64,000 nucleotides of DNA from Seonamhaeicola sp. S2-3 (GTDB taxonomy: Bacteria > Bacteroidota > Bacteroidia > Flavobacteriales > Flavobacteriaceae), in contig NZ_CP019389.1 in NCBI RefSeq assembly GCF_001971785.1, forward strand, positions 1,561,001-1,625,000, given 5' to 3'. The notes under the pieces are model-generated. The model was not told the origin of the DNA and did not search any database. It worked only from the letters and a program-made list of their open reading frames with translations. A program made the translations under genes and the position numbers. Shown piece by piece: positions 1 to 64,000 of this stretch (position 1 is the stretch's first letter; every line of letters starts with the position of its first letter).

Positions 1-313
1 TTACAATAAAATTTAAGTCTACTTCAACAATTTTATTATCCAAAGCTTCACAATCATTACGTTCAAAAACATAATTTATGGGTGCAATAATTACTTCATT
101 TGATTCTTCTAAATAATAAAAATCATAAAAAGCATAACATGTAGATGGTTTTAAATATGAAATTGTTAAATCATAAGCCTTTCCTGAAATAAATTCAGAT
201 GGAATTGTCACACTCTCAACTGGGGAGATTTCAAAAAAGAAGCCATTATCATTAGTTGTGCTACATGATTTTAAAAAAAACAAAGCTAATAAAAGTGGAA
301 TAATTCTTTTCAT
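1..313 (-). CDS. lipoprotein, 3' end outside the window
   Basis: The reading frame starts at ATG 313 and runs open to the window edge, giving at least 104 residues, so the C-terminus is missing. The start MKRIIPLLLALFFLKSC is a short lipoprotein signal with the acylated Cys at about residue 17, followed by a Ser/Thr/Asn linker. The rest is a beta-rich-looking sequence with two further Cys and many aromatic residues. I do not recognise the family. It lies downstream of the recA terminator on the same strand and is probably its own transcript. Export and lipidation are inferred from the signal only. Confidence 0.75.
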   Translation of the reverse strand, partial: MKRIIPLLLALFFLKSCSTTNDNGFFFEISPVESVTIPSEFISGKAYDLTISYLKPSTCYAFYDFYYLEESNEVIIAPINYVFERNDCEALDNKIVEVDLNFIV

Positions 314-390
314 AGCAAATGGTTTTAGGGTTAAATACATGTTTTAACCTATAGATGCTACTGAGGTAGAATGGTTGCGTACGAAAATAA

Positions 391-417
391 AAAAATCCCG
401 ATAATTTCGGGATTTTA
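391..417 (-). terminator. recA terminator
   Basis: A perfect 9-bp stem (aaatcccga / tcgggattt, 393-401 and 407-415) with a 5-nt loop lies 9 bases after the recA stop codon. A and T runs flank both sides, so it can work in either direction. Confidence 0.85.
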
Positions 418-425
418 TATGGTTT

Positions 426-1424
426 TTATGAAGTTACAATATCTCTAACTTTGGTTTCAAGTTCTTCCATAAGTTCAGGATTATCTTTTATTAGGTTTTT
501 AACGGCGTCTCTTCCTTGACCTAATTTAGTGTCTTGATAGCTAAACCATGAACCACTTTTTTTAATAATTTCATTATCTACAGCTATGTCTAAAATTTCA
601 CCTACTTTAGAGACACCTTCGCCATACATAATGTCAAACTCGGCCATTTTAAAAGGTGGTGCTACTTTATTTTTCACCACTTTTACTCTTGTTTTATTTC
701 CTGCAATACTACCATCAGTATTTTTTATTTGGGTAGAACGTCTAATGTCTAATCTTACCGATGCATAGAATTTTAAGGCGTTACCACCGGTTGTGGTTTC
801 TGGGTTACCAAACATAACACCAATTTTCTCACGTAATTGGTTAATAAAAATAACAGTACAATTAGTTTTACTAATAGATGCTGTTAATTTACGTAATGCT
901 TGAGACATTAAACGCGCATGAAGCCCCATTTTAGAGTCGCCCATTTCGCCTTCAATTTCACTTTTTGGTGTTAAAGCGGCAACCGAATCTACTACTACAA
1001 TATCAATAGCACCAGAACGAATTAAGTTATCTGCAATTTCTAAAGCTTGTTCGCCATTATCAGGTTGAGAGATAATAAGGTTATCAATATCAACACCTAG
1101 TTTTTCGGCATAAAATCTATCAAAAGCATGTTCTGCATCAATAAATGCGGCAATACCACCAGTTTTTTGAGCTTCAGCAATAGCGTGAAGTGTTAGTGTG
1201 GTTTTTCCCGATGATTCCGGACCATAAATTTCTATTACTCTACCGCGTGGATAACCACCAACACCTAAAGCAATGTCTAATCCTAAAGACCCTGATGAAA
1301 TAGCATCAACATCTTCTACTGCGGCATCACTCATTTTCATTACAGTGCCTTTACCGTAGGCTTTGTCTAATTTATCTAATGTAAGCTTTAATGCTTTTAA
1401 TTTTGCTTCTTTTTCGCTACTCAT
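426..1424 (-). CDS. recA: recombinase RecA
   Basis: RecA is the ATP-dependent strand-exchange protein of homologous recombination and the co-protease of LexA-type repressors where these exist. The N-terminal helix is followed by the Walker A motif GPESSGKT at residues 68-75. The MAW-type segment, the loop with [19 protein letters not shown] and the core are all intact. At 332 residues it is slightly shorter than Escherichia coli RecA and lacks that protein's long acidic tail, as is common in Bacteroidetes. It is monocistronic: divergent from the U32 gene and followed by a strong hairpin. Confidence 0.98.
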
Positions 1425-1597
1425 TTATCTGTTTTTTTTCTGAAGTTTTATATGCTAAAATACTACTTCTTTTTTCACAATACAATTTTTATTACGCAAC
1501 CTTTTTGTATAATTTGCATCTAGTATTAAAGTGGGAAAAACTTTGCTATGAAATAAGCCTACTAAGTTATAACTAAAACTAACTCAATTCTGACTGG

Positions 1598-1640
1598 AAA
1601 GCACTTTATGCCTCTAAAGTGCTTTTTCCTTTTTATTTTA
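1598..1640 (+). terminator. orphan intrinsic terminator
   Basis: An 11-bp perfect stem (aaagcacttta / taaagtgcttt, 1598-1608 and 1615-1625) with a 6-nt loop is followed by a T-rich tract (tttttcctttttatttt). No plus-strand gene lies upstream, since recA is divergent. It may end a small RNA or block read-through into the U32 operon. Confidence 0.75.
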
Positions 1641-1698
1641 AAAAACACTAATTAAGCTTACCACAAAATCAATGCTATTAATATAGTATTAAAAGCCT

Positions 1699-1706
1699 TA
1701 CCTTTG
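1699..1706 (+). promoter_or_regulatory. -7 promoter element of the U32/ferredoxin operon
   Basis: TACCTTTG matches the Bacteroidetes -7 consensus TAnnTTTG, 49 bases before the ATG at 1756. No clear -33 TTG was found. Confidence 0.6.
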
Positions 1707-1755
1707 CAAAATCTAAAAAAAGTAAGTCAGGTATTTTTAGAGCAAATAAAAAATT

Positions 1756-3000
1756 ATGCAACAGATTGAATTAATGGCACCTGCCGGAAATTTTGAGTCG
1801 CTTCAAGCTGCGTTAGATAACGGAGCTAATTCAGTGTATTTTGGAGTAGAGCAACTTAATATGAGGGCAAGAGCATCGATAAATTTCACTTTGGATGATC
1901 TTGAGGAAATATCAAGAAGATGCAAAGAAAAAAATGTACGCACTTATCTTACCTTAAATACCATTATTTATGACCATGATTTATCAATTGTAAAAACATT
2001 GATAAAAAGAGCAAAAGAGGCAGATATTACTGCTGTTATTGCTATGGATCAAGCAGTAATTGGTATGGCTAGAGAACAAGGTATGGAGGTGCATATTTCT
2101 ACTCAAATAAATATAACAAACATTGAAACTGTTAGGTTTTATGCTATGTTTGCCGATACTATGGTGTTGAGTAGGGAGTTGAGTTTACGTCAAGTAAAAA
2201 AGATTACAGAGCAAATTGAAAAGGAAGAAATAAAAGGACCATCAGGCAGATTGGTAGAAATTGAAATTTTTGGTCATGGTGCACTTTGTATGGCTGTTTC
2301 TGGTAAGTGTTACATGAGTTTACATTCTTATAACTCTTCTGCAAACAGAGGTGCTTGTAAACAAAATTGCCGAAAAAAGTATACCGTAATAGACCAAGAA
2401 TCTGGTTTTGAAATGGAGCTAGATAATGAATATATCATGTCTCCTAAAGATTTATGTACTATAGATTTTCTAGACCAAGTTGTTGATGCAGGTATTAAAG
2501 TTTTGAAAATTGAAGGTAGAGGTAGAGCACCAGAATATGTAGCAAAAGTAATTAAATGCTACAGAGAAGCTATAGACAGTGTTGCAAACGGTACTTACAA
2601 TAAAGAAGAAGTTATTTCTTGGATGCAAACTTTAGAAACCGTTTATAATCGTGGTTTTTGGAGTGGGTATTACCTAGGGCAAAAACTAGGAGAATGGAGC
2701 AAAGGTTCTGGTTCTCATGCAACCCAAAAGAAAGTATACATTGGCAAGGGTATGCACTATTTTCCAAAGCCAGAAATTGGCGAGTTTAAAATAGAAGCTT
2801 ATGATCTTAAAATAGGAGATACTATTTTAATAACAGGCCCTACTACAGGAGTTAAAGAGTTAAATATTGAAGAAATGTTAGTTAATGATGAAAAATTAAC
2901 AACAGCATCAAAAGGAGACTCGGTTACTATTCCTTTAGGATTTAGAATAAGACCTTCAGATAAGCTTTATAAAATTGTAGAAAACAAAGTGGAGGCTTAA
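1756..3000 (+). CDS. U32 peptidase-like protein, TrhP type (tRNA hydroxylation)
   Basis: The start MQQIELMAPAGNFESL and the motif FGHGALC...SGKC...NRGAC...CRKKY are diagnostic of peptidase family U32. Cys 178, 185, 201 and 205 are the likely iron-sulfur ligands. Members of this branch (YegQ/TrhP) are known to be needed for 5-hydroxylation of U34 in tRNA, using prephenate; others (RlhA, UbiU) hydroxylate 23S rRNA or ubiquinone precursors. At 414 residues it fits TrhP better than the 650-residue RlhA. The stop codon overlaps the next start (TAATG), so it is translationally coupled to a ferredoxin, a plausible redox partner. The exact substrate is inferred. Confidence 0.85.
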   Translation: MQQIELMAPAGNFESLQAALDNGANSVYFGVEQLNMRARASINFTLDDLEEISRRCKEKNVRTYLTLNTIIYDHDLSIVKTLIKRAKEADITAVIAMDQAVIGMAREQGMEVHISTQINITNIETVRFYAMFADTMVLSRELSLRQVKKITEQIEKEEIKGPSGRLVEIEIFGHGALCMAVSGKCYMSLHSYNSSANRGACKQNCRKKYTVIDQESGFEMELDNEYIMSPKDLCTIDFLDQVVDAGIKVLKIEGRGRAPEYVAKVIKCYREAIDSVANGTYNKEEVISWMQTLETVYNRGFWSGYYLGQKLGEWSKGSGSHATQKKVYIGKGMHYFPKPEIGEFKIEAYDLKIGDTILITGPTTGVKELNIEEMLVNDEKLTTASKGDSVTIPLGFRIRPSDKLYKIVENKVEA

Positions 3001-3230
3001 TGGTAGTAGTTACTTTGCAGCGCGAAAAGTGTATTGGGTGTAATTATTGTGTAGAATTAGCACCCAACCAGTTCCAAATGTCTAAAAAAGATGGAAAAAG
3101 TGTGTTGCTACATTCAAAAGAAAAAAAAGGCTTTTACACTATAAAATCTCAAGATGAATTTATTTTTGAAGACTGTGATAAAGCTGCCAAAGCATGTCCT
3201 GTAAAGATTATTAGTGTTAAAAATGTTTAG
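3000..3230 (+). CDS. small [4Fe-4S] ferredoxin
   Basis: This 76-residue protein has CIGCNYC (Cys 11, 14, 17) and a distal ACP (Cys 66), the ligand pattern of a single-cluster 4Fe-4S ferredoxin of the bacterial mono-cluster type. An extra Cys sits at 59. The central insertion suits the type used for soluble electron transfer. Its ATG shares one base with the stop of the upstream U32 gene, so both proteins should be made together. It may feed electrons to the U32 iron-sulfur enzyme; that link is inferred from context only. Confidence 0.9.
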   Translation: MVVVTLQREKCIGCNYCVELAPNQFQMSKKDGKSVLLHSKEKKGFYTIKSQDEFIFEDCDKAAKACPVKIISVKNV

Positions 3231-3254
3231 TTTTTAATGTAATTATAATAATCT

Positions 3255-3262
3255 TATCTTTA
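3255..3262 (+). promoter_or_regulatory. -7 promoter-like element before the PSP1 gene
   Basis: TATCTTTA fits TAnnTTTR 70 bases before the start at 3332. A near-perfect inverted repeat (3289-3316, attcgtaataa / ttattaacgaat) lies between it and the gene, probably in the 5' leader. Confidence 0.4.
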
Positions 3263-3331
3263 CAAATCGAATTTAAATATGAACCGTCATTCGTAATAAT
3301 TTAATTATTAACGAATTCAATATAAAAAAAT

Positions 3332-4522
3332 ATGGCTTGTGCAAGCTGTTCAACAAAAGATGGCCAACCCAAAGGCTGTAAAAATAATGGTACTTGCGGA
3401 ACAGATAGTTGTAATAAACTAACTGTTTTTGACTGGTTATCAAATATGTCGCTTCCTAGCGGCGAGAAACCCTTTAATTGGGTAGAAGTTCGTTATAAAA
3501 ACGGACGGAAAGAATACTACCATAACCCAGAGAATATTTCACTTAGTATTGGTGATATTGTGGCTACCCAAGCAAAAGCAGGTCATGATATTGGTATGGT
3601 TACCCTTACAGGAGAATTAGTGCGCGTTCAAATGAAACGCAAAAATATCTCTGATAATGTTGAAGAAGGGCTTAAAATTTATAGAAAAGCATCACAAAAA
3701 GACATAGATATTTGGCAAAAAGCTCGTGATAGAGAAGAGGCTATGAAGGTAAAAGCCCGCCAATTTGCAATAGATTTAAAGTTGCAAATGAAAATATCTG
3801 ATATAGAGTTTCAAGGAGACGGTAGTAAAGCAACTTTTTACTACACAGCCGAAGAACGTGTAGATTTTAGAGAACTCATTAAAGTATTTGCACGTGAGTT
3901 TAGAACTCGTATAGAAATGAAACAAGTGGGTTTCCGTCAAGAAGCTTCAAGACTTGGCGGCATAGGCTCTTGCGGAAGAGAATTGTGTTGTTCAACATGG
4001 TTAACAGATTTTCGTTCTGTAAGTACATCGGCAGCGCGTTATCAACAACTATCATTAAATCCTCAAAAATTAGCAGGACAATGCGGTAAACTAAAATGCT
4101 GTTTAAATTATGAATTAGACACTTATTTAGATGCCTTAAAAGATTTTCCAAAATCAGACACCAAACTTCAAACAGAAAAAGGTGTTGCCGTTTGCCAAAA
4201 AACCGATATTTTTAAAAGACATATGTGGTTTGCCTACGACGGCGAATGGAATAATTGGTATAAATTAACCACAGAACAGGTTAATGAAATTATTGATTTG
4301 AACAATAAAAAACAAAAAATAGCAAGTCTTGAAGAATATGCTGCAGACCTTGCCGATGATACTAAAACAGAGTTTGAGAACGTTGTAGGTCAAGACAGTT
4401 TAACACGTTTTGATAATCCAAAACCTAAAAAAAGACGTAAAAACAATAGGAACAGAAAGAATAACCGAAACAGAAGTAAAAACAAAAGAAAACCTCAAAA
4501 CAGTAAAAATGCGGCAAAATAA
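3332..4522 (+). CDS. PSP1 domain protein, RicT/YaaT-like
   Basis: The core contains the PSP1/RicT signature GIGSCGRELCCSTWL and LAGQCGKLKCCLNYE. In Bacillus, RicT (YaaT) joins RicA and RicF in an iron-sulfur complex that affects mRNA maturation. The N-terminus adds a Cys-rich stretch (Cys 3, 6, 16, 22, 27) and the C-terminus a 30-residue Lys/Arg/Asn-rich tail, as is usual in flavobacterial versions and suggestive of nucleic-acid binding. At 396 residues it is longer than Bacillus RicT because of these ends. It overlaps gldH by 14 bases, so the two are co-transcribed. The molecular role here is inferred. Confidence 0.88.
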   Translation: MACASCSTKDGQPKGCKNNGTCGTDSCNKLTVFDWLSNMSLPSGEKPFNWVEVRYKNGRKEYYHNPENISLSIGDIVATQAKAGHDIGMVTLTGELVRVQMKRKNISDNVEEGLKIYRKASQKDIDIWQKARDREEAMKVKARQFAIDLKLQMKISDIEFQGDGSKATFYYTAEERVDFRELIKVFAREFRTRIEMKQVGFRQEASRLGGIGSCGRELCCSTWLTDFRSVSTSAARYQQLSLNPQKLAGQCGKLKCCLNYELDTYLDALKDFPKSDTKLQTEKGVAVCQKTDIFKRHMWFAYDGEWNNWYKLTTEQVNEIIDLNNKKQKIASLEEYAADLADDTKTEFENVVGQDSLTRFDNPKPKKRRKNNRNRKNNRNRSKNKRKPQNSKNAAK

Positions 4523-5030
4523 TCTTTCGACTGTGTTTAAGGCAGGTATTTGGCTATTTTTTTTAATTTTTTCTTTTGTATTGGTTTCATGTGATTCTAA
4601 TAGGGTATTTGATACGTATAAGTCAATTCCCAAAAAATGGCATAAAGATTCTATTGTTAGCTTTAAAATAAATCCACCAGACTCAACAAATGCCTACAAT
4701 TTATTTGTTAATTTAAGAAATACAAATGCTTACAAATACAATAACTTGTTTTTAATTGTTGAAATGGTTTTTCCGCATGGGAAAACAATAAAAGATACTT
4801 TAGAGTATAGAATGGCAGATCCTAGTGGCAAGCTACTAGGAACCGGATATACCGATGTTAAAGAAAATAAACTCTGGTATAAAGAACGTGTTGTTTTTAA
4901 CGAAACAGGAGAGTACACGGTAAACATTCAACATGCTATGAGAGAAAGTGGTAAGGTAAATGGAGTTGTTGAATTAGAAGGAATTACCGATGTGGGTTTT
5001 AGAATTGAAAAACCAGTAACCACCAAATAA
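4509..5030 (+). CDS. gldH: gliding motility lipoprotein GldH
   Basis: GldH is one of the Flavobacterium lipoproteins required for gliding, and is found mostly in gliding or type IX secretion lineages. The ATG at 4509 was chosen because it starts a clean lipoprotein signal (MRQNNLSTVFKAGIWLF... with LVSC, Cys 28); an upstream in-frame extension reads the Lys-rich end of the PSP1 gene. The mature part begins with DSNRVFDTYKSIP and has the family's beta-sandwich character, with conserved WYKERVVF and ELEGITDVGFRIE. Length is 173 residues. It follows the PSP1 gene with overlapping frames, as in other Flavobacteriaceae. Confidence 0.9.
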   Translation: MRQNNLSTVFKAGIWLFFLIFSFVLVSCDSNRVFDTYKSIPKKWHKDSIVSFKINPPDSTNAYNLFVNLRNTNAYKYNNLFLIVEMVFPHGKTIKDTLEYRMADPSGKLLGTGYTDVKENKLWYKERVVFNETGEYTVNIQHAMRESGKVNGVVELEGITDVGFRIEKPVTTK

Positions 5031-5050
5031 AAATAGAGAATCAATTGTCA

Positions 5051-5075
5051 CACTAAGCCTAGGCTAAGTGTTTTT
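5051..5075 (+). terminator. weak terminator or attenuator before the PBP gene
   Basis: A hairpin with one mismatch (cactaagc / gctaagtg around cTAg) is followed by five T's in the 61-base gap between gldH and the penicillin-binding protein gene. Strength is doubtful. Confidence 0.35.
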
Positions 5076-5091
5076 AATATTTTAAGAATAA

Positions 5092-7446
5092 ATGGCAAAA
5101 GCAAAAAAGAAAGAAACCACAGCCCCAGATTTTTCAAAATACGTTCGTTGGTTTTGGATGTTGTTTTCTGCGGGCATTTTATCTGTAGTACTTATTTTTT
5201 TATTAGCCTCATGGGGTGTTTTTGGTGATATGCCAGACCACACCGTATTAGAAAACCCAAGAACAAATTTAGCTACAGAAATTATTTCTTCTGATGGGGA
5301 AACCCTTGGGAAGTTCTATTTTAATGACAACAGAACTCCTGTTAGTTATGATGATTTACCTAAACATTTAGTAGATGCTTTAATAGCTACTGAAGACGCA
5401 CGTTTCCATAGCCATTCAGGTATAGATGCCAGAGGAACACTTCGTGCTGTTGTAAAAATGGGTCAAGGCGGAGGTGCTAGTACCATTTCACAACAATTGG
5501 CAAAACAATTATTTCATGGCGAAGGATCTAAAAATACAGTTGGAAGAATTCTTCAAAAGGTAAAAGAATGGATTATTGCTACCAGATTAGAGAAACAGTA
5601 CACCAAAGAAGAAATTATAGCACAGTATTTTAATATTTACGATTTTGGTAATAATGCCGATGGTATCCGTAGTGCAGCACGTATTTATTTTGGTAAAGAG
5701 CCTAAAGAATTATCTGTAAAAGAGTCGGCTATGTTGGTAGGAATGTTTAAAAACTCATCACTCTACAATCCAAGACCTCATAGAAATCCAGTAGGTGTTA
5801 AAAATAGGCGCAATGTAGTGTTGGCACAAATGTATAAGTATGATTATATCACAGAAGAAGTTAAAGATTCGCTTCAAAAAACACCATTAGATTTAAATTA
5901 TACACCAGAGTCTCACCGTGAAGGATTAGCCACGTATTTTAGAGGGTATTTAGATGGGTTTATGAAAGATTGGATTAAAAAAAATCCGAAACCAGACGGT
6001 TCAAAATGGAATTTATATAACGATGGATTAAAAATTTATACTACCATAGATTCTCGTATGCAAAAATATGCCGAAGATGCTGTACAACAACATATGCCAA
6101 GGCTACAAGCAGAATTTTTTCATCAAAATACACCAAAGCGAAATCCAACAGCACCGTTTTTAGATTTAACACATGGAGCCATAGACACTTTAATGCGTCG
6201 TTCTATGAAGCAATCAGAACGATGGAGGCATATGAAATACGATTTAAAAAAATCTGATAAAGAAATAGAAGCCTCTTTTCATAAACCAACCAAAATGACG
6301 GTTTTTGAATGGAAAGAAGGTAGAGCTAGCGAAGTAGATACGGTTATGAAACCGTGGGACTCTATGCGCTATTACAAATCTTTTTTACGTACAGGTATGA
6401 TGTCTATGGATCCACATACAGGTCATGTTAAAGCTTGGGTTGGTGGTATGAATTACAGGCATTTTCAGTATGATATGGTTATGCAAGGAAAACGTCAAAT
6501 AGGCTCTACCTTTAAGCCCTTTGTATATGCCACAGCTATAGATCAATTACATTATTCGCCGTGTCAAGAATTTCCAGACACGCCATTTTGCATTGAAGCA
6601 AACAAGTACGGAAACCCAGAAGAATGGTGTCCAAGAAACTCTGGTGGAGAAAATGATTACGGAGGAACAAGAACCTTAAAAAATGCATTAGCAAATTCTG
6701 TAAATACTATTACAGCTAGGTTAATTGATAAGGTTGGCCCGCAACCAGTAGTAGATTTGGTAAAAAAACTAGGTGTAGAGTCTGAAATTCTTCCTGTACC
6801 ATCAATTGCTTTAGGAACACCAGATTTAAGTGTTTATGAAATGGTTGGGGCTTATTCGGCCTTTGCAAATAAAGGAGTGTATACCAAACCTGTTATGGTA
6901 ACCAGAATTGAAGACAAAAATGGTACGGTATTATACCAATTTAAACCAGAAACACGCGATGTTTTGAGTGAAGAAACGGCTTATGTAGCTGTTAAGTTAA
7001 TGGAAGGTGTTACAGAACATGGTTCTGGTGCTAGATTAAGAACTAAGGGAGCAGATTCTTATAGAGCAGATTATAGAGAAGTGGTTACTGGATATCCCTA
7101 TGAATTTACCAACCCAATAGCAGGTAAAACTGGAACTACTCAAAATCAAAGTGATGGCTGGTTTATGGGTATGGTGCCTAATTTAGTTACTGGAGTTTGG
7201 GTTGGTGCAGAAGATAGGGCTGCTCATTTTGCAAGTATAACCTACGGGCAGGGAGCTGCTATGGCATTACCTATTTGGGCGCTATATATGAAAAGCTGTT
7301 ACGCTGATGAATCTCTTAACATTTCAAAAGAAGATTTTGAAGAACCTAAAGATTTATCAATAGTGGTTGATTGTTCTAAAATGTCAAAAGATAATCCTAT
7401 TGATGATAATTTAGATGATGATATACCAGAAGAATTAGAGTTTTAA
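5092..7446 (+). CDS. class A penicillin-binding protein 1A (transglycosylase/transpeptidase)
   Basis: This bifunctional enzyme polymerises and cross-links peptidoglycan outside the inner membrane. One transmembrane helix (about 20-43) follows a Lys-rich cytoplasmic tip. The GT51 domain has the catalytic Glu in TEDARFHSHSGID (Glu 101) and GGASTISQQLAKQLF. The transpeptidase domain has the SxxK motif in GSTFKPFVYA, the SVN motif and KTGTTQ. The 784-residue length is typical of PBP1A in Bacteroidetes, and the acidic C-terminus ends in DDNLDDDIPEELEF. It lies 61 bases after gldH. The next gene converges with only 3 bases between stops. Confidence 0.95.
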   Translation: MAKAKKKETTAPDFSKYVRWFWMLFSAGILSVVLIFLLASWGVFGDMPDHTVLENPRTNLATEIISSDGETLGKFYFNDNRTPVSYDDLPKHLVDALIATEDARFHSHSGIDARGTLRAVVKMGQGGGASTISQQLAKQLFHGEGSKNTVGRILQKVKEWIIATRLEKQYTKEEIIAQYFNIYDFGNNADGIRSAARIYFGKEPKELSVKESAMLVGMFKNSSLYNPRPHRNPVGVKNRRNVVLAQMYKYDYITEEVKDSLQKTPLDLNYTPESHREGLATYFRGYLDGFMKDWIKKNPKPDGSKWNLYNDGLKIYTTIDSRMQKYAEDAVQQHMPRLQAEFFHQNTPKRNPTAPFLDLTHGAIDTLMRRSMKQSERWRHMKYDLKKSDKEIEASFHKPTKMTVFEWKEGRASEVDTVMKPWDSMRYYKSFLRTGMMSMDPHTGHVKAWVGGMNYRHFQYDMVMQGKRQIGSTFKPFVYATAIDQLHYSPCQEFPDTPFCIEANKYGNPEEWCPRNSGGENDYGGTRTLKNALANSVNTITARLIDKVGPQPVVDLVKKLGVESEILPVPSIALGTPDLSVYEMVGAYSAFANKGVYTKPVMVTRIEDKNGTVLYQFKPETRDVLSEETAYVAVKLMEGVTEHGSGARLRTKGADSYRADYREVVTGYPYEFTNPIAGKTGTTQNQSDGWFMGMVPNLVTGVWVGAEDRAAHFASITYGQGAAMALPIWALYMKSCYADESLNISKEDFEEPKDLSIVVDCSKMSKDNPIDDNLDDDIPEELEF

Positions 7447-7449
7447 GTT

Positions 7450-9408
7450 CTAAATAGTTTTAGCAAATTCAATAAAAAACTTTACTGATTCTGGATTGCG
7501 CATAGCATCTATATTAATAGATTTTTCTATGGGCATTTTTAGTAATATCTTTTTTATAGGTGCTTCCATTTTTTTCCCGCTAATGGTATAAGGAATGTCT
7601 TTTACTTCAATAATTTCATCGGGGACATGGCGTGGAGAATAATCACTTTTTAGTTGGCTATTAATGGCTTGTTTAATGTCGTCTGTTAAATCAATGCCTT
7701 CTTTAAGTTTAACAAATAGTGGCATGTAATGTTTACCGCCTTCTAATTCAAGATTAATTATTAAGGCGTCTTCAACAGCTTTTATTTTATTTACAGCTCT
7801 GTAAATTTCACTAGTGCCAATTCTTATACCGTGCCTGTTTAAAGTAGCATCAGAGCGTCCGTAAATAACAAGTCCGCCCGTTTTAGAGTTAATTTTAATA
7901 AAATCGCCATGGCGCCATTTGCCTGGGTAATCTTCAAAATAACTCGATTTATATCTGGCATTATCCTTATCGTTCCAAAAGTAAATAGGCATTGAGGGCA
8001 TGGGTTTATCAATTACCATTTCGCCTAAATCATCTTCAATAGGGTTGCCTAAATCATCTAAAGCATATAAAGACACTCCTAAAGCACGACATTGAATTTC
8101 ACCAGAGTAAACAGCATTTAATGGTGTACCCCCAACAAAAGCGGTACAAACGTCTGTTCCTCCAGCCATAGAGCATAACCAGACATCTTGTTTTATGTTT
8201 TTATATACATAATCAAAGGCTTCGGTAGGTAAAGGTGCTCCAGTAGAACTTATAGACCTTATAGATGATAGATTGTGTTTGTTTTTAATGTTAAGCTGTT
8301 TTTTCATATTAGCTACCAAATAAGGAGCGCTAGTACCAAAATAATTAATGTTTAAATCATCTGAAAAACTCCAAAGCGCATCAAATTTAGGATATGTTGG
8401 ACTGCCATCATATAACACAATAGAAGCACCCATAAGTAGTGCCGATTGTAAAAAATTCCACATCATCCAGCCAGTGGTAGTAAACCAAAAGTAGCGTTCG
8501 CCTTCATGAACATCGTTATGAAATGCCATGTATTTATAGTGTTCTAATAAAATACCTCCGTGAGAGTGTACTATGGCTTTGGGTAAACCCGTAGTTCCAG
8601 ATGAATATAACACCCAAATAGGATGATTAAAATCTACTGCTTCAAATTGTAATTTACCAGTGTATGTACTGAAAATGGTGTTTATGTTTACACAATCATC
8701 ATCAAAACCATCAAGTGCATTGTTATTTAAATAAGGCAATATAATTACCTTTTTTAATGTTGGAAGCGAACTTATAATTTGTTTTACTGTACTGGTTTTA
8801 TCATAAGGTTTGCCATTATAATTATAACCATCTACCGCAATTAAAACTTTGGGTTTAATTTGTGCAAACCGGTTTACAACACTTTCTGTACCAAAATCTG
8901 GAGACGTACTAGACCAAATAGCCCCTAATGCGTTTACGGCTAAAAATACTATGGTAGCTTCAGGTACATTAGGCAGATAAGCCACTACACAATCGCCTTT
9001 TTTAACACCTATAGATTTTAAGTAGGTTATCATAGCAGCTACTTTTTGTTCAAGTGCTTCCCATGAAATTTGAATGTGTTTTCCTGTTTCGTTACTAAAA
9101 AATATGGCGGTTTCTTTAGGTTTAGATTGTCTAAAAATATGTTCGGCATAGTTTAAGGTAGCACCTTCAAACCACTTGCAGTTGGGCATGTTGTATGATG
9201 ATAATACCCTAGAATACTGACTATGAGATTTTATATTGAAGTATTTCCATATACTTTCCCAAAACATTTCGGTATTATCTGCAGACCATTTCCATAATTC
9301 TTGGTAGTCTATAAATTTTAAACCATAATGTTTTGCTAGCCAATTGCAATAGTTTTTTAAGTGGCTATTGTTTTTGAAATTATATGAAGCTTCCCAAAGT
9401 TTTTCCAT
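7450..9408 (-). CDS. acetoacetyl-CoA synthetase
   Basis: This AMP-forming ligase activates acetoacetate to acetoacetyl-CoA in ketone-body, leucine-degradation and polyhydroxybutyrate metabolism. The start MEKLWEASYNFKNNSHLKNY and the motif MPNCKWFEGATLNYAEH are those of the AacS family. The AMP-binding loop reads YSSGTTGLPKAIVHSHGG, and the C-terminal domain has GRSDATLNRHGIRIG and the catalytic-Lys segment SGKKMEAPIKKIL. At 652 residues it is full length. An acetyl-CoA synthetase is the alternative, but the N-terminal WFEGATLNYAEH and the C-terminus favour acetoacetate. A good -7 element lies just upstream. Confidence 0.92.
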   Translation of the reverse strand: MEKLWEASYNFKNNSHLKNYCNWLAKHYGLKFIDYQELWKWSADNTEMFWESIWKYFNIKSHSQYSRVLSSYNMPNCKWFEGATLNYAEHIFRQSKPKETAIFFSNETGKHIQISWEALEQKVAAMITYLKSIGVKKGDCVVAYLPNVPEATIVFLAVNALGAIWSSTSPDFGTESVVNRFAQIKPKVLIAVDGYNYNGKPYDKTSTVKQIISSLPTLKKVIILPYLNNNALDGFDDDCVNINTIFSTYTGKLQFEAVDFNHPIWVLYSSGTTGLPKAIVHSHGGILLEHYKYMAFHNDVHEGERYFWFTTTGWMMWNFLQSALLMGASIVLYDGSPTYPKFDALWSFSDDLNINYFGTSAPYLVANMKKQLNIKNKHNLSSIRSISSTGAPLPTEAFDYVYKNIKQDVWLCSMAGGTDVCTAFVGGTPLNAVYSGEIQCRALGVSLYALDDLGNPIEDDLGEMVIDKPMPSMPIYFWNDKDNARYKSSYFEDYPGKWRHGDFIKINSKTGGLVIYGRSDATLNRHGIRIGTSEIYRAVNKIKAVEDALIINLELEGGKHYMPLFVKLKEGIDLTDDIKQAINSQLKSDYSPRHVPDEIIEVKDIPYTISGKKMEAPIKKILLKMPIEKSINIDAMRNPESVKFFIEFAKTI

Positions 9409-9433
9409 TTAATAAAAAGTATGTTTCTATTCT

Positions 9434-9441
9434 CAAAGATA
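9434..9441 (-). promoter_or_regulatory. -7 element of the acetoacetyl-CoA synthetase gene
   Basis: Read on the minus strand, TATCTTTG matches TAnnTTTG, 26 bases before the start codon. Confidence 0.6.
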
Positions 9442-9633
9442 AATATTAAAACTTTTGATAAGATAGTTTTGAAGAGTAGATTTTTATAAGCATTAGATAA
9501 TTTGTATTACAAATGTTAAAATAAAATGCATTTCAACGATTTAATTAGAGTTTAGTCGAATAAAATAAAAAATGTTACGATATTAGCTGTCCCCAAATAA
9601 ACCAAATTTTTAATAGATTATTCCAAATCTACC

Positions 9634-9807
9634 ATGAACTTAACCTACACAAATATGGAACCAAATCTACCTGAATTGCCTACAGTTGAAACTAGTGAAG
9701 AGGAACAAATACCTTTTAATGAAAGTAAATTAAAAGAAACCCTTCAAGAAAACATTAGGTTTTTTAAAAGTTTGCTGTATTTAACTAAGAAAATATTCAT
9801 GCTATAA
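9634..9807 (+). CDS. small acidic-to-basic hypothetical protein, 57 aa
   Basis: An ATG-started frame of 57 residues lies in an otherwise empty 390-base gap. It has a Pro/Glu-rich start (MEPNLPELPTVETSEEEQ from the internal Met 8) and an amphipathic basic end ([19 protein letters not shown]). It converges with the ABC gene and overlaps its stop by 6 bases; the shared end forms a hairpin. Met 8 (ATG 9655) is an alternative start. No family is recognised. The ordered composition suggests a real gene, but this is not proven. Confidence 0.45.
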   Translation: MNLTYTNMEPNLPELPTVETSEEEQIPFNESKLKETLQENIRFFKSLLYLTKKIFML

Positions 9808-9829
9808 CCCTTTGGGTATAGCATGAATT
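9796..9829. terminator. bidirectional terminator between convergent genes
   Basis: A 14-bp stem with one bulge (ttcatgctataaccc / gggtatagcatgaa) is followed on the plus strand by an A/T-rich run ending in six T's. It overlaps the last codons of both converging frames. Confidence 0.7.
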
Positions 9830-11481
9830 AATTTTTTAGTGTAGTCTTTTTTAGGGGTGTTGTAAATGGTATCGGCATCATCTAATTCTTCAATTTGTCC
9901 TTGATTCATAACCAATAATTGGTCGCTCATATATTTTACAACTGCTAGGTCGTGTGAAATAAATATATAAGTAAAACCAAAATCTTCTTTAAGCTCATTT
10001 AGCAGATTTAAAACTTGCGCTTGAACTGATATATCTAAAGCAGAAACAGATTCATCGCAAACAATTAGTTTAGGTTGCAGCGCAATAGTTCTAGCAATAC
10101 CAATACGTTGGCGTTGACCACCCGAAAACTCATGCGCATAACGGTTAAAATAATCTTCAGATAAGCCCACTTTATTTAATATTTCAACAACTTTTTCTTT
10201 TCGTTCTTTATCAGAATTAAAAAGGTTATGAACCTGCATAGGCTCCATTATAGCTTCGCCAACAGGAATTCTTGGGTTTAATGAAGAATAGGGGTCTTGA
10301 AATATAATTTGAATGTCTTTTCTAAGCTTTTTTATCTCTGTTTTTGAAAGTTTTGTAATATCAACACCGTTATATAAAATTTGTCCAGCCGTTGCTTTAT
10401 CTAATTGTAGAATGGCATTTCCTAAAGTAGATTTCCCGCAACCAGACTCACCAACCAATCCTAAAGTTTCACCCTCATAAAGTTTAAAACTTATATTATT
10501 TACAGCTTTAAAAGCTTTTGGTTTTGTAAACCAACCTGATTTTGAAAAATATGTTTTTTCAACATTTATAACCTCTAATAAAGGTGGCTTACTGTATATG
10601 TTTTTATGTTGAAGCTTTCGTTGTTCGTTACTTATTATTTCTGTTGAAATAGTATCGTTTAAATAGTCTTGAATTGTAGGGAGTACTTTTAATCTAACAT
10701 CTAAAGAAGGACGGGAATTAATAAGTGCTTTTGTGTAATTGTGCTTAGGCGATTTAAAGATATTAGAAACCATACCTTGCTCTACAATATTACCTTTATA
10801 CATTACTAAAACCCTATCTGCTATTTCTGAAATTAGTGCCAAATCGTGCGTTATAAAAATAACACTCATTTTAGTTTCTTCTTGAAGCGTTTTAAGCAGT
10901 TTTATAATGTCTTTTTGTACGGTAACATCTAAAGCTGTGGTAGGTTCGTCAGCAATTAAAATATCGGGTTTACAAGCAATGGCCATGGCTATCATAACAC
11001 GTTGTTTTTGTCCGCCCGAAATTTCATGCGGATACGATTTAAACACGCGCTGAGGTTCTGGAAGTTTTACTTTTTCAAATAGTGAAATAACTTCTGCCTT
11101 AACTTCAGGTTTTGATAAGTTTGTATGCTGAAATAATATTTCTTCAACTTGTTTACCACAGGTCATAGACGGGTTTAAAGAGCTCATGGGCTCCTGGAAA
11201 ATCATACTTATTTTATTGCCCCGAATGTTTTGATATTTTTTAGATGAAAGCGTTGTTAAATTTAAGTTGTTGTAAACAATACTTCCAGATGAAATTTTGG
11301 AAATATTTTTAGGAAGTAACCCAAGAATAGCTAAAGAAGATACAGATTTACCAGAACCAGATTCACCAACAATGCCAAGAATTTCGTTTTTATTTAAATG
11401 ATACGAAATGTTGTGAATAACTTCATTATTACCAAATGAAATGGTTAAATCTTTAACTGTTAAAATAGGTTTTTTATGCAT
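9802..11481 (-). CDS. ABC transporter ATPase with two fused nucleotide-binding domains (oligopeptide/YejF type)
   Basis: Two complete ATPase domains are fused in 559 residues. The first has the P-loop GESGSGKS (39-46), signature SGGQKQR and [12 protein letters not shown]; the second has GESGCGKS (344-351), SGGQRQR and [12 protein letters not shown]. Each is followed by the oligopeptide-type C-terminal extension. This is the OppD-OppF/DppD-DppF arrangement fused as in YejF or GsiA, which powers peptide import (or nickel or glutathione uptake) at the inner membrane. No permease or binding-protein gene is nearby. Its start overlaps the stop of the exonuclease gene by one base, so the two are co-translated. 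Confidence 0.9.
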
Positions 11482-12194
11482 TAAATATGAATAATTTCAT
11501 CGTCATTTAAAATGTCATCACCACGTAATCTTAAAAAAATTTGAGCAACTGCTATGGTGTCTTTTTCGCAATATTGAATGATTCTATCTATGTTGTTTTC
11601 TTCATAATAAACGTTATACACTTCACTACCATCAATATCATCTTTTGGTGAAGGTATGCCCAAAACATTGGTAAGTAATTTTAAAGAGGTGTAGTTTTTA
11701 TAATCACCAAATTTCCATAACTCTAAAGTATCAAGGTGTGGTACTTCCCAAGGTTTTTTGCCAAAAAGGTTCAATTTATAAGGTAACTCAATATTATTGA
11801 TAATCATACGTCGAGCAATATAAGGAAAGTCGAATTCTTTACCGTTATGGGCGCACAATAAATGTTTGGCCTGATTAAAGTGTGTGGTTAATAAATTTTT
11901 GAAATCGTTTAAAATGGTAATCTCATCGCCATAAAAAGAGGTAACTCTAAATTTTCTAAGCTCACCTTGAAAGTTAAAATAGCCTACAGAAATACAAACT
12001 ATTTTTCCAAATTCTGCCCAAATTCCAGCTCGGTTGTAAAACTCTTCGGCAGTAAATTCATCTTTTCTTTGGTATTGAGATTTACTCTCCCAAAGCGCTT
12101 GTTTATCTTCATCTAAATCAGAAAAGTATTGTTGCTCTGGAACCGTTTCAATATCTAAAAACAATATGTTTTCTAAATTTAATTTAGAGATCAT
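11481..12194 (-). CDS. 3'-5' exonuclease, DnaQ-like fold (PolB-exo type)
   Basis: Motifs of the DEDD exonuclease superfamily are present: Exo I in ILFLDIETVPEQ, Exo II in HNGKEFDFPYIARRM and Exo III in YCEKDTIAVAQIFLRLRG, which supplies the last Asp. The layout and 237-residue length match the predicted PolB-like 3'-5' exonuclease family (Exo II with FDFP). Such proteins are thought to trim DNA or RNA 3' ends; the substrate is unknown. The gene overlaps its upstream neighbour by 11 bases and the ABC gene by one, so it sits inside an operon of unrelated functions. Confidence 0.85.
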   Translation of the reverse strand: MISKLNLENILFLDIETVPEQQYFSDLDEDKQALWESKSQYQRKDEFTAEEFYNRAGIWAEFGKIVCISVGYFNFQGELRKFRVTSFYGDEITILNDFKNLLTTHFNQAKHLLCAHNGKEFDFPYIARRMIINNIELPYKLNLFGKKPWEVPHLDTLELWKFGDYKNYTSLKLLTNVLGIPSPKDDIDGSEVYNVYYEENNIDRIIQYCEKDTIAVAQIFLRLRGDDILNDDEIIHI

Positions 12195-13335
12195 ATTCTA
12201 ACATTTTATAAGCTTCTTCAATATAAACAGTAATATCATTTGTAAATTTGCCAACACCTTCGTCGGGAGATTTTTTATGACCTAAACGAACAATAATAAC
12301 ATTATCGTTTGGTTCTACAATAACATATTGCCCTAGGTGACCACGCATCATAAAAAAGTGTTTTTTGCCAACATCTTTTAACCACCAGCCATAGCCGTAT
12401 TCTGGACTTTCTTTAAAACGAGGCGTAATACTTTTTTTAACAAAAGCAGAGTCTAGAAGTTGTTTACCATTCCATTTTCCGTTGTCTTTGTATAGTTTAC
12501 CAAAACGCGCAAAGTCTCTAGCATTACTTGAAATGCAGCAAAAAGCTTTTGCTAATCGGTTATTTTTATCGTCTAGTTGCCAAAACGCATCATTAGCAGC
12601 TCCCATAGGTTTCCAAAAGCTTTCAGATAAGTAATTAGATAAACTTTTACCTGTAGCCTTTTGTATAATCATACCCAATAATTGTGTGCTTCCGCTTAAA
12701 TATTCAAAAGATTTTCCAGGTGTTTTTACTACTTTTTGGTTTAGTATGGTTTCGGCTAAATCGTCGTCATAATTAGCTCTTGCTGTTACCGAAAAAGGAC
12801 TTGTGTAATGTTCTACCCAATCTAAACCAGATGCCATTGATGATAAATCGCCAACGGTGGTTTTAGCATAACTGTATTGTGGGTAAAAGTCGCTAATGGG
12901 TTGGTCTAGGCTTTTTATGTAACCATCCATAATGGCTTTTCCTAATAAAGCAGAGGTTATACTTTTAGCCATAGAAAACGAGTTGGTTTTAGAGGTGTTA
13001 CTAAAGCCATCGTAATATTTCTCAAACCAAATACTATCGTTTTTTATAATAACATAAGCAATGGTGCCCCAATCTTGATTTACTTTGCTGAGTTTTTCTG
13101 TGGGTTCTTTGCTATTATAGTTTTTATGAATTGGCCATTCATCAACTTGCAATCCTTTTTTTATGGTATCGTTTTCAAAATAAGGATAGTCATCAATAAA
13201 AGCTGTTTTATGACCGGTGAAATACACAATTTTTGCACCTCTAATAATGTATCCGTAATCAAAAACGTAAAGTAAAATGATTAGAATAGCAATAATTGCG
13301 ATAAGCCACTTAACAAGCTTTTTAAAAAAATTCAT
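12184..13335 (-). CDS. membrane-anchored serine hydrolase, beta-lactamase class C family
   Basis: One N-terminal transmembrane helix (about 9-27) anchors a periplasmic hydrolase. SMAK at 121-124 is the SxxK nucleophile motif, and EYLSGSTQ and GHLGQY correspond to the second and third active-site elements of class C beta-lactamase/esterase proteins. The length, 383 residues, is normal. Members cleave D-amino-acid peptides, esters or amides; a true beta-lactamase activity is unlikely to be the main role. It overlaps the exonuclease gene by 11 bases and follows ogt by 57. Confidence 0.88.
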   Translation of the reverse strand: MNFFKKLVKWLIAIIAILIILLYVFDYGYIIRGAKIVYFTGHKTAFIDDYPYFENDTIKKGLQVDEWPIHKNYNSKEPTEKLSKVNQDWGTIAYVIIKNDSIWFEKYYDGFSNTSKTNSFSMAKSITSALLGKAIMDGYIKSLDQPISDFYPQYSYAKTTVGDLSSMASGLDWVEHYTSPFSVTARANYDDDLAETILNQKVVKTPGKSFEYLSGSTQLLGMIIQKATGKSLSNYLSESFWKPMGAANDAFWQLDDKNNRLAKAFCCISSNARDFARFGKLYKDNGKWNGKQLLDSAFVKKSITPRFKESPEYGYGWWLKDVGKKHFFMMRGHLGQYVIVEPNDNVIIVRLGHKKSPDEGVGKFTNDITVYIEEAYKMLEYDL

Positions 13336-13359
13336 AGTATAATGTTTATTTGTAGAAAC

Positions 13360-13367
13360 TAAATATA
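13360..13367 (-). promoter_or_regulatory. -7 promoter-like element of the serine hydrolase gene
   Basis: On the minus strand TATATTTA fits TAnnTTTR, 25 bases before the start at 13335. It could give this gene and those after it their own transcript. Confidence 0.4.
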
Positions 13368-13392
13368 AGAAAATTCTATACTTTAAGAAACT

Positions 13393-13866
13393 CTAAAAGA
13401 GGGATTGCTGTTTGTATGGGCTTTCATGCTCTAGCAGCCATTTTTTACGGTGTAAGCCACCTGCGTATCCTGTTAAGCTTCCATTAGAACCAATAATACG
13501 GTGACAGGGGATGATAATCCAGATTGGATTTTTACCATTGGCATTAGCCACAGCTCTAATAGCTTTTATATCGCCTAATTGTTTTGAAAGTTCTAAATAT
13601 GATAGTGTTTTTCCGTATGGAATTTGCTTTAGTTGTTCCCACACTTTCTTTTGAAAATTGGTTCCTTGCAAATTGAGTTTTAATTGGAATTGTTTTCTTG
13701 AACCTTCAAAATATTCTTGTAATTGAATAACACAATCTTCTAACTCAATAGGAATAATGTCTGTGATTTTTTCTTCGGAATTTAATACGGTTACAGATTG
13801 TATACCTTCATCATCACCAGTTATTTTGGTAAAACCTAATGGCGATTTAATGATGCAAGATTCCAT
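13393..13866 (-). CDS. ogt: methylated-DNA--[protein]-cysteine S-methyltransferase
   Basis: The enzyme transfers the alkyl group from O6-alkylguanine to its own Cys and is used once. The acceptor motif IPCHRIIG is intact, followed by GYAGGLHRKKWLLEHE of the C-terminal domain; a short N-terminal domain precedes it. I chose the ATG at 13866 because its first base is the last base of the upstream stop codon (TAATG coupling). A longer in-frame reading adds 19 residues that are only the end of the upstream gene in another frame. Length is 157 residues, typical for Ogt. Confidence 0.93.
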   Translation of the reverse strand: MESCIIKSPLGFTKITGDDEGIQSVTVLNSEEKITDIIPIELEDCVIQLQEYFEGSRKQFQLKLNLQGTNFQKKVWEQLKQIPYGKTLSYLELSKQLGDIKAIRAVANANGKNPIWIIIPCHRIIGSNGSLTGYAGGLHRKKWLLEHESPYKQQSLF

Positions 13867-14951
13867 TACTCTTCGGGGTTGTCTTCTTCTATAATGCCAA
13901 GTTTTTTGGCTCGGGCTTCCCAACTTTTTCTTGCAAGGAGTTGTAGATTAGAAACGTTATCGCTTTCGTCCATAATTTCTAAACCAAGTAGGGTTTCAAT
14001 AACATCTTCCATAGTTACCAAACCACTAACAGAACCGTACTCATCTACCACTAAAGCCATATGATTTCTGCTTTCAACTAGTTTTTCAAAAAGGGTAGGA
14101 ATAGCTAGACTTCTGTTTACAACTATAATGTTTCGCTTTATTTCTGATAACTTTTTACCGTTATTATCTAAAGCCATTTCTTTGAAGATTTCATCTTTTA
14201 AAACCAATCCTGTAATATTGTCTGAATCATTTGTATAAACAGGAATTCTGGAAAATCGAATGTTTAAATTTCTTTTAAAAAAATCTTCTATAGTAGTGTC
14301 TTCATCTTCAGTTTTCATAACCGTTCTAGGGGTCATGATATCTTTTGCTTTAACTTCTTTAAAAGTTAATAGGTTTTTAATGACCTTGCTTTCAGATTCC
14401 TGAAATACACCTTCTTCATGGGCAATTTCGGTCATAGCCATAAAACCTTCTCTACTTAATACACTGCCATGACCTTTACCACCAATAAGTTTTGTGGTAA
14501 GCTGTAAAAACCATAAAATACCTGTCCATTTTAAAGGGAAAATCATAATGGTTAATGCTTTTGAAGCAAAATTAGACAGCCCTTTCCAGTAAGTTGCACC
14601 TATAGTTTTTGGTATGATTTCAGACGCTACTAGAATTAAAAATGTCATTATTGCAGATACAATACCAACGGTATTAATACCCCAAATTTCAATTTTATAA
14701 GGCAGTTTTTCGGCTTCAATACCAACCATCATAGCGCCTAAAGTATGTGCAATAGTATTAAGCGTAAGAATTGCAATTAGAGGTTTGTCTACGTCTTTTT
14801 TTAATTCTTCTAAGGTTACTGCATAGTCTTTTCCTTCTTGTTTTTTTACATTAATAAAGGTTGGAGTAACGCTTAGTAACACAGCTTCTAGAATGGAACA
14901 TAAAAACGAAAAGAAAATGGAGATGGTTGCCCAAAAAAATAGTGCGCTCAT
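13866..14951 (-). CDS. CNNM/DUF21 membrane protein with CBS pair
   Basis: The N-terminal half is a DUF21/CNNM membrane domain with about four hydrophobic segments (MSALFFWATISIFFSF..., LNTIAHTLGAMMVG, ILVASEIIPKTIGATYW). A CBS pair follows, with IMTPRTVM and MALVVDEYGSVSGLVTMEDV. At 361 residues it lacks the C-terminal CorC_HlyC domain of longer relatives such as GldE. Family members are linked to magnesium or other divalent-metal export, with CBS domains sensing adenine nucleotides. It is translationally coupled to ogt. Ion specificity is not shown. Confidence 0.88.
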   Translation of the reverse strand: MSALFFWATISIFFSFLCSILEAVLLSVTPTFINVKKQEGKDYAVTLEELKKDVDKPLIAILTLNTIAHTLGAMMVGIEAEKLPYKIEIWGINTVGIVSAIMTFLILVASEIIPKTIGATYWKGLSNFASKALTIMIFPLKWTGILWFLQLTTKLIGGKGHGSVLSREGFMAMTEIAHEEGVFQESESKVIKNLLTFKEVKAKDIMTPRTVMKTEDEDTTIEDFFKRNLNIRFSRIPVYTNDSDNITGLVLKDEIFKEMALDNNGKKLSEIKRNIIVVNRSLAIPTLFEKLVESRNHMALVVDEYGSVSGLVTMEDVIETLLGLEIMDESDNVSNLQLLARKSWEARAKKLGIIEEDNPEE

Positions 14952-15047
14952 TAAATAGGTTTTTGTTAAATGCTAATTTACGAAATCAATTTTACAACAT
15001 ATTTAGTAACCCTTCAACTTTGCTTAGGGAGACAATGAAAATTTGAA

Positions 15048-16037
15048 TTATTGAATTAACTTAACTACATCTTTTGCAAAATAGGAGGTTATAATATCTG
15101 CTCCAGCACGTTTAAAAGCCATAGTAGTTTCCATTATAACTTGGTCATGGTTTAACCAACCTTTTTCGGCCGCAGCTTTAATCATGGCATATTCACCAGA
15201 GACTTGGTATACTGCAACAGGAACATTCACTTCATTTTTAATTTCTCTTAAAATATCTAAATAAGAAAGCCCTGGTTTTACCATAACAATATCTGCGCCT
15301 TCTTCTATATCAATTAAAGTTTCACGAACAGCTTCTAATCTGTTACCAAAATCCATTTGGTAGGTTTTTTTGTCTTTAGGAACATTTACTAAATCAACAG
15401 GAGCAGAATCGAGTGCATCACGAAAAGGACCATAAAACGACGAGGCATATTTGGCGGTATATGCCATAATACCTGTATTTTTAAAACCTTCTTGTTCTAG
15501 TAATTGACGAATTTGAAGTGTTCTTCCATCATTCATATCACTTGGTGCAACAAAATCAGCTCCAGCTTGAGCATGTGTTAACGCCATTTTTGCTAGAACT
15601 TCAGCAGATTCATCGTTGATAATCATACCGTTTTGTACAATACCGTCATGACCAACAGATGAATAGGGGTCTAGCGCCACATCAGTCATAACCAACATGT
15701 CGGGGCAGGCATTTTTTACGGTTTTTATGGCGCGTTGCATGAGTCCGTTTGGGTTTATAGCTTCGGTACCTTTATTGTCTTTTAAATTATCGGGTACTTT
15801 TACAAAAAGAAGTACGGCTTTTAAACCTAAACGCCATAATTCTTTTACTTCGTTTTCTAGTAAATCTAAACTATAACGAAAGTAGTTGGGCATTGATGGA
15901 ATTTCATCTTTTACACCTTTACCTTCTACCACAAAAAGTGGTACTAAAAAATCGTTTGGTGTTATTGCTGTTTCACGAACTAAACTACGAATAGCCTCGT
16001 TGGTTCTTAATCTTCTATTTCTTTTTAAAGGATACAT
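15048..16037 (-). CDS. hemB: delta-aminolevulinic acid dehydratase (porphobilinogen synthase)
   Basis: HemB condenses two 5-aminolevulinate molecules into porphobilinogen. The two active-site Lys are visible in MAYTAKYASSFYGPFRDA and MVKPGLSYLD, with DFVAPSDMNDGR between the sheets. The metal loop reads DVALDPYSSVGHDG: the Cys residues of zinc enzymes are Ala and Asp here, so this is the magnesium-type enzyme known from Pseudomonas. Length is 329 residues, as expected. It is the last heme gene of the minus-strand cluster, 36 bases after the YchJ-like gene. Confidence 0.96.
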   Translation of the reverse strand: MYPLKRNRRLRTNEAIRSLVRETAITPNDFLVPLFVVEGKGVKDEIPSMPNYFRYSLDLLENEVKELWRLGLKAVLLFVKVPDNLKDNKGTEAINPNGLMQRAIKTVKNACPDMLVMTDVALDPYSSVGHDGIVQNGMIINDESAEVLAKMALTHAQAGADFVAPSDMNDGRTLQIRQLLEQEGFKNTGIMAYTAKYASSFYGPFRDALDSAPVDLVNVPKDKKTYQMDFGNRLEAVRETLIDIEEGADIVMVKPGLSYLDILREIKNEVNVPVAVYQVSGEYAMIKAAAEKGWLNHDQVIMETTMAFKRAGADIITSYFAKDVVKLIQ

Positions 16038-16073
16038 GTAATTGTGTTTTTTTAAGGGTTTAGCTTAAATGAT

Positions 16074-16439
16074 TTATTTTGCAAAACCTAGGTAATACCA
16101 ACGATTATTTTCTTTTACAAATTTAGAATTTTCGTGGATAACATCAGGTTTTCCGTTTTCAAAAAAGTAGGCATTAAATTTTACTGTATCTGCAGTAGTT
16201 TCTAAGACTTCTAATTTTAACCATTGAACAGATTTTGCCCATTTTTCGATATTTTTCTTGTCTTTTATAGGTCGTGTACTTTTATGATGTGTTTGCATTA
16301 GATAATTACCATTTGCTAATACAAAAGCAGAATATCTTGATCGCATTAGTTGTTCTGCAGTTTCTGTTTTACCTCCATTTTTATGAAAGATTTCGCAGCA
16401 CTCTTTATACAATTTTTGTGATCCGCAATAGCAATTCAT
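16074..16439 (-). CDS. YchJ family SEC-C motif protein
   Basis: The start MNCYCGSQKLYKECC is a SEC-C-type zinc motif (Cys 3, 5, 14, 15), followed by the YchJ core RSRYSAFVLANGNYLMQTHH and a C-terminal NTF2-like part. At 121 residues it is shorter than E. coli YchJ because it lacks the second SEC-C motif at the C-terminus. No function is established for the family; zinc binding is expected. It lies 3 bases after hemF and 36 before hemB, within the heme cluster. Confidence 0.85.
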   Translation of the reverse strand: MNCYCGSQKLYKECCEIFHKNGGKTETAEQLMRSRYSAFVLANGNYLMQTHHKSTRPIKDKKNIEKWAKSVQWLKLEVLETTADTVKFNAYFFENGKPDVIHENSKFVKENNRWYYLGFAK

Positions 16440-16442
16440 AAA

Positions 16443-17345
16443 TTATACCCAGTTTTTAGGATTTTTTAAAACGTCTAATAATTTAGCTTCGTCACTTCCA
16501 GCTTTAGGGTGATGATCATACACCCACTGTACATGCGGAGGTAAACTCATTAAAATACTTTCAATGCGTCCGTTTGTTTTTAGTCCAAAAAGCGTCCCTT
16601 TATCATGTACTAAATTAAACTCTACATACCGCCCTCTACGAATTTCTTGCCAATTACGGTGGTCTTGCGTATAGGGTAAATCTTTGCGTTTTTCAACAAT
16701 AGGAACATAAGCATTAAGGAAGCTATCACCAACTTCGGTTACAAAATTGTACCAGTTTTCCATGGTCATATTGTTGGTGGCTTTGCAATAATCGAAAAAC
16801 AAGCCACCAATACCTCTGGCTTCATTACGGTGAGTATTATAAAAATATTCATCGCAACGTGCTTTGTATTTAGGGTAAAATTCTGCATTGTGCTTATCGC
16901 AAGCTGTTTTACACGTTTGGTGAAAGTGTTTAGCGTCTTCTTCAAATAAATAATACGGTGTTAAGTCTTGTCCGCCCCCAAACCATTGATCAACAATATT
17001 ACCGTCTTTATCATACATTTCAAAATAACGCCAGTTAGCGTGTACAGTTGGCACCATAGGATTTTTAGGGTGAAGCACTAAGCTTAAACCACAGGCAAAA
17101 AAATCGGCATCTTCTACACCAAAATATTTTTGCATAGAATCTGGAAGTTTACCGTGAACCCCAGAAATGTTAACGCCGCCTTTTTCAAACACATTGCCGT
17201 TTTGGATAACACGTGTGCGTCCGCCGCCACCTTCGGGTCGTTTCCAAAGATCTTCTTGAAATTTGGCTTTACCGTCTATGGCTTCTAATTTAGAAGTAAT
17301 GGTATCTTGTAAATCTTGTATATATTTATAGAATTTGTTTTTCAT
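16443..17345 (-). CDS. hemF: oxygen-dependent coproporphyrinogen III oxidase
   Basis: HemF oxidatively decarboxylates coproporphyrinogen III to protoporphyrinogen IX using O2. The sequence shows the family blocks VFEKGGVNISGVHG, NPMVPTVHANWRYFE, WWFGGG-type DQWFGGGQDLTPYY, and RGRYVEFNLVHDKGTLFGL near the C-terminus. At 300 residues it is full length. The start ATG overlaps the stop of the membrane-protein gene by one base. With HemJ and HemH nearby it implies the classical protoporphyrin-dependent route in an aerobic organism. Confidence 0.97.
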   Translation of the reverse strand: MKNKFYKYIQDLQDTITSKLEAIDGKAKFQEDLWKRPEGGGGRTRVIQNGNVFEKGGVNISGVHGKLPDSMQKYFGVEDADFFACGLSLVLHPKNPMVPTVHANWRYFEMYDKDGNIVDQWFGGGQDLTPYYLFEEDAKHFHQTCKTACDKHNAEFYPKYKARCDEYFYNTHRNEARGIGGLFFDYCKATNNMTMENWYNFVTEVGDSFLNAYVPIVEKRKDLPYTQDHRNWQEIRRGRYVEFNLVHDKGTLFGLKTNGRIESILMSLPPHVQWVYDHHPKAGSDEAKLLDVLKNPKNWV

Positions 17346-18028
17346 TATCTAAAACGTTCTTTGTTTTTAAAAGCTTTATAAGTGTTTAAACTTTTTATTG
17401 TTTTTAATTTTTTAACGGTTTGTTGTGGCGGTTTTTTATTTAAAAAATAGGCTTCAACTAAAGAAAGACCAATGTAATATAAAAAACCAAAGCACATGGT
17501 AACATGTGGCTTTTCTATAAACTCTCCGCTGGCATCTATGTTTTCAAAAAAGTTGGTATTGTTTAAGAATTCGGTTGTTAAACCTAGTTTAGGTATAAGT
17601 GATTGAAAAATTAAAACAACAAAAATTAAAACAAAATAAACCATCATTGATAGAATGGCATTAAATAGAATTCTTCCTTTTACATGTGATGATACATCGG
17701 AAAAGGCAAATCGCATACGATTAAAAACAACAATACAATAGAGTATTAAAATAGAATTATCGTTGGTAAAACTATTAAAAACTAAAGCAAAAAGACCATA
17801 AAAGGGCACAAATACAAAAAGTGAGATTTTTTTAGGCATTGCAGCCATAAAAATACCAGAGTGTACCATAATAAACTCAAAAATCATGAGCCCTATAAAT
17901 GATGTAATTTTTTCTACATCAAAAGGAGTGGGTTGGTACCAAAGCGTAAGAAATTGATATGCCATTAACAGGTTTAATGCTAAAGCACCAAATTGAAAAG
18001 GTTTGTCGTATTTTTCAATAATATTCAT
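17345..18028 (-). CDS. integral membrane protein of unknown function
   Basis: The 227-residue protein has about six hydrophobic segments (for example FGALALNLLMAYQFLTLWY, FVFVPFYGLFALVF, ILFNAILSMMVYFVLIFVVL and FGFLYYIGLSLVEAYFL) and a basic C-terminal tail (KKLKTIKSLNTYKAFKNKERFR). No family is recognised with confidence. It overlaps hemF by one base and lies 8 bases after the acetyltransferase gene, so it is in the heme operon. A link to heme synthesis is not shown. Confidence 0.8.
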   Translation of the reverse strand: MNIIEKYDKPFQFGALALNLLMAYQFLTLWYQPTPFDVEKITSFIGLMIFEFIMVHSGIFMAAMPKKISLFVFVPFYGLFALVFNSFTNDNSILILYCIVVFNRMRFAFSDVSSHVKGRILFNAILSMMVYFVLIFVVLIFQSLIPKLGLTTEFLNNTNFFENIDASGEFIEKPHVTMCFGFLYYIGLSLVEAYFLNKKPPQQTVKKLKTIKSLNTYKAFKNKERFR

Positions 18029-18036
18029 TTTGTAGG

Positions 18037-18573
18037 TTAGGGCTTATATAATTCGTAAAGTTCCATATTTAAAGGCGCTTCATTTGGTGGCGTATATTCT
18101 TTTTCTAAAGTTTTTATACAAGTAAAATTACAATTTTCAGCAACTTTAATACTGCCTAAATTGGTATTATGAACTATAATTTGAAGTGTTTTGAGTTTTA
18201 GGTTTTGAAAAGCAAATTGTGATAAATAATTTACCGCTTTTGTGATGATGCCTTTACCTTCAAAATCATAATCTATGGCATAAGCTAATTCGCCTTGTTT
18301 TGAATGCCAATCAATTTCTTTTAAATAGATGAGGCCAATTATTTTGTTAGAATCTTTTGGTTTTATGGTAAATAAAAATTCTTCTTTGTTTTCAAACTCC
18401 TTAACTTTTTTATCAACAAATAGTTTAGACAGCTCTGGATTTAAATTTTGTGCTAAAGTTTTTGGAAAATAACGTTTTAAGCGGTCTTCGTTTGCTACTA
18501 CGAAATTGCAAATGCCCCAAGAGTCTTTAGTTTGAATGGGTTCTATTTTAAATCTATTAGAATTAAACAACAT
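18037..18573 (-). CDS. GNAT family N-acetyltransferase, RimJ/RimL type
   Basis: The 178-residue protein has the GNAT layout: an N-terminal strand and helix with FVVANEDRLKRYFPKTL, the IIGLIYLKEIDWHSKQGELAYAIDYDFEGKGI core that forms the acetyl-CoA loop (Q/RxxGxG-like FEGKGI), and a C-terminal NLGSIKVAENCNFTCIKTLE. This is the RimJ/RimL-like branch that acetylates protein N-termini or small amines. The substrate is unknown. It overlaps the EI24 gene by 11 bases. Confidence 0.88.
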   Translation of the reverse strand: MLFNSNRFKIEPIQTKDSWGICNFVVANEDRLKRYFPKTLAQNLNPELSKLFVDKKVKEFENKEEFLFTIKPKDSNKIIGLIYLKEIDWHSKQGELAYAIDYDFEGKGIITKAVNYLSQFAFQNLKLKTLQIIVHNTNLGSIKVAENCNFTCIKTLEKEYTPPNEAPLNMELYELYKP

Positions 18574-19321
18574 GCTGAGGTTTGTTTTCTGCGTTTAAAG
18601 TTTCTACCGTTTTTACAGAAGCAGCAGTAACAGATAGAGGTAATACCAAAATAACACCAACTACGGGGATTAATAAAAGCAACAGAAAAACAACACCATT
18701 ACCAATAGCAAGTCCACGACGCTGCCTAACAAATTGCAGGCTTTTTTTATACTGAAAATGGCGCTCTAAAGTATAATCCATATTACCAAAACCAGCGTAA
18801 TAGGCTTGCACCATAAACAATAAAATGGTAGAAAATATATTTACTACAGGAATAAACTTTAGTAGTAAAATAGGAATGGTTAAAAGCAGCTCCATAAATA
18901 AATTTCTAACATTTATTTTAATACCGCGCCAAAGTTGTTGAATAAATGATGTATTTCTATGCGAGTGTGGTTTGGTGCTGGTTAAATGCGCTTCAATTTT
19001 TTCTGAAACGGGACTCATAAATGGCGCCGAAAGTGCCATAATGATGTGTTTAAACAGAATAAGTCCAATGACTACTACAATTAAACCGCCAATAACATTA
19101 CTAATAGCGGCAAAGGTTTCATGGCCCCAATCCCAAATCCAGATTTTAGAAATGAAGGCACCAATATTGTCTGATAAGCCATAGGCAGTACCAAAAATGG
19201 CTATGGCAGTTACAAGACTGATAAGCATGGGTACTGCAAAAAACTTCCAAAGTTTTAGTTTTGAAATTAAGCTAAAAGCCCCGAAGTAAGCTTTAATTGC
19301 TGAAATGATGTTTTTAATCAT
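18563..19321 (-). CDS. EI24/CysZ-like membrane protein
   Basis: A 252-residue protein with four or more long membrane segments (KFFAVPMLISLVTAIAIF, VIGGLIVVVIGLILFKHII, LFMELLLTIPILLLKFIP and GVVFLLLLLIPVVGVILVLP) and the family word MDYTLER...R, seen in EI24/CysZ proteins. CysZ itself is a sulfate channel, but many Bacteroidetes members have no tested role. The gene starts upstream of a 3' overlap with the acetyltransferase gene. The gap to hemE holds one of the structured intergenic repeats. Confidence 0.82.
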   Translation of the reverse strand: MIKNIISAIKAYFGAFSLISKLKLWKFFAVPMLISLVTAIAIFGTAYGLSDNIGAFISKIWIWDWGHETFAAISNVIGGLIVVVIGLILFKHIIMALSAPFMSPVSEKIEAHLTSTKPHSHRNTSFIQQLWRGIKINVRNLFMELLLTIPILLLKFIPVVNIFSTILLFMVQAYYAGFGNMDYTLERHFQYKKSLQFVRQRRGLAIGNGVVFLLLLLIPVVGVILVLPLSVTAASVKTVETLNAENKPQHVV

Positions 19322-19332
19322 GACGTTATTAT

Positions 19333-19468
19333 TGCGTTAGGGATTGAGGCATTTGTTGAAGCTCCCTGACGAAGGAAGGAGCGACTGCCGAAAGCCCGAC
19401 CTACTTTTTATTGCAATAAGTAGATTTTTAAAACCTAATGTTACACTAAAAAGTAGGTAACGCCCAAA
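19333..19468 (+). repeat. structured intergenic repeat, copy A
   Basis: This element runs from TTGCGTTAGGGATTGA to GGTAACGCCCAAAA. Its ends pair (GCGTTA / TAACGC). An inner arm GCTCC / GGAGC and a long hairpin CCTACTTTTT / AAAAAGTAGG lie between. Conserved words GGGATTGA, AGCTCC, GAGCGAC and GAAAGCCCGACC are shared with copies at 27898 and 61311. It lies between hemE and the EI24 gene and is antisense to them. Function is unknown. Confidence 0.8.
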
Positions 19469-19473
19469 ATATT

Positions 19474-20499
19474 TTAATTTCCGTATTCTTTTACAGCATC
19501 TATAAAGGCTTTGGCATGATCTACAGGAATGTTTGGTAGAATGCCATGACCTAGATTTACAATGTATTTGTCTTTACCAAAGGCATCAATCATTTGGTGT
19601 ACCATACGTTTAATATCGGTTGGAGGCGATAGTAGGCGTGAAGGATCGAAATTACCTTGTAAAGTTATGTTTCCGCCAGTTAAATATCTGGCGTTTTGTG
19701 GTGAACAGGTCCAATCTACACCAAGTGCTGCAGCGTTACTTTTTGCCATATCGTTAAGCGCAAACCAGCATCCTTTACCAAAGGCAATTACGGGAGCATC
19801 ATCTTTTAAAGCTTCAATAATTTGATTGATGTATTGCCATGAGAATTCTTGATAATCGGTAGGAGATAACATGCCTCCCCAAGAATCGAAAACCTGTACG
19901 GCATTTACGCCTGCTTTTACTTTTTCTTTTAGGTAGGCAATGGTGGTATCGGTAATTTTTTGAAGCATTTGGTGTGCCGCAATGGGATTTGTAAAGCAAA
20001 ATTCTTTAGCCTTATCAAAGGTTTTACTGCCTTGGCCTTGTACGCAATAACACAAGATAGTCCACGGAGAACCTGCAAAACCAATTAGCGGAATGTCATT
20101 GTTTAGTAATTCTTTAGTGGCTTTTATGGCTTGATAAACGTAATCTAATTCTACAGTAACGTCTGGTACAATTACGTTATCAACATCTTTTTGAGTGCGC
20201 ACCGGATTGGGTAAATAGGGGCCAAAATTGGGTTTCATTTGCACTTCAATGTTCATGGCTTGTGGAATTACCAAAATATCACTGAATAAAATAGCGGCAT
20301 CCATACCAAATCTACGAATGGGTTGTACGGTAATTTCACTTGCCAATTCAGGTGTACGGCAACGTGTAAAGAAATCGTATTTCTCTCGAATGGCCATGAA
20401 TTCTGGTAAATAGCGTCCTGCTTGACGCATCATCCACACGGGCGGACGGTTTACGGTTTCACCTTTTAATGCTTTTAAAAATAAATCGTTTTTTATCAT
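19474..20499 (-). CDS. hemE: uroporphyrinogen decarboxylase
   Basis: HemE converts uroporphyrinogen III to coproporphyrinogen III by removing four carboxyl groups. The diagnostic [17 protein letters not shown] near the N-terminus carries the substrate-binding Arg residues, and [16 protein letters not shown] and [10 protein letters not shown] are also conserved. The C-terminus [20 protein letters not shown] is intact. The 341-residue length is standard. A fragment of a four-helix-bundle gene lies between it and hemC-hemD. Confidence 0.97.
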
Positions 20500-20502
20500 G
20501 TT

Positions 20503-20720
20503 AGCTTTTGGCTTTTGGCTCTTAGCAGTTAGCTAAAAAGTATTACTGTTTTTAATTTTTCTTCAGAAGGAAGTTTATCAGATAACTGATAGACCTGCTT
20601 TACAAGTTCTATTCCATTTTTCCAAATATCTAATTTTTTAAAATCTCTCATATAGTTATTATAATAGCCTTTAACTATAGGATGTATGGAGCTAAAAGCT
20701 AAAGGCGAATGGCAAATGGC
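20503..20720 (-). repeat. cassette of inverted AGC-TTTT-GGC words around a gene fragment
   Basis: Short words of the type agcttttggcttttggctc (20507-20525) on one side and gagctaaaagctaaaggc (20690-20707) on the other are inverted relative to each other. They flank the four-helix-bundle fragment described separately. The arrangement resembles a small inserted cassette between hemE and hemC-hemD. Confidence 0.5.
20529..20651 (-). pseudogene. truncated four-helix-bundle (23S-IVP/S23-like) protein gene
   Basis: The frame from ATG 20651 reads MRDFKKLDIWKNGIELVKQV then YQLSDKLPSEEK, the typical start of four-helix-bundle proteins related to those in 23S rRNA intervening sequences. It then leaves the family sequence and stops after 40 residues, whereas intact members are about 115-125. 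The rest of the gene is gone. Known members form pentameric bundles of unclear role. Inverted short repeats flank it, consistent with a decayed mobile cassette. Confidence 0.7.
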
Positions 20721-22297
20721 TATAACACGTAGTGTTGATTTACCAACTCAATTACACTTTCTACCGTTGGCACTTTAGCAATTTTTACTTCTTTAAAATG
20801 TTTTTTGGCTTCTTTTGCAGTGGTTTCTCCAATACAAAAGGCAATGACATCTTTATCGTTTTTTTGTTTGTAACTTTTTACGGTTGAAGGGCTGAAAAAC
20901 ATCACACTTTCAACAGATTCATCAAGCTTTACAGCATCAAATTTGGTTTGATATGCTTCAACTAGGTTTACTTTAATATTATTGGTTTCCAGTATGCTTG
21001 GTAAATCATCAAGTCTTAAATTACTACAAAGGTATGTAACTTCGGTACCTTCCATGTATTCTACTAAATAGTTTGCTAAGGCTTTAGCATTTTTTTCAGA
21101 ATGGGTTACTTTACCAATTTTGTTTTCAATAAGACGTTTGGTACGCCGCCCCACACAATAAATATTTTTAAACTTTAATTCTTCGTGCGAAAAATTTATC
21201 AATAAAGCATCAACCGCATTTTTGCTGGTAATAATTACGTTTTGTATTTCTTCTTTTATAAGCTGTTTATGAATTCTGTTAGGTTTTGTTTTTATAAAAT
21301 CTGAACTTTTTACCGATACTTTTTCATTAAACAGTAAGCGTTGGTTTTCAGTTAAAGATTTAGTTGAATAGACGTTTGCTTGTTTGCCTTCATTTTTAAA
21401 ATCGTCCATTAAACGCTTTCCTCCACGTTCAATAATATAATTAGAAGCATAGGTAGCAATATCATTGTGTTTTCCAAGAGGTTCAACTCTGGTAACTTCT
21501 ATTTTTTTAGAACCATCTTTACTTAACAATACGCCTTTAAAATGTACCTCTTCGTTTTTTATGTAGGCTAGGGCTCCAATAGGAGCGCTACAACCGCCTT
21601 CTAATTTATTTAGAAAATCGCGCTCAATGGTGGTGCAAATTTCGGTTTCTTCGTGGTTAAGAATAGCGCAAGCTTCTTTTATAAAATTGTCTTCCTCTAA
21701 GGCAGTAACCATAATGGCACCTTGTGCAGGTGCGGGAACCATCCAATCTAAATTGATGGCTTCATCGGGTCTAACACCTATACGCCCAATGCCTGCGGCA
21801 GCAAAAATAGCACCGTTCCAATTATTGTCTTTTAATTTTTGAAGTCTTGAATTTACATTACCTCTTAAATCTACAACAGTATGTGTTGGGTAGCGGTTAA
21901 GCCATTGCGCTTTACGGCGTAAACTTCCGGTGGCAATAACAGCATCTTTAGCGCCTAAAAATTCTTCGTTATCTTTAAAAACAAGTGTGTCGTTAACATT
22001 ACCTCTTTTTAAAACAGCTGCTTGTATAATGCCTTTTGGTAGTATGGTAGGAACATCTTTTAGCGAATGCACCGCAATATCAATGTCATGGTTTAACATG
22101 GCAATATCTAAGGTTCTGGTAAAAATGCCGGTAATTCCTAACTCGTAAAGGGGTTTGTTTAGAACTAAATCGCCTGTAGATTTTACAGGTACCAATTCGG
22201 TTTTATGCCCTTCTTTTTCTAGTAAACTTTGTACAATTTTGGCTTGCCATAGTGCTAATTCACTATCGCGCGTTCCAATTCTTATGATTTTAGACAT
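20720..22297 (-). CDS. hemC: hydroxymethylbilane synthase fused to uroporphyrinogen-III synthase
   Basis: Residues 1 to about 300 are HemC: IRIGTRDSELALWQAKIV, VHSLKDVPT, TGSLRRKAQ and the dipyrromethane-cofactor Cys 236 in KLEGGCSAPIGA. Residues about 310-525 are a HemD-type uroporphyrinogen-III synthase, with VIITSKNAVDALL, IYCVGRRTKRLIE, VMFFSPSTVKSY and AFCIGETTAKEAKK. One protein would thus turn porphobilinogen into uroporphyrinogen III without releasing the unstable hydroxymethylbilane. The frame is continuous and no separate hemD is seen nearby. It overlaps hemA by 8 bases. Fusion is read directly; channelling is inferred. Confidence 0.92.
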   Translation of the reverse strand: MSKIIRIGTRDSELALWQAKIVQSLLEKEGHKTELVPVKSTGDLVLNKPLYELGITGIFTRTLDIAMLNHDIDIAVHSLKDVPTILPKGIIQAAVLKRGNVNDTLVFKDNEEFLGAKDAVIATGSLRRKAQWLNRYPTHTVVDLRGNVNSRLQKLKDNNWNGAIFAAAGIGRIGVRPDEAINLDWMVPAPAQGAIMVTALEEDNFIKEACAILNHEETEICTTIERDFLNKLEGGCSAPIGALAYIKNEEVHFKGVLLSKDGSKKIEVTRVEPLGKHNDIATYASNYIIERGGKRLMDDFKNEGKQANVYSTKSLTENQRLLFNEKVSVKSSDFIKTKPNRIHKQLIKEEIQNVIITSKNAVDALLINFSHEELKFKNIYCVGRRTKRLIENKIGKVTHSEKNAKALANYLVEYMEGTEVTYLCSNLRLDDLPSILETNNIKVNLVEAYQTKFDAVKLDESVESVMFFSPSTVKSYKQKNDKDVIAFCIGETTAKEAKKHFKEVKIAKVPTVESVIELVNQHYVL

Positions 22298-23555
22298 TTG
22301 TTTTGTGAGGTTCTTCTAACTGAAATACTTTTTTTATCAGTTCTAAACTATCATCTGTAGATATGCCATCATCTTTTAAATGATGCGCAAAATGATTGGT
22401 TATTTTTTGAATGATTTTATTGCTAATTAACTCTGCTTGCTCTTCGTTAAAGTTTGATATTTTTTTACGTTGTGTATCTAATTCTGCCGAAGCAAAATCT
22501 GTAAGCTTGTGTTTTAAAGCCTTTATGGTAGGTGCAAATTTTCTAGTTTCTAACCAACTGTTAAATTCTGCTTTTACCTCTTCTATAATGGCTTCGGCCT
22601 CAGGAATGTATGTTTTTCTTTTTTCTAAAGTTTCATCTGTTATTTGCGATAAATAATCTAAATGAACTAAAGTAACATTGTTTAATTCCTGTACATTTTC
22701 ATCTACATTTTTAGGTATTGATAAATCTAGAATTAAAAGCGGTTTTTCAGATTGAATAATGTGTTTGTCAATTGTTGGTCTATGCGCACCTGTGGCAACA
22801 ATTAAGATATCAGAATTGCTAATTTCTTCCTGTAAATTGGCGTAATCTTTAACTACTAAATTGAACTTACCAGCAATTTTTTCGGCTTTATCTTTAGTTC
22901 TGTTAATTAAAGTAATGTGTTCGTTTTTGGTGTGTTTTACCAGGTTTTCACAAGTGTTTCTTCCTATTTTACCCGTACCAAAAAGTAAAATGTTTTTGTT
23001 TGAAACATTTTCAATACTCTTTAATATATATTGAACCGATGCAAAAGATACAGAGGTAGCACCAGATGATAACTCGGTTTCGGTTTTAATGCGTTTACTA
23101 GCCTGAATAACAGCATTAACCAAACGTTCTATAAAAGGATTTAGTAAATTGTTTTTCTTTGAAAGTATAGCGCTTGATTTAAGTTGACTTATAATTTCAA
23201 AATCACCAAGAATTTGGCTATCTAAACCAGAACCTACTTTAAACATGTGGCTAATAGCTTCTTTGTTTTTGTAAACGTAAGCCACTTTTTGAAATTCATC
23301 AACAGTGCCTTTGGTATTATCGCAAAGTAGTTTTATAAGTTGAAATGGGTGTTCTGCAAACCCATAAATTTCTGTTCTGTTGCAGGTGGAAGTTACTAAC
23401 AAGCTTTCTATTTCATTTGTTTTAGCTTGTTGTAATAATGTAAGTCTTGCGTCATCACTTAAACTAAAATGACCACGTATTACGGCATCGGCTTTTTTAT
23501 AACTCAAACCAATGGCGTAAAAATTTTTACTTCTTGAAATGTTATATCTGTGCAT
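22290..23555 (-). CDS. hemA: glutamyl-tRNA reductase
   Basis: HemA reduces glutamyl-tRNA(Glu) with NADPH to glutamate-1-semialdehyde, the first step of the C5 heme pathway. The catalytic Cys lies in TSTCNRTEIYG (Cys 58), the NADPH site in LLFGTGKIGRNTCENL, and the C-terminal helical dimerisation domain is present. Length is 421 residues. It is the first gene of the minus-strand heme operon and is divergent from the AraC-type regulator, with a promoter-like element close to its start. The next enzyme, HemL, is not encoded in the window. Confidence 0.96.
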   Translation of the reverse strand: MHRYNISRSKNFYAIGLSYKKADAVIRGHFSLSDDARLTLLQQAKTNEIESLLVTSTCNRTEIYGFAEHPFQLIKLLCDNTKGTVDEFQKVAYVYKNKEAISHMFKVGSGLDSQILGDFEIISQLKSSAILSKKNNLLNPFIERLVNAVIQASKRIKTETELSSGATSVSFASVQYILKSIENVSNKNILLFGTGKIGRNTCENLVKHTKNEHITLINRTKDKAEKIAGKFNLVVKDYANLQEEISNSDILIVATGAHRPTIDKHIIQSEKPLLILDLSIPKNVDENVQELNNVTLVHLDYLSQITDETLEKRKTYIPEAEAIIEEVKAEFNSWLETRKFAPTIKALKHKLTDFASAELDTQRKKISNFNEEQAELISNKIIQKITNHFAHHLKDDGISTDDSLELIKKVFQLEEPHKTNV

Positions 23556-23576
23556 CTAGTACCTAACTACAAGTAG

Positions 23577-23584
23577 CAAAAATA
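23577..23584 (-). promoter_or_regulatory. -7 element of the hemA operon
   Basis: On the minus strand TATTTTTG matches TAnnTTTG, 22 bases before the hemA start. Confidence 0.55.
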
Positions 23585-23678
23585 GAATCCTCAACTTGAA
23601 AAAAATAACGCTAAAAGAACTTTTAGTGTCGTTACGAGTTTTTTAATAGAATTTCACTTATAAAAAGTTTAAATGTTA

Positions 23679-23686
23679 TACTTTTA
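23679..23686 (+). promoter_or_regulatory. -7 element of the AraC regulator gene
   Basis: TACTTTTA fits TAnnTTTR, 60 bases before the start at 23746, in the divergent region shared with hemA. Confidence 0.45.
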
Positions 23687-23745
23687 CAGTAAAATAGGCT
23701 GTTTTGGGGGTTGTAATATAGAATGAATCTAAATAAGACTAAAGA

Positions 23746-24642
23746 ATGAACAAAGAAATTGATGCAAAAAGTATCGCTGAAAGTACTTTTCAAGAAACAA
23801 ATGTTGATGAAGGTTTTCTAGTTTTAACTTTTAAAAACGAAAAAAGTGTCGCTCAAAGTGTTGCTAAAGAGATTGATAGTGATTATATACAATTTCATTT
23901 TTGTGTAAAAGGAGCTGCTAAGTTTATGTTTAACCAAGGGCGATATGCTTTAGATATTCAAGAAGAAAGTTCTTTACTGCTCTATAATCCGCAAAGAGAT
24001 CTTCCTATTAATCTATACGTAGAACCAAAATCTTGGGTTGTTTCTATTTTAATTTCTATTAAAAAATTTCACGGATTATTTTCATCAGAAGCCGATCATA
24101 TCTCATTTTTAAATGATGATAACAAGGATAAAAAATATTATAAAGATGGTGTAATAACGCCATCAATGGCAATTGTATTAAACCAGCTTATCAATTACAG
24201 TTTAAACAGTTCTATTAAGCATATTTATTTTAAAGGAAAAGCTTATGAATTATTGAGTTTATACTTTAACAGAAGTGAAGATGCCGATATAGAACAATGT
24301 CCTTTTTTAGTAGATGAAGCTAACGTTATTAAAATAAGGCAAGCAAAAGATATTATTGTATCTAGAATGGCAGAACCTCCTAGTTTACAAGAATTAGCTG
24401 ATGAAATAGGGCTTAGTTTAAAAAAGCTAAAAGAAGGCTTTAAACAAATTTATGGCGATTCTGTTTTTAGTTTTTTATTTGATTATAAAATGGAAGTAGC
24501 CCGTAAACTATTAGAAGCTGGAAATGATAACGTAAATGAAGTAGGCCTTAAAGTAGGCTACAGTACTGCCAGTCATTTTATTGCAGCCTTTAAGAAAAAG
24601 TATGGCACTACACCAAAAAAATATATAATGTCTTTAAGTTAA
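23746..24642 (+). CDS. AraC family transcriptional regulator (heme cluster)
   Basis: The 298-residue protein has an N-terminal sensing domain (IQFHFCVKGAAKFMFNQGRY...) and a C-terminal pair of helix-turn-helix motifs: SLQELADEIGLSLKKLKEGFKQIYG and NEVGLKVGYSTASHFIAAFKKKYGTTPKKY. The layout resembles PchR-type regulators of iron or siderophore genes. It is divergent from hemA and upstream of hemH, so control of heme genes is plausible but not shown. No ligand can be named. Confidence 0.9.
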   Translation: MNKEIDAKSIAESTFQETNVDEGFLVLTFKNEKSVAQSVAKEIDSDYIQFHFCVKGAAKFMFNQGRYALDIQEESSLLLYNPQRDLPINLYVEPKSWVVSILISIKKFHGLFSSEADHISFLNDDNKDKKYYKDGVITPSMAIVLNQLINYSLNSSIKHIYFKGKAYELLSLYFNRSEDADIEQCPFLVDEANVIKIRQAKDIIVSRMAEPPSLQELADEIGLSLKKLKEGFKQIYGDSVFSFLFDYKMEVARKLLEAGNDNVNEVGLKVGYSTASHFIAAFKKKYGTTPKKYIMSLS

Positions 24643-24687
24643 CCCTTTTTGCAACATGTAAGTTTTTTATTATTCTGCTTTTTTTTA

Positions 24688-24695
24688 TATTTTTG
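24688..24695 (+). promoter_or_regulatory. -7 element before the 53-codon small gene
   Basis: TATTTTTG matches TAnnTTTG, 34 bases upstream of the ATG at 24730. Confidence 0.5.
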
Positions 24696-24729
24696 AGTGT
24701 AAGTCTTGTTAACTTAAAACCCCAAAGTC

Positions 24730-24891
24730 ATGAAATTTTTAACACCAGAAATTGAAGCGTTGTACAAGCTTCATAATGGTTTTACTAATAAAAAATCTTT
24801 AGTAAGACAAAGCGCTTCATGTGGAATTTTCCAAGAGTGTGATTACTCTGAAAAAAAACCACCTACTTTCTATAAGAAAGAACAAGACTAG
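24730..24891 (+). CDS. small hypothetical protein, 53 aa
   Basis: This frame of 53 codons lies between the AraC gene and hemH, with a promoter-like element upstream. The product begins MKFLTPEIEALYKLHNGFTN and carries two Cys (SASCGIFQECDYS). The leader CAAAGTCATGAA is also found before another 53-codon frame at 50078 that also follows an AraC gene; the proteins themselves are not alike. No family is recognised. The coding case rests on the clean promoter, start and composition. Confidence 0.6.
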   Translation: MKFLTPEIEALYKLHNGFTNKKSLVRQSASCGIFQECDYSEKKPPTFYKKEQD

Positions 24892-24939
24892 TTATAATTT
24901 AAATTTATAGTTGTAGCTTTTTGTTAAGAATTTGTGTTG

Positions 24940-24947
24940 TATTTTTA
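24940..24947 (+). promoter_or_regulatory. -7 element of hemH
   Basis: TATTTTTA fits TAnnTTTR, with TTG at 24921-24923 as a possible -33 element, 16 bases upstream. It ends only 4 bases before the hemH ATG, so the transcript may have almost no leader. Confidence 0.5.
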
Positions 24948-24951
24948 CAGC

Positions 24952-25971
24952 ATGAAAAAAGGCGTTTTACTTGTAAATTTAGGGTCTCCAGATAGTCCAG
25001 AACCTAAAGATGTAAAAAAATATTTAGGCGAGTTTTTAATGGATGAACGGGTTATAGATATTCCCTATGCAGCAAGGGCATTATTAGTTAGAGGTATTAT
25101 TTTAAAAACCCGCCCCAAAGCATCGGCAGCAGCCTATAAAAAAATATGGTGGGAGGAAGGTTCTCCACTTATTGTAATATCAGAACAACTTCAAAATAAA
25201 ATTCAAAAGCAAGTTGATGTTCCTGTAGCTTTAGCTATGCGTTATGGTAGCATGACCATATTAAAAGGTTTGCAAGAGCTAGTTGATAAAGGTGTTGATG
25301 AGGTTTTACTATTCCCTTTGTATCCGCAATTTGCTATGGCAACCACCGAAACTATTTTAGTAAAGGCAGAACAACTTAAAGAAATGCATTTTCCTAATCT
25401 AAAAATAGAATCGGTTCCAGCATTTTATAATAAACCAGATTATATTGAAGTACTTTCAAATTCAATAAAAAACCATTTAGAAGGTAAAAAATACGAACAT
25501 TTGCTGTTTTCATATCATGGTGTACCAGAACGCCATATTAGAAAAAGCGATGTAACAAAATCACATTGTAAAATAGATGGTAGCTGTTGTAAAACGCCCA
25601 GTAAAGCGCATGAGTTTTGTTATCGCCACCAGTGTTTAGAAGTTACCAGATTGGTGGCAGAAAAATTGCAGTTAAAAGCAGGCACATATTCAACATCCTT
25701 TCAATCACGTTTAGGGTTTGACCCATGGTTGCAACCATATACAGATAGAACCATAGAACGTTTAGGCAAACAAGGTCTAAAAAATATGGCTATTGTAACC
25801 CCAGCTTTTGTGAGTGATTGTCTTGAAACTTTAGAAGAAATTGCCATGGAAGGCAAAGAAATTTTTCATGAAATGGGCGGTAATGAGTTTACAACCATTC
25901 CTTGTTTAAATGACGATGCTGCTTTTGTAAATTTACTTTCAAAATGGATTAATAATTGGGTAACAGCCTAA
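24952..25971 (+). CDS. hemH: ferrochelatase
   Basis: HemH inserts Fe2+ into protoporphyrin IX to make heme. The N-terminus KKGVLLVNLGSPDSPE, the metal-site His in LLFSYHGVPERH and TYSTSFQSRLGFDPWLQPYT are characteristic, as is the C-terminal CLETLEEIAMEGKEIFHE. The ATG at 24952 was preferred over an in-frame TTG 18 bases upstream because that region is the promoter. Length is 339 residues. A Cys-rich segment (CKIDGSCCKTPSKAHEFCYR) lies near the middle. It heads a run with the MATE gene and hemJ. Confidence 0.96.
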   Translation: MKKGVLLVNLGSPDSPEPKDVKKYLGEFLMDERVIDIPYAARALLVRGIILKTRPKASAAAYKKIWWEEGSPLIVISEQLQNKIQKQVDVPVALAMRYGSMTILKGLQELVDKGVDEVLLFPLYPQFAMATTETILVKAEQLKEMHFPNLKIESVPAFYNKPDYIEVLSNSIKNHLEGKKYEHLLFSYHGVPERHIRKSDVTKSHCKIDGSCCKTPSKAHEFCYRHQCLEVTRLVAEKLQLKAGTYSTSFQSRLGFDPWLQPYTDRTIERLGKQGLKNMAIVTPAFVSDCLETLEEIAMEGKEIFHEMGGNEFTTIPCLNDDAAFVNLLSKWINNWVTA

Positions 25972-25986
25972 ATGTAATTATTGTAA

Positions 25987-27327
25987 ATGGCAAAAATACA
26001 ATCTGAAGATTTAGGAGTATTACCAATAAACAAACTGCTTGTAAGGCAAGCATTACCCGCATCAATAGGCATTTTAGTAATGTCTCTTAATATTCTTGTT
26101 GATACAATTTTTGTAGGACATTGGATAGGGTCAACAGCCATTGCTGCTATAAATGTGGTACTTCCTGTAACATTTTTTATTGCGGCATTAGGTATGAGTA
26201 TTGGTATTGGTGGTTCTTCAATAATATCAAGAGCTATGGGGGCTCATGATAAAGATAAAGCTTTTTTAACCTTTGGAAATCAAATTACGTTAACCCTACT
26301 TTTAACCATAACCTTAGTAATTTTAGGTTTGTGGTTTATAGACGATATAGTTCCTGCATTTGGTGGCAAGGGAATTATTTTTGAACCTGCCAAAATATAC
26401 TACCGTATTGTACTTTACGGAACGCCTATACTTGCAATGAGTATGGTTGGTAATAATGTAGCCCGTGCCGAAGGGAAACCTAAATTCTCTATGTATGCCA
26501 TGATGATGCCTTCTGTAGGTAATTTAGTTTTAGACTATCTTTTTATAAATTTATTCGATTGGGGTATGCAAGGAGCTGCTTGGGCAACAACAATTTCTTA
26601 TGGCTTTTCATTTCTTTACCTTTTATGGTTTTTCCTTTCAAAAAACTCAGAATTAAAAATAAATGTATCGCATTTTGGTTTAAATCTAAATCTTGTAAAA
26701 GAAATAGCATCACTTGGTTTTGTAACGCTTTCAAGACAAGCCGTAGTAAGCATAACGTATTTGCTCATGAATAATATTTTATTCAATTTAGGAGGCGCCA
26801 CATCGGTTACAGCTTATGCCATTGTTGGCCGTATGCTAATGTTTGCTATGTTTCCTGTTTTAGGTGTTACACAAGGATTTTTACCAATAGCAGGATTTAA
26901 TTACGGTGCCGGAAATTACACTAGGGTTAGAATAAGTATAAATGCAGCTATAAAGTATGCTTCTATTTTGGCAACCATTGTGTTTTTGTTTTTAATGATA
27001 TTCCCTACATTAATTACAAAACTATTTACAACAGATGCAGAAGTAATAAGTCAAACACCAAGTGCAATGCGTTGGGTGTTTGCTGCAACACCAATCATTG
27101 CCATTCAGCTAATAGGAGCAGCCTACTTTCAGGCCATAGGTAAAGCAAAATCGGCTCTTTTATTAACATTAACTAGACAAGGGTTTTTCTTTATTCCATT
27201 AATTTTTCTTCTACCAAATTTTTATGGCGAGTTTGGGGTTTGGGTATCATTTCCTATAGCCGATGTACTTTCTACCATAGTTACAGCATATTTTTTAAAT
27301 AAAGAAATTAGAAAAACCTTATATTAA
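25987..27327 (+). CDS. MATE family efflux transporter
   Basis: A 446-residue inner-membrane protein with about twelve transmembrane segments in two similar halves, each starting with an RQALPASIGILVMSLN- or SRQAVVSITYLLMNN-type helix. The sequence GAGNYTRVRISINAA and the N-terminal IFVGHWIGSTAIAAI are typical of MATE drug or metabolite/cation antiporters. It lies between hemH and hemJ, 15 and 13 bases away, so it is probably co-transcribed with them. Whether it exports a porphyrin is unknown; that is only a context-based idea. Confidence 0.92.
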   Translation: MAKIQSEDLGVLPINKLLVRQALPASIGILVMSLNILVDTIFVGHWIGSTAIAAINVVLPVTFFIAALGMSIGIGGSSIISRAMGAHDKDKAFLTFGNQITLTLLLTITLVILGLWFIDDIVPAFGGKGIIFEPAKIYYRIVLYGTPILAMSMVGNNVARAEGKPKFSMYAMMMPSVGNLVLDYLFINLFDWGMQGAAWATTISYGFSFLYLLWFFLSKNSELKINVSHFGLNLNLVKEIASLGFVTLSRQAVVSITYLLMNNILFNLGGATSVTAYAIVGRMLMFAMFPVLGVTQGFLPIAGFNYGAGNYTRVRISINAAIKYASILATIVFLFLMIFPTLITKLFTTDAEVISQTPSAMRWVFAATPIIAIQLIGAAYFQAIGKAKSALLLTLTRQGFFFIPLIFLLPNFYGEFGVWVSFPIADVLSTIVTAYFLNKEIRKTLY

Positions 27328-27340
27328 GAACATAATAATC

Positions 27341-27889
27341 ATGGAATATTACAACTACATAAAATCATTTCATCTCATATTTGTAATTACCTGGTTTGCA
27401 GGTTTATTCTATATTCCCAGGCTTTTTGTATATCAAATAGAAGCCTTTCATAAACCCTCACCAGAAAAAGAAATTTTGGGCAAACAACTAAAACTAATGG
27501 CAAAACGTTTGTGGTATATTATTACATGGCCCTCTGCCATTTTGTGTACAATTTTTGCCATTTGGTTGCTTATAATTAACCCCTATTGGTTGCAGCAGCC
27601 CTGGATGCATGTAAAACTAGCTTTTGTTGTTTTACTATTTATTTATCACCTAATAACACATAAATACTACAAACAATTACAAAACGATGTTGTAAAAAAA
27701 ACATCTAGTTACATGCGTATCTGGAATGAGGGCGCCACCTTTATCCTGTTTGCCGTTATCTTTTTAGTTATTTTAAAAAGCAGTATAAATTGGATTTGGG
27801 GTATTGTAGGCATGCTAGTTTTAGGGGTGCTAATTATGCTTGGGTTTAAAATTTATAAACGCATTAGAGAAAAAAATCCAGAAGCTTAA
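27341..27889 (+). CDS. hemJ: protoporphyrinogen oxidase HemJ (CopD-like)
   Basis: HemJ oxidises protoporphyrinogen IX to protoporphyrin IX in the inner membrane. The 182-residue protein has four or five membrane helices, with SFHLIFVITWFAGLFYIPRLFVY at the N-terminus carrying the conserved His and Arg, LWYIITWPSAILC, and MHVKLAFVVLLFIYHL with conserved His and Lys. Its position downstream of hemH and the absence of HemG or HemY nearby support HemJ over a copper-resistance CopD role. Confidence 0.88.
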   Translation: MEYYNYIKSFHLIFVITWFAGLFYIPRLFVYQIEAFHKPSPEKEILGKQLKLMAKRLWYIITWPSAILCTIFAIWLLIINPYWLQQPWMHVKLAFVVLLFIYHLITHKYYKQLQNDVVKKTSSYMRIWNEGATFILFAVIFLVILKSSINWIWGIVGMLVLGVLIMLGFKIYKRIREKNPEA

Positions 27890-27897
27890 AATTATTA

Positions 27898-27976
27898 GGG
27901 TGTTACCCTGTCGGGTCGGGCTTTCGTAAGTCGCTCTTTTCAAGGAGCTCCAACAATTACTCAATCCCTAACACAA
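27898..27976 (-). repeat. structured intergenic repeat, copy B
   Basis: Read on the minus strand it runs GTGTTAGGGATTGAG ... GGTAACACCC. The end stem is GTGTTA / TAACAC, a compensatory change from copy A. The inner arm is GCTC / GAGC and the hairpin ACCC / GGGT. The shared words AGCTCCTTG, GAGCGAC and GAAAGCCCGACC are present. It begins 9 bases after hemJ and may act as its terminator. Confidence 0.8.
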
Positions 27977-28062
27977 AAAACGCAAAAACAGACATGTGTT
28001 TTTTAAATCAGTCTTAGCTCTTTGGTTCGATTATTGCTATATTTAATGCATTAAAATTGCAA

Positions 28063-29547
28063 ATGAAATTAAAAAAGTTCTCTTTACGTACCCGTATCTT
28101 TTTGGCAATGATAATGTTGGTGTTAATGGCTTCTATACTTATTTCGGCAGTAGCTATATACCAATATAAAGAACAGAGTGAAGATTATCATACAGCACGT
28201 TTAATACGTAAAGAACAAAATATTAAAGCCCATATAAAGCGGTTTTTAAATGGCAGATATAATACCTGGGAAGTAAAAACCGAAAATCTCCCCTTAATTT
28301 TTAAAGATGAAATATTTAACATTGCCAACATTCATAAACTACAAATTAATTTATACGATTTAGAAGGCAATTTGCTAATATCATCAAAAGCAGGTTTACA
28401 AAATAATATAGCGGCCCAATGTTTAAATGCAGAAATACTAAATTCAATATATAACACCATTCAGCTTAATAATCTTTCTAATAATGCAGAACATAGGTTT
28501 GTAGATAAACATAAAGAAAACGGAGAAACATTTCAATCATCTTATTCGTTTATAACAGATAATAAATCTAAAGCCATAGCCATTATTAATCTGCCTTATT
28601 TAGAGAAAGATGATTTTCTTACCAATGAACTTCAAGAGTTTTTAAAGCGTATTGCTTTTGCATTCATGTTAGTATTGTTAATGGCTATTGCTATTGCTTT
28701 CTGGTTATCAAAATTTATCACCAAATCATTACAAACTATTAGCGATAAAATTATTTCTACAAGACTAGAAAAACGCAATAAAAAAATTGAAATAGATGAC
28801 ACTAGCGAAGAAATATCAATTCTTGTAAATGCCTATAACAGCATGATAGATGAGCTAGAAGATAGTGCCGTACAATTAGCAAGAAGTGAGCGCGAACAAG
28901 CCTGGAGAGAAATGGCTAAACAAGTGGCGCACGAAATTAAAAACCCACTAACACCCATGCGGTTAACAGTGCAAAATTTTCAAAGAAAGTTTGACCCTAA
29001 TGATGAAAACATCCATTCTAAGCTAAATGAATACAGCAAAACACTCATACAGCAAATAGATACTATGAGTTCTATTGCATCGGCATTTTCAAACTTTGCT
29101 AAAATGCCAGCACAACAAAGAGAAACCCTTAATGTGGTTAAAATTGTTAAACTAGCCTTAGATATTTTTAATGAAGATTACATAGTATTTACATCAGATT
29201 ATGATGAAATTATAGCTAAATTTGACCGCACACAATTAATAAGAGTGGTTACCAACTTGGTAAAAAACAGTATTCAGGCAATGCCAGAAAATCAAACCCC
29301 AACCATAGCAATTCATGTAACCACTAAAAGTGATAACGTAGTACTTACCATTGCAGACAATGGTTCTGGAGTTTCAGAAGAAAATAAAGAAAAAGTTTTT
29401 GAGCCTAAATTTACTACCAAAACAAGTGGTATGGGGCTTGGTTTAGCTATGGTAAAAAATATTGTAGAAACGTACAAAGGCTCTATAACTTTTGAATCTG
29501 TAAAAAATAAAGGCACAACTTTTAAAGTTGTATTTCCAAAAGAATAA
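28063..29547 (+). CDS. sensor histidine kinase, NtrY-like
   Basis: The 494-residue protein has two membrane helices (about 12-34 and 205-225) around a periplasmic sensor region, a HAMP-like linker, and a HisKA domain with the phospho-acceptor His in VAHEIKNPLTPMRL. The ATPase domain has NLVKNSIQAMP, ADNGSG and SGMGLGLAMVKNIVE. The ATG at 28063 is used; an in-frame TTG two codons upstream is less likely. No response regulator is adjacent, so it is an orphan kinase. The signal is unknown. Confidence 0.93.
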   Translation: MKLKKFSLRTRIFLAMIMLVLMASILISAVAIYQYKEQSEDYHTARLIRKEQNIKAHIKRFLNGRYNTWEVKTENLPLIFKDEIFNIANIHKLQINLYDLEGNLLISSKAGLQNNIAAQCLNAEILNSIYNTIQLNNLSNNAEHRFVDKHKENGETFQSSYSFITDNKSKAIAIINLPYLEKDDFLTNELQEFLKRIAFAFMLVLLMAIAIAFWLSKFITKSLQTISDKIISTRLEKRNKKIEIDDTSEEISILVNAYNSMIDELEDSAVQLARSEREQAWREMAKQVAHEIKNPLTPMRLTVQNFQRKFDPNDENIHSKLNEYSKTLIQQIDTMSSIASAFSNFAKMPAQQRETLNVVKIVKLALDIFNEDYIVFTSDYDEIIAKFDRTQLIRVVTNLVKNSIQAMPENQTPTIAIHVTTKSDNVVLTIADNGSGVSEENKEKVFEPKFTTKTSGMGLGLAMVKNIVETYKGSITFESVKNKGTTFKVVFPKE

Positions 29548-29605
29548 CTAATTACAGCTGTCACTAAAAACCTAAGTGAAAGCCAAAAAATATAAAATTT
29601 ATAAA

Positions 29606-30388
29606 ATGAATTACAATAACTTAATAACCAGCTATAACAACGGTATTACAACAATAACCATTAATAGGCCAAAAAAGTTAAATGCCCTAAACCAAGAAAC
29701 TATACAAGAGTTACATAATGCATTTAAAGAAGCCAATTCAGATACTAATACTAAAGTTATTATTTTAACCGGAAGTGGTGAAAAAGCATTTGTTGCCGGA
29801 GCCGATATTAGTGAATTTGCAAACTTTAGTGTAGAAGAAGGTGAACATTTGGCTGCTAACGGACATAAAATTTTATTTGATTATATAGAAAATTTGGCAA
29901 CACCCGTTATTGCTGCAGTAAATGGGTTTGCTTTAGGTGGCGGGTTAGAATTAGCCATGGCTTGCCATTTTAGAGTAGCAAGTAATAATGCCAAAATGGG
30001 TTTACCCGAAGTGTCTCTAGGCGTTATTCCTGGGTATGGTGGTACCCAACGTTTACCACAGTTAATTGGGAAAGGGCGCGCTTTAGAAATGATTATGACA
30101 GCTACCATGATAGACGCTAATAAAGCCTTAAGCTACGGTTTAGTAAACAATGTTACTGCCCAAGAAGAACTATTACCATTTTGCGAAACTATAGCCCAAA
30201 AAATAACTCAAAACTCGTCTGTGGCTATTGCAGAAGCTATAAAAGCGGTTAATGCTAACAGTAAAGATGGTGTTAACGGATTTGAGGTAGAAATTAAAGG
30301 CTTTGGTAAATGCTTTGGAACCGAAGATTTTACCGAAGGTACCACCGCTTTTTTAGAAAAACGAAAAGCTGATTTTCCTGGGAGGTAG
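29606..30388 (+). CDS. enoyl-CoA hydratase (crotonase family)
   Basis: The enzyme hydrates 2-enoyl-CoA, for example in fatty-acid or amino-acid degradation. Crotonase signatures are clear: ALNQETIQEL near the N-terminus, the oxyanion segment KAFVAGADISEF and ALGGGLELAMAC, and catalytic Glu residues in MGLPEVSLGVIPGYGGTQRL. Length 260 residues is normal. The ATG at 29606 is preferred; an upstream GTG adds 10 Lys-rich residues unlike the family. It follows the kinase gene by 58 bases. Confidence 0.95.
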   Translation: MNYNNLITSYNNGITTITINRPKKLNALNQETIQELHNAFKEANSDTNTKVIILTGSGEKAFVAGADISEFANFSVEEGEHLAANGHKILFDYIENLATPVIAAVNGFALGGGLELAMACHFRVASNNAKMGLPEVSLGVIPGYGGTQRLPQLIGKGRALEMIMTATMIDANKALSYGLVNNVTAQEELLPFCETIAQKITQNSSVAIAEAIKAVNANSKDGVNGFEVEIKGFGKCFGTEDFTEGTTAFLEKRKADFPGR

Positions 30389-30548
30389 GTTTTGGGAGCG
30401 TTTAATGGTTAGTGTATGGATACTGGGGCAGATTCGAAATTCACTTTCGGTTAAGAACGAATTTTGACACGAGTCAATAACCTTGAATTTATTACTGTTT
30501 CGCCTATTTTTTATAAACTTTGTTAAGTGCTGATGTTTCATTTTAGTT
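30389..30548. other. non-coding junction before an accessory operon
   Basis: No gene was found in these 160 bases. They contain a partly self-complementary patch (gaaattcactttcggttaagaacgaatttt) and the phrase gtatggatactggggcagattcg. They separate the enoyl-CoA hydratase gene from the end of the DprA-like gene. The base pattern differs from the usual intergenic style of the window, which fits the edge of an inserted segment. Confidence 0.4.
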
Positions 30549-31538
30549 CTATCCGAAAAGGTCTCTTTGAATTTCTATTTTTCTTTTATTACTTGATTTA
30601 ATTTTATCAATCATTTTATGTAATGTCTTTTGGGTTAAAATAGTAATGTCCTTCTGTTCAACAATTAATTGCCTGTTTAAGTCAAACATTGGATTCTTTA
30701 TATCAGCATTTTGGTCATACATTACTGCTCGGGGAATATTGTAATCTTTCGCAAAACCCATCGCTAATCTTGCACCACTATCTAATTTTTGATCAAATAT
30801 CTTCCAACGTTGTGCAGAGTCTTGAGCATAACTTGCAGCCAAAATTATTGCATCACAAAAAAGAGCTTGTAATCTGTCTCGGTCTTTGTATCGACTACTT
30901 AAATCCATTGCAGATTTATGCTCATCATAGTATTCAGTAACCAATAATCCCCCTTCTTTAAAAATCTCAAAAGCCAAAGCCTTATTTCTAGCAGGCAATA
31001 TCTTTGAAAGTGGGCTAGGTAAAATTGCTACAGTCTTACCACCAATTAATGCCTGCTTGTGAGCTATACTATCGCATCCAAATGCTAACCCACTAACTAT
31101 AGTAACATCCTTTTTTACAATTTCTTCAACTATTTTTCTCTCTCTACTTTCGATTGTTTCGTCTGGATTTAAAAGTCCTATTACGGCAATACAATCATTA
31201 TCGAGGTCTAAAAGGCTTAAATCTCCTTTATAGAATAGAAAAATAGGTTTTTCACTATCCTTAACTGTTCCTCTGTGTTTAGGAAAGTCTTTGTCACCAA
31301 TAGCAACAACTCCATCACAGCTATCTTCTAATTTTTCAATTTGATTGACGACTTGCTTCTTTTCAAATTCAAAATCTTCATTCGTTATTAAATCAAATTG
31401 TTTTGATTTGGTATTTAGTAATGAGACAATATATTCAACACTCTCATTGCCTTTCAGGTTCTTGTTTATCCAAGCTCTACCTATGCCTTTAAAAGATTTT
31501 GTGGTTATTATATTAATTGCGTTATCAGTATACTTCAT
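30549..31538 (-). CDS. DprA-like (SLOG/Rossmann) protein in an accessory operon
   Basis: The central region has the DprA/Smf core: CIAVIGLLNPDE, VTIVSGLAFGCDSIAHKQAL, KTVAILPSPLSKILPARN and RLQALFCDAIILAAS. The canonical SGLARGID Arg is replaced by Phe, and no C-terminal winged helix is obvious in the 329 residues. Canonical DprA loads RecA on incoming DNA; relatives in accessory operons are predicted to bind nucleotides or nucleic acid in conflict systems. It is the last gene of a three-gene run with a phosphoribosyltransferase and a HAD phosphatase, 22 bases after the former. Role is inferred. Confidence 0.82.
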   Translation of the reverse strand: MKYTDNAINIITTKSFKGIGRAWINKNLKGNESVEYIVSLLNTKSKQFDLITNEDFEFEKKQVVNQIEKLEDSCDGVVAIGDKDFPKHRGTVKDSEKPIFLFYKGDLSLLDLDNDCIAVIGLLNPDETIESRERKIVEEIVKKDVTIVSGLAFGCDSIAHKQALIGGKTVAILPSPLSKILPARNKALAFEIFKEGGLLVTEYYDEHKSAMDLSSRYKDRDRLQALFCDAIILAASYAQDSAQRWKIFDQKLDSGARLAMGFAKDYNIPRAVMYDQNADIKNPMFDLNRQLIVEQKDITILTQKTLHKMIDKIKSSNKRKIEIQRDLFG

Positions 31539-31560
31539 CTTGTTTTGATTGATTTTGAGT

Positions 31561-32199
31561 TTACAAATTTAGTTTAGCACCAATTGAGTAAAAAATAACA
31601 GAATTTGCTCCTTTATCAAAAAGTGCTTGAATCGCGTCTTCGTCAATATTGACTGAATGTGTGTAAAGGTCATCAATGAGTAAAATGTCTTTTCCTTTTA
31701 AATTTATTGAAAAGTCACAAGTGTTTACTGTAATATTTGGATATGGCATATCACCATTACCACCGTACCCCCTTCTTGCTCTATGAGTTGTTTTGGTATC
31801 TTTGACCCGCTTTATATATTCTGTTCCGTCTATGAGACCTGGCAATTGATTTGCTACTGTGCTAACTGTTTTTTTGAAATAAAGTTGATTTGGGTTGTAA
31901 TTTACCTTAGCTCTAGGAACTACACATACAATAAGGCTATTCTTCCCTGATATTTTCAAAACATGAGGTAAATCTTTTTTTAGTATATTTTCCAATTGAC
32001 CACTTACATTTTGAAGCACATCTTCAGTATAGGGGGTAATGTCGTTTTTGAGTGTGCAAATAATATTTTCTATTGAACCTTTGACTCGCCATTGTCCTGC
32101 ACCACTTGAGTATTTTGAATTAAAATACGCTTGTACTTCTCTCTTCAAGTAGTAATTACCTTTGTGGTCTTTTGTCGGTGTAATTGTAAATTTCCACAT
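31561..32199 (-). CDS. phosphoribosyltransferase-like protein
   Basis: The C-terminal half carries a PRPP-loop motif, ILLIDDLYTHSVN, with the acidic pair before a Thr/Ser-rich loop; the preceding strand segment SLIVCVVPRAKVNYNPNQ fits the type I PRTase fold. The N-terminal 75 residues (MWKFTITPTKDHKGNYYL...) are unlike ComFC, which would have a zinc finger. Length is 212 residues. The gene lies 2 bases after the HAD gene and 22 before the DprA-like gene. The substrate base is unknown. Confidence 0.75.
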   Translation of the reverse strand: MWKFTITPTKDHKGNYYLKREVQAYFNSKYSSGAGQWRVKGSIENIICTLKNDITPYTEDVLQNVSGQLENILKKDLPHVLKISGKNSLIVCVVPRAKVNYNPNQLYFKKTVSTVANQLPGLIDGTEYIKRVKDTKTTHRARRGYGGNGDMPYPNITVNTCDFSINLKGKDILLIDDLYTHSVNIDEDAIQALFDKGANSVIFYSIGAKLNL

Positions 32200-32201
32200 A
32201 G

Positions 32202-32768
32202 TTAAACTGATATAATGTTTTCAATAGGAATACCTGCTTTAACAGCTTCATCTATTTCAAATGGTTCATTTTCGAATACAATTATCTTTCGAGGTTCTAA
32301 TTCAAGCATTTTTAGTGCGTTTTCAAATTTATTGATATGTTGGTCTTTATCAATTGACTTCCTAAATATTTTATATTTAAATTTGTTAGTCAAGCCGTGT
32401 TGCTTAAGTGTTATAATTGCTCTATTTTCTCTACTATTTGTCACCAAAACTGTGGTGTTGAGTTCAAAGAACTTATTCAAAACTTCATTTGCATAAGGTA
32501 TTAGCTTTGTCTGTCCGATATTTTCAGCGTACAACTTTTCTTTTAGTCCTATTATTTCTTGATACTCTTTATTGTTAAGATTTGGAAATTCTCTTTGTAA
32601 AATTGTTCGGTTAAACCTTTCATTTGGATTGAATGGAAGAAATTGTTTGGGGTTTATTACAGACTGAACAGCCATTTTAAAAGATAGATAGTTTGCGTAG
32701 TCCGTGTCAACCAATGTTCCATCCATATCAAAGAATAGGACTTTGTCCCGCGTGATGATTTTATTCAT
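32202..32768 (-). CDS. HAD superfamily phosphatase
   Basis: The 188-residue protein has HAD motif I VLFFDMDGTLVDT (Asp 14, Asp 16), motif II in VLVTNSREN, a conserved Lys in the following helix region, and an acidic motif IV IIVFENEPFEIDEAVKAGI. The layout with a helical cap after motif I is that of subclass I, phosphoglycolate-phosphatase-like enzymes. It is the first gene of the accessory operon, suggesting nucleotide or sugar-phosphate hydrolysis linked to the PRTase. Substrate is unknown. Confidence 0.85.
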   Translation of the reverse strand: MNKIITRDKVLFFDMDGTLVDTDYANYLSFKMAVQSVINPKQFLPFNPNERFNRTILQREFPNLNNKEYQEIIGLKEKLYAENIGQTKLIPYANEVLNKFFELNTTVLVTNSRENRAIITLKQHGLTNKFKYKIFRKSIDKDQHINKFENALKMLELEPRKIIVFENEPFEIDEAVKAGIPIENIISV

Positions 32769-32807
32769 GTCTAGTTGATTGTCTTTCTTTGCTATTATTG
32801 TTTCTGT

Positions 32808-32815
32808 TACATTTG
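32808..32815 (+). promoter_or_regulatory. plus-strand -7 promoter element in the divergent gap
   Basis: TACATTTG (followed by C) matches TAnnTTTG, with TTG at 32789-32791, 16 bases upstream. It points toward the radical SAM gene with a leader of about 180 bases. No equally good minus-strand element was seen for the HAD gene. Confidence 0.45.
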
Positions 32816-32994
32816 CACCTAACTTAAAGGTTAGACACTTTTCAAAGGTTTATATCTAAACTCAAACGAATATAATAACTTTGTGTACAAAATCAAATTG
32901 TTAATAACCCGTATATTCTTTAACATTTTTGGGTTAAGATTCTTTGTAGTTTTATAAAGTCAGGTATTCCAAAAAACTTTCTAATATTATTACT

Positions 32995-34068
32995 ATGAAC
33001 CCTAAATCTCCTTTAAAAGGGCGTGGTGCACAACTAAACGTTCCTAATAAATTCTTAGAATTTAGCCATGAAATGCGTAACGATTTTTTAGAGTTTTGCC
33101 ACAAAGAAGGAGAACAAGCAGATAAAAATAAAACACGTTACTTAGAGGTGTTTCCTAAAACCATAGTTAACAAAGTTAAAAGCCCCGATATAGGCATGAT
33201 GTATAGCATGAATGCCTACCAAGGTTGCGAACATGGTTGTATTTATTGTTATGCTCGTAACACCCATGAATATTGGGGTTACAGTGCGGGTTTAGATTTT
33301 GAGAGGCGTATTTTGGTAAAAAAAGATGCTCCTAAATTGTTAGAAAATTTACTGAAAAAAAAGCACTGGAAAGCGCACCCCATTGTAATGTCTGGTAATA
33401 CCGATTGTTACCAACCAGCAGAACAAATTTATAACATTACAAGGCAATGTTTACAGGTTTTTTTAAAGTACAAACATCCTGTTGCTATTATTACTAAAAA
33501 TGCTTTAATTCTACGCGATTTAGATATTTTAAAAGCCCTTGCTAAAGATAATTTAATTGGAGTTAATATTTCAATAACCTCTTTATCAGAACAAACAAGA
33601 CGTGTTTTAGAACCTAGAACGGCTACTATAAAACGCCGATTAGAAACCGTAAAAACTTTAACAGATAATGGTATTCCTGTAAATGTAATGCTTGCACCTA
33701 TTATTCCGGCAATTAATAGTCATGAAATCCTACCACTAGCCAAAGCAGCTGCAGATTACGGAGCATTTTCTGTGGCACACACTATTGTTAGACTTAATGG
33801 TGCTATTGGCGAAATTTTTACAGATTGGGTAAAAAAAACAATGCCCGATAGGGCAGACAAAGTGTTGCACCAAATAGAAAGTTGCCACAGTGGTAGTTTA
33901 AACAACAGTAGATTTGGTTCCCGAATGCATGGTGAAGGAAAAATTGCAGATAATATTAATAGCTTAATAAAATTAGCTAAGCAAAAGTATTTTAAACATA
34001 AAAAAATGCCCAAACTTAACTGCGATTTGCATGAGCAGTTTAAGGATGGACAATTAAAATTGTTTTGA
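32995..34068 (+). CDS. radical SAM protein, PA0069 family
   Basis: The cluster motif CEHGCIYCYARN (C-x3-C-x2-C) and the preceding GMMYSMNAYQG identify the PA0069/Rv2578c-type radical SAM family, related to spore photoproduct lyase. Further conserved words are HPIVMSGNTDCYQPAE and VMLAPIIPAINSHEI. Length is 357 residues. The N-terminus starts with KSPLKGRGAQLNVPNKF, also family-typical. The reaction is not known; a DNA or nucleotide substrate is often proposed. It is divergent from the accessory operon. Confidence 0.9.
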   Translation: MNPKSPLKGRGAQLNVPNKFLEFSHEMRNDFLEFCHKEGEQADKNKTRYLEVFPKTIVNKVKSPDIGMMYSMNAYQGCEHGCIYCYARNTHEYWGYSAGLDFERRILVKKDAPKLLENLLKKKHWKAHPIVMSGNTDCYQPAEQIYNITRQCLQVFLKYKHPVAIITKNALILRDLDILKALAKDNLIGVNISITSLSEQTRRVLEPRTATIKRRLETVKTLTDNGIPVNVMLAPIIPAINSHEILPLAKAAADYGAFSVAHTIVRLNGAIGEIFTDWVKKTMPDRADKVLHQIESCHSGSLNNSRFGSRMHGEGKIADNINSLIKLAKQKYFKHKKMPKLNCDLHEQFKDGQLKLF

Positions 34069-34215
34069 AATACTTTTTTAAAAGTATAAACTAAATTTAG
34101 GCTTGATTTAGTCTTCTTCTTTTAGTAATACCCCAGTTAAAGTTTTTAAAAAATTAAAAAAATCTGTTGTATTTGTGATTGGGTTTTTTATTTGTTACTA
34201 GAGAAGAGTTTAGAT

Positions 34216-34243
34216 AAAATGGGTCTTTAAGCAGACCCATTTT
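34216..34243 (-). terminator. terminator of paralog 1
   Basis: An 11-bp perfect stem (aaaatgggtct / agacccatttt, 34216-34226 and 34233-34243) with a 6-nt loop lies 11 bases beyond the stop codon and also works for plus-strand transcripts. Paralogs 2 and 3 have a different stem. Confidence 0.8.
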
Positions 34244-34254
34244 AATAAACTAAA

Positions 34255-34854
34255 CTAATTACTTATGTATTTGGTAAATTCTCTATTGTTTGTATGAAAT
34301 ACAATTTTATATCTACTATTACCCTCTAGTTTGTAAACTCTTTCAATAGTTTGAACACCTTTAATGGTTTCGCTGTGTAATAATTCAGCAGTACCATTGT
34401 TAAGCCCGTAAATTTTAATTTTTAAAGGTTCAAAGTTTGTAGCTAGTTTTGTAATGTAAACTAATCCATTTTCTTCTCTTACAAAAGGTTTAAAAATAGT
34501 AGTTTCTTTTTCTTTGTTAAAGGTTACCTCGTTAGACTTTACGGTAAACGGAATGGTTTTAATTTCCATATCTTTCTCTAATTCAAAGAAATAGTTTCCG
34601 TCTGGTAAATCGGTTAAATCAAAACCCTTAGTGTAAACACCAGCTTGATTTATAACTTCTTTATATATAGTAGTACCGTAATTGTCTTTAATTGAAAGTA
34701 GGTTACCCTCTTTTACATCAACAATAGTTAATGCGGTTCTTTTGAGATCTTTACCAATTTTATTGATAATGATTTCATTAGCATATCCCATAACCGTAGC
34801 CATCATTGCTACCGTTAAGATTACTTTTTTAGTGTTTGTTAATACGTTTTTCAT
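34255..34854 (-). CDS. secreted tandem paralog 1
   Basis: A 199-residue protein with a Sec signal peptide (MKNVLTNTKKVILTVAMMAT..., cleavage after about VMGYA) and two beta-rich halves. The word FDLTDLPDGNYFFELEKD resembles the conserved strands of type IX sorting domains and DUF3244-like folds, but no sorting domain is proven. It is almost identical to paralog 2 over the first 140 residues and differs mainly at the C-terminus. Its own promoter and terminator flank it. The function is unknown; an exported beta-sandwich protein is the best description. Confidence 0.8.
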   Translation of the reverse strand: MKNVLTNTKKVILTVAMMATVMGYANEIIINKIGKDLKRTALTIVDVKEGNLLSIKDNYGTTIYKEVINQAGVYTKGFDLTDLPDGNYFFELEKDMEIKTIPFTVKSNEVTFNKEKETTIFKPFVREENGLVYITKLATNFEPLKIKIYGLNNGTAELLHSETIKGVQTIERVYKLEGNSRYKIVFHTNNREFTKYISN

Positions 34855-34882
34855 GATTTGGTGTTTTTAACGTTTTACACTA

Positions 34883-34890
34883 CAAATATA
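34883..34890 (-). promoter_or_regulatory. -7 element of paralog 1
   Basis: On the minus strand TATATTTG is an exact TAnnTTTG match, 29 bases before the start codon. The same box recurs upstream of paralog 2 and the ghost copy. Confidence 0.65.
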
Positions 34891-35155
34891 TGGCGAGTTT
34901 TTAGTGTGTAAAACATTGATATTGACTAATTTATGTGCTAAATTATCCGTTAAATTTATGCTAAGTTTACGTTAAGTTAAAATACTATATTACTGGGTTA
35001 ATACCATATATTTTTATACAGTGCTAGGTTTTCTGTTTTGGTTTTATATACAAGAAAAATTATTAGCCATTTTTAATAGACTCTATAATTAATTGTAAGT
35101 TGAAGTGTTATAATTTTTTTTGAAGAAGAATACAGAAAGAAAAGTTTATGCAAAA

Positions 35156-35181
35156 AAAAGTGGGCTACCACAGCCCACTTT
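35156..35181 (-). terminator. terminator of paralog 2
   Basis: A stem of aaagtgggct / agcccacttt with loop accac lies 33 bases beyond the stop. A and T runs flank it. Confidence 0.8.
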
Positions 35182-35213
35182 ACCAACTAAACTAAACTAA
35201 ATAAGACATTAAA

Positions 35214-35810
35214 CTAATAATTAATGAATTTTGTAAATTCTCTGTTATTTGTATGAAATACAATTTTATATTTTCCTTTTTCTATTTTGAAAATTCTTTC
35301 AATATTTTGAACACCTTTAATGGTTTCGCTGTGTAACATGTCAGTACTACCATTGTTAAGCCCGTAAATTTTAATTTTTAAAGGTTCTAAGTTTACAGCT
35401 AGTTTTGTAATGTAAACTAATCCATTTTCTTCTCTTACAAAAGGTTTAAAAATAGTAGTTTCTTTTTCTTTGTTAAAGGTTACCTCGTTAGACTTTACGG
35501 TAAACGGAATGGTTTTAACTTCCATATCTTTCTCTAATTCAAAGAAATAGTTTCCGTCTGGTAAATCGGTTAAATCAAAACCTTTAGTGTAAACACCAGC
35601 TTGATTTATAACTTCTTTATATATAGTAGTACCGTAATTGTCTTTAATTGAAAGTAGGTTACCCTCTTTTACATCAACAATAGTTAATGCGGTTCTTTTG
35701 AGATCTTTACCAATTTTATTGATAATGATTTCATTAGCATATCCCATAACCGTAGCCATCATTGCTACCGTTAAGATTACTTTTTTAGTGTTTGTTAATA
35801 CGTTTTTCAT
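35214..35810 (-). CDS. secreted tandem paralog 2
   Basis: A 198-residue secreted protein with the same signal peptide and N-terminal two thirds as paralog 1 (differences such as Ile to Val in MEVKT). The last 45 residues differ: GSTDMLHSETIKGVQNIE and IFKIEKGKYKIVF share the shorter KGKYK form with paralog 3. This mosaic pattern suggests gene conversion. Function is unknown. It has its own promoter and hairpin terminator. Confidence 0.8.
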   Translation of the reverse strand: MKNVLTNTKKVILTVAMMATVMGYANEIIINKIGKDLKRTALTIVDVKEGNLLSIKDNYGTTIYKEVINQAGVYTKGFDLTDLPDGNYFFELEKDMEVKTIPFTVKSNEVTFNKEKETTIFKPFVREENGLVYITKLAVNLEPLKIKIYGLNNGSTDMLHSETIKGVQNIERIFKIEKGKYKIVFHTNNREFTKFINY

Positions 35811-35838
35811 GATTTGGTGTTTTTAACGTTTTACACTA

Positions 35839-35846
35839 CAAATATA
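35839..35846 (-). promoter_or_regulatory. -7 element of paralog 2
   Basis: Minus-strand TATATTTG, an exact TAnnTTTG match, 29 bases before the start codon. Confidence 0.65.
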
Positions 35847-36111
35847 TGGTGAGTTTTAAGCGCAGAAAACATTGATATTGACTAATTTGTATGCTAAATT
35901 ATCTGTTAAATTTACGCTAAGTTTATGTTAAGTTAAAATACCATACATTTAGGTTAATACCATATATTTTTATACAGTGCTAGGTTTTCTGTTTTGGTTT
36001 TATATACAAGAAAATTATTAGTCATTTTTAATAGACTCTATAATTAATTGTAAGTTGAAGTGTTATAATTTTTTTGAAGAAGAATACAGGAAAGAAAAGT
36101 TTCTGCAAAAA

Positions 36112-36138
36112 AAAAGTGGGCCACCACAGCCCACTTTA
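36112..36138 (-). terminator. terminator of paralog 3
   Basis: A stem of aaagtgggc / gcccacttt around a caccaca-type loop lies about 27 bases after the stop, followed by an A/T run on the minus strand. The same hairpin stands alone at 38779. Confidence 0.8.
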
Positions 36139-36164
36139 CCAACTAAACTAAATAAGACATTAAA

Positions 36165-36752
36165 CTAATTATTAATGAATTTTGTAAACTCTTTGTTATT
36201 AGACTTTAAAACCAATTTGTATTTTCCAGTTTTAAGTTTAAAAGCTCTTTCTATAACTTGTGTACCTTTAATAGTTTCGGTATGTAACAATTCGTTTGTA
36301 CCGTTATTACTGTATATGCTTATTTTTAAAGATTCGTAGTTTGGGGCAAACTTTGTAATATTGAGCATGTTGTTTTTTACAATGGCAACTGGCTTAAAAA
36401 TAATGGTCTCTTCAGCTTTATTAAATGTTACTTTGTTTTTAGTTACTGAAAATGGAATGGTTTTTATTTGAACATCTTTATCAAGTTCAAAAAAGTAATT
36501 ACCATTAGGAAGTTCAGATAAATCAAATCCTTTAGTATATACTCCAGATTTTTCAATTAACTCTTTATATAAAATAAGACCGTTCGCATCTTTAATTGTA
36601 AGTAAGTTTCCTTCTTTTACATTATTAATTCTAAGATCAGTTTTTTTAACATCTTTAATAGTAGCGTTACCTTCAGATGCATAACCTATAACCGTAGCTA
36701 ACAATGCTACCATTAAGATTCCTTTTTTTGTGTTTACAATGATATTTTTCAT
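36165..36752 (-). CDS. secreted tandem paralog 3, diverged
   Basis: A 195-residue secreted protein with the same layout as paralogs 1 and 2 (MKNIIVNTKKGILMVALLAT signal, GFDLSELPNGNYFFELDKD, ETIKGTQVIERAFKLK). It is clearly more diverged across its whole length, so it is an older copy. Function is unknown. It is the gene nearest to the insertion sequence. Confidence 0.8.
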   Translation of the reverse strand: MKNIIVNTKKGILMVALLATVIGYASEGNATIKDVKKTDLRINNVKEGNLLTIKDANGLILYKELIEKSGVYTKGFDLSELPNGNYFFELDKDVQIKTIPFSVTKNKVTFNKAEETIIFKPVAIVKNNMLNITKFAPNYESLKISIYSNNGTNELLHTETIKGTQVIERAFKLKTGKYKLVLKSNNKEFTKFINN

Positions 36753-36781
36753 GTTTTATTATTTCTTTTTCATTTATACTG

Positions 36782-36789
36782 CAAATCTA
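36782..36789 (-). promoter_or_regulatory. -7 element of paralog 3
   Basis: Minus-strand TAGATTTG matches TAnnTTTG, 30 bases before the start. The upstream stretch to 37107 (about 320 bases) holds no gene. Confidence 0.6.
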
Positions 36790-37099
36790 TGGCACATATG
36801 CAATGTAGAAAACATGTGTATTTGCCAATTTATATGCTAAATTATCTGTTAACTTAATGTTAAGAACCATAAAAGTTAATATAGTATATATTAGCGTTAA
36901 TAATACATATATTAAGGTTAGTTTTAGTGCATAAGGCTTTTATAGAATCAATAATAAACGTTGTGTGTAGATTGTGTAAATAGTTTAATTGTTGCCTTAA
37001 AAATACAACGTATTGAAACCTGCACTAGACTAGATATTTGATAGTATTTAATAATTTGTACAAAACGAAGTCTCTAAACAGATGCTTAATAGGTATAGC

Positions 37100-37107
37100 G
37101 TATATAC
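37100..37107. repeat. 8-bp target-site duplication, left copy
   Basis: GTATATAC, itself a palindrome, is repeated directly at 38567-38574 on the other side of the insertion sequence. Confidence 0.8.
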
Positions 37108-37168
37108 GGATCAATCTCAAAAGTTGGGTCTAAAGAGAAAAATAATTTTCTTTGTACTTTAAATTATA

Positions 37169-37555
37169 TTGATGAATAAAGACACTGAGTTATCCTTGTT
37201 AAGTTTAATATTACCAGAAGGAATATTAGAGTATTTTGATATTGTTGGATTCGATAAGAAGCCTATAAAGCATGTTTTATATGAGAACCGTCTAACGATA
37301 TATTTGGAGGAGAAAAAACAAATACCATCTAAGTACAAGGATTGCAAGTATAAAGCCAGTGGCTTCATGGAGCCTCGAATAATCGAGGATTATCCCGTTC
37401 GAGACAATCTACTATCATTAAATCTTAAACGAAGGCGTTGGGACGTTCTACTTGATAAAAAGAGGATTAAAGTAAGTCGTGAATGGGATGAATTTATTGC
37501 ACAGGGAACTCGAATATCAAAAGAGTTTGCTGCTTTTTTAAAAGAAATCGACTGA
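37169..37555 (+). CDS. ISAon1-type transposase, N-terminal region
   Basis: This 128-residue protein (MMNKDTELSLLSLILPEGIL...) matches the separate N-terminal frame typical of ISAon1-like elements, with a basic region KLNLKRRRWDVLL-type SLNLKRRRWDV that should bind the element's ends. It ends in TGA at 37555. Just before the stop is a T6A4 run (gcttttttaaaag) where slippage could join it to the downstream frame, which is +1 relative to it. Alone it would lack catalysis. Confidence 0.85.
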   Translation: MMNKDTELSLLSLILPEGILEYFDIVGFDKKPIKHVLYENRLTIYLEEKKQIPSKYKDCKYKASGFMEPRIIEDYPVRDNLLSLNLKRRRWDVLLDKKRIKVSREWDEFIAQGTRISKEFAAFLKEID

Positions 37556-37598
37556 TAATACTGCTCTGAGCAGCCAACAACTTGGGCGCCAGTATGGT

Positions 37599-38534
37599 AT
37601 GTCCGGAAAAAGGCTTCAAAGACATTATAAGGATCACTTAAGTGATTTTAAGCAATGGGAGCATAAGAGTCATGCTAAACAGTGGCTTGTTTTCCCTGAA
37701 AACTTAGGTTCTTATTTATCCATTGATGAGACAGCGCTGTCCAAGGGAGAGCTCTATACCATCATTACCAATAAGAAGGCCAAAGGAAAGAAAGGGGCTT
37801 TAGTTGGGATATTCCACGGAACTAAAGTGGAGCCTATTATCGAACAACTCTTGAAGATCCCAGCAAAAAAGCGTGCTAAAGTGAAAGAGATTACCTTAGA
37901 CATGGCTAACTCTATGAAAACAATCTCCACTAAATGTTTCCCGAAAGCCATCCAAGTAACAGACAGGTTCCATGTACAGAAGCTGGCAATAGAGGCGCTC
38001 CAAGATCTTCGTATCAAATACCGATGGGAAGCTTTGGATCAAGAAAATGAACAGATAAAGCTATCTAGAGCTGCCGACAAAGAATTTAAACCTGTAACTT
38101 TTTCTAATGGTGATAGCTCAAAACAACTCCTGGCCAGGAGTAGATATCTACTGTATAAATCCCCAGATAAATGGACTCCAAATCAGAAAGAGAGGGGACA
38201 GATATTGTTTAATGAATACCCAGAATTAAAGAAAGCTTATGGACTTGTTCAAGGCTTGAGGAATATTTTTAACCAAGCCATAGATATTAAAGTAGCTTAC
38301 ACCAAACTAGCCCACTGGTACAAAGATGTAGAGGAGTCAGGATTTAAGAGCTTCCAAACGGTAGCCAATAGTATTACTTTAAATTACCGCTCTGTACTCA
38401 ACTATTTTATAAACAGAAGTACTAATGCTTCAGCTGAATCCTTTAATGCCAAAGTAAAGGCTTTTAGATCTCAATTTAGGGGAGTCAGGAATACGGAATA
38501 CTTCTTATATCGCTTGATTAAATTATATTCTTAA
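37599..38534 (+). CDS. ISAon1-type transposase, catalytic DDE domain
   Basis: The 311-residue protein has an ISL3-type DDE core: first Asp in YLSIDETALSKG, second in ITLDMANSM, and Glu in NASAESFNAKVKAFRSQFRG. It catalyses cut-and-paste or copy-out movement of the element. The frame stays open upstream of the ATG to about 37540, so it may be made as a fusion with the N-terminal frame. No internal stops are seen, so it is probably active. Confidence 0.9.
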   Translation: MSGKRLQRHYKDHLSDFKQWEHKSHAKQWLVFPENLGSYLSIDETALSKGELYTIITNKKAKGKKGALVGIFHGTKVEPIIEQLLKIPAKKRAKVKEITLDMANSMKTISTKCFPKAIQVTDRFHVQKLAIEALQDLRIKYRWEALDQENEQIKLSRAADKEFKPVTFSNGDSSKQLLARSRYLLYKSPDKWTPNQKERGQILFNEYPELKKAYGLVQGLRNIFNQAIDIKVAYTKLAHWYKDVEESGFKSFQTVANSITLNYRSVLNYFINRSTNASAESFNAKVKAFRSQFRGVRNTEYFLYRLIKLYS

Positions 38535-38566
38535 AATGGTAAAAACCCAGATTTTGGACTTGATCC

Positions 38567-38574
38567 GTATATAC
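38567..38574. repeat. 8-bp target-site duplication, right copy
   Basis: GTATATAC, direct repeat of 37100-37107. Confidence 0.8.
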
Positions 38575-38778
38575 TATATAGTAAAAGTATGTTACATCTA
38601 TAAAAAGGGTATTAATAACTATTATTAAATTAAAAGAGTGGTGTGATTTGTTTTGAGGGCTGTTCTAAATTAAGAATATTAATTTCAGTGCTAGAATCAA
38701 AGCTTTCACATTAAAGCTGAAAAAATACAACGTTCTTATTGGTCTTAATCCAAATCTATATAATAAAAAATGGGCAAA

Positions 38779-38952
38779 AAAAAGTGGGCCACCACAGCCC
38801 ACTTTACCAACTAAACTAAATAAGACATTAAACTAATTATTAATGTATATTATGAAATTTTTAATATTTTCAAATTAAACTAAAAAACAATTTCTTGTTT
38901 CTATCTGTTATTAATTTCTATAAACATCATTAAAAATAACACTACAAATATA
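38779..38952 (-). pseudogene. ghost of a fourth tandem paralog: promoter and terminator without the gene
   Basis: The terminator hairpin aagtgggccaccacagccc and its following text up to attattaatg (38779-38842) are nearly identical to the end of paralog 3. The promoter end keeps minus-strand TATATTTG (38945-38952) and the same upstream text as paralogs 1-3 up to about 39060. The coding region of about 590 bases is replaced by about 100 unrelated bases. A transcript of about 160 bases could still be made. The rest of 38575-39120 holds no gene. Confidence 0.75.
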
Positions 38953-39093
38953 TGTTAGATGCATGTATAGAAAAACATCGATTTTACCTTATTTATATGC
39001 TATTTTAACTGTTAAGGGTATGTTAAATCAACGTAAAGTTAAAATAACACATAATTAAGGTAATAAAATATATAATGTATGCATAATATATTG

Positions 39094-39101
39094 TAATTTT
39101 G
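39094..39101 (+). promoter_or_regulatory. -7 element of the AraC gene at 39121
   Basis: TAATTTTG is an exact TAnnTTTG match, 19 bases before the start codon. Confidence 0.6.
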
Positions 39102-39120
39102 CAATTAAATAGTCCTAACT

Positions 39121-39996
39121 ATGATTACTAAAAAACCTACATTTAAAAAAATATCTCCTTCTTTTGGTACTTCCATTCATGTTAAGCAGCATAATGAAAA
39201 GTTAGATAGAAGTGAAATGTTTTGGCATTTTCATCCAGAGATAGAACTTATTTATATTAATAGAGGTAAAGGAAAAACCCATATAGGGAATCACTTATCA
39301 TATTTTAATAATAGTCAGCTTATCCTCATAGGGTCTAATTTGCCACACAATGGTTTTACCGATAGGTTAACAGCAGCGGGTATAGAAACTACTGTACAAT
39401 TTAAACCAGACTTTTTAGGAGAAGACTTTTTTAATAGTGTTCCAGAGGCAGCAGCCATAGCAACTTTGTTTGAAAAAGCTAAAAATGGCATTAAATTTAA
39501 TAGAGAAGCCAAAAATGCTGTTGGTTCTAAAATTGAAGAATTAGAAAGTTATACGGGTTTAGATAGAATTTTAAAACTATTAGAAATATTACAGTATTTA
39601 GCAACTACCGAAGACTATACTATTTTAAATGCCGATGGTTTTATGTTTGAAGCAGAACCTCAGGATACTGATAAAATTAAAACCATTTACAAATATGTGA
39701 ATGCTAATTTTAAAGAGCATATTGCTTTAGAAGATATTGCTAATAAAGTAAGTATGACGGTACCTGCTTTTTGTAGATATTTTAAAAAGACTACCGGAAA
39801 AACGTTTACTCAAGTAGTTAACGAAATTAGAATTGTACATGCTACTAAGTTGCTTAATGAAAGCCAAATGAGTATTGCCGATATTTGTTATGAATGTGGA
39901 TTTAACAACTTTTCGCATTTTAACAAACAGTTTAATGAAATTATTGGTAAAAGTGCTTCAAATTACCGTAAGGAAATTAAGCAAATAATCGGTTAG
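39121..39996 (+). CDS. AraC family regulator with cupin sensor domain
   Basis: The 291-residue protein has an N-terminal cupin with FWHFHPEIELIYINRGKGKTHIG and PHNGFTD, a metal or sugar-sensor type, and two C-terminal HTH motifs: IALEDIANKVSMTVPAFCRYFKKTTG and SIADICYECGFNNFSHFNKQFNEIIG. Such proteins often control sugar-utilisation genes. The ligand and targets are unknown. It converges with the HD-domain gene; the stop codons overlap by 4 bases. Confidence 0.92.
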   Translation: MITKKPTFKKISPSFGTSIHVKQHNEKLDRSEMFWHFHPEIELIYINRGKGKTHIGNHLSYFNNSQLILIGSNLPHNGFTDRLTAAGIETTVQFKPDFLGEDFFNSVPEAAAIATLFEKAKNGIKFNREAKNAVGSKIEELESYTGLDRILKLLEILQYLATTEDYTILNADGFMFEAEPQDTDKIKTIYKYVNANFKEHIALEDIANKVSMTVPAFCRYFKKTTGKTFTQVVNEIRIVHATKLLNESQMSIADICYECGFNNFSHFNKQFNEIIGKSASNYRKEIKQIIG

Positions 39997-40649
39997 ACTT
40001 TTCCATTCCATTCGTTATAAAACTGCTTTAAAAAAAGTTCCATAAAAGCATGTCTGCTTTCGGCTAATTGCCTGCCAGTTTTAGTATTCATCCTGTCTTT
40101 AAGAAGTAGTAATTTTTCATAAAAATGATTAATTGTTGGTGCTGTTGAAGCTTTATACTCTTCTTTAGTCATATTAAGGTTTGGAGCAATATCTGGGTTG
40201 TAAAGCGGCCTGTTTTTATACCCACCATAATTAAAACATCGGGCAATACCAACGGCTCCTATAGCATCTAACCTATCGGCATCCTGAATAACATCTAATT
40301 CTACCGATTTAAATTTTTGCGTTTCATTGCCTCCTTTAAATGAAATGTTTTCAATGATATTAATAACATGTTCAATTACAGCAGAATCTACGTTGTGTTT
40401 AAATAAAAATTCTCTCGCTATTTTAGGACCTACAGTTTCATCGCCATCATAAAATTTACTGTCTGCTATATCATGTAAAAGTGCACCTAAAGACACAACC
40501 AAAATATTAACAGGTTCATTTTTAGCTATTAACAAAGCATTGTTGTACACTCTTAATGTGTGAAACCAATCATGTCCACCCTCTGCACCAAAAAGGGTTT
40601 CTTTTACAAAATCTTTGGTTTTATCTATAATATCTTCTTCTTGAAGCAT
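39993..40649 (-). CDS. HD domain phosphohydrolase
   Basis: The metal ligands of the HD fold are visible: His in GHDWFHTLRVY (26-30), the HD pair in GALLHDIAD (59-60), and the last Asp in VIQDADRLDAIGAVGIARCF. The layout matches the YedJ-like single-domain phosphohydrolases acting on nucleotides. Length is 218 residues. It lies 5 bases after the desaturase gene. The substrate is not known. Confidence 0.9.
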   Translation of the reverse strand: MLQEEDIIDKTKDFVKETLFGAEGGHDWFHTLRVYNNALLIAKNEPVNILVVSLGALLHDIADSKFYDGDETVGPKIAREFLFKHNVDSAVIEHVINIIENISFKGGNETQKFKSVELDVIQDADRLDAIGAVGIARCFNYGGYKNRPLYNPDIAPNLNMTKEEYKASTAPTINHFYEKLLLLKDRMNTKTGRQLAESRHAFMELFLKQFYNEWNGKV

Positions 40650-40654
40650 CTTTC

Positions 40655-41647
40655 TTATTTTGCAATAACAGGTTCAACCCACTTAAACTCAAATGAGTTT
40701 TCTGGAATTTTCACTCTTTCAGCAAGGCGCAACATACGGTCTGGTAATTTCATTAAATAGTCTCTTGCTTTTTCTGCCTCATCGGTAAGGTTTGTTATTT
40801 TATCAATTTCCCACCGGTTAATTAGCTTTTGTAAAATATCTACGTAATCTTTTGAGGTGTAAACACCAATACGTTGGGCAGTATTAGAAAATTCTTCAAA
40901 AGCAGTACTTATTTTACCTCCAGATTCTCTTAAAAAATGTGCAGGCATGGTAATTTTTTGTTTCATCATGTAATGAAAAGCCATCATCATTTGGCTAGGG
41001 TCTATTTTAAAAATACGCTCTACAAATTCAGAGTAGGCATTATGATGACGCATTTCATCGCCAGAAATAATTCTACACATTTTTGCCAGTTGCTTATTTC
41101 CTTTTTCTCTTGCTATTTTGGCAACTCGGTTATGCGAAATATAGGTGGCTAATTCTTGAAAACTAGTATATACAAAGTTTTTATAAGGATCTCTATTAGT
41201 GCCAATATCAAAACCATCTGCAATTAAGTATTGTGTGGTTTTTTCAATTTCACGCATATTAACTCTACCAGAAAGGTATAAGTATTTATTTAGTACATCA
41301 CCATGTCTGTTTTCTTCTCCCGTCCAATGTCTTACCCATTTAGCCCAAGAACTTTCTCGGTCTCTTTGGTTAACACCTTCAACATCCATTAACCAAGATT
41401 CATAGGTGGGTAGCGCTTCTTCGGTAATCATATCACCAACTAAAACTACCCAAAAATCATATGGTAATTCTTTTGACAGTTCTCTAATCTCGGTAACTTC
41501 ATCAAAGAATGTATCATGCTCTGAATTAGGAAGAAAATCTGTTGGTTGCCAAATTTTTTCAATAGGAATTAAATACTTTTCAATTAATTTGTCAACATCT
41601 TTTTCTAAAAACTGCATGACTTCCAAACGAACATTCTTTAATGACAT
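40655..41647 (-). CDS. acyl-ACP desaturase, diiron
   Basis: The enzyme introduces a double bond in acyl-carrier-protein-bound fatty acids. The diiron ligands lie in the two family motifs EENRHGDVLNKYLY and DEMRHHNAYSEF. The N-terminus is MSLKNVRLEVMQFLEKDVD, beginning at ATG 41647; a longer in-frame reading adds 15 hydrophobic residues not seen in the family. Length is 330 residues. It lies 11 bases after the acyltransferase gene, so both belong to a lipid-remodelling operon. Cold adaptation of membranes is a likely use. Confidence 0.92.
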   Translation of the reverse strand: MSLKNVRLEVMQFLEKDVDKLIEKYLIPIEKIWQPTDFLPNSEHDTFFDEVTEIRELSKELPYDFWVVLVGDMITEEALPTYESWLMDVEGVNQRDRESSWAKWVRHWTGEENRHGDVLNKYLYLSGRVNMREIEKTTQYLIADGFDIGTNRDPYKNFVYTSFQELATYISHNRVAKIAREKGNKQLAKMCRIISGDEMRHHNAYSEFVERIFKIDPSQMMMAFHYMMKQKITMPAHFLRESGGKISTAFEEFSNTAQRIGVYTSKDYVDILQKLINRWEIDKITNLTDEAEKARDYLMKLPDRMLRLAERVKIPENSFEFKWVEPVIAK

Positions 41648-41657
41648 AAATGAAATA

Positions 41658-42395
41658 TTAAGGGTGTATATTATCTTTAATAGTAGTTTCAATACTATTG
41701 ATAAGCTCTTTTTTATCTACAAAGGTAGATAATTCTATAGGTTTATGTACTTTAAACTTTATGTGATTTCCTAGCCCCATTGGAAATTTTCCGTACTTAA
41801 ACATTTTCCAAGAATTATTAATAGAAATGGGCACCACCAATGCCGATGGTATTTTTTTAAATAATATTTCTAAACCTTTAGTTTGAAAGGGTTTGGGTTC
41901 ACCGTTTTTACTTCTTGTTCCTTCAGGAAAAATAACAGCAGCTCTATTGTTAGCTTCAATATATTCACCAAATTTCATGATGGCGGGTAAAGACTGTCTA
42001 GGGTTTTTTCGGTCTATTAAAACAGATCCGCCATGACGTAAATTATACGAAACACTGGGTATGCCTTTTCCCAATTCCATTTTACTTATAAATTTAGTAT
42101 GATGTTTTCTCATATACCACATAATAGGCGATATATCATACATACTTTGATGGTTGGCTACAATAATTAAAGGTTGGTTTGTGTTTATTTGGTACGGATT
42201 GTCAAATGAAAATCTTGTGCCTAAAATGTGGGTACATTTTAATAAGAAAAACTGCAGGATGTCAACACTTTTTTTATGAGCTTGATACCCAAACACATTA
42301 AAACAAAACCATTGGATAGGGTGAAATATTATAAGTGTTAATAAAAAACAGAAATAATAAATTATAGTAAGCGGGTATGATATTATTTTAAGCAT
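41658..42395 (-). CDS. plsC: 1-acyl-sn-glycerol-3-phosphate acyltransferase
   Basis: PlsC acylates lysophosphatidate in phospholipid synthesis. The HX4D motif is NHQSMYD, and the second block is FPEGTRSKNGEPKPFQTKG, both intact, after an N-terminal membrane helix (LKIISYPLTIIYYFCFLL). I used ATG 42395. A longer frame extends into the preceding terminator hairpin and is unlikely to be translated. Length is 245 residues. The gene sits directly before the desaturase gene. Confidence 0.9.
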   Translation of the reverse strand: MLKIISYPLTIIYYFCFLLTLIIFHPIQWFCFNVFGYQAHKKSVDILQFFLLKCTHILGTRFSFDNPYQINTNQPLIIVANHQSMYDISPIMWYMRKHHTKFISKMELGKGIPSVSYNLRHGGSVLIDRKNPRQSLPAIMKFGEYIEANNRAAVIFPEGTRSKNGEPKPFQTKGLEILFKKIPSALVVPISINNSWKMFKYGKFPMGLGNHIKFKVHKPIELSTFVDKKELINSIETTIKDNIHP

Positions 42396-42422
42396 ATTCA
42401 AAAATAGCGTAATGATAATAAC

Positions 42423-42453
42423 AAACAAACCACGATTTTTTCGTGGTTTGTTT
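42423..42453 (-). terminator. bacilliredoxin gene terminator
   Basis: A 13-bp perfect stem (aaacaaaccacga / tcgtggtttgttt) with a T5 loop lies 25 bases after the bacilliredoxin stop and before the plsC start. Its T-run is better on the plus strand, so it works in either direction. Confidence 0.75.
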
Positions 42454-42477
42454 TTATAATTTGTTATGTGTTTTTAT

Positions 42478-42888
42478 TTAGCAGTGCTCGTTATAAGCAT
42501 CAACTAAGTTTTCTGCTATAAGTTCTGCAGGACGCCCTTCAATATGATGGCGTTCTAGCATATGTACCAATTCACCATTTTTAAATAACGCCATACAAGG
42601 TGAGCTTGGAGGAAACGGAATCATAAACTCTCTAGCTTTATTAACCGCTTCTTTATCAACTCCTGCAAAAACGGTAACAATGTGGTCTGGTTTTTTTTCG
42701 TTTTGTAAGCTCATTTTAGCTCCAGGACGTGCATTTGCTGCGGCACAACCACAAACCGAATTTACTACAACCAAAGTAGTACCTTCTTTAGCTAAAGCAG
42801 TTTCAACTGCTTCTGGCGTGTGTAACTCTTCAAAACCTACGCTTGTTAAATCTTCACGCATTGGTTTTACTAACTCTGCTGGATACAT
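42478..42888 (-). CDS. BrxA/BrxB family bacilliredoxin
   Basis: The motif VNSVCGCAAANARPG places a CGC active site in a thioredoxin fold of 136 residues, the YphP/YqiW type. Bacilliredoxins remove bacillithiol from proteins in Firmicutes; related Bacteroidetes proteins are annotated the same way. Bacillithiol synthesis is not visible in the window, so the physiological thiol here is uncertain. The C-terminus ends LERHHIEGRPAELIAENLVD, typical of the family. A good -7 element precedes it. Confidence 0.9.
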   Translation of the reverse strand: MYPAELVKPMREDLTSVGFEELHTPEAVETALAKEGTTLVVVNSVCGCAAANARPGAKMSLQNEKKPDHIVTVFAGVDKEAVNKAREFMIPFPPSSPCMALFKNGELVHMLERHHIEGRPAELIAENLVDAYNEHC

Positions 42889-42923
42889 ATCTTTAAAATT
42901 TAATTTTTTTCATTAATAAAGTG

Positions 42924-42931
42924 CAAAGTTA
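42924..42931 (-). promoter_or_regulatory. -7 element of the bacilliredoxin gene
   Basis: Minus-strand TAACTTTG matches TAnnTTTG, 36 bases before the start. Confidence 0.6.
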
Positions 42932-43060
42932 ATTAAAAACATAGCAATTATTATTATGGTGTTCTCTTATAATTCTTATAGCATTATAAGTTGAGGCTAT
43001 TGCTATTCAATAATAAATTGTTTGGTGAGCTTATATAAACCGTTCTTGCCTTAATACAAT

Positions 43061-43432
43061 TTAGATGGGTTGTAATGTAATTTCAATAACCTTAGGAATA
43101 ACATGGCATTCATTAGCATCTAGTTCTATAGGGTTGCTAACATATGTTTGATAATTGGCAGAAGTTATTGTAATAGTATAAGTTCCAGCACGTTCACCGG
43201 CACCAAAAAAGGAATCTACACCTAAGGTTAAGATTTCTTCGTAATTACCATCTGTAGCAACTACAGTAATATCTTCTGTAATTTTATTAGAATTGGTTGC
43301 ATCAATTAAGGTTACATTTAGTCCATATACGTATTCAAGAGTGCAAATAATATCATTTGGGGTGTCATCTGTTTTACATGCAGTAAAACTTAAGTGCAGA
43401 GTAAAAAGCGCAATAAGTGATATGGATTTCAT
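43061..43432 (-). CDS. small lipoprotein of unknown function
   Basis: A 123-residue protein with a lipoprotein signal (MKSISLIALFTLHLSFTAC, Cys 19) and a single beta-sandwich-like domain. The words VTLIDATNSNKITEDITV and GTYTITITSANYQTYV resemble carboxypeptidase-regulatory or Ig-like folds. Two more Cys (29 and near 108) could pair. No clear function. The gene is divergent from the TerB-DnaJ gene. Confidence 0.7.
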   Translation of the reverse strand: MKSISLIALFTLHLSFTACKTDDTPNDIICTLEYVYGLNVTLIDATNSNKITEDITVVATDGNYEEILTLGVDSFFGAGERAGTYTITITSANYQTYVSNPIELDANECHVIPKVIEITLQPI

Positions 43433-43507
43433 AGTGTTTTATCCTTTAGATGATAAAATTTATAAAGGGTTGCGTAACAAATACTATAAACATTTAACTA
43501 ACAATAG

Positions 43508-43515
43508 TATATTTG
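43508..43515 (+). promoter_or_regulatory. -7 element of the TerB-DnaJ gene
   Basis: TATATTTG is an exact TAnnTTTG match, 23 bases before the start codon. Confidence 0.6.
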
Positions 43516-43538
43516 AACCCAAATAAAGAGAATTTTAT

Positions 43539-44306
43539 ATGAGTTTTTCAAAATGGATAGGAGGTGCCTTAGGATGGTCTTTTGGAGGTCCTATAGGTGC
43601 TATTATTGGAGTAGCCTTAGGAAGCATTGTAGATGCTGTTGCTAATGGGAATGCAGATACCCTTTTAGGTGAGGATAAACGCCAAAGAAGAACCACATAC
43701 AGTAGCAGAACCCAGCGGCCACAAACCCAATCGGGCGATTTTGAAGTAAGTTTATTGATTTTAGCTTCTATTGTTATTAAAGCCGATGGGAAACAAGACC
43801 AACGCGAGTTAGATTATGTACGCCAGCAGTTTGCTAGTATGTATGGTAAAGCGCGTGCAAATCGTGCATTTCAGTTATTTAAAGGCATTAGTAAACAAAA
43901 GATATCTACACGTCAAGTTTGTTTACAAATAAAGCAAATGATGGATCACCCATCACGTTTGCAATTGGTACACTTTTTATTTGGAATAGCTAAAGCCGAT
44001 GGTATAGTAACCCAAGATGAAGAACGCCAAATACAAATAATAGCAGGTTATTTAGGTATTAATGTAAGAGATTATGAGAGTATTAAAGCTATGTTTTACA
44101 GCAGTAGTGATAATGCTTATAAGGTTTTAGAAATTTCAAAAGGAGCCTCTGTTGAAGAGATTAAAAAAGCATACCGAAAAATGGCCAAAAAATATCATCC
44201 TGATAGAGTACGCCATTTAGGAAAAGAACATCAAGAGGGCGCCGAAGAAAAATTTAGGCAAGTGCAAGAAGCCTATGAACAATTACAGAAAGAATTAAGG
44301 TTTTAA
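43539..44306 (+). CDS. TerB and J-domain protein (DjlA-like)
   Basis: The 255-residue protein has a Gly-rich hydrophobic N-terminus ([21 protein letters not shown]) that could anchor it in the membrane, a TerB domain (about 65-180) and a C-terminal J domain (190-255) with [14 protein letters not shown] carrying HPD. The order anchor-TerB-J is that of the DjlA co-chaperone, which stimulates DnaK at the inner membrane. Client proteins are unknown. A strong bidirectional hairpin follows. Confidence 0.9.
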
Positions 44307-44308
44307 AA

Positions 44309-44346
44309 AAAAATCCAACTATTTATACTAAATAGTTGGATTTTTA
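44309..44346. terminator. bidirectional terminator
   Basis: A long stem (aaaaatccaactattt / aaatagttggattttt) separates the TerB-DnaJ gene from the convergent small exported-protein gene. T runs flank both sides. Confidence 0.85.
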
Positions 44347-44362
44347 ATATTTAAAAATAAGT

Positions 44363-44617
44363 TTACTTAGAAAATACTTCTTTACTTGTGTAAATTTTAG
44401 TCTCGTTACCTTTATCAAACACATACACTATTTTGTTGTTTGCATTCATGTAAACAGCTGCTAATTTCCAACCTTCGCTTTGTGTAGCATCTAATAAGCA
44501 TTTACGTACATCAGGGTTGTTTAAATTTAAATCTGAATTTTTAATTGGGTCGGCATTCACACTAATTGAAAATGTTAATGCTATAACTGCTAATACTAAT
44601 TGTAATTTTTTCATCAT
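44363..44617 (-). CDS. small exported protein of unknown function
   Basis: An 84-residue protein with a signal peptide (MMKKLQLVLAVIALTFSISVNA, cleavage near NA/D). The mature 60 residues contain one Cys (DVRKCLLDATQSEGWKLAAVYM). Met 2 could be the true start. No family is recognised. It has its own -7 element and shares the terminator region with the convergent TerB-DnaJ gene. Confidence 0.7.
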   Translation of the reverse strand: MMKKLQLVLAVIALTFSISVNADPIKNSDLNLNNPDVRKCLLDATQSEGWKLAAVYMNANNKIVYVFDKGNETKIYTSKEVFSK

Positions 44618-44639
44618 AGTAAGGGTTTTAAATTCCTTG

Positions 44640-44647
44640 TAAATCTA
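44640..44647 (-). promoter_or_regulatory. -7 element of the small exported-protein gene
   Basis: Minus-strand TAGATTTA fits TAnnTTTR, 23 bases upstream of the start. Confidence 0.45.
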
Positions 44648-44659
44648 TGAGATAGCCTA

Positions 44660-45679
44660 TTAATTCTTGAAAATAATAGTTGATTGTTCTTTTTTTACGG
44701 TTAACGTAATTGTTCTCCCCAAAATTAAAGCCCTATTGTCTTTTTCATGACCGGCAGGCATATTAAAAGCTATGGGGAAATTGTATTCAGAAAGGGCATC
44801 TAATATTAATTGTTCAATAGAAGTGCCCCAAGGTGTTGTGTTTTTTTTAATCTTAGTCATATCACCAATTATAACGCCCTTACAGTTATTAAAATAACCT
44901 GCACGTTTTAAACTTTGAAACATACGATCTATATGATATTTGTATTCGCCAATTTCTTCAATAAATAGAATTTTTCCAGAGGTATCTATACTTGTTTTAG
45001 ATCCTAACATACTGTGTAAAATAGTTAAATTTCCACCAACAAGAGGTGCTGTTACACTGCCTATTTTATTGTATTTTGAACCTTTTAAGGTGTAGTTTAA
45101 AGTTTCACCAAACAAAGCAGCTTTAAAAGTGCTAATAGTTTCTGCTATAGTTTCGGGAGTGTCTTGAAGGCTGGTACACATCATGGCATGAAGCGATTGT
45201 ACACCTAAATTATGTACTTGGTTATGAATAGCGGTAATATCACTGTAGCCAATAATCCATTTTGGACTGCTTTCAAACTTAGACCAATCTAATTTATCTA
45301 GAATTCTAACCGATCCGTATCCACCTCTTGCACACCAAATAGCACTAATTTTAGGGTTATCTAAAGCATTTTGAAAATCTTCACAACGCTCATCATCAGT
45401 TCCAGCAAAGTGATTTTCTTTATTAAAAACATAGTTACCAACTTTGGCATGTAGCCCCCAGCTTTTAAGTAGTGCTTTTGCTTGTTCTATTTCATATGTT
45501 CGGTTTTTTAAAATTCCAGCAGGTGCTACAATGGCAACCGTATCGCCAACTTTTAAATATGGTGGTTGTTTCAATTTGTTTACTTGTTTTATAAATTCAT
45601 TGTTTTGTGATATAACTTCATTTATTCCAATGAAAAAAGAAGTATAAAAAATACATAAAATGAGTAGGTTTCTAGACAT
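44660..45679 (-). CDS. S66 family LD-carboxypeptidase-like peptidase
   Basis: LD-carboxypeptidases remove the terminal D-Ala from peptidoglycan tetrapeptides; other S66 members act on microcin-like peptides. The sequence has GDTVAIVAPAG near the N-terminus, ARGGYGSVRILDKLDW, and the catalytic-Ser region IIGYSDITAIHNQ. A signal-like hydrophobic start (MSRNLLILCIFYTSFFIGI) suggests export. I use ATG 45679; a longer in-frame start adds five residues. Length is 339 residues. It is divergent from metG. Confidence 0.88.
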   Translation of the reverse strand: MSRNLLILCIFYTSFFIGINEVISQNNEFIKQVNKLKQPPYLKVGDTVAIVAPAGILKNRTYEIEQAKALLKSWGLHAKVGNYVFNKENHFAGTDDERCEDFQNALDNPKISAIWCARGGYGSVRILDKLDWSKFESSPKWIIGYSDITAIHNQVHNLGVQSLHAMMCTSLQDTPETIAETISTFKAALFGETLNYTLKGSKYNKIGSVTAPLVGGNLTILHSMLGSKTSIDTSGKILFIEEIGEYKYHIDRMFQSLKRAGYFNNCKGVIIGDMTKIKKNTTPWGTSIEQLILDALSEYNFPIAFNMPAGHEKDNRALILGRTITLTVKKEQSTIIFKN

Positions 45680-45722
45680 ATGGTAAATGTACATTTTTTT
45701 TCAATATAGCTTCTAAAATGTG

Positions 45723-45730
45723 TACTTTTA
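45723..45730 (+). promoter_or_regulatory. -7 element of metG
   Basis: TACTTTTA fits TAnnTTTR, 19 bases before the metG start. Confidence 0.5.
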
Positions 45731-45748
45731 CGCCCTAATTTAAGATTA

Positions 45749-47815
45749 ATGAGTAAACCAAAACGATATACAGTTACAACCGCATTGCCCTATACAAATG
45801 GCCCTATTCATATTGGGCATTTAGCAGGTGTTTATGTGCCAGCAGATATTTATGTACGCTATTTACGTTTAACAGGAAATGATGTAGCCTTTATTGGAGG
45901 AAGTGATGAGCATGGGGTGCCTATTACTATTAAAGCAAAAAACGAAGGGGTGTCGCCACAAGATATTGTAGATAAATATCATGCTATTATTAAAAAATCG
46001 TTTGAAGAATTTGGTATTACTTACGATAATTATTCGCGTACATCGGCACCAATTCATCATAAAACTGCTTCGGAGTTCTTTAAAACACTATATGATAAGG
46101 GTGAATTTATTGAAGAAACTTCAGAACAATTATACGATGAGGAAGCTAAACAGTTTTTAGCTGATAGGTTTGTAGTGGGTACTTGCCCAAAATGTGGTAA
46201 TGAAGAAAGTTATGGTGATCAATGTGAAAATTGCGGAACCAGTCATAATGCTACCGATTTAATTAATCCTAAATCGGCCATTACAGGGAACACGCCTACC
46301 TTAAAACAAACAAAACACTGGTATTTACCTTTAGATAAACACGAAGATTTTTTAAGAGAGTGGATTTTAAAAGGACATAAAAAAGATTGGAAACCTAATG
46401 TTTACGGACAAGTAAAATCGTGGATAGATGATGGTTTACGTCCTAGAGCAGTAACTCGCGATTTAGATTGGGGAATTCCCGTACCTGTTGAAGGTGGCGA
46501 GGGCAAAGTGCTTTATGTTTGGTTTGATGCGCCTATAGGCTACATATCTTCAACAAAAGAATGGGCAGAACGCGAAGGAAAAGATTGGGAACCCTACTGG
46601 AAAGATAAAGATACCAAATTAGTGCATTTTATTGGGAAAGATAATATTGTGTTTCACTGTATTATTTTTCCATCTATGTTAAAAGCAGAAGGAAGTTATA
46701 TTTTACCAGATAATGTACCAGCCAATGAGTTTTTAAATTTAGAAGGTAATAAACTGTCAACTTCTAAAAATTGGGCGGTTTGGTTGCCAGAATATTTAAA
46801 AGATTTTCCTGGTCAGCAAGATGTACTGCGTTATGTATTAAATGCTAATGCCCCAGAAACTAAGGATAACGATTTTACTTGGAAAGATTTTCAAGCTAGA
46901 AATAATAACGAATTAGTGGCTATTTTTGGTAATTTCATTAATCGTGTGGTGGTATTAACTAACAAATATTACCAAGGTATAGTGCCAACACCTAGTGAGT
47001 TTACACAGGTTGATGAAGAAACCTTGGCTGCCGTAAAAGCATATCCAAATGTTATAGCAAGCTCTATAGAACGTTACCGCTTTAGAGAAGCAGGGCAAGA
47101 ACTCATGAATTTAGCGCGCTTAGGAAACAAATATTTAGCCGATGAAGAGCCTTGGAAAATGATTAAGGTAGATGAAGCCAGAACACAAACCATTATGTAT
47201 GTGGCGCTTCAAATAGCCAGTGCTTTGGCAACCTTGTGCGAACCATTTTTGCCGTTTACTTCTGTAAAGCTTAAAAACATTCTTTGTTTTTCTGAACTTG
47301 ATTCAGAAACGCAATGGAATGATATTCCAAATAAAGATGTGCTGTTACCTGCGGGTCATCAAATAGGAAAGGCAGAATTGCTATTCTCTAAAATTGAAGA
47401 TAAAACCATTCAAGAGCAGCTAGATAAATTAGAAGCTAGTAAAAAAGCAAACGAAGCTGCTAATAAACAGGTAGAACCACAAAAAGACACCATTACTTTT
47501 GAAGATTTTACCAAGTTAGACATTCGTGTAGGTACTATTCTTGAAGCCGAAAAAATGCCTAAAACCAAAAAACTTTTAAAATTAAAGGTTGATACAGGTA
47601 TTGATACCAGAACCATTGTTTCTGGAATTGCCGAAAGTTTTTCAGCCGAAGAAGTTATTGGTAAAAAAGTAACCGTTTTAGTAAATCTAGCACCCAGAGC
47701 TTTACGTGGTGTAGAAAGTCAAGGTATGATTTTAATGACTGAAACTCCCGATGGTAAATTGGTGTTTGTAAACCCTGATGATGCTGAGGTTGAAAATGGG
47801 TTACAGATAAGCTAA
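45749..47815 (+). CDS. metG: methionyl-tRNA synthetase
   Basis: MetG charges tRNA(Met). The HIGH motif is in [13 protein letters not shown]. The KMSKS loop reads [12 protein letters not shown], a KLSTS variant common in this enzyme class. Two CxxC knuckles ([17 protein letters not shown]) give the zinc-binding insertion. The C-terminal 110 residues are a tRNA-binding EMAP-II/Arc1p-like domain beginning [20 protein letters not shown]. Length is 688 residues, the long type. No internal stop or frameshift was seen. Confidence 0.97.
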
Positions 47816-47830
47816 TGATTTGATTATAAT

Positions 47831-47873
47831 TTATAAAGGCTGCTTTTTAATTGATTTCGAGCAGCCTTTATAA
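47831..47873. terminator. terminator between convergent metG and lipoprotein genes
   Basis: A 14-bp perfect stem (ttataaaggctgct / agcagcctttataa) with a 15-nt loop. There is no long T run, but it lies between converging genes. Confidence 0.65.
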
Positions 47874-47896
47874 GTTATAGATAAAACTTTTTTAAC

Positions 47897-48835
47897 TTAA
47901 TTGTTAGTAAACTTTGTAGTAACATTTTTCCATTGTATTTCAGCTTCGCCACCTTTACAACGATAAGCGCCCATGCGGTATTTTGCTTGTAGTGGTATAA
48001 TTGTAGAAGGGGTTGGTACTTGCCAATTGTAAGATGTACCATCAATTTTAACGTTTACATAATGTACAAGTGGAGATGAAGAATTTGCTTTATGGAAGCC
48101 CGTAATCATTTCTATTGGTATATCTGTATTGGCAGGTACGTTTTTAAGAAACACTAACCTTCTTCCATTTGTGCCAGAGCCACCTCTCACAGTTATTTCT
48201 TCTCGGTAAATATCGAAAGATGTCTGGGTAGATCCTGAAAATCTTGGTTTAGCAAGGAATAAGCATACGGCAGGGTCTGAAGATCCATTAGGTGTGCTTC
48301 CATCAGCGTTAGCATGTTTACCTTTGGCTTGCATAAAGTATGTTCCAGATGGGTTATTTACTTGGTCACGAGCTATATTACTGCTTTTGTGACCTGCTCT
48401 TATAATTTTAAGAGTACCCTTTAATTGAACATTATTACCACTTTTTACGTTGGTTACCACTTTACTGGCTCGTTCAATTCTAGGTTGTAGATTATCCATG
48501 TGGTTTGAATTTGCCTTAAGTTTATAAACTCCATAAGAACCTTGGTTTTCAAAGTTATAAGTGCAAGTCCTGTCGTCTACCTTTATGTTAACAGCAGAGT
48601 TGTTATTGGGATATGCGGGGGTGTATTCTCTACTTGTATTAGTGCCAGATTTTTTGCAAACAGAATTCGTAGTTGCTACTTTTTGATCAATGGATGCATT
48701 AGTTTCTTCAAAAGAAGATAGTATTTCTTCATCTTGAAGCAGAGGTTTTTCATCATTTGAGCACGCAATAGCAATGCTTGCTAGTAATAAACAAAAAATA
48801 CCTTGATAGAAAGGTTTTTTAATTATTGTTTTCAT
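47897..48835 (-). CDS. lipoprotein with lyase-like concanavalin fold (tentative)
   Basis: A 312-residue lipoprotein (signal with IAIACSND, Cys 25) with a Glu/Ser-rich linker and a beta-rich domain. The C-terminal phrase QAKYRMGAYRCKGGEAEI recalls the YFKAGxYxQ strand of PL7/PL20-type polysaccharide lyases. A Cys pair (Cys 59 and 92) may form a disulfide. Catalytic residues were not identified, so enzyme activity is only a suggestion. No SusC/SusD pair is nearby. The upstream region is AT-rich without a clear promoter. Confidence 0.5.
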   Translation of the reverse strand: MKTIIKKPFYQGIFCLLLASIAIACSNDEKPLLQDEEILSSFEETNASIDQKVATTNSVCKKSGTNTSREYTPAYPNNNSAVNIKVDDRTCTYNFENQGSYGVYKLKANSNHMDNLQPRIERASKVVTNVKSGNNVQLKGTLKIIRAGHKSSNIARDQVNNPSGTYFMQAKGKHANADGSTPNGSSDPAVCLFLAKPRFSGSTQTSFDIYREEITVRGGSGTNGRRLVFLKNVPANTDIPIEMITGFHKANSSSPLVHYVNVKIDGTSYNWQVPTPSTIIPLQAKYRMGAYRCKGGEAEIQWKNVTTKFTNN

Positions 48836-49144
48836 GTCTTTAAAATTTAGTTAGTATTTTTTTAATAAAAATGTTCATCAATGATATATGATTTATAACA
48901 TACTATTGTCCTGTACTTTCCTGTTTTTTTGTAAAACAAAACTCATAATTAAAGAAGGAATTTAGAATTTTAATAGGATGAATTATTATGCTTTATAAAT
49001 CTTGCTATGTGGAGTTTATTGGTTTGCAGGCACTACTTACTATAATGTAATCTTTAGCTAAATTTTATAAAATAATAAGGGAAATTATCAGTGGGTTTAA
49101 ATACATATTCTGTAAGGTTGGTTGTTTTTGTAGACTAACCCTGC
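48836..49144. other. AT-rich divergent gap without a gene
   Basis: This 309-base gap between the lipoprotein gene and an AraC gene contains no good frame. It has an incomplete inverted patch (tttttttgtaaaacaaaa) and poor promoter matches on both strands. Regulatory sites for the two genes are likely here but not identified. Confidence 0.4.
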
Positions 49145-49987
49145 ATGCAAAAAACATTCACTGAATTTTCTACCAATGCTATTTTAAAACTAGGAGATGA
49201 AGAGCTTTTAAAACCCTATAAAACTCCAAAAAATCCAGAGTTATACACTTTTATTAGAACTCAAGATGTTCCAGCAGAAATTGTAGTAGACAGTGTTCCT
49301 TATACTATTGCTCCTAATAGTATTATAACCTTAACTACGGTACAATATTTTCAGTATGTTTCTGGTAGTAATTTGGTAGTGTATCAATTTAACAGAGAAT
49401 TTTATTGTATTAAAGATCATGATCAAGAAGTTAGTTGCGCAGGACTTCTTTTCTTTGGAAATATGCATATGCCTATTATAGAACTTAATGCCAAAGAGCA
49501 TCAAAAGTTAAATATGTTAAATGATGTTTTTTTAGAGGAACTTGAAACTAAAGATACCATACAAGCCGAAATGCTTAGAATGTTAATGGCAAGATTTATT
49601 ATAATAGCTACACGATTATTAAAAGCTAAAGAGGCTTTTTTAGAAACCACTAGCAATGCAAAAATTGATTTACTTCGTGAATTTAATATGTTGGTAGAAT
49701 CTCATTTTAAAACAGAGCATAGTGTATCGTTTTATGCAGATAAACTATATAAATCGCCCAAAACCTTATCAAACACATTTGCAAAATTACATACAAGTCC
49801 GTTACAAATTATACATGAGCGTATTGTGTTAGAAGCTAAACGCCTTTTAATCTACACCGATAAAACAGCCAAAGAAATAGCCTATGATTTAGGGTTTGAA
49901 GATGCTTCACATTTAAGCCGGTTATTTAAAAAACAAACTTCTTTTTCGCCCACAGAATTTAAAAAAATGAACAAAAAAGCTTCTTAG
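49145..49987 (+). CDS. AraC family regulator of the cupredoxin cluster
   Basis: A 280-residue regulator with an N-terminal cupin-like sensor domain and C-terminal HTH pair: HSVSFYADKLYKSPKTLSN and AKEIAYDLGFEDASHLSRLFKKQTSFSPTEFKK. The layout is common in Bacteroidetes regulators of small inducible operons. It lies upstream of a 53-codon gene and the carboxymuconolactone-decarboxylase/cupredoxin pair, which it may control. The effector is unknown. Confidence 0.9.
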   Translation: MQKTFTEFSTNAILKLGDEELLKPYKTPKNPELYTFIRTQDVPAEIVVDSVPYTIAPNSIITLTTVQYFQYVSGSNLVVYQFNREFYCIKDHDQEVSCAGLLFFGNMHMPIIELNAKEHQKLNMLNDVFLEELETKDTIQAEMLRMLMARFIIIATRLLKAKEAFLETTSNAKIDLLREFNMLVESHFKTEHSVSFYADKLYKSPKTLSNTFAKLHTSPLQIIHERIVLEAKRLLIYTDKTAKEIAYDLGFEDASHLSRLFKKQTSFSPTEFKKMNKKAS

Positions 49988-50077
49988 GGAAAAATAGACA
50001 AACCTTTAGGCATTCTCATCATTCTTTCACCTGTCTCTTTAATTCATCTTTGCAGTATAATTTTAAACAGCAAAGTC

Positions 50078-50239
50078 ATGAATTTAAAACACATATCTAT
50101 TTTCAATTTAATTGAAATCTTCAGGGGACAAAGAAGAAAAGTTACTAATACCATTTCTCCAAAAACACATTGTGAACAAAAGCATATTCACGATTTTTAT
50201 TGTGATGCCGAAAGACCACAAGTGCCTTTTCATTTTTAA
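50078..50239 (+). CDS. small basic hypothetical protein, 53 aa
   Basis: This 53-codon frame reads MNLKHISIFNLIEIFRGQRR and continues with two Cys and several His (KTHCEQKHIHDFYCDAE), a possible metal-binding pattern. It has the same leader, CAAAGTCATGAA, and the same length as the small gene at 24730, and likewise follows an AraC gene. A promoter-like CATCTTTG lies at about 50046-50053. No family is recognised. The coding case is moderate. Confidence 0.55.
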   Translation: MNLKHISIFNLIEIFRGQRRKVTNTISPKTHCEQKHIHDFYCDAERPQVPFHF

Positions 50240-50349
50240 AAGGAATAATTGACAAATTTTTAGGCCATTTATACATGGTAAAAACCTATTTCAAGTCACA
50301 AATTTGTACCAAAATTTTAAATCATTAATAAATAAAAAAGAAAATCATT

Positions 50350-50898
50350 ATGAGTAAAATTAATATCCCAACAAGAGAAGAAGTAAGCCCAAATAATCAG
50401 GCTATTTTTGATAATTTAAAGAACTCCTTAGGGTTTGTTCCAAACTTATTTGCTACTTACGCACATAGTGAAACCGCATTAGAAAACTATTTAAATTTTG
50501 CTAATGCTAAAACCTCATTAACTGCAAAAGAAAAAGAAGTAGTAAACTTAGTAGTTAGCGAAGTAAATAACTGTATTTATTGTTTATCTGCACATACAGC
50601 CATTGGTAAAATGAACGGATTTACAGATTCTCAAATTTTTGAAATAAGAAGCGGAAATGCATCTTTTGATAACAAGTTAGATGCCTTGGCAAAATTAGCT
50701 AAAAACGCAACTGAAAACAGAGGAAATACAAATCAAGAAATTTTAGATAATTTCTTTAATGCCGGATATTCTAAAGGTAATTTAATTGATGTTTTGGTTT
50801 TAGTGGGAGAAAAAACCATTTCTAATTATATCCACAGTACCACTCAAGTACCAGTAGATTTTCCGCTAGCCAAACCTTTAGAGCCAGCAACAGTATAA
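50350..50898 (+). CDS. carboxymuconolactone decarboxylase family (AhpD-like) protein
   Basis: The 182-residue all-helical protein has NNCIYCLSAHTAIGKMNGF, the CxxC-xxx-H motif of AhpD-like enzymes, and the N-terminal region LGFVPNLFATYAHS of the peroxidase-related family. AhpD-like members reduce peroxide-linked partners; true decarboxylases lack the CxxC. It precedes a cupredoxin gene, so an oxidative-stress or redox role is likely. The partner is not visible. Confidence 0.88.
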   Translation: MSKINIPTREEVSPNNQAIFDNLKNSLGFVPNLFATYAHSETALENYLNFANAKTSLTAKEKEVVNLVVSEVNNCIYCLSAHTAIGKMNGFTDSQIFEIRSGNASFDNKLDALAKLAKNATENRGNTNQEILDNFFNAGYSKGNLIDVLVLVGEKTISNYIHSTTQVPVDFPLAKPLEPATV

Positions 50899-50932
50899 AT
50901 AACAAATTAATTAATCAAATAAATTTTAAACG

Positions 50933-51301
50933 ATGAAAAAAGTAGTATCAATTTTAGTAATAGTTTTAGCATTTACAATTAATGCCCAAGCACAAGAAGT
51001 TAAAACCATAGCTTTAGAACAAACAAAAGGTGAGTTTACACAAAAATCTATAACGGTTAACGAGGGTACTTATGTATTTGCTGTGGCTAACAACAATGTT
51101 GGTAAAGATGTTGGTTTAGTACTTGTTCCTAAAGGAAAAGATGCCAGTAAACCAGAAAACCATATACAGTCGGCTTATGTAACACAAGTTGTGAAAAATG
51201 GTGAAACTCAAACCTCAAAAGCCACCAAATTATCTAAGGGCGAATACGTTTATTTTTGTCCGTTAAATCCAACACCACAATATACACTTACAGTTAAGTA
51301 A
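50933..51301 (+). CDS. secreted cupredoxin-like protein
   Basis: A 122-residue protein with a signal peptide (MKKVVSILVIVLAFTINAQA). The mature domain has the cupredoxin strand pattern and C-terminal YFCPLNPTPQYTLTV with Cys, and a His earlier (NHIQSAYV), but the full His-Cys-His-Met copper set is not obvious. The fold is plastocyanin-like; copper binding is uncertain. The gene is 34 bases after the AhpD-like gene, so they form a unit under the AraC regulator. A terminator follows. Confidence 0.75.
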   Translation: MKKVVSILVIVLAFTINAQAQEVKTIALEQTKGEFTQKSITVNEGTYVFAVANNNVGKDVGLVLVPKGKDASKPENHIQSAYVTQVVKNGETQTSKATKLSKGEYVYFCPLNPTPQYTLTVK

Positions 51302-51322
51302 TTTTTGTTTCATTGTGTTAAT

Positions 51323-51357
51323 AAAGGTTGTTCTATTTATTTAGAATGACCTTTTTT
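51323..51357 (+). terminator. terminator after the cupredoxin gene
   Basis: A stem of aaaggt-gttcta / tagaat-acctttt with one internal mismatch and a run of T's follows the cupredoxin stop by 21 bases. Confidence 0.75.
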
Positions 51358-51476
51358 GTTTTAAAAGAACCTGTTTAAATTTCTTCGTCACAAAGAATAA
51401 CTGGCATACAACGCACACACAACTATAAGTATTTCAGATTCTAACAAAAATAGTTCAGTCTAATTTTAACATTTAA

Positions 51477-51511
51477 TGTTATTTAGATTTAATAAAAATA
51501 ACTTATTTTTG
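51477..51511 (+). promoter_or_regulatory. promoter with imperfect palindrome of the Cys-rich mini-gene
   Basis: TATTTTTG (51504-51511) matches TAnnTTTG. Overlapping or upstream is an imperfect inverted repeat around ttatttagatttaataaaa, similar to Fur- or DtxR-like boxes described for Bacteroidetes iron genes. No TTG -33 element is obvious. Regulation by iron is a guess. Confidence 0.45.
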
Positions 51512-51539
51512 CCGTCATATTTAGTTATTTTTATTTCCT

Positions 51540-51704
51540 GTGGGTAAAAAGAAGAAGCAAAAAAAAGCCATAAAAAAGTTACGTAAATTAGGGATAGAGC
51601 TCCCTGAAAAAGTAAAAAGTAGTTGCTGTAAAAAATTTAAAAAGGGCGAAAACAAGCGCTGTAAAAAGTGTCCTTGCTTTGATTTAATTAAAAAAGTAGC
51701 TTAA
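51540..51704 (+). CDS. small basic Cys-rich protein, GTG start, 54 aa
   Basis: The frame starts with GTG at 51540 and encodes a Lys-rich protein: MGKKKKQKKAIKKLRKLGIE, then SSCCKKFKKGENKRCKKCPC. The five Cys (29, 30, 41, 44, 46) suggest a zinc or iron-sulfur site in a nucleic-acid-binding context. The protein is too Lys-rich and regular for chance. A good -7 element lies 29 bases upstream and no other frame competes. Similar 50-60 residue Cys-rich proteins occur in flavobacteria as I recall, but no function is known to me. Confidence 0.7.
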   Translation: MGKKKKQKKAIKKLRKLGIELPEKVKSSCCKKFKKGENKRCKKCPCFDLIKKVA

Positions 51705-51826
51705 TAGTATATCTGAAGCAATTCACTATTCTTTCTAGAGTATTGTTTCCAATTATTTCATAAAGTTGTAATCATTGCTACAATGTACAGCATAAGCTAT
51801 TAGCTTTAAATGAATAGCTTTTTTAA

Positions 51827-52447
51827 TTACGTTTTTAACTTAAATCGTAAAATTAAAGCTCTAATTAGTAAAAATGGAGATACAATAATAACCGAACCCC
51901 ATAAATTGTTTGGTGTAAAAATTTCAGGAAAATTTCTAACTACAAAAAGCATTAAGATAATTCCTAGGATTATTGAAACATGTAGGATAAGCATATTGGG
52001 TGTAAAATTTCCAAAAAATACTTTTAAAGGTTGTTGTGTATAATGAAGTAGTGTACGTTCTACAGCTACAAATACTAAGTTGGCATTAAAAAACCAATTT
52101 TTAAAAAACAAAATCTTCATATTAGTCTGTATTAAGTCTTGATTTTTCCAATTGGTCATAAATGCAAAAAACACCACAATAAATATAAAATAAACCCCCA
52201 TTTGAATAAAAGAGCTAAATATACCTGTCTTCTTATGGTTTCCAAGTGTAGCATTTTTATTCATTTTATAACAAAATCTATCAATAATAATTCTAATAAG
52301 TTCATGCCACCAAAAAAAGAAAATAATATAAAAAACAGTGGTATTTCCATTTAAAATAGACAAAGTAGTAATTAGAAAAAATATTAAAAAATCCCATAGT
52401 GCATAATGTTTTGTATGCTTATCTAAAATAGATGATATAGAACTCAT
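51827..52447 (-). CDS. integral membrane protein of unknown function, operon gene 5
   Basis: A 206-residue protein with five hydrophobic segments (WDFLIFFLITTLSIL, VFYIIFFFWWHELIRIII, MGVYFIFIVVFFAFM, ILHVSIILGIILMLFVV and IIVSPFLLIRALILRF). Family not recognised with confidence. It is the last gene of a five-gene operon that begins with the MORN protein and follows its neighbour by 7 bases. Its job is not shown. Confidence 0.75.
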   Translation of the reverse strand: MSSISSILDKHTKHYALWDFLIFFLITTLSILNGNTTVFYIIFFFWWHELIRIIIDRFCYKMNKNATLGNHKKTGIFSSFIQMGVYFIFIVVFFAFMTNWKNQDLIQTNMKILFFKNWFFNANLVFVAVERTLLHYTQQPLKVFFGNFTPNMLILHVSIILGIILMLFVVRNFPEIFTPNNLWGSVIIVSPFLLIRALILRFKLKT

Positions 52448-52454
52448 GGTCTGT

Positions 52455-53510
52455 TTAGTTTGCGTGGTTATTTTTTGCTTTTCTACGTTTAATTACAAAC
52501 CTTATAATGAAGAATAAAACTATGGCACCTAATATTACTGGCGAGTAAATTACTAATAGCATTAAAAGACCTGGTAAAGCGCCTTCAAAAGTGGTTTTTA
52601 CGGCATATGGATTACCAATATCTATAGTGTTAAAAACAAGATCACTTTTTGGTAAATGGCTCAACTTATTTATTGATGAAAATAATTGATTGGTGTTAGC
52701 AAGAACCTCTTTAAACGAAAAATGGGTGTCTTTTTCAAAATAGGTAATTACTAAATTATCTTTTGCAGTAGGGGAAAAGTTATGTTTTTTACCGGCATAA
52801 AGGTTGTGTTTATTATTGAATTTAAAATTAAAACCAGCTGATAGACCGTTTACATCTTCAGTATGTAAACCATCCATTAATTGAATATAAAAGTCTCCTT
52901 TTTCTATAGGTAAGTGCCAAACGCTTCCACTTTCTAATAAGTAAATAAATGCATTTTTATAATCTACATTATAACCTTTTTTAATTTTTGCATTATTAGT
53001 ATTTACTATAAAAAAGACTTCTACTTGTTGTGTTTGGTTGGGTGTAAATAGCATATCCCAAACTTTCCAATTATCACTAAAAGCTTGTGTTTTGTTGTTG
53101 CTGTTATTTAGTTCTGGGTGCTTTTCATTAAGCAAAGTAATCCAATTATTATTAGCTTTTATTTTGAACTGACTTAGTGAATCTAGAGTAACTTCGTTTA
53201 AATCATTTTCGCCACCTGCATAAATGCCGTTAATAGGATAGCCCATTTTGAATTGTAAGGTCTTATTTGTTGTATTTTTAAACAGATATACTCCTTTTAC
53301 AACAGCATAACCTTTGTACAACTGAATGTAAATGTGCTCTTGCTTCATTTGCACTTTTTTAAAGCTAAGAGAATCTTCAGGATAAAGCATTGTAAATACT
53401 GTTCCACCTGCATTCCATACACCTGGTTGAGCTGCATTGCTATATAGTTTATTGCTTATAAAAAATATAAGTACTACGTTTAATGCTATTTTGATAAACA
53501 CGGCTTTCAT
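52455..53510 (-). CDS. exported protein with C-terminal membrane anchor, operon gene 4
   Basis: A 351-residue protein with a signal (MKAVFIKIALNVVLIFFISN), a large periplasmic part with the phrase AAQPGVWNAGGTVFTMLYPED near the start, and a C-terminal transmembrane helix (GLLMLLVIYSPVILGAIVLFFIIRFVI) followed by a short basic tail. No family is recognised. Its start overlaps the preceding gene's stop by 4 bases, so translation is coupled. Confidence 0.75.
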   Translation of the reverse strand: MKAVFIKIALNVVLIFFISNKLYSNAAQPGVWNAGGTVFTMLYPEDSLSFKKVQMKQEHIYIQLYKGYAVVKGVYLFKNTTNKTLQFKMGYPINGIYAGGENDLNEVTLDSLSQFKIKANNNWITLLNEKHPELNNSNNKTQAFSDNWKVWDMLFTPNQTQQVEVFFIVNTNNAKIKKGYNVDYKNAFIYLLESGSVWHLPIEKGDFYIQLMDGLHTEDVNGLSAGFNFKFNNKHNLYAGKKHNFSPTAKDNLVITYFEKDTHFSFKEVLANTNQLFSSINKLSHLPKSDLVFNTIDIGNPYAVKTTFEGALPGLLMLLVIYSPVILGAIVLFFIIRFVIKRRKAKNNHAN

Positions 53511-54526
53511 AAATTTTCTAAATATTGTGTGCCTTCATTAATACTAACACCTACTAAGTTTTTAAGAAAGGTTGCTTTGTGTAATTCTATAATATCGTTT
53601 GTCTTTAGTTTGTTGTATATTTTTTGTGAAACATCAATATTTTCAACATTTGTTGTCACTCTAAATTTAGTTGAATTAGTATTAGAAGTCATGGTTAATT
53701 TATCGGTTACTTGTACCGTAGTTATGTTTTTTAGCCTTCCGTTTCTGTTAAATTTTGCATAGTTGTTAATTAGAATAAGCAGTTTAATTGAAGTATAAGT
53801 AAAGGCTATTATTACAGGAATTAAAAAAAGGAAGATTCCTAGCCAAAGCATAAACAATAAAATGCTGTAAATAGTGATGTAAATTAATGCTCGCCTTACT
53901 TTTTTAAAGAAGCTTTTTTTTACTAAATCAATTTCACTTTGGCTCATTGGCTTAGTAATACTTTTACTTTTAAATAAGGTAGAATAAGAAGTGTTGACAG
54001 TTGGGGTAACCGGATTTTGATTTTTTTCTAAAACAGTAAATGTTAAAACTTCTTTGTTTTTAGGACTAGACTCTAAATATACTTTATCGTTTACGTTTAC
54101 TTTTGTGTATTTTGAAAAGGGCACACTGTGTTCTTTATTATCAATAGTAATATAATAATAGGTTCTGCTAGACTTGTGTCTTGTATTTGTGCCTATTCTG
54201 GTATTATAATTTCTAGAGTTAGTTGTGTGTTTGTCTATACGTTTGTCGGTAACGACACCTGTATAACAGTGTTTAATACCTCGTTTTAAATCGATATAAG
54301 TATTCCAGAATAGATATGAAATAATACCTGCAAAAAATAGCAGAAATATTGAAAATATCACTATAGGAATCCCACTGAAATTATCGGGTTTTATCACAAA
54401 AAAATAGATGAAAGAAAATATAGCACTTGCAACAAGTAAGAACAAAACAGCAAATAGGTACTGCTTTCTAAGTTTACTTCTATCTTGAGAGGATAGTGGT
54501 TTTATTTCAAAATTTGTATGCGTCAT
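53507..54526 (-). CDS. two-part membrane protein of unknown function, operon gene 3
   Basis: A 339-residue protein with two hydrophobic pairs: YLFAVLFLLVASAIFSFIYFF and IPIVIFSIFLLFFAGIISYLF in the first half, and ALIYITIYSILLFMLWLGIFLFLIPVIIAFTY in the second. Each is followed by a beta-rich patch with the phrases HCYTGVVTDKRI and VENIDVSQK. This resembles DUF3592-like membrane proteins in duplicate. It overlaps the downstream gene by 4 bases. Function unknown. Confidence 0.7.
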   Translation of the reverse strand: MTHTNFEIKPLSSQDRSKLRKQYLFAVLFLLVASAIFSFIYFFVIKPDNFSGIPIVIFSIFLLFFAGIISYLFWNTYIDLKRGIKHCYTGVVTDKRIDKHTTNSRNYNTRIGTNTRHKSSRTYYYITIDNKEHSVPFSKYTKVNVNDKVYLESSPKNKEVLTFTVLEKNQNPVTPTVNTSYSTLFKSKSITKPMSQSEIDLVKKSFFKKVRRALIYITIYSILLFMLWLGIFLFLIPVIIAFTYTSIKLLILINNYAKFNRNGRLKNITTVQVTDKLTMTSNTNSTKFRVTTNVENIDVSQKIYNKLKTNDIIELHKATFLKNLVGVSINEGTQYLENL

Positions 54527-54536
54527 TTACTAAATG

Positions 54537-55547
54537 TTATGGGATATTTATAAACTTAATATCTTCTTTAAATTCTGAAAATAGGTTTTTATCGAAAACT
54601 GTACTACCTACAACACTGTTGTTATTAAAAGTTGTTTTATAAAAACTAACGCTAGAAATAGTTTTGGTTTTTATGTTTACTATTGCTTCGGCATATTTTA
54701 TTTTATTACCCGAAGCATCTTTTTTATACTTGTAAATTTTTATTTCGAAAGGAATTACTTTGTCTAAATTTTTATCATAAAACTGCCAAGTTTGGTTACA
54801 ATGTTTTTGTAAATTAAACGGAAGGTTATCTTTAGGCGCTTCTTGGTTAAATCGTTGTATGCCTCTATCTAGTTTACTTTTTACACGCTCGTCGTCTATA
54901 AGCTCAAAACCAATGTATACGTTTTCATTATAGATATATGCTTTATAATGGTTTTTTGGCTCTGTGTAAGAGAAAATTTCTTTATTTTCTAAGTAAAAAT
55001 GATTGGAAACAACATTAGGTTTGTCAGCTTGTTTCTTAGCATAGACCTTTTTAAACAAATGTCCTTTTTGGGTATAGTGATGTGTGATGACAGTTTCATC
55101 TACATTACTGCTAATTTTGTGAAGCAAATCATTTAAGTATTCAAATTTCACATGGTCTTTATTTCCGTTTTTTAACGAAATGTGCTCATCACTTAAACGC
55201 CCTTGTTCATCATAAGTGTAGTAATGTTTTTTGTTGAATTTAGCATTGCTATGCTTAAAAACACGTTTATAAAGTCTATCATTTTTGTAATAGCTTTTTA
55301 TTTTCTCCCAAGAACTATCTTTTAAATTTTTAACATAATAATCTTTAATAAAACCATCTTCATTAAATTGGTAAACAACTGTTTGAATAGGATTTTTATT
55401 TAGATTGTAACAAACAGCTTCTACTTTTGTAACCTTTTTTGTAAAACCATAATCTGTGTTACGTATATCTGGAAGTCCTTGTGCAAAACCAAAGGATAAG
55501 CTAAATAAAAAAATACTTGTTATGAATGTTTTTATTAATTGTCTCAT
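54537..55547 (-). CDS. secreted protein with YD-like text, operon gene 2
   Basis: A 336-residue secreted protein (signal MRQLIKTFITSIFLFSLSFGFA). It has many Tyr/Asp-rich strands of the type YYKNDRLYKRVF, YTYDEQGRLSDE and HHYTQKGHLFKKVY, like YD repeats or flavobacterial toastrack-like extracellular text-match proteins, but no full RHS core. It lies 12 bases after the MORN gene. The role is unknown; an envelope-surface role is only inferred from export and neighbours. Confidence 0.7.
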   Translation of the reverse strand: MRQLIKTFITSIFLFSLSFGFAQGLPDIRNTDYGFTKKVTKVEAVCYNLNKNPIQTVVYQFNEDGFIKDYYVKNLKDSSWEKIKSYYKNDRLYKRVFKHSNAKFNKKHYYTYDEQGRLSDEHISLKNGNKDHVKFEYLNDLLHKISSNVDETVITHHYTQKGHLFKKVYAKKQADKPNVVSNHFYLENKEIFSYTEPKNHYKAYIYNENVYIGFELIDDERVKSKLDRGIQRFNQEAPKDNLPFNLQKHCNQTWQFYDKNLDKVIPFEIKIYKYKKDASGNKIKYAEAIVNIKTKTISSVSFYKTTFNNNSVVGSTVFDKNLFSEFKEDIKFINIP

Positions 55548-55559
55548 TAAAATTTGTTT

Positions 55560-57686
55560 TTAATATGTAGTTTTAAGCATGCCATTTACCCAATAGCCTT
55601 TACTACTTATTTGTTTGTTTTTGTTTAGGTAGACACCTAAACCGTGTCTTTGTCCTGCCGAAAAATGACCGTAATAAGTTGTGCCAGTACTTTTGTAATA
55701 TTGTACGCCTTGACCACTAAAATTTTTATTTTGTATTTCGCCAATATAGCTATCGCCCGAGGACCATCCGTAGGCACCAACTTTATCTATTTGCCCATTA
55801 GTAAAGAAACCTACATAAGTATCGCGGTTTGCAAATTGATAAAAACCAAAACCATTACTACAGTTACCAATGCAATTACCAACGGCACGTTTATTTTTAA
55901 AATTGGCAGTAATCATGTTACGGGTTTGTTTGCCTTTTTCGTAATAACCCGCTTGTAAAATTTCGCCACCTTGTTTTACATAGCCATAACCGTGAAACGT
56001 ACCGTTTTTAAACTGGCCAATGTAGTATTGCTTGGTGTCGTACCAAGTGAACATACCAAAGCCATTTCTAAAGTTATCCACAAAATTACCTTCGTAATAA
56101 TTACCATTATCGTTAAAGGTTTGTCTGCCAAAACCATTGGCTTTTCCATTTTTAAAAAAGCCTTTTATAATGTATTCTTCTGTTTTTAATTCACCATAGC
56201 CGTCTGTACAGTTTCCTGAAAGGCATGTTGAAGTTGTTTTTGGGCTTGTAGTTTGCTTGGGTTTATTTTGACTGATGATATCTGTAGTTGCATCAAAATA
56301 TCTGGCAGGAAGCCATTCGTTTTTTGGGGCATGGTTATATGATGATAACGTTATTTTTTTATCATCTGGTAAAGTTACTACCTGATCAAAAGTTGTTGTT
56401 TGGTTTATCTGTTTTGCGTTATATTGTATTTTGCCATCAACAACCAAATAGAAATATGATTTATCATTTTTATCGTATTTGTAATAGAAAAAGTGACTAC
56501 TAGGTGTTTTGCTGTGCTTTAAAAGTTTGCCGTTAAAAAAAGCTTTATTACTATCTATATCGTAATATATAAGAGTTTTTTTGTCGTAATATTTATTTTG
56601 CGAAGCATAAACAATAAGGTTCCCTTTTGCGGTTTTACTTATGCTTTTTTTTGCGTCTGTAAAAACGGGTACGCCTTGATAATATGGGGTAACACTCGTG
56701 TTTAATTTATGCATCATAACATCGGAGTTTGGTAAAACCATTTCTGCTTTTAAGCGGGTTGTTGGCTTTCTGTCTTTGGCATGAGAACCTTTTACAGTGT
56801 AGTATGAGTTTGAAAAAATATCATACAATTGTAAATCTTCGGTTTCTGGTAATTGACTCCAATTAATATCATTTGCTACTTTACCATTTCTAAAAATTGA
56901 AATAGGATAGGCTTTATCCGTATACACCGAACCGAATGTAATTTCGTTCTTTTTTTCAAGCTCGCTATAGTATTGAATTGGGGTTGTAAAAACATTTGTA
57001 ATGCCGTTCGACTGTTTGTAGGTTTGCTCTATTGGGTTTCCTTTTTCATCAAACTTATAATGTATTTCAGTGGTAATATTTGGAGTATATCCGCCTTCGG
57101 TTTTTACTAGGTATCCATTTTTATAGGTCTTGATATAAGTTAATTCTTTGTTTTTATTTTTTGAAGTGTATTGTATCTGTAGAGCATCATTGAATAGGTT
57201 GTATTGATACGCTATAGTTTCAAGGTCTCCATTTTTGTTGATTTCCTCAAAAATCAACCTATCTTTATTATCGTAAGTGTATTTTGTAATGCTGCGTTTT
57301 GTATTGTATATATAATCTTTATTTACAATTAAACCATTTTCATAAGTAAAAGTTTCTGTAGCACCGCCGGAGTAACGTATTTTAGTAATGTAACCATCTT
57401 CATTAACTGTATAAGTATTGCTACCATTACCTTTCAAAATACCGTTTTCATAATTATAGTGTAAAATAGTTTTTATGCAAAGCCCTGATCTACTAAAAAC
57501 AGGCATATTTCTGTAGCCATCTTTAAAACCTGCTGAATAAACATCTCCTTTGAGATTAAAATGTTCTAGTTTGTATTTAACAGCAATAGGATTTAAAGGT
57601 GCATTTACAAAATCTATTTTTTGCGCATAACCATTAAAAACTAAGATTAGCGTAAGTAATAGGCATAATTTTTTTAGTGTTTTCAT
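55560..57686 (-). CDS. secreted MORN-repeat protein, operon gene 1
   Basis: A 708-residue secreted protein (signal MKTLKKLCLLLTLILVFNGYA). Residues about 60-260 carry YD-like text (YTYDNKDRLIFEEINKNGD). The C-terminal 190 residues hold MORN-type repeats such as GFGRQTFNDNGNYYEGNF and GFGMFTWYDTKQYYIGQF, with a repeated CxGNC phrase (CLSGNCTDGYG, CIGNCSNGFGF). MORN repeats bind lipids or protein partners in several systems. It is the first gene of the five-gene operon, preceded by an exact promoter box. Function unknown. Confidence 0.82.
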   Translation of the reverse strand: MKTLKKLCLLLTLILVFNGYAQKIDFVNAPLNPIAVKYKLEHFNLKGDVYSAGFKDGYRNMPVFSRSGLCIKTILHYNYENGILKGNGSNTYTVNEDGYITKIRYSGGATETFTYENGLIVNKDYIYNTKRSITKYTYDNKDRLIFEEINKNGDLETIAYQYNLFNDALQIQYTSKNKNKELTYIKTYKNGYLVKTEGGYTPNITTEIHYKFDEKGNPIEQTYKQSNGITNVFTTPIQYYSELEKKNEITFGSVYTDKAYPISIFRNGKVANDINWSQLPETEDLQLYDIFSNSYYTVKGSHAKDRKPTTRLKAEMVLPNSDVMMHKLNTSVTPYYQGVPVFTDAKKSISKTAKGNLIVYASQNKYYDKKTLIYYDIDSNKAFFNGKLLKHSKTPSSHFFYYKYDKNDKSYFYLVVDGKIQYNAKQINQTTTFDQVVTLPDDKKITLSSYNHAPKNEWLPARYFDATTDIISQNKPKQTTSPKTTSTCLSGNCTDGYGELKTEEYIIKGFFKNGKANGFGRQTFNDNGNYYEGNFVDNFRNGFGMFTWYDTKQYYIGQFKNGTFHGYGYVKQGGEILQAGYYEKGKQTRNMITANFKNKRAVGNCIGNCSNGFGFYQFANRDTYVGFFTNGQIDKVGAYGWSSGDSYIGEIQNKNFSGQGVQYYKSTGTTYYGHFSAGQRHGLGVYLNKNKQISSKGYWVNGMLKTTY

Positions 57687-57711
57687 AAAAAATACGAGTT
57701 GTTGAGATTAA

Positions 57712-57719
57712 CAAAACTA
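57712..57719 (-). promoter_or_regulatory. -7 element of the MORN operon
   Basis: Minus-strand TAGTTTTG matches TAnnTTTG, 26 bases before the start codon. Confidence 0.6.
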
Positions 57720-57779
57720 CTTTTTAATGAAGTATGAAGAAATACGATAAATGTCGTATATTTTAATAATACAACTTTC

Positions 57780-57787
57780 TATATTTG
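57780..57787 (+). promoter_or_regulatory. -7 element of the tex gene
   Basis: TATATTTG is an exact TAnnTTTG match, 29 bases before the start at 57816, in the divergent gap with the MORN operon. Confidence 0.6.
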
Positions 57788-57815
57788 CTTTTCACAGAAC
57801 AAGAAGCGCCTATTT

Positions 57816-59939
57816 ATGTTAGTAACCGATTATATTTTTTCGCAAACCCAATTACCCAAAATTGCTATACAAAACACCATCAATTTACTTAATGATGCCT
57901 GCACCATTCCGTTTATTTCGCGTTACCGGAAAGAAGCTACAGGTAATTTAGATGAAGTACAAATTGGCAATATTGTAAAATATAAAGAGCAGTTTGAAGC
58001 CTTAGAAAAACGTAAAAAAGCCATTTTAAAAACATTAGAAGAGCAAGAGGTTTTAACTTCAGAATTACAACAAAAAATCACTGCGGCTAAAGATTTAACT
58101 ACTTTAGAAGATATTTACTTACCCTTTAAAAAAAGCCGAAAAACAAAAGCCGAAAAAGCACGCCAATTAGGGTTAGAGCCTTTGGCTAAAATTATTATGA
58201 GCCAAAACGCCAATGATATAGAATCTGTAGCATTTCGATATGTAAAAGGCAAGGTAGAATCTGAAGAAAAAGCTCTAGAAGGTGCACGCCACATTATTGC
58301 AGAATGGATTAACGAACGTACCGATATTAGAAATAACATTCGCTACCAATTAGAACGTTTTGCAATGATTTCAACTAAGGTGGTTAAAGCCAAAGAAAAT
58401 GAAGAAGATGCCCAAAAGTTTAAAGATTATTTTGATTGGGAAGAAGCGTTAAGCAGAATTCCGTCACACCGATTATTAGCTATTTTAAGAGCCGAAAAAG
58501 AAGGGTTTATTCGTGTAAAAATTGAAATTGATGATGATAGAGCCTTAGATAAAATTGAAAATAGAATTATTCGCTCTAATAATGATTGTGCAACTCAAAT
58601 AGAAATAGCAATTAAAGATGCTTATAAACGTTTACTCTTACCATCATTAACCAATGAAGCGTTGCAAATGGCTAAAGAAAAAGCCGATGATGCTGCTATA
58701 AGTGTGTTTGCTAAAAATTTAAAGCAATTATTGTTAGGCGCACCATTAGGCGAAAAACGAGTTTTAGCTATAGATCCCGGATTTAGAACAGGTTGTAAAG
58801 TAGTTTGTTTAGATGCGCAGGGGCAGTTAAAACATAACGAAACCATATATCCGCATGCTCCAAAAAACGATAGCATAGGCGCTATGAAAAAAATAAGCTC
58901 TTTAGCCGATGCCTATAAAATTGAAGCCATTGCTATTGGTAACGGAACCGCTTCTAGAGAAACCGAAGCTTTAATACGCAAAATTAGATTTAAAAATGAT
59001 ATTCAGGTTTTTGTGGTTAGTGAAGCTGGAGCTAGTATTTATTCTGCTTCAAAAATTGCTAGAGAAGAATTCCCCAATTACGATGTTACAGTTAGGGGAG
59101 CAGTGTCAATTGGCAGACGCTTACAAGATCCTTTGGCAGAATTAGTAAAAATTGATGCAAAAAGTATTGGTGTTGGTCAATATCAGCATGATGTAGATCA
59201 AACTAAATTGCAAAAATCCTTAGAAGCAGTTGTAGAAAACTGTGTAAATGCCGTTGGTGTAAATATTAATACCGCCAGTAAAAGTTTGTTAAGTTATGTA
59301 TCTGGAATAGGACCTAAACTTGCCGAAAATGTATTTAATTACAGAAATGAAAATGGCCCTTTTACCTCTAGAAACGATTTAAAAAATGTACCGCGCTTAG
59401 GCGGAAAAGCTTTTGAACAAAGTGCTGCTTTTTTAAGAATTAAAGGTGCTAAAAATCCGTTAGACGATTCTGCGGTTCACCCAGAGAGTTATGCTATTGT
59501 TACAAAAATGGCAAAAGATTTAGGGAAGTCTGTTAAAGATGTTATTGGTAATTCAGAGTTGCTTAAAACAATTAATTTAAAAGATTATTGTACAGATTCA
59601 GTAGGATTATTAACACTAAAAGATATCATTAAAGAGCTAGAAAAACCCGGATTAGATATTCGTGAACAAGCTAAAGTTTTTACTTTTAATCAAAATATAA
59701 AGACTATTAACGATTTAAAAGAAGGGCAACTTTTACCAGGTATTGTAAACAATATTACCAATTTTGGTTGTTTTGTTGATGTTGGCATTAAAGAAAGTGG
59801 TTTAATTCATGTGTCAAATCTTTCTGATAGTTTTGTAAAAGATGTTAATGAGCATGTGCATTTACATCAACAGATTATAGTAAAAGTTTTAGATGTAGAT
59901 CTTCCGCGAAAGCGTATTCAGTTAAAACTTCATAAATAA
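57816..59939 (+). CDS. tex: Tex family transcription accessory protein
   Basis: Tex is an RNA/DNA-binding protein related to eukaryotic Spt6. Domains in order: the N-terminal helical region, YqgF-like RNase H fold with VLAIDPGFRTGCKVVCLD, a helix-hairpin-helix segment (NINTASKSLLSYVSGIGPKL) and a C-terminal S1 domain (LPGIVNNITNFGCFVDVGI and SGLIHVSNLSDSF). Length is 707 residues, slightly shorter than the 770 of Pseudomonas Tex. The SMR exporter gene starts one base after its stop, so they share a transcript. Confidence 0.95.
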   Translation: MLVTDYIFSQTQLPKIAIQNTINLLNDACTIPFISRYRKEATGNLDEVQIGNIVKYKEQFEALEKRKKAILKTLEEQEVLTSELQQKITAAKDLTTLEDIYLPFKKSRKTKAEKARQLGLEPLAKIIMSQNANDIESVAFRYVKGKVESEEKALEGARHIIAEWINERTDIRNNIRYQLERFAMISTKVVKAKENEEDAQKFKDYFDWEEALSRIPSHRLLAILRAEKEGFIRVKIEIDDDRALDKIENRIIRSNNDCATQIEIAIKDAYKRLLLPSLTNEALQMAKEKADDAAISVFAKNLKQLLLGAPLGEKRVLAIDPGFRTGCKVVCLDAQGQLKHNETIYPHAPKNDSIGAMKKISSLADAYKIEAIAIGNGTASRETEALIRKIRFKNDIQVFVVSEAGASIYSASKIAREEFPNYDVTVRGAVSIGRRLQDPLAELVKIDAKSIGVGQYQHDVDQTKLQKSLEAVVENCVNAVGVNINTASKSLLSYVSGIGPKLAENVFNYRNENGPFTSRNDLKNVPRLGGKAFEQSAAFLRIKGAKNPLDDSAVHPESYAIVTKMAKDLGKSVKDVIGNSELLKTINLKDYCTDSVGLLTLKDIIKELEKPGLDIREQAKVFTFNQNIKTINDLKEGQLLPGIVNNITNFGCFVDVGIKESGLIHVSNLSDSFVKDVNEHVHLHQQIIVKVLDVDLPRKRIQLKLHK

Positions 59940-59940
59940 A

Positions 59941-60264
59941 ATGAATTGGATTATCTTAATCATAGCAGGATTGTTTGAAGTTGCCTTTGCTTTTTGCTTA
60001 GGCAAGGTTAAGGAAACTACAGGTTCTATTTCTACTTTTTGGTTTATTGGTTTTTTGGTATGTTTGTTTATGAGTATGGGGTTGTTGGTTAAGGCTACAC
60101 AAACCTTACCAATAGGCACTGCTTATGCTGTTTGGACAGGTATTGGTGCCGTTGGTACCGTTTTGGTGGGTATTTTTGTTTTCAACGAACCAGCAACTTT
60201 TTGGAGATTGTTTTTCATCACCACACTCATTGCCTCAATTGTGGGGTTAAAGGCCGTCTCTTAG
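59941..60264 (+). CDS. small multidrug resistance transporter, SugE/Gdx-like
   Basis: A 107-residue protein with four membrane helices. The first helix has the essential Glu 13 in WIILIIAGLFEVAFAF, and the loop LPIGTAYAVWTGIGAVGT is the family signature. The start resembles SugE/Gdx guanidinium exporters more than EmrE, but the Trp after the Glu helix start is Phe here, so substrate (guanidinium, quaternary ammonium or polyamine) is uncertain. It functions as a dual-topology dimer in relatives. It follows tex by one base. Confidence 0.92.
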   Translation: MNWIILIIAGLFEVAFAFCLGKVKETTGSISTFWFIGFLVCLFMSMGLLVKATQTLPIGTAYAVWTGIGAVGTVLVGIFVFNEPATFWRLFFITTLIASIVGLKAVS

Positions 60265-60333
60265 AAACTGTAATTACTGAAAAATTTAACAACTTTTATC
60301 CAAAATTAATGTCGATGACATTGTTTTGTGATG

Positions 60334-60341
60334 TAATTTTG
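60334..60341 (+). promoter_or_regulatory. -7 element of the EamA transporter gene
   Basis: TAATTTTG is an exact TAnnTTTG match, 29 bases before the start codon. Confidence 0.6.
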
Positions 60342-60370
60342 CAGGTTTAATTCATTAATTTATTCTTCTA

Positions 60371-61279
60371 ATGAAAAAGGCAAGAATCGCTTTGATGGTT
60401 GGAATTATCTGCATATCGATATTTCCCATATTGGTGAAATTAAATTTAACGCCAGGTGTCATTTCGGCGTTTTATAGAATGGCATTTTCCTTAATTGTTC
60501 TATTGCCTTATGTTCTTGTTAAGGGGAATTTTAAGATTACCAATGGTAAAGGATTATTTCTTGCCTTATTGTGTGGTGTGATTTTTGGAAGTGATGTGGC
60601 CGTATGGAACATTGCTATCCAACAATCCTCGGCAACCCAAGCCTCTTTACTAACTAATCTCTCTCCTATATGGGTTGGTATTTTGGCTTTCTTGTTCTTA
60701 AAAGACAAACCCAAATCAAACTTTTGGATTGGAGCCTTTATAGCCGTATTAGGTATGATGCTTTTGGTTGGTTTTGATGTGTTTAAAAACTTAGATTTTG
60801 ATTTGGCCTTTAGTTTTGGTGTTTTATCAGGTGTGTTTTATGCTTTTTACATGCTTATAAGCAAATATGTTTTAAAAAGCATGAATATTTCAACTTTCAT
60901 GGTTCTAAACTTGGTAGGTTCCACTACGCATTTAGGCATTGTTAGTTACCTGCTGAACGAACCCTTCACAGGTTTTAGCAATATGGGATGGTTTGTATTA
61001 CTCATACAAGCGCTTGTCTGTCAATTATTAGCTTGGTTTTTAATTAGCTATGCTACAAAACAGATGAGAGCCACAAGGGTCTCGGTTAGTTTACTTGCTC
61101 AAGGTCTTTTGGCTTCATGTTTTGCTTGGTTATTTATTGGAGAACAAATTTCTGTTCAAATGGTTATAGGAGGCATTGTTTTGCTATTGGGAATCCGAAT
61201 AACATTTATTGAGAAGCGCCTAAGGTTTGCTAAGAGGCGTGTTACAAGAAGACTTAATATAAAATTGGGACGAGAGTAA
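60371..61279 (+). CDS. EamA/DMT family transporter
   Basis: A 302-residue protein with about ten membrane helices in two EamA repeats: residues 5-135 (LMVGIICISIFPILVKLNLTP, AIQQSSATQASLLTNLSPIWVGIL) and 150-285 (GVFYAFYMLISKYVL, MRATRVSVSLLAQGLLASCFAW). Members export amino acids or nucleobases or drugs across the inner membrane; the substrate is unknown. The basic C-terminus (KRRVTRRLNIKLGRE) lies in the cytoplasm. One of the structured repeats follows. Confidence 0.9.
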   Translation: MKKARIALMVGIICISIFPILVKLNLTPGVISAFYRMAFSLIVLLPYVLVKGNFKITNGKGLFLALLCGVIFGSDVAVWNIAIQQSSATQASLLTNLSPIWVGILAFLFLKDKPKSNFWIGAFIAVLGMMLLVGFDVFKNLDFDLAFSFGVLSGVFYAFYMLISKYVLKSMNISTFMVLNLVGSTTHLGIVSYLLNEPFTGFSNMGWFVLLIQALVCQLLAWFLISYATKQMRATRVSVSLLAQGLLASCFAWLFIGEQISVQMVIGGIVLLLGIRITFIEKRLRFAKRRVTRRLNIKLGRE

Positions 61280-61310
61280 ATAATTAATTATGAATACTAT
61301 TATTTACATT

Positions 61311-61403
61311 TTGCGTAAGCGATTGAACGGTATGTTTGAGCTCCTTGCAAAGAGCGAGTAGTGAAAGCGCGACCCCGCCTTAAAGCGGGGTTACGCCCAA
61401 AAC
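61311..61403 (+). repeat. structured intergenic repeat, copy C
   Basis: The element runs from TTGCGTAAGCGATTGA to GGGGTTACGCCCAAAA. The end stem is GCGTAA / TTACGC, another compensatory variant. The inner arm is GCTC / GAGC and the last hairpin ACCCCGC / GCGGGGT is the strongest of the three copies. The words AGCTCCTTG, GAGCGA and GAAAGCGCGACC are shared with copies A and B. It lies between convergent genes and could act as terminator. Confidence 0.8.
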
Positions 61404-61430
61404 ACACCTACGCATTTGCTAGAAATGGTA

Positions 61431-62012
61431 TTACAATAAATTATTTAACCGGTTTTGAAACCAACTTTTTTTATTTTCAACGGGTTCATTTTTTGTTACG
61501 GGTTTATTTACTTGTTTACTACTGTTTAAAAGTTTACGCTTTAGAACAATACGAGAAATGACATCGTTAACATAATTTATAAACTCGTTATTTAAAGCAA
61601 TTATTTTGGCTTCTTGTAAAACGTTTTCGGCTTTATCATAATTATTTTGAGCTTCTAAAAGAGAGGCTTGTGCTAATAATATGTTTGCTTTTTTAGTGCC
61701 TTTAAAACCTAGGGCAAAATCTATTAGTTTTTCAGCTTCTTCATAGTTACCGTTGTTTACCAATAGGCGTATATAATCTGGGTATATATCTGCGTCATGC
61801 ACATTACAAGCTAAAGCTTCTTGGTAGTAGGCTTTTGCAAGGTTAAAGTTTCCAAATTGTTCTATTTGTATTTTAGCCATTAAGCATAACGCTTTTACAC
61901 TTTCTGGGTTGTAAGACAAAGCATAGTTTAAAGCTTCATAAGCTTTTTCTAATTCATACGGGTAGGCTTGTATAGCTTTTAACAAATAGGTGTTATGTAA
62001 ATTATTTTCCAT
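61431..62012 (-). CDS. TPR repeat protein
   Basis: A 193-residue soluble protein of tandem TPR-like helix pairs: EKAYEALNYALSYNPESVKA, NLAKAYYQEALACNVHDADI, NYEEAEKLIDFALGFKGTKK and NYDKAENVLQEAKIIALNNE. TPRs scaffold protein complexes. The C-terminus is basic with Asn-rich FQNRLNNLL. No partner is apparent. The upstream region holds an attenuator-like leader that could control it. No signal peptide. Confidence 0.85.
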   Translation of the reverse strand: MENNLHNTYLLKAIQAYPYELEKAYEALNYALSYNPESVKALCLMAKIQIEQFGNFNLAKAYYQEALACNVHDADIYPDYIRLLVNNGNYEEAEKLIDFALGFKGTKKANILLAQASLLEAQNNYDKAENVLQEAKIIALNNEFINYVNDVISRIVLKRKLLNSSKQVNKPVTKNEPVENKKSWFQNRLNNLL

Positions 62013-62163
62013 TTTTTTAAATTTTTAGGTATAGACTTTTACCCAACGTTATGGGGCGCCAGAACCTTGTTTTTAAATAGTGACTAGTTAAAGTCTGTTT
62101 TAATAGCACATAAAAATTGCGCTTTTAAAACTGATTTGGATTTTTACTCTTGAATTTTAGAAA

Positions 62164-62205
62164 TAAAAAACCCGAAACAGTTTACTTACGTGCTTCGGGG
62201 TTTTT
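62164..62205 (-). terminator. attenuator-type terminator in the leader
   Basis: On the minus strand aaaaaccccgaa pairs with ttcgggttttt (one bulged C, 16-nt loop). The distal arm runs into T's. Its proximal arm can instead pair with ggcttcgg at the end of the leader ORF (plus-strand 62232-62240), so the two structures exclude each other. Confidence 0.65.
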
Positions 62206-62220
62206 ATCTGGGAAGTTAAT

Positions 62221-62298
62221 CTACAGAAAATACCGAAGCCTCATGAGTGATTGTAAATCACGATAAGTATTCCAAATTGGTGTACTATGTTTTAACAT
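62221..62298 (-). CDS. putative leader peptide, 25 aa
   Basis: A short frame with a purine-rich ribosome-binding-like sequence (aggaag, ending 2 bases before the ATG) reads MLKHSTPIWNTYRDLQSLMR and LRYFL. Its last codons overlap the segment that competes with the terminator hairpin. It is preceded by a promoter with both -33 and -7 elements. A regulatory leader is inferred; conservation is untested. Next gene on the strand: the TPR protein, 208 bases after its stop. Confidence 0.45.
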   Translation of the reverse strand: MLKHSTPIWNTYRDLQSLMRLRYFL

Positions 62299-62354
62299 GG
62301 CTTCCTGTTTTTATTAGTTATTTATAATGCAGTTGTTTGTTTTAAACTACGGTG

Positions 62355-62384
62355 CAAATATTAGAACAAATTTTTTAATAACAA
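62355..62384 (-). promoter_or_regulatory. minus-strand promoter of the leader
   Basis: Minus-strand TTG (62382-62384), an 18-base spacer and TAATATTTG (62355-62363; one base longer than the -7 consensus). Of the promoters seen here it is among the few with a recognisable -33 element. Confidence 0.55.
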
Positions 62385-62570
62385 AATAATTTTTGATATA
62401 AATAGCTGTTTTTCAGTTGGTTATAATTTGTTTTAAGCAATTAAGTTCCTGTCCGCTTACTAGCAGAGGTTAGTGTTTTTAGGCAAAGGTTTGTTTCCTA
62501 GTTGCTTACACATTAAATGGCGTATATTTTATTTTTTTAAATTGTTTTTCAATTAGTCTAAATTTTTTCA

Positions 62571-62600
62571 AAAAAAAACGTCCAACAAAAGTTGGACGCT
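62571..62600 (-). terminator. terminator of the TerB gene
   Basis: An 8-bp stem (cgtccaac / gttggacg) with a 4-base loop is followed on the minus strand by nine T's, 28 bases beyond the stop codon. Confidence 0.9.
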
Positions 62601-62626
62601 TAAAATATGATAGTTTTTATATTTTT

Positions 62627-63058
62627 TTATCTATTCATGTTTTTAATGGCATCCACAAAAGTGTCTAAATCAGCTCCAGTACTTACTAAAGATAATGCTT
62701 TGTCAATTATATATTTTACATTTACAGCATGAAACCCTAAACCAACTGCTATCTTTTTTAATAAAGAATATTCTGGTTCTCCTTGTATATCATCTATATA
62801 AACCATACGTACTAAATCATATAAACGTTCTAAACGTCTATCATAAGAAACAGGCGGATTAATAGGGTGTGCGTTATAATCTTTTAAAATAGATTTATAA
62901 TCTGCTTCACTAATATCTAAATTTTTGGCTAACCTATCTAAAAAGGCTTTTTCATCGTCAGTAATTACACCATCGGCCATTGCAACTCTTACTATAGAGG
63001 CAAAATGGCTTTCATTACGCTTTTTAAATCCGCTATCAAATAAATCTGAAATCGACAT
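62627..63058 (-). CDS. TerB family protein
   Basis: A 143-residue all-helical protein of the TerB type: VAMADGVITDDEKAFLDRLAKNL with an acidic, metal-binding-like helix end, and a similar second half around LKKIAVGLGFHAVNVK. TerB proteins are linked to tellurite resistance and phage or stress response; in isolation the role is unknown. I take ATG 63058, since an upstream in-frame start adds ten Cys-containing residues and overlaps the promoter. A strong terminator follows. Confidence 0.85.
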   Translation of the reverse strand: MSISDLFDSGFKKRNESHFASIVRVAMADGVITDDEKAFLDRLAKNLDISEADYKSILKDYNAHPINPPVSYDRRLERLYDLVRMVYIDDIQGEPEYSLLKKIAVGLGFHAVNVKYIIDKALSLVSTGADLDTFVDAIKNMNR

Positions 63059-63077
63059 ACATTTGTTTTTAGTGCTG

Positions 63078-63085
63078 CAAACGTA
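63078..63085 (-). promoter_or_regulatory. -7 element of the TerB gene
   Basis: Minus-strand TACGTTTG matches TAnnTTTG, 20 bases before the start codon chosen. Confidence 0.6.
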
Positions 63086-63088
63086 CAT

Positions 63089-63413
63089 ATTATTTTTAAG
63101 ATTTTAAACCCAAATTTTAATTTTTTAGATGTTGCCACACCCTTCTGTAAGTTCAAGACAAATGGTTGGGTTTTATTCATTAATTGCCTTTTAAATTAAT
63201 GAATATAAATATTTTACTAGTTAATCCCTTCTTCATTGGGGATTTCAAACATGCCTGTTAATTTCTAATGTGGGGATTGTTTGCTTGCATATTTGTAAGT
63301 AGGCTAGAACCAACAGCGTTGTTGAAATTATTTTTTAAAAATTTAACATCAATTTGTAAGATTGTTTCGTTTATTTCGTTTAATATTGTGTAGGATTACT
63401 TAAAATAGCGACA
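63089..63413. other. intergenic region with an inverted repeat
   Basis: No gene was found in these 325 bases. At 63174-63205 there is a 12-bp inverted repeat with 8-nt loop (ttattcattaatt / aattaatgaataa). The sequence before the HTH gene (63380-63410) includes taatattgtgtagg, a poor promoter match. Confidence 0.4.
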
Positions 63414-63869
63414 ATGGAAACTTATAAAAAAATTAATAAGCCTTCAAAAGATGAGCAAAGATTGGCAATAGAGTCTTATGATGCTTTGACTTCAGTTATC
63501 CAACAACTAAAATCTAAAAACCCTGAGATTGAGATTGAGGAAACTCAAGAAAGAATAAAAATTCCATTAAGTGCTTTGAAATTTTTAGGAGAAATATTAA
63601 AGGCAATGAGCCAGGGGAAACCGTTTTCATTAGTTCCAGTTGCTACAGAAGTTACAACCCAAAAAGCAGCAGAGATTATAGGTTGCTCTAGACCTCACTT
63701 AGTTAAACTTCTTGAAGAGGGGCAAATAGAATATACAAAAATTGGCAAACATAGAAGGATTAAGTTTGAGGATGTCATAAGGTATAAAACGAAGATGAAA
63801 GAGGTTCAGAAACAGAATATTATTGATATAATGAAGTCTGACGAAGAATTGGGGTTATATGATTCATAG
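63414..63869 (+). CDS. excisionase-like HTH protein, probable antitoxin
   Basis: A 151-residue protein with a C-terminal MerR/excisionase-type HTH: VTTQKAAEIIGCSRPHLVKL and LLEEGQIEYTKIGKHRRIKF. The N-terminal half (KPSKDEQRLAIESYDALTSV...) is helical and could bind the toxin. The gene overlaps the PIN-domain gene by 11 bases, the usual arrangement of antitoxin-toxin pairs. Antitoxin and repressor activity are inferred from this context. An excisionase of a mobile element is the alternative. Confidence 0.8.
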   Translation: METYKKINKPSKDEQRLAIESYDALTSVIQQLKSKNPEIEIEETQERIKIPLSALKFLGEILKAMSQGKPFSLVPVATEVTTQKAAEIIGCSRPHLVKLLEEGQIEYTKIGKHRRIKFEDVIRYKTKMKEVQKQNIIDIMKSDEELGLYDS

Positions 63870-64000
63870 TGTAAGATTTAAATGTGTATTAGATACTAAT
63901 GTAATTTATCCGATTGAGATTCGTGATTTACTTTTTTGGTTTGCGTATTATGACATGTTCACTCCAAAATGGAGTGAACATATATTTGATGAATGGAAAG
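63859..64000 (+). CDS. PIN-domain protein, probable toxin ribonuclease, 3' end outside the window
   Basis: The frame starts at ATG 63859 and is open to the window end (47 codons). The start MIHSVRFKCVLDTNVIYPIE has the first PIN Asp in the typical VLDTNV motif. The remaining acidic residues are beyond the window. PIN domains are metal-dependent RNases in toxin-antitoxin systems. A perfect 12-bp inverted repeat lies at 63955-63981 inside the coding region. Confidence 0.75.
   Translation, partial: MIHSVRFKCVLDTNVIYPIEIRDLLFWFAYYDMFTPKWSEHIFDEWK

Follow-up and report, generated by a model that had tools for sequence, protein, structure and literature searches.

Three closely packed genes of the flavobacterium Seonamhaeicola sp. 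S2-3 probably form a three-gene ShosTA-like toxin-antitoxin module that reached the genome by horizontal transfer as a gene cassette. The trio is best fitted as a variant of ShosTA in which ShosT is encoded by two genes, for a HAD phosphatase and a phosphoribosyltransferase (PRTase), followed by a gene for a ShosA/DprA-like protein. The genes lie in a stretch of 64,000 nucleotides (contig NZ_CP019389.1, positions 1,561,001 to 1,625,000), which was analysed whole and is called the window. The relevant features, in window coordinates, are as follows.

29576 to 30388, plus strand: enoyl-CoA hydratase (ECH) flank gene (Pfam), present in 7/7 genus genomes, outside the system
30392 to 32863, no strand: segment missing from sister genome G202, taken as the inserted block (about 2.47 kb; blastn)
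30398 to 30532, minus strand: putative attC-like cassette end, decayed, immediately downstream of the DprA-like gene (match to covariance model R1, alignment with locus L036)
30549 to 31538, minus strand: DprA-like gene (ORF, ATG start, 329 aa), proposed ShosA (antitoxin/DNA sensor)
31561 to 32199, minus strand: PRTase-fold gene (ORF, ATG start, 212 aa), proposed catalytic half of ShosT (predicted toxin)
32202 to 32768, minus strand: HAD-superfamily phosphatase-like gene (ORF, ATG start, 188 aa), proposed split N-terminal half of ShosT
32995 to 34068, plus strand: radical-SAM flank gene (Pfam), present in 7/7 genus genomes, outside the system

The ORF coordinates leave 2 bases between the HAD and PRTase genes and 22 between the PRTase and DprA-like genes, and together with the Pfam matches they agree with the original prediction of three packed minus-strand genes between two unrelated flank genes. 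The GC content of the trio equals that of the window. The ORFs give three genes, and the two-gene layout with ShosT as a single polypeptide was not seen; the trio is therefore a variant rather than plain ShosTA. The grouping is not due to chance, because it recurs in relatives. Among 49 loci collected with the PRTase alone as query, a DprA-like gene follows the PRTase in all 47 in which the contig continues, and a HAD match precedes it in 39 of 46, three contigs beginning too close to judge; the expectation that the trio would co-occur across genomes was thus borne out. HAD and PRTase form one ORF in two loci (L041 and L050), the PRTase is kept without HAD in seven of the 46, and HAD is present only as a fragment in L007, L028 and L031.

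The sole Pfam match of the PRTase was at chance level (E 0.073; scan of the protein), and its fold was shown through structure prediction (AF2 pLDDT 91.8). When the predicted model was compared with 350,542 PDB chains using Foldseek, the first three ranks by E-value were the ShosT entries 8zvc (1.3e-5), 8zvb and 8zvd. The fourth was Helicobacter pylori ComF, with a TM-score of 0.52 versus 0.43-0.49 for the three ShosT entries, and the claim that the PRTase is not ComFC-like consequently fails. Residues D176 and D177 (the PRPP-site DD), Y179, T180 and N184-D188 are invariant among 35 aligned sequences. The HAD protein matches HAD_2 (Pfam, E 5e-13), its AF2 model has a pLDDT of 94.3, and D14, D16, T18, K147 and E166 are invariant among 35 aligned sequences. 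The best Foldseek matches of this model are HAD-family phosphatases; ShosT is absent from the 50 fold matches listed.

Two phage systems provide the comparison. A 424-aa protein of phage P2_4C9 matches the solved ShosT over its full length and the PADLOC ShosT model PDLC03012 with an E-value of 3e-294; its Pfam HAD matches fall below the cut-off, and HHalign found nothing between it and the HAD alignment (0.3%). ShosT of the Pseudomonas phage PfAC02a is annotated as HAD/PRTase and matches HAD_2 (3.9e-23) and Pribosyltran (1.2e-8) in Pfam. The HAD part, a separate gene in the window, is therefore fused to the PRTase in PfAC02a ShosT as it is in L041 and L050. The trio had been put forward as an uncharacterised kind of system, a description that has to be withdrawn because the PRTase and DprA-like pair is that of ShosTA and the HAD and PRTase pair is the build of PfAC02a ShosT.

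The DprA-like protein matches DNA_processg_A over residues 77-235 (Pfam, E 8e-33); the same scan lists no winged-helix model, in agreement with the original prediction. Residues 149-156 read SGLAFGCD, so the Arg said to be missing is indeed absent. As an argument against competence this does not discriminate, because the conserved dprA products of the genus, all seven with SGFAYGTD, also lack it. In a PDB sequence search 8zva and 9vzo, an entry named ShosA, are the best matches and rank above the DprA entry 3uqz; for the other DprA of the genome the order is reversed, with 3uqz first and ShosA lower. All 49 family rows and all three phage ShosA-type proteins have the Gln of the R-D-R-L-Q motif, which is replaced by Ile in 7/7 genus dprA products. 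In a tree of 59 rows the trio's DprA-like family lies far from the phage ShosA proteins, whose rows are long-branched, and the joining of the two is unsure because of these long branches.

The PADLOC models alone prove nothing for the trio, since the genome's own DprA and ComFC-like protein score better. Against the ShosT model the trio PRTase gave 3.4e-9, versus 6.8e-13 for a second PRTase of 226-232 aa elsewhere in the genome that is ComFC-like by eye, and the model matches 354 of 395 phylum genomes. Against the ShosA model two genus dprA products gave 6e-58 and 3e-56 versus 4.7e-45 for the DprA-like protein, which is also outscored by the housekeeping DprA of its own genome.

The equal or better scores of these paralogues would also be expected if these three domains had come together in a defence module independently of phage-borne ShosTA. 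The long branches of the tree are consistent with such convergence, as is the result of phmmer with the window HAD and PRTase as queries, which recovered neither phage ShosT. Convergence is nonetheless unlikely: the set and order of domains are those of PfAC02a, the Gln signature is common to both groups, and the first PDB matches are ShosT for the PRTase fold and ShosA entries for the DprA-like sequence.

As a ShosTA variant, the trio shares with the known systems (8zvb/8zvc/8zvd, 9vzo; P2_4C9, PfAC02a) DprA-like, PRTase and HAD-like domains in one compact locus, the PRTase fold, the Gln in R[DN]R[IL]Q and carriage on mobile elements. It differs in that most of the trio family encodes ShosT in two genes, the sequences are very divergent and the family is carried in cassettes in Bacteroidota; in P2_4C9, moreover, the DprA gene comes first. 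The primary study of the ShosTA mechanism is reportedly that of Pu et al. 2025 (Nat Commun 16:3141). That study lies outside the literature searched, the passages of which contained no mention of a split ShosT; novelty in print is not claimed. The passages used came from PMC12593503, PMC9122126, PMC4670107, PMC11878078, PMC10732053, PMC7824862 and PMC5512222.

Other systems are less close. In the Salmonella phage SopEPhi locus (L056) a DprA-like gene likewise adjoins a stand-alone PRTase, which scored 22.2 bits against the family profile in a search of ten sequences only; no HAD is annotated among the neighbours listed. DprA with a PRTase is reported to protect against T7 and lambda (Rousset 2022). 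RqlH is toxic only with its PRTase domain, and RqlI, part of which is homologous to DprA, holds this toxicity in check. In RqlHI, alongside which syrTA is named, the PRTase is joined to a RecQ-like helicase in one protein, unlike that of the trio. The Ter system also combines a HAD phosphoesterase with a PRTase, which are the proposed makers of a nucleotide derivative; the description consulted includes no DprA, and Pfam placed no Ter gene among ten window neighbours.

The HAD phosphatase and PRTase would jointly do the work of the single HAD-PRTase protein ShosT. They would bind PRPP and either form or cleave a purine nucleotide or the phosphates on it, and the disturbed nucleotide pool would lead to DNA damage. 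The DprA-like protein, as a ShosA-type antitoxin, would bind DNA and restrain the toxin, or repair its effect, in the healthy cell. Phage infection could alter DNA-protein complexes such that the DprA-like protein frees the toxin, and the infected cell would halt before phage release. Toxicity, neutralisation, trigger, substrate, a role in defence and the action of HAD and PRTase as one toxin are all inferred here.

A different division of labour would make the system tripartite, with the HAD protein dephosphorylating a toxic nucleotide produced by the PRTase, so that the HAD and DprA-like proteins would be two antitoxins. The HAD protein is separate and well conserved, with the Asp of motif I kept, and its absence from seven of 46 PRTase loci is as could be expected of a dispensable detoxifier. 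This arrangement is distinctly improbable: the HAD-PRTase fusions of L041, L050 and PfAC02a ShosT suit one enzyme unit, and ShosT itself is credited with both PRTase and pyrophosphatase activity in a review.

The module is inserted at a variable site. In the ECH-radical SAM interval of G202, homology ends at window position 30391 and restarts at 32864 (blastn); the site is variable in the genus and empty in one genome. An anchored-arm palindrome score was a weak discriminator of attC-like sites: hk_L073, a control located behind a conserved dprA, also beat its 20 shuffles. The score was therefore replaced by the covariance model R1, built without the window sequence. R1 matched the window site at 27.5 bits (E 0.0031 over 541 kb), the only window match listed; in a whole-genome search the site fell below the E 0.01 cut. 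It aligns with, and is homologous to, the site of L036. R1 sites close the gene block on its 3' side in L003, L009, L014, L023, L025, L011, L004 and L036, six of which had trained the model. Folded as single-stranded DNA, two of five sites gave hairpins stronger than their shuffles (L003, z -3.84; L019, z -4.44), and none beyond shuffles was seen for L036 (-0.86), L029 (-0.42) or the window (-0.23). The L019 and L029 sites, the latter presumably resembling a classical attC, were unmatched by R1 and left out of counts. Rfam gave no match at attC-like sites of four loci at gathering scores; with a cut-off of E 1 the window stretch was likewise unmatched.

In relatives the gene block is followed by a palindromic attC-like site and such units form arrays, as do integron gene cassettes. 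The window copy differs: it is solitary, its candidate site is decayed and its genome has no integron integrase over the family cut-off. Among ten relatives, two of them apparently one genome, an integrase was found only in the L009/G210 genome (429.7 bits versus a cut-off of 265). In several relatives the block is an integron-type cassette, and close relatives of the block appear to move between species in this ready-made form.

The distribution of the trio is sporadic. Its PRTase is present in 1/7 genus genomes and absent from the six others, was not found in 198 other genomes of the family, and occurs in 3/395 phylum genomes, all three with the whole trio; the positives other than the genome itself look like those of L009 and L012, and this sample is therefore not claimed as independent. 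The same trio lies on a Synechocystis plasmid, where the next gene upstream belongs to the Abi family. With the window PRTase, a phage search gave no match, a plasmid search one, and viral contigs one (L057), where no DprA-like gene was found; viral contigs gave no match to PfAC02a ShosT.

Housekeeping DprA and ComFC of natural transformation belong to the same superfamilies as the trio proteins. Each of 7/7 genus genomes has another DprA homologue, and in the present genome this and the ComFC-like PRTase sit elsewhere. Neither the proposal that the trio represents housekeeping competence genes nor the proposal that its DprA-like gene is the sole conserved dprA was therefore retained, as the original prediction had anticipated. 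PRTases, HAD phosphatases and DprA are all familiar from metabolism or competence, and an accessory operon for nucleotide salvage or DNA uptake, without a part in defence, would suit this, the ComF match (the top TM-score of the first four) and the metabolic or regulatory look of most Pfam-matched window neighbours, but it is very unlikely given the sporadic distribution, the plasmid and cassette carriage, the other DprA and ComFC-like gene in the genome and ShosT as top fold match by E-value.

The genomic context was also searched for defence genes. Among 57 other window ORFs of at least 100 aa, PADLOC (1e-8) reported four models. Three fell on one 559-aa protein (9805-11481) and are taken to reflect cross-matching between ATPases, from a comparison that covered ten of the 57 proteins; the fourth was PDC-S48. 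The window showed no defence island. Ten window neighbours were scanned with Pfam, and those with matches have a mostly metabolic or regulatory look. In relatives, 138 neighbouring proteins from 27 of 49 loci were collected (at most three per side, at least 130 aa, those above 1200 aa dropped), and the listings give the first 25 families out of 170 and out of 134. The matches listed include N6_Mtase (3), AAA_21 (3), Phage_integrase (2) and DUF1016_N (2) for Pfam, and PDC-S02, PDC-M30A and AriA (2 each) for PADLOC; no enrichment is claimed. The suggestion of a possibly defensive module stands in so far as the closest known kin of the trio is a toxin-antitoxin system of phage defence; in the window, siting near defence genes was not established. 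Overall the original prediction is partly supported, its direction being right and two of its arguments failing.

A broader possibility, advanced tentatively, is that split three-gene ShosTA is standard cargo of an integron-type cassette platform of Bacteroidota with attC-like sites of about 139 nt, for which some genomes may use a non-classical tyrosine recombinase. HAD, as a protein of its own, would then be a third component that sets the toxicity of the PRTase product, and single copies would settle outside arrays, as in the window.

For annotation, the PADLOC ShosT and ShosA models, used singly, fail to separate trio copies from the other PRTases and DprA proteins that the same genome encodes. 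The trio family connects the cassette arrays of Bacteroidota with a defence module of the toxin-antitoxin type, and its natural split means that the parts can be removed singly, making it testable which of them kills and which partner the DprA-like protein controls.

Open reading frame calls agreed with the original prediction of three minus-strand genes spaced 2 and 22 bases apart. The trio is flanked by an enoyl-CoA hydratase gene and a radical-SAM gene, and its members, all ATG-started, are as follows.

32202-32768, minus strand: HAD gene, 188 aa
31561-32199, minus strand: PRTase gene, 212 aa
30549-31538, minus strand: DprA-like gene, 329 aa

The HAD and DprA assignments were backed by Pfam, which gave no more than a chance-level match for the PRTase. 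When the PRTase structure predicted by AlphaFold (pLDDT 91.8) was compared with 350,542 PDB chains, ShosT, the HAD-like/PRTase toxin of the known anti-phage toxin-antitoxin system ShosTA, ranked first to third by E-value and Helicobacter pylori ComF fourth; on TM-score the order was the reverse, with ComF at 0.52 of the query and ShosT at 0.43-0.49. The HAD model (pLDDT 94.3) matched HAD-family phosphatases and beta-phosphoglucomutases, and ShosT was absent from the best 50 of its 1,039 structural matches. Across 35 aligned sequences, D14, D16, T18, K147 and E166 were invariant in the HAD family, in which the last motif is E-N-E rather than an Asp pair, as were D176, D177, Y179, T180 and N184-D188 in the PRTase family.

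PADLOC assigned the DprA-like protein to ShosA, the DprA-like antitoxin of ShosTA (E 4.7e-45), and the PRTase to ShosT (E 3.4e-9). A match to these models is not enough to identify the system, because paralogues outscored the trio (on the ShosA model, two of the genus's conserved dprA products reached 6e-58 and 3e-56, and on the ShosT model another PRTase of the same genome, a 226-aa ORF that is ComFC-like by eye, scored better) and because the ShosT model matched 354 of 395 genomes of the phylum. Used singly, the PADLOC models PDLC03961 and PDLC03962 (L002, L073, L117) may over-call, since these two genus dprA products and the ComFC-like PRTase score above the trio family. In the PDB ranking, the trio's DprA-like protein matched 8zva (8.5e-16) and ShosA 9vzo (9.1e-16) ahead of DprA 3uqz (5.9e-12); for the genome's other DprA the order was reversed (3uqz 7e-34, ShosA 5e-25). 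The Gln of the motif R[DN]R[IL]Q was present in 49/49 family rows and in all three phage ShosA-type proteins examined, and was replaced by Ile in 7/7 genus dprA products. The ShosTA assignment rests on the PRTase fold match, the combination of HAD, PRTase and DprA, the PDB ranking and this Gln residue. The trio is probably a variant of the known ShosTA kind and not a wholly new system.

ShosT of the Pseudomonas phage PfAC02a is a single 478-aa protein annotated HAD/PRTase (Pfam HAD_2 3.9e-23, Pribosyltran 1.2e-8), whereas the window encodes the two domains in separate genes. A 424-aa protein of phage P2_4C9 aligned over its full length with solved ShosT (PDB 8zvb and others), its Pfam matches all lying below cut-off (Hydrolase 2.9e-4, HAD_2 0.0047, Pribosyltran 1.1e-4), and two loci of the window's own family (L041, L050) encode HAD and PRTase in one ORF. 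Since these proteins join both domains, the window's HAD and PRTase are best read as a split ShosT. HHalign support was mixed: for PfAC02a ShosT the HAD alignment reached a probability of 75%, covering the domain's second half, and for P2_4C9 0.3%; the PRTase alignment gave 64% (48 columns) and 90% (60 columns), respectively.

Co-occurrence across genomes, proposed as a check in the original prediction, was borne out. Genome contigs scanned with the PRTase alone yielded 49 loci, and a DprA-like gene followed in 47, that is, in every locus where the contig continues (L015 and L047 stop at the contig edge). Three loci (L035, L040, L051) begin at most 160 bp upstream of the PRTase, so that a HAD gene could not show; among the remaining 46, a HAD match was found in 39, as a separate ORF in 37 and fused in the two noted, and was not found in seven (L018, L037, L039, L045, L046, L047, L049). 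The separate ORFs overlapped the PRTase or lay within 200 bp of it in 33 loci and at 235-1,139 bp in four (L016, L033, L031, L023). The HAD match was a fragment in L007, L028 and L031, and the PRTase frame was interrupted in L031 and L033. At 313-371 aa, the PRTase proteins of L017, L020 and L027 contain additional regions. Loci were found in Bacteroidota, Chloroflexota, Planctomycetota, Pseudomonadota and one archaeal MAG, among other hosts; a Synechocystis plasmid carries the trio with an Abi-family gene next upstream. A viral-collection contig (L057:3402-5594) encodes HAD fused to a 288-aa extension, then PRTase and an ORF integrase-like by eye; no DprA-like gene was found there.

The PRTase occurred in 3 of 395 sampled phylum genomes, each with the whole trio: the window's and two that are not independent of the 49 loci, appearing to be the L009 genome (identical rows) and the L012 genome (identical gene coordinates). 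It was present in 1/199 family genomes and 1/7 genus genomes; another DprA homologue and the trio's flanking genes were present in 7/7. In one genus genome, G202, the flanking genes are adjacent, 0.2 kb apart, and homology to it ends at window position 30391 and starts again at 32864; the window thus has about 2.47 kb inserted here. Different ORFs fill the interval in the other five (14 kb in G203), making it (L079-L084) a variable insertion site, filled in five of six other genus genomes and empty in G202. Elsewhere in the window lie an ISL3-family transposase (37599-38531; Pfam DDE_Tnp_ISL3) and, at 34255-36752, three paralogous proteins in a row (195-199 aa), all secreted-looking by eye and two of them very alike; Pfam returned no match for the one member submitted.

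A 2.6-kb stretch around the trio is 96-97% identical in L014 (Flavobacterium stagni), L009 (Bacteroidetes MAG) and L021 (Chitinophagaceae MAG); blastn of the latter two against L014 at 1e-20 listed no further shared stretch. L085, apparently the L009 locus, was left out of the count. The common block terminates in a palindrome, and a related palindrome in L003 folded as single-stranded DNA with z -3.84 against shuffles. A covariance model, R1 (139 positions), was built from seven sites, excluding those of the window and L036. Beyond its training sites it matched a site that follows the DprA-like gene in L036 (61.6 bits), one in L014, a truncated one in L021, further ones in L023 and L020 in front of HAD, and four more sites in L025; nothing was matched in the genomes of L029 and L019. 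We call these candidate recombination sites attC-like. One 13-kb contig of the L014 genome (L132, G588:C3:1-13085) carries 22 such predicted sites, of which the contig end truncates one, together with 20 retained ORFs (minimum length 70 aa), all sharing one strand; by this layout it is a cassette array. An integron integrase was found in the L009 genome (429.7 bits; NCBIfam cut-off 265), and none above that cut-off in the other genomes searched, including that of L014. In L129 (2617-8882), an attC-like site scoring 143 bits closes a row of three genes that by eye resemble a type I restriction-modification operon.

The window has its own candidate cassette end, seven bases from the insertion boundary.

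30398-30532, minus strand: attC-like site (R1 27.5 bits, E 0.0031)

It could be aligned with the L036 site (3' core ATTA versus GTTA), and neither formed a hairpin beyond shuffles (z -0.23 and -0.86, respectively). In a whole-genome R1 search scoring 150 of 1,928 candidates, the 12 matches at E<=0.01 did not include it. We read it as a probable decayed cassette end. Seven of the 12 lie on one strand at 3.03-3.08 Mb, and the genome has no integron integrase above cut-off. In that region (G000:C1:3026995-3089234; L126-L128), a tyrosine recombinase of 388 aa lies some 7 kb from the last of the seven, and a 525-aa ORF is present five times in L127, on the strand opposite to the sites.

A review citing Pu et al. 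2025 describes ShosT as having both PRTase and pyrophosphatase activity and as changing the purine pool, with DNA duplications, filamentation and death as the outcome; in the same account ShosA, a DNA-binding protein, opposes ShosT, and the system is set off by T7 Gp0.7. Published work also describes a DprA and PRTase pair that protected E. coli from T7 and lambda, and RqlHI, in which RqlH depends on its PRTase domain for toxicity and RqlI, a protein with a region homologous to DprA, holds that toxicity in check. By analogy, the trio would act as a toxin-antitoxin defence module, each step of this function being inferred. It is conceivable, if rather unlikely, that Bacteroidota cassette arrays routinely carry a split three-gene ShosTA lineage, in which HAD would be a third, separable component.
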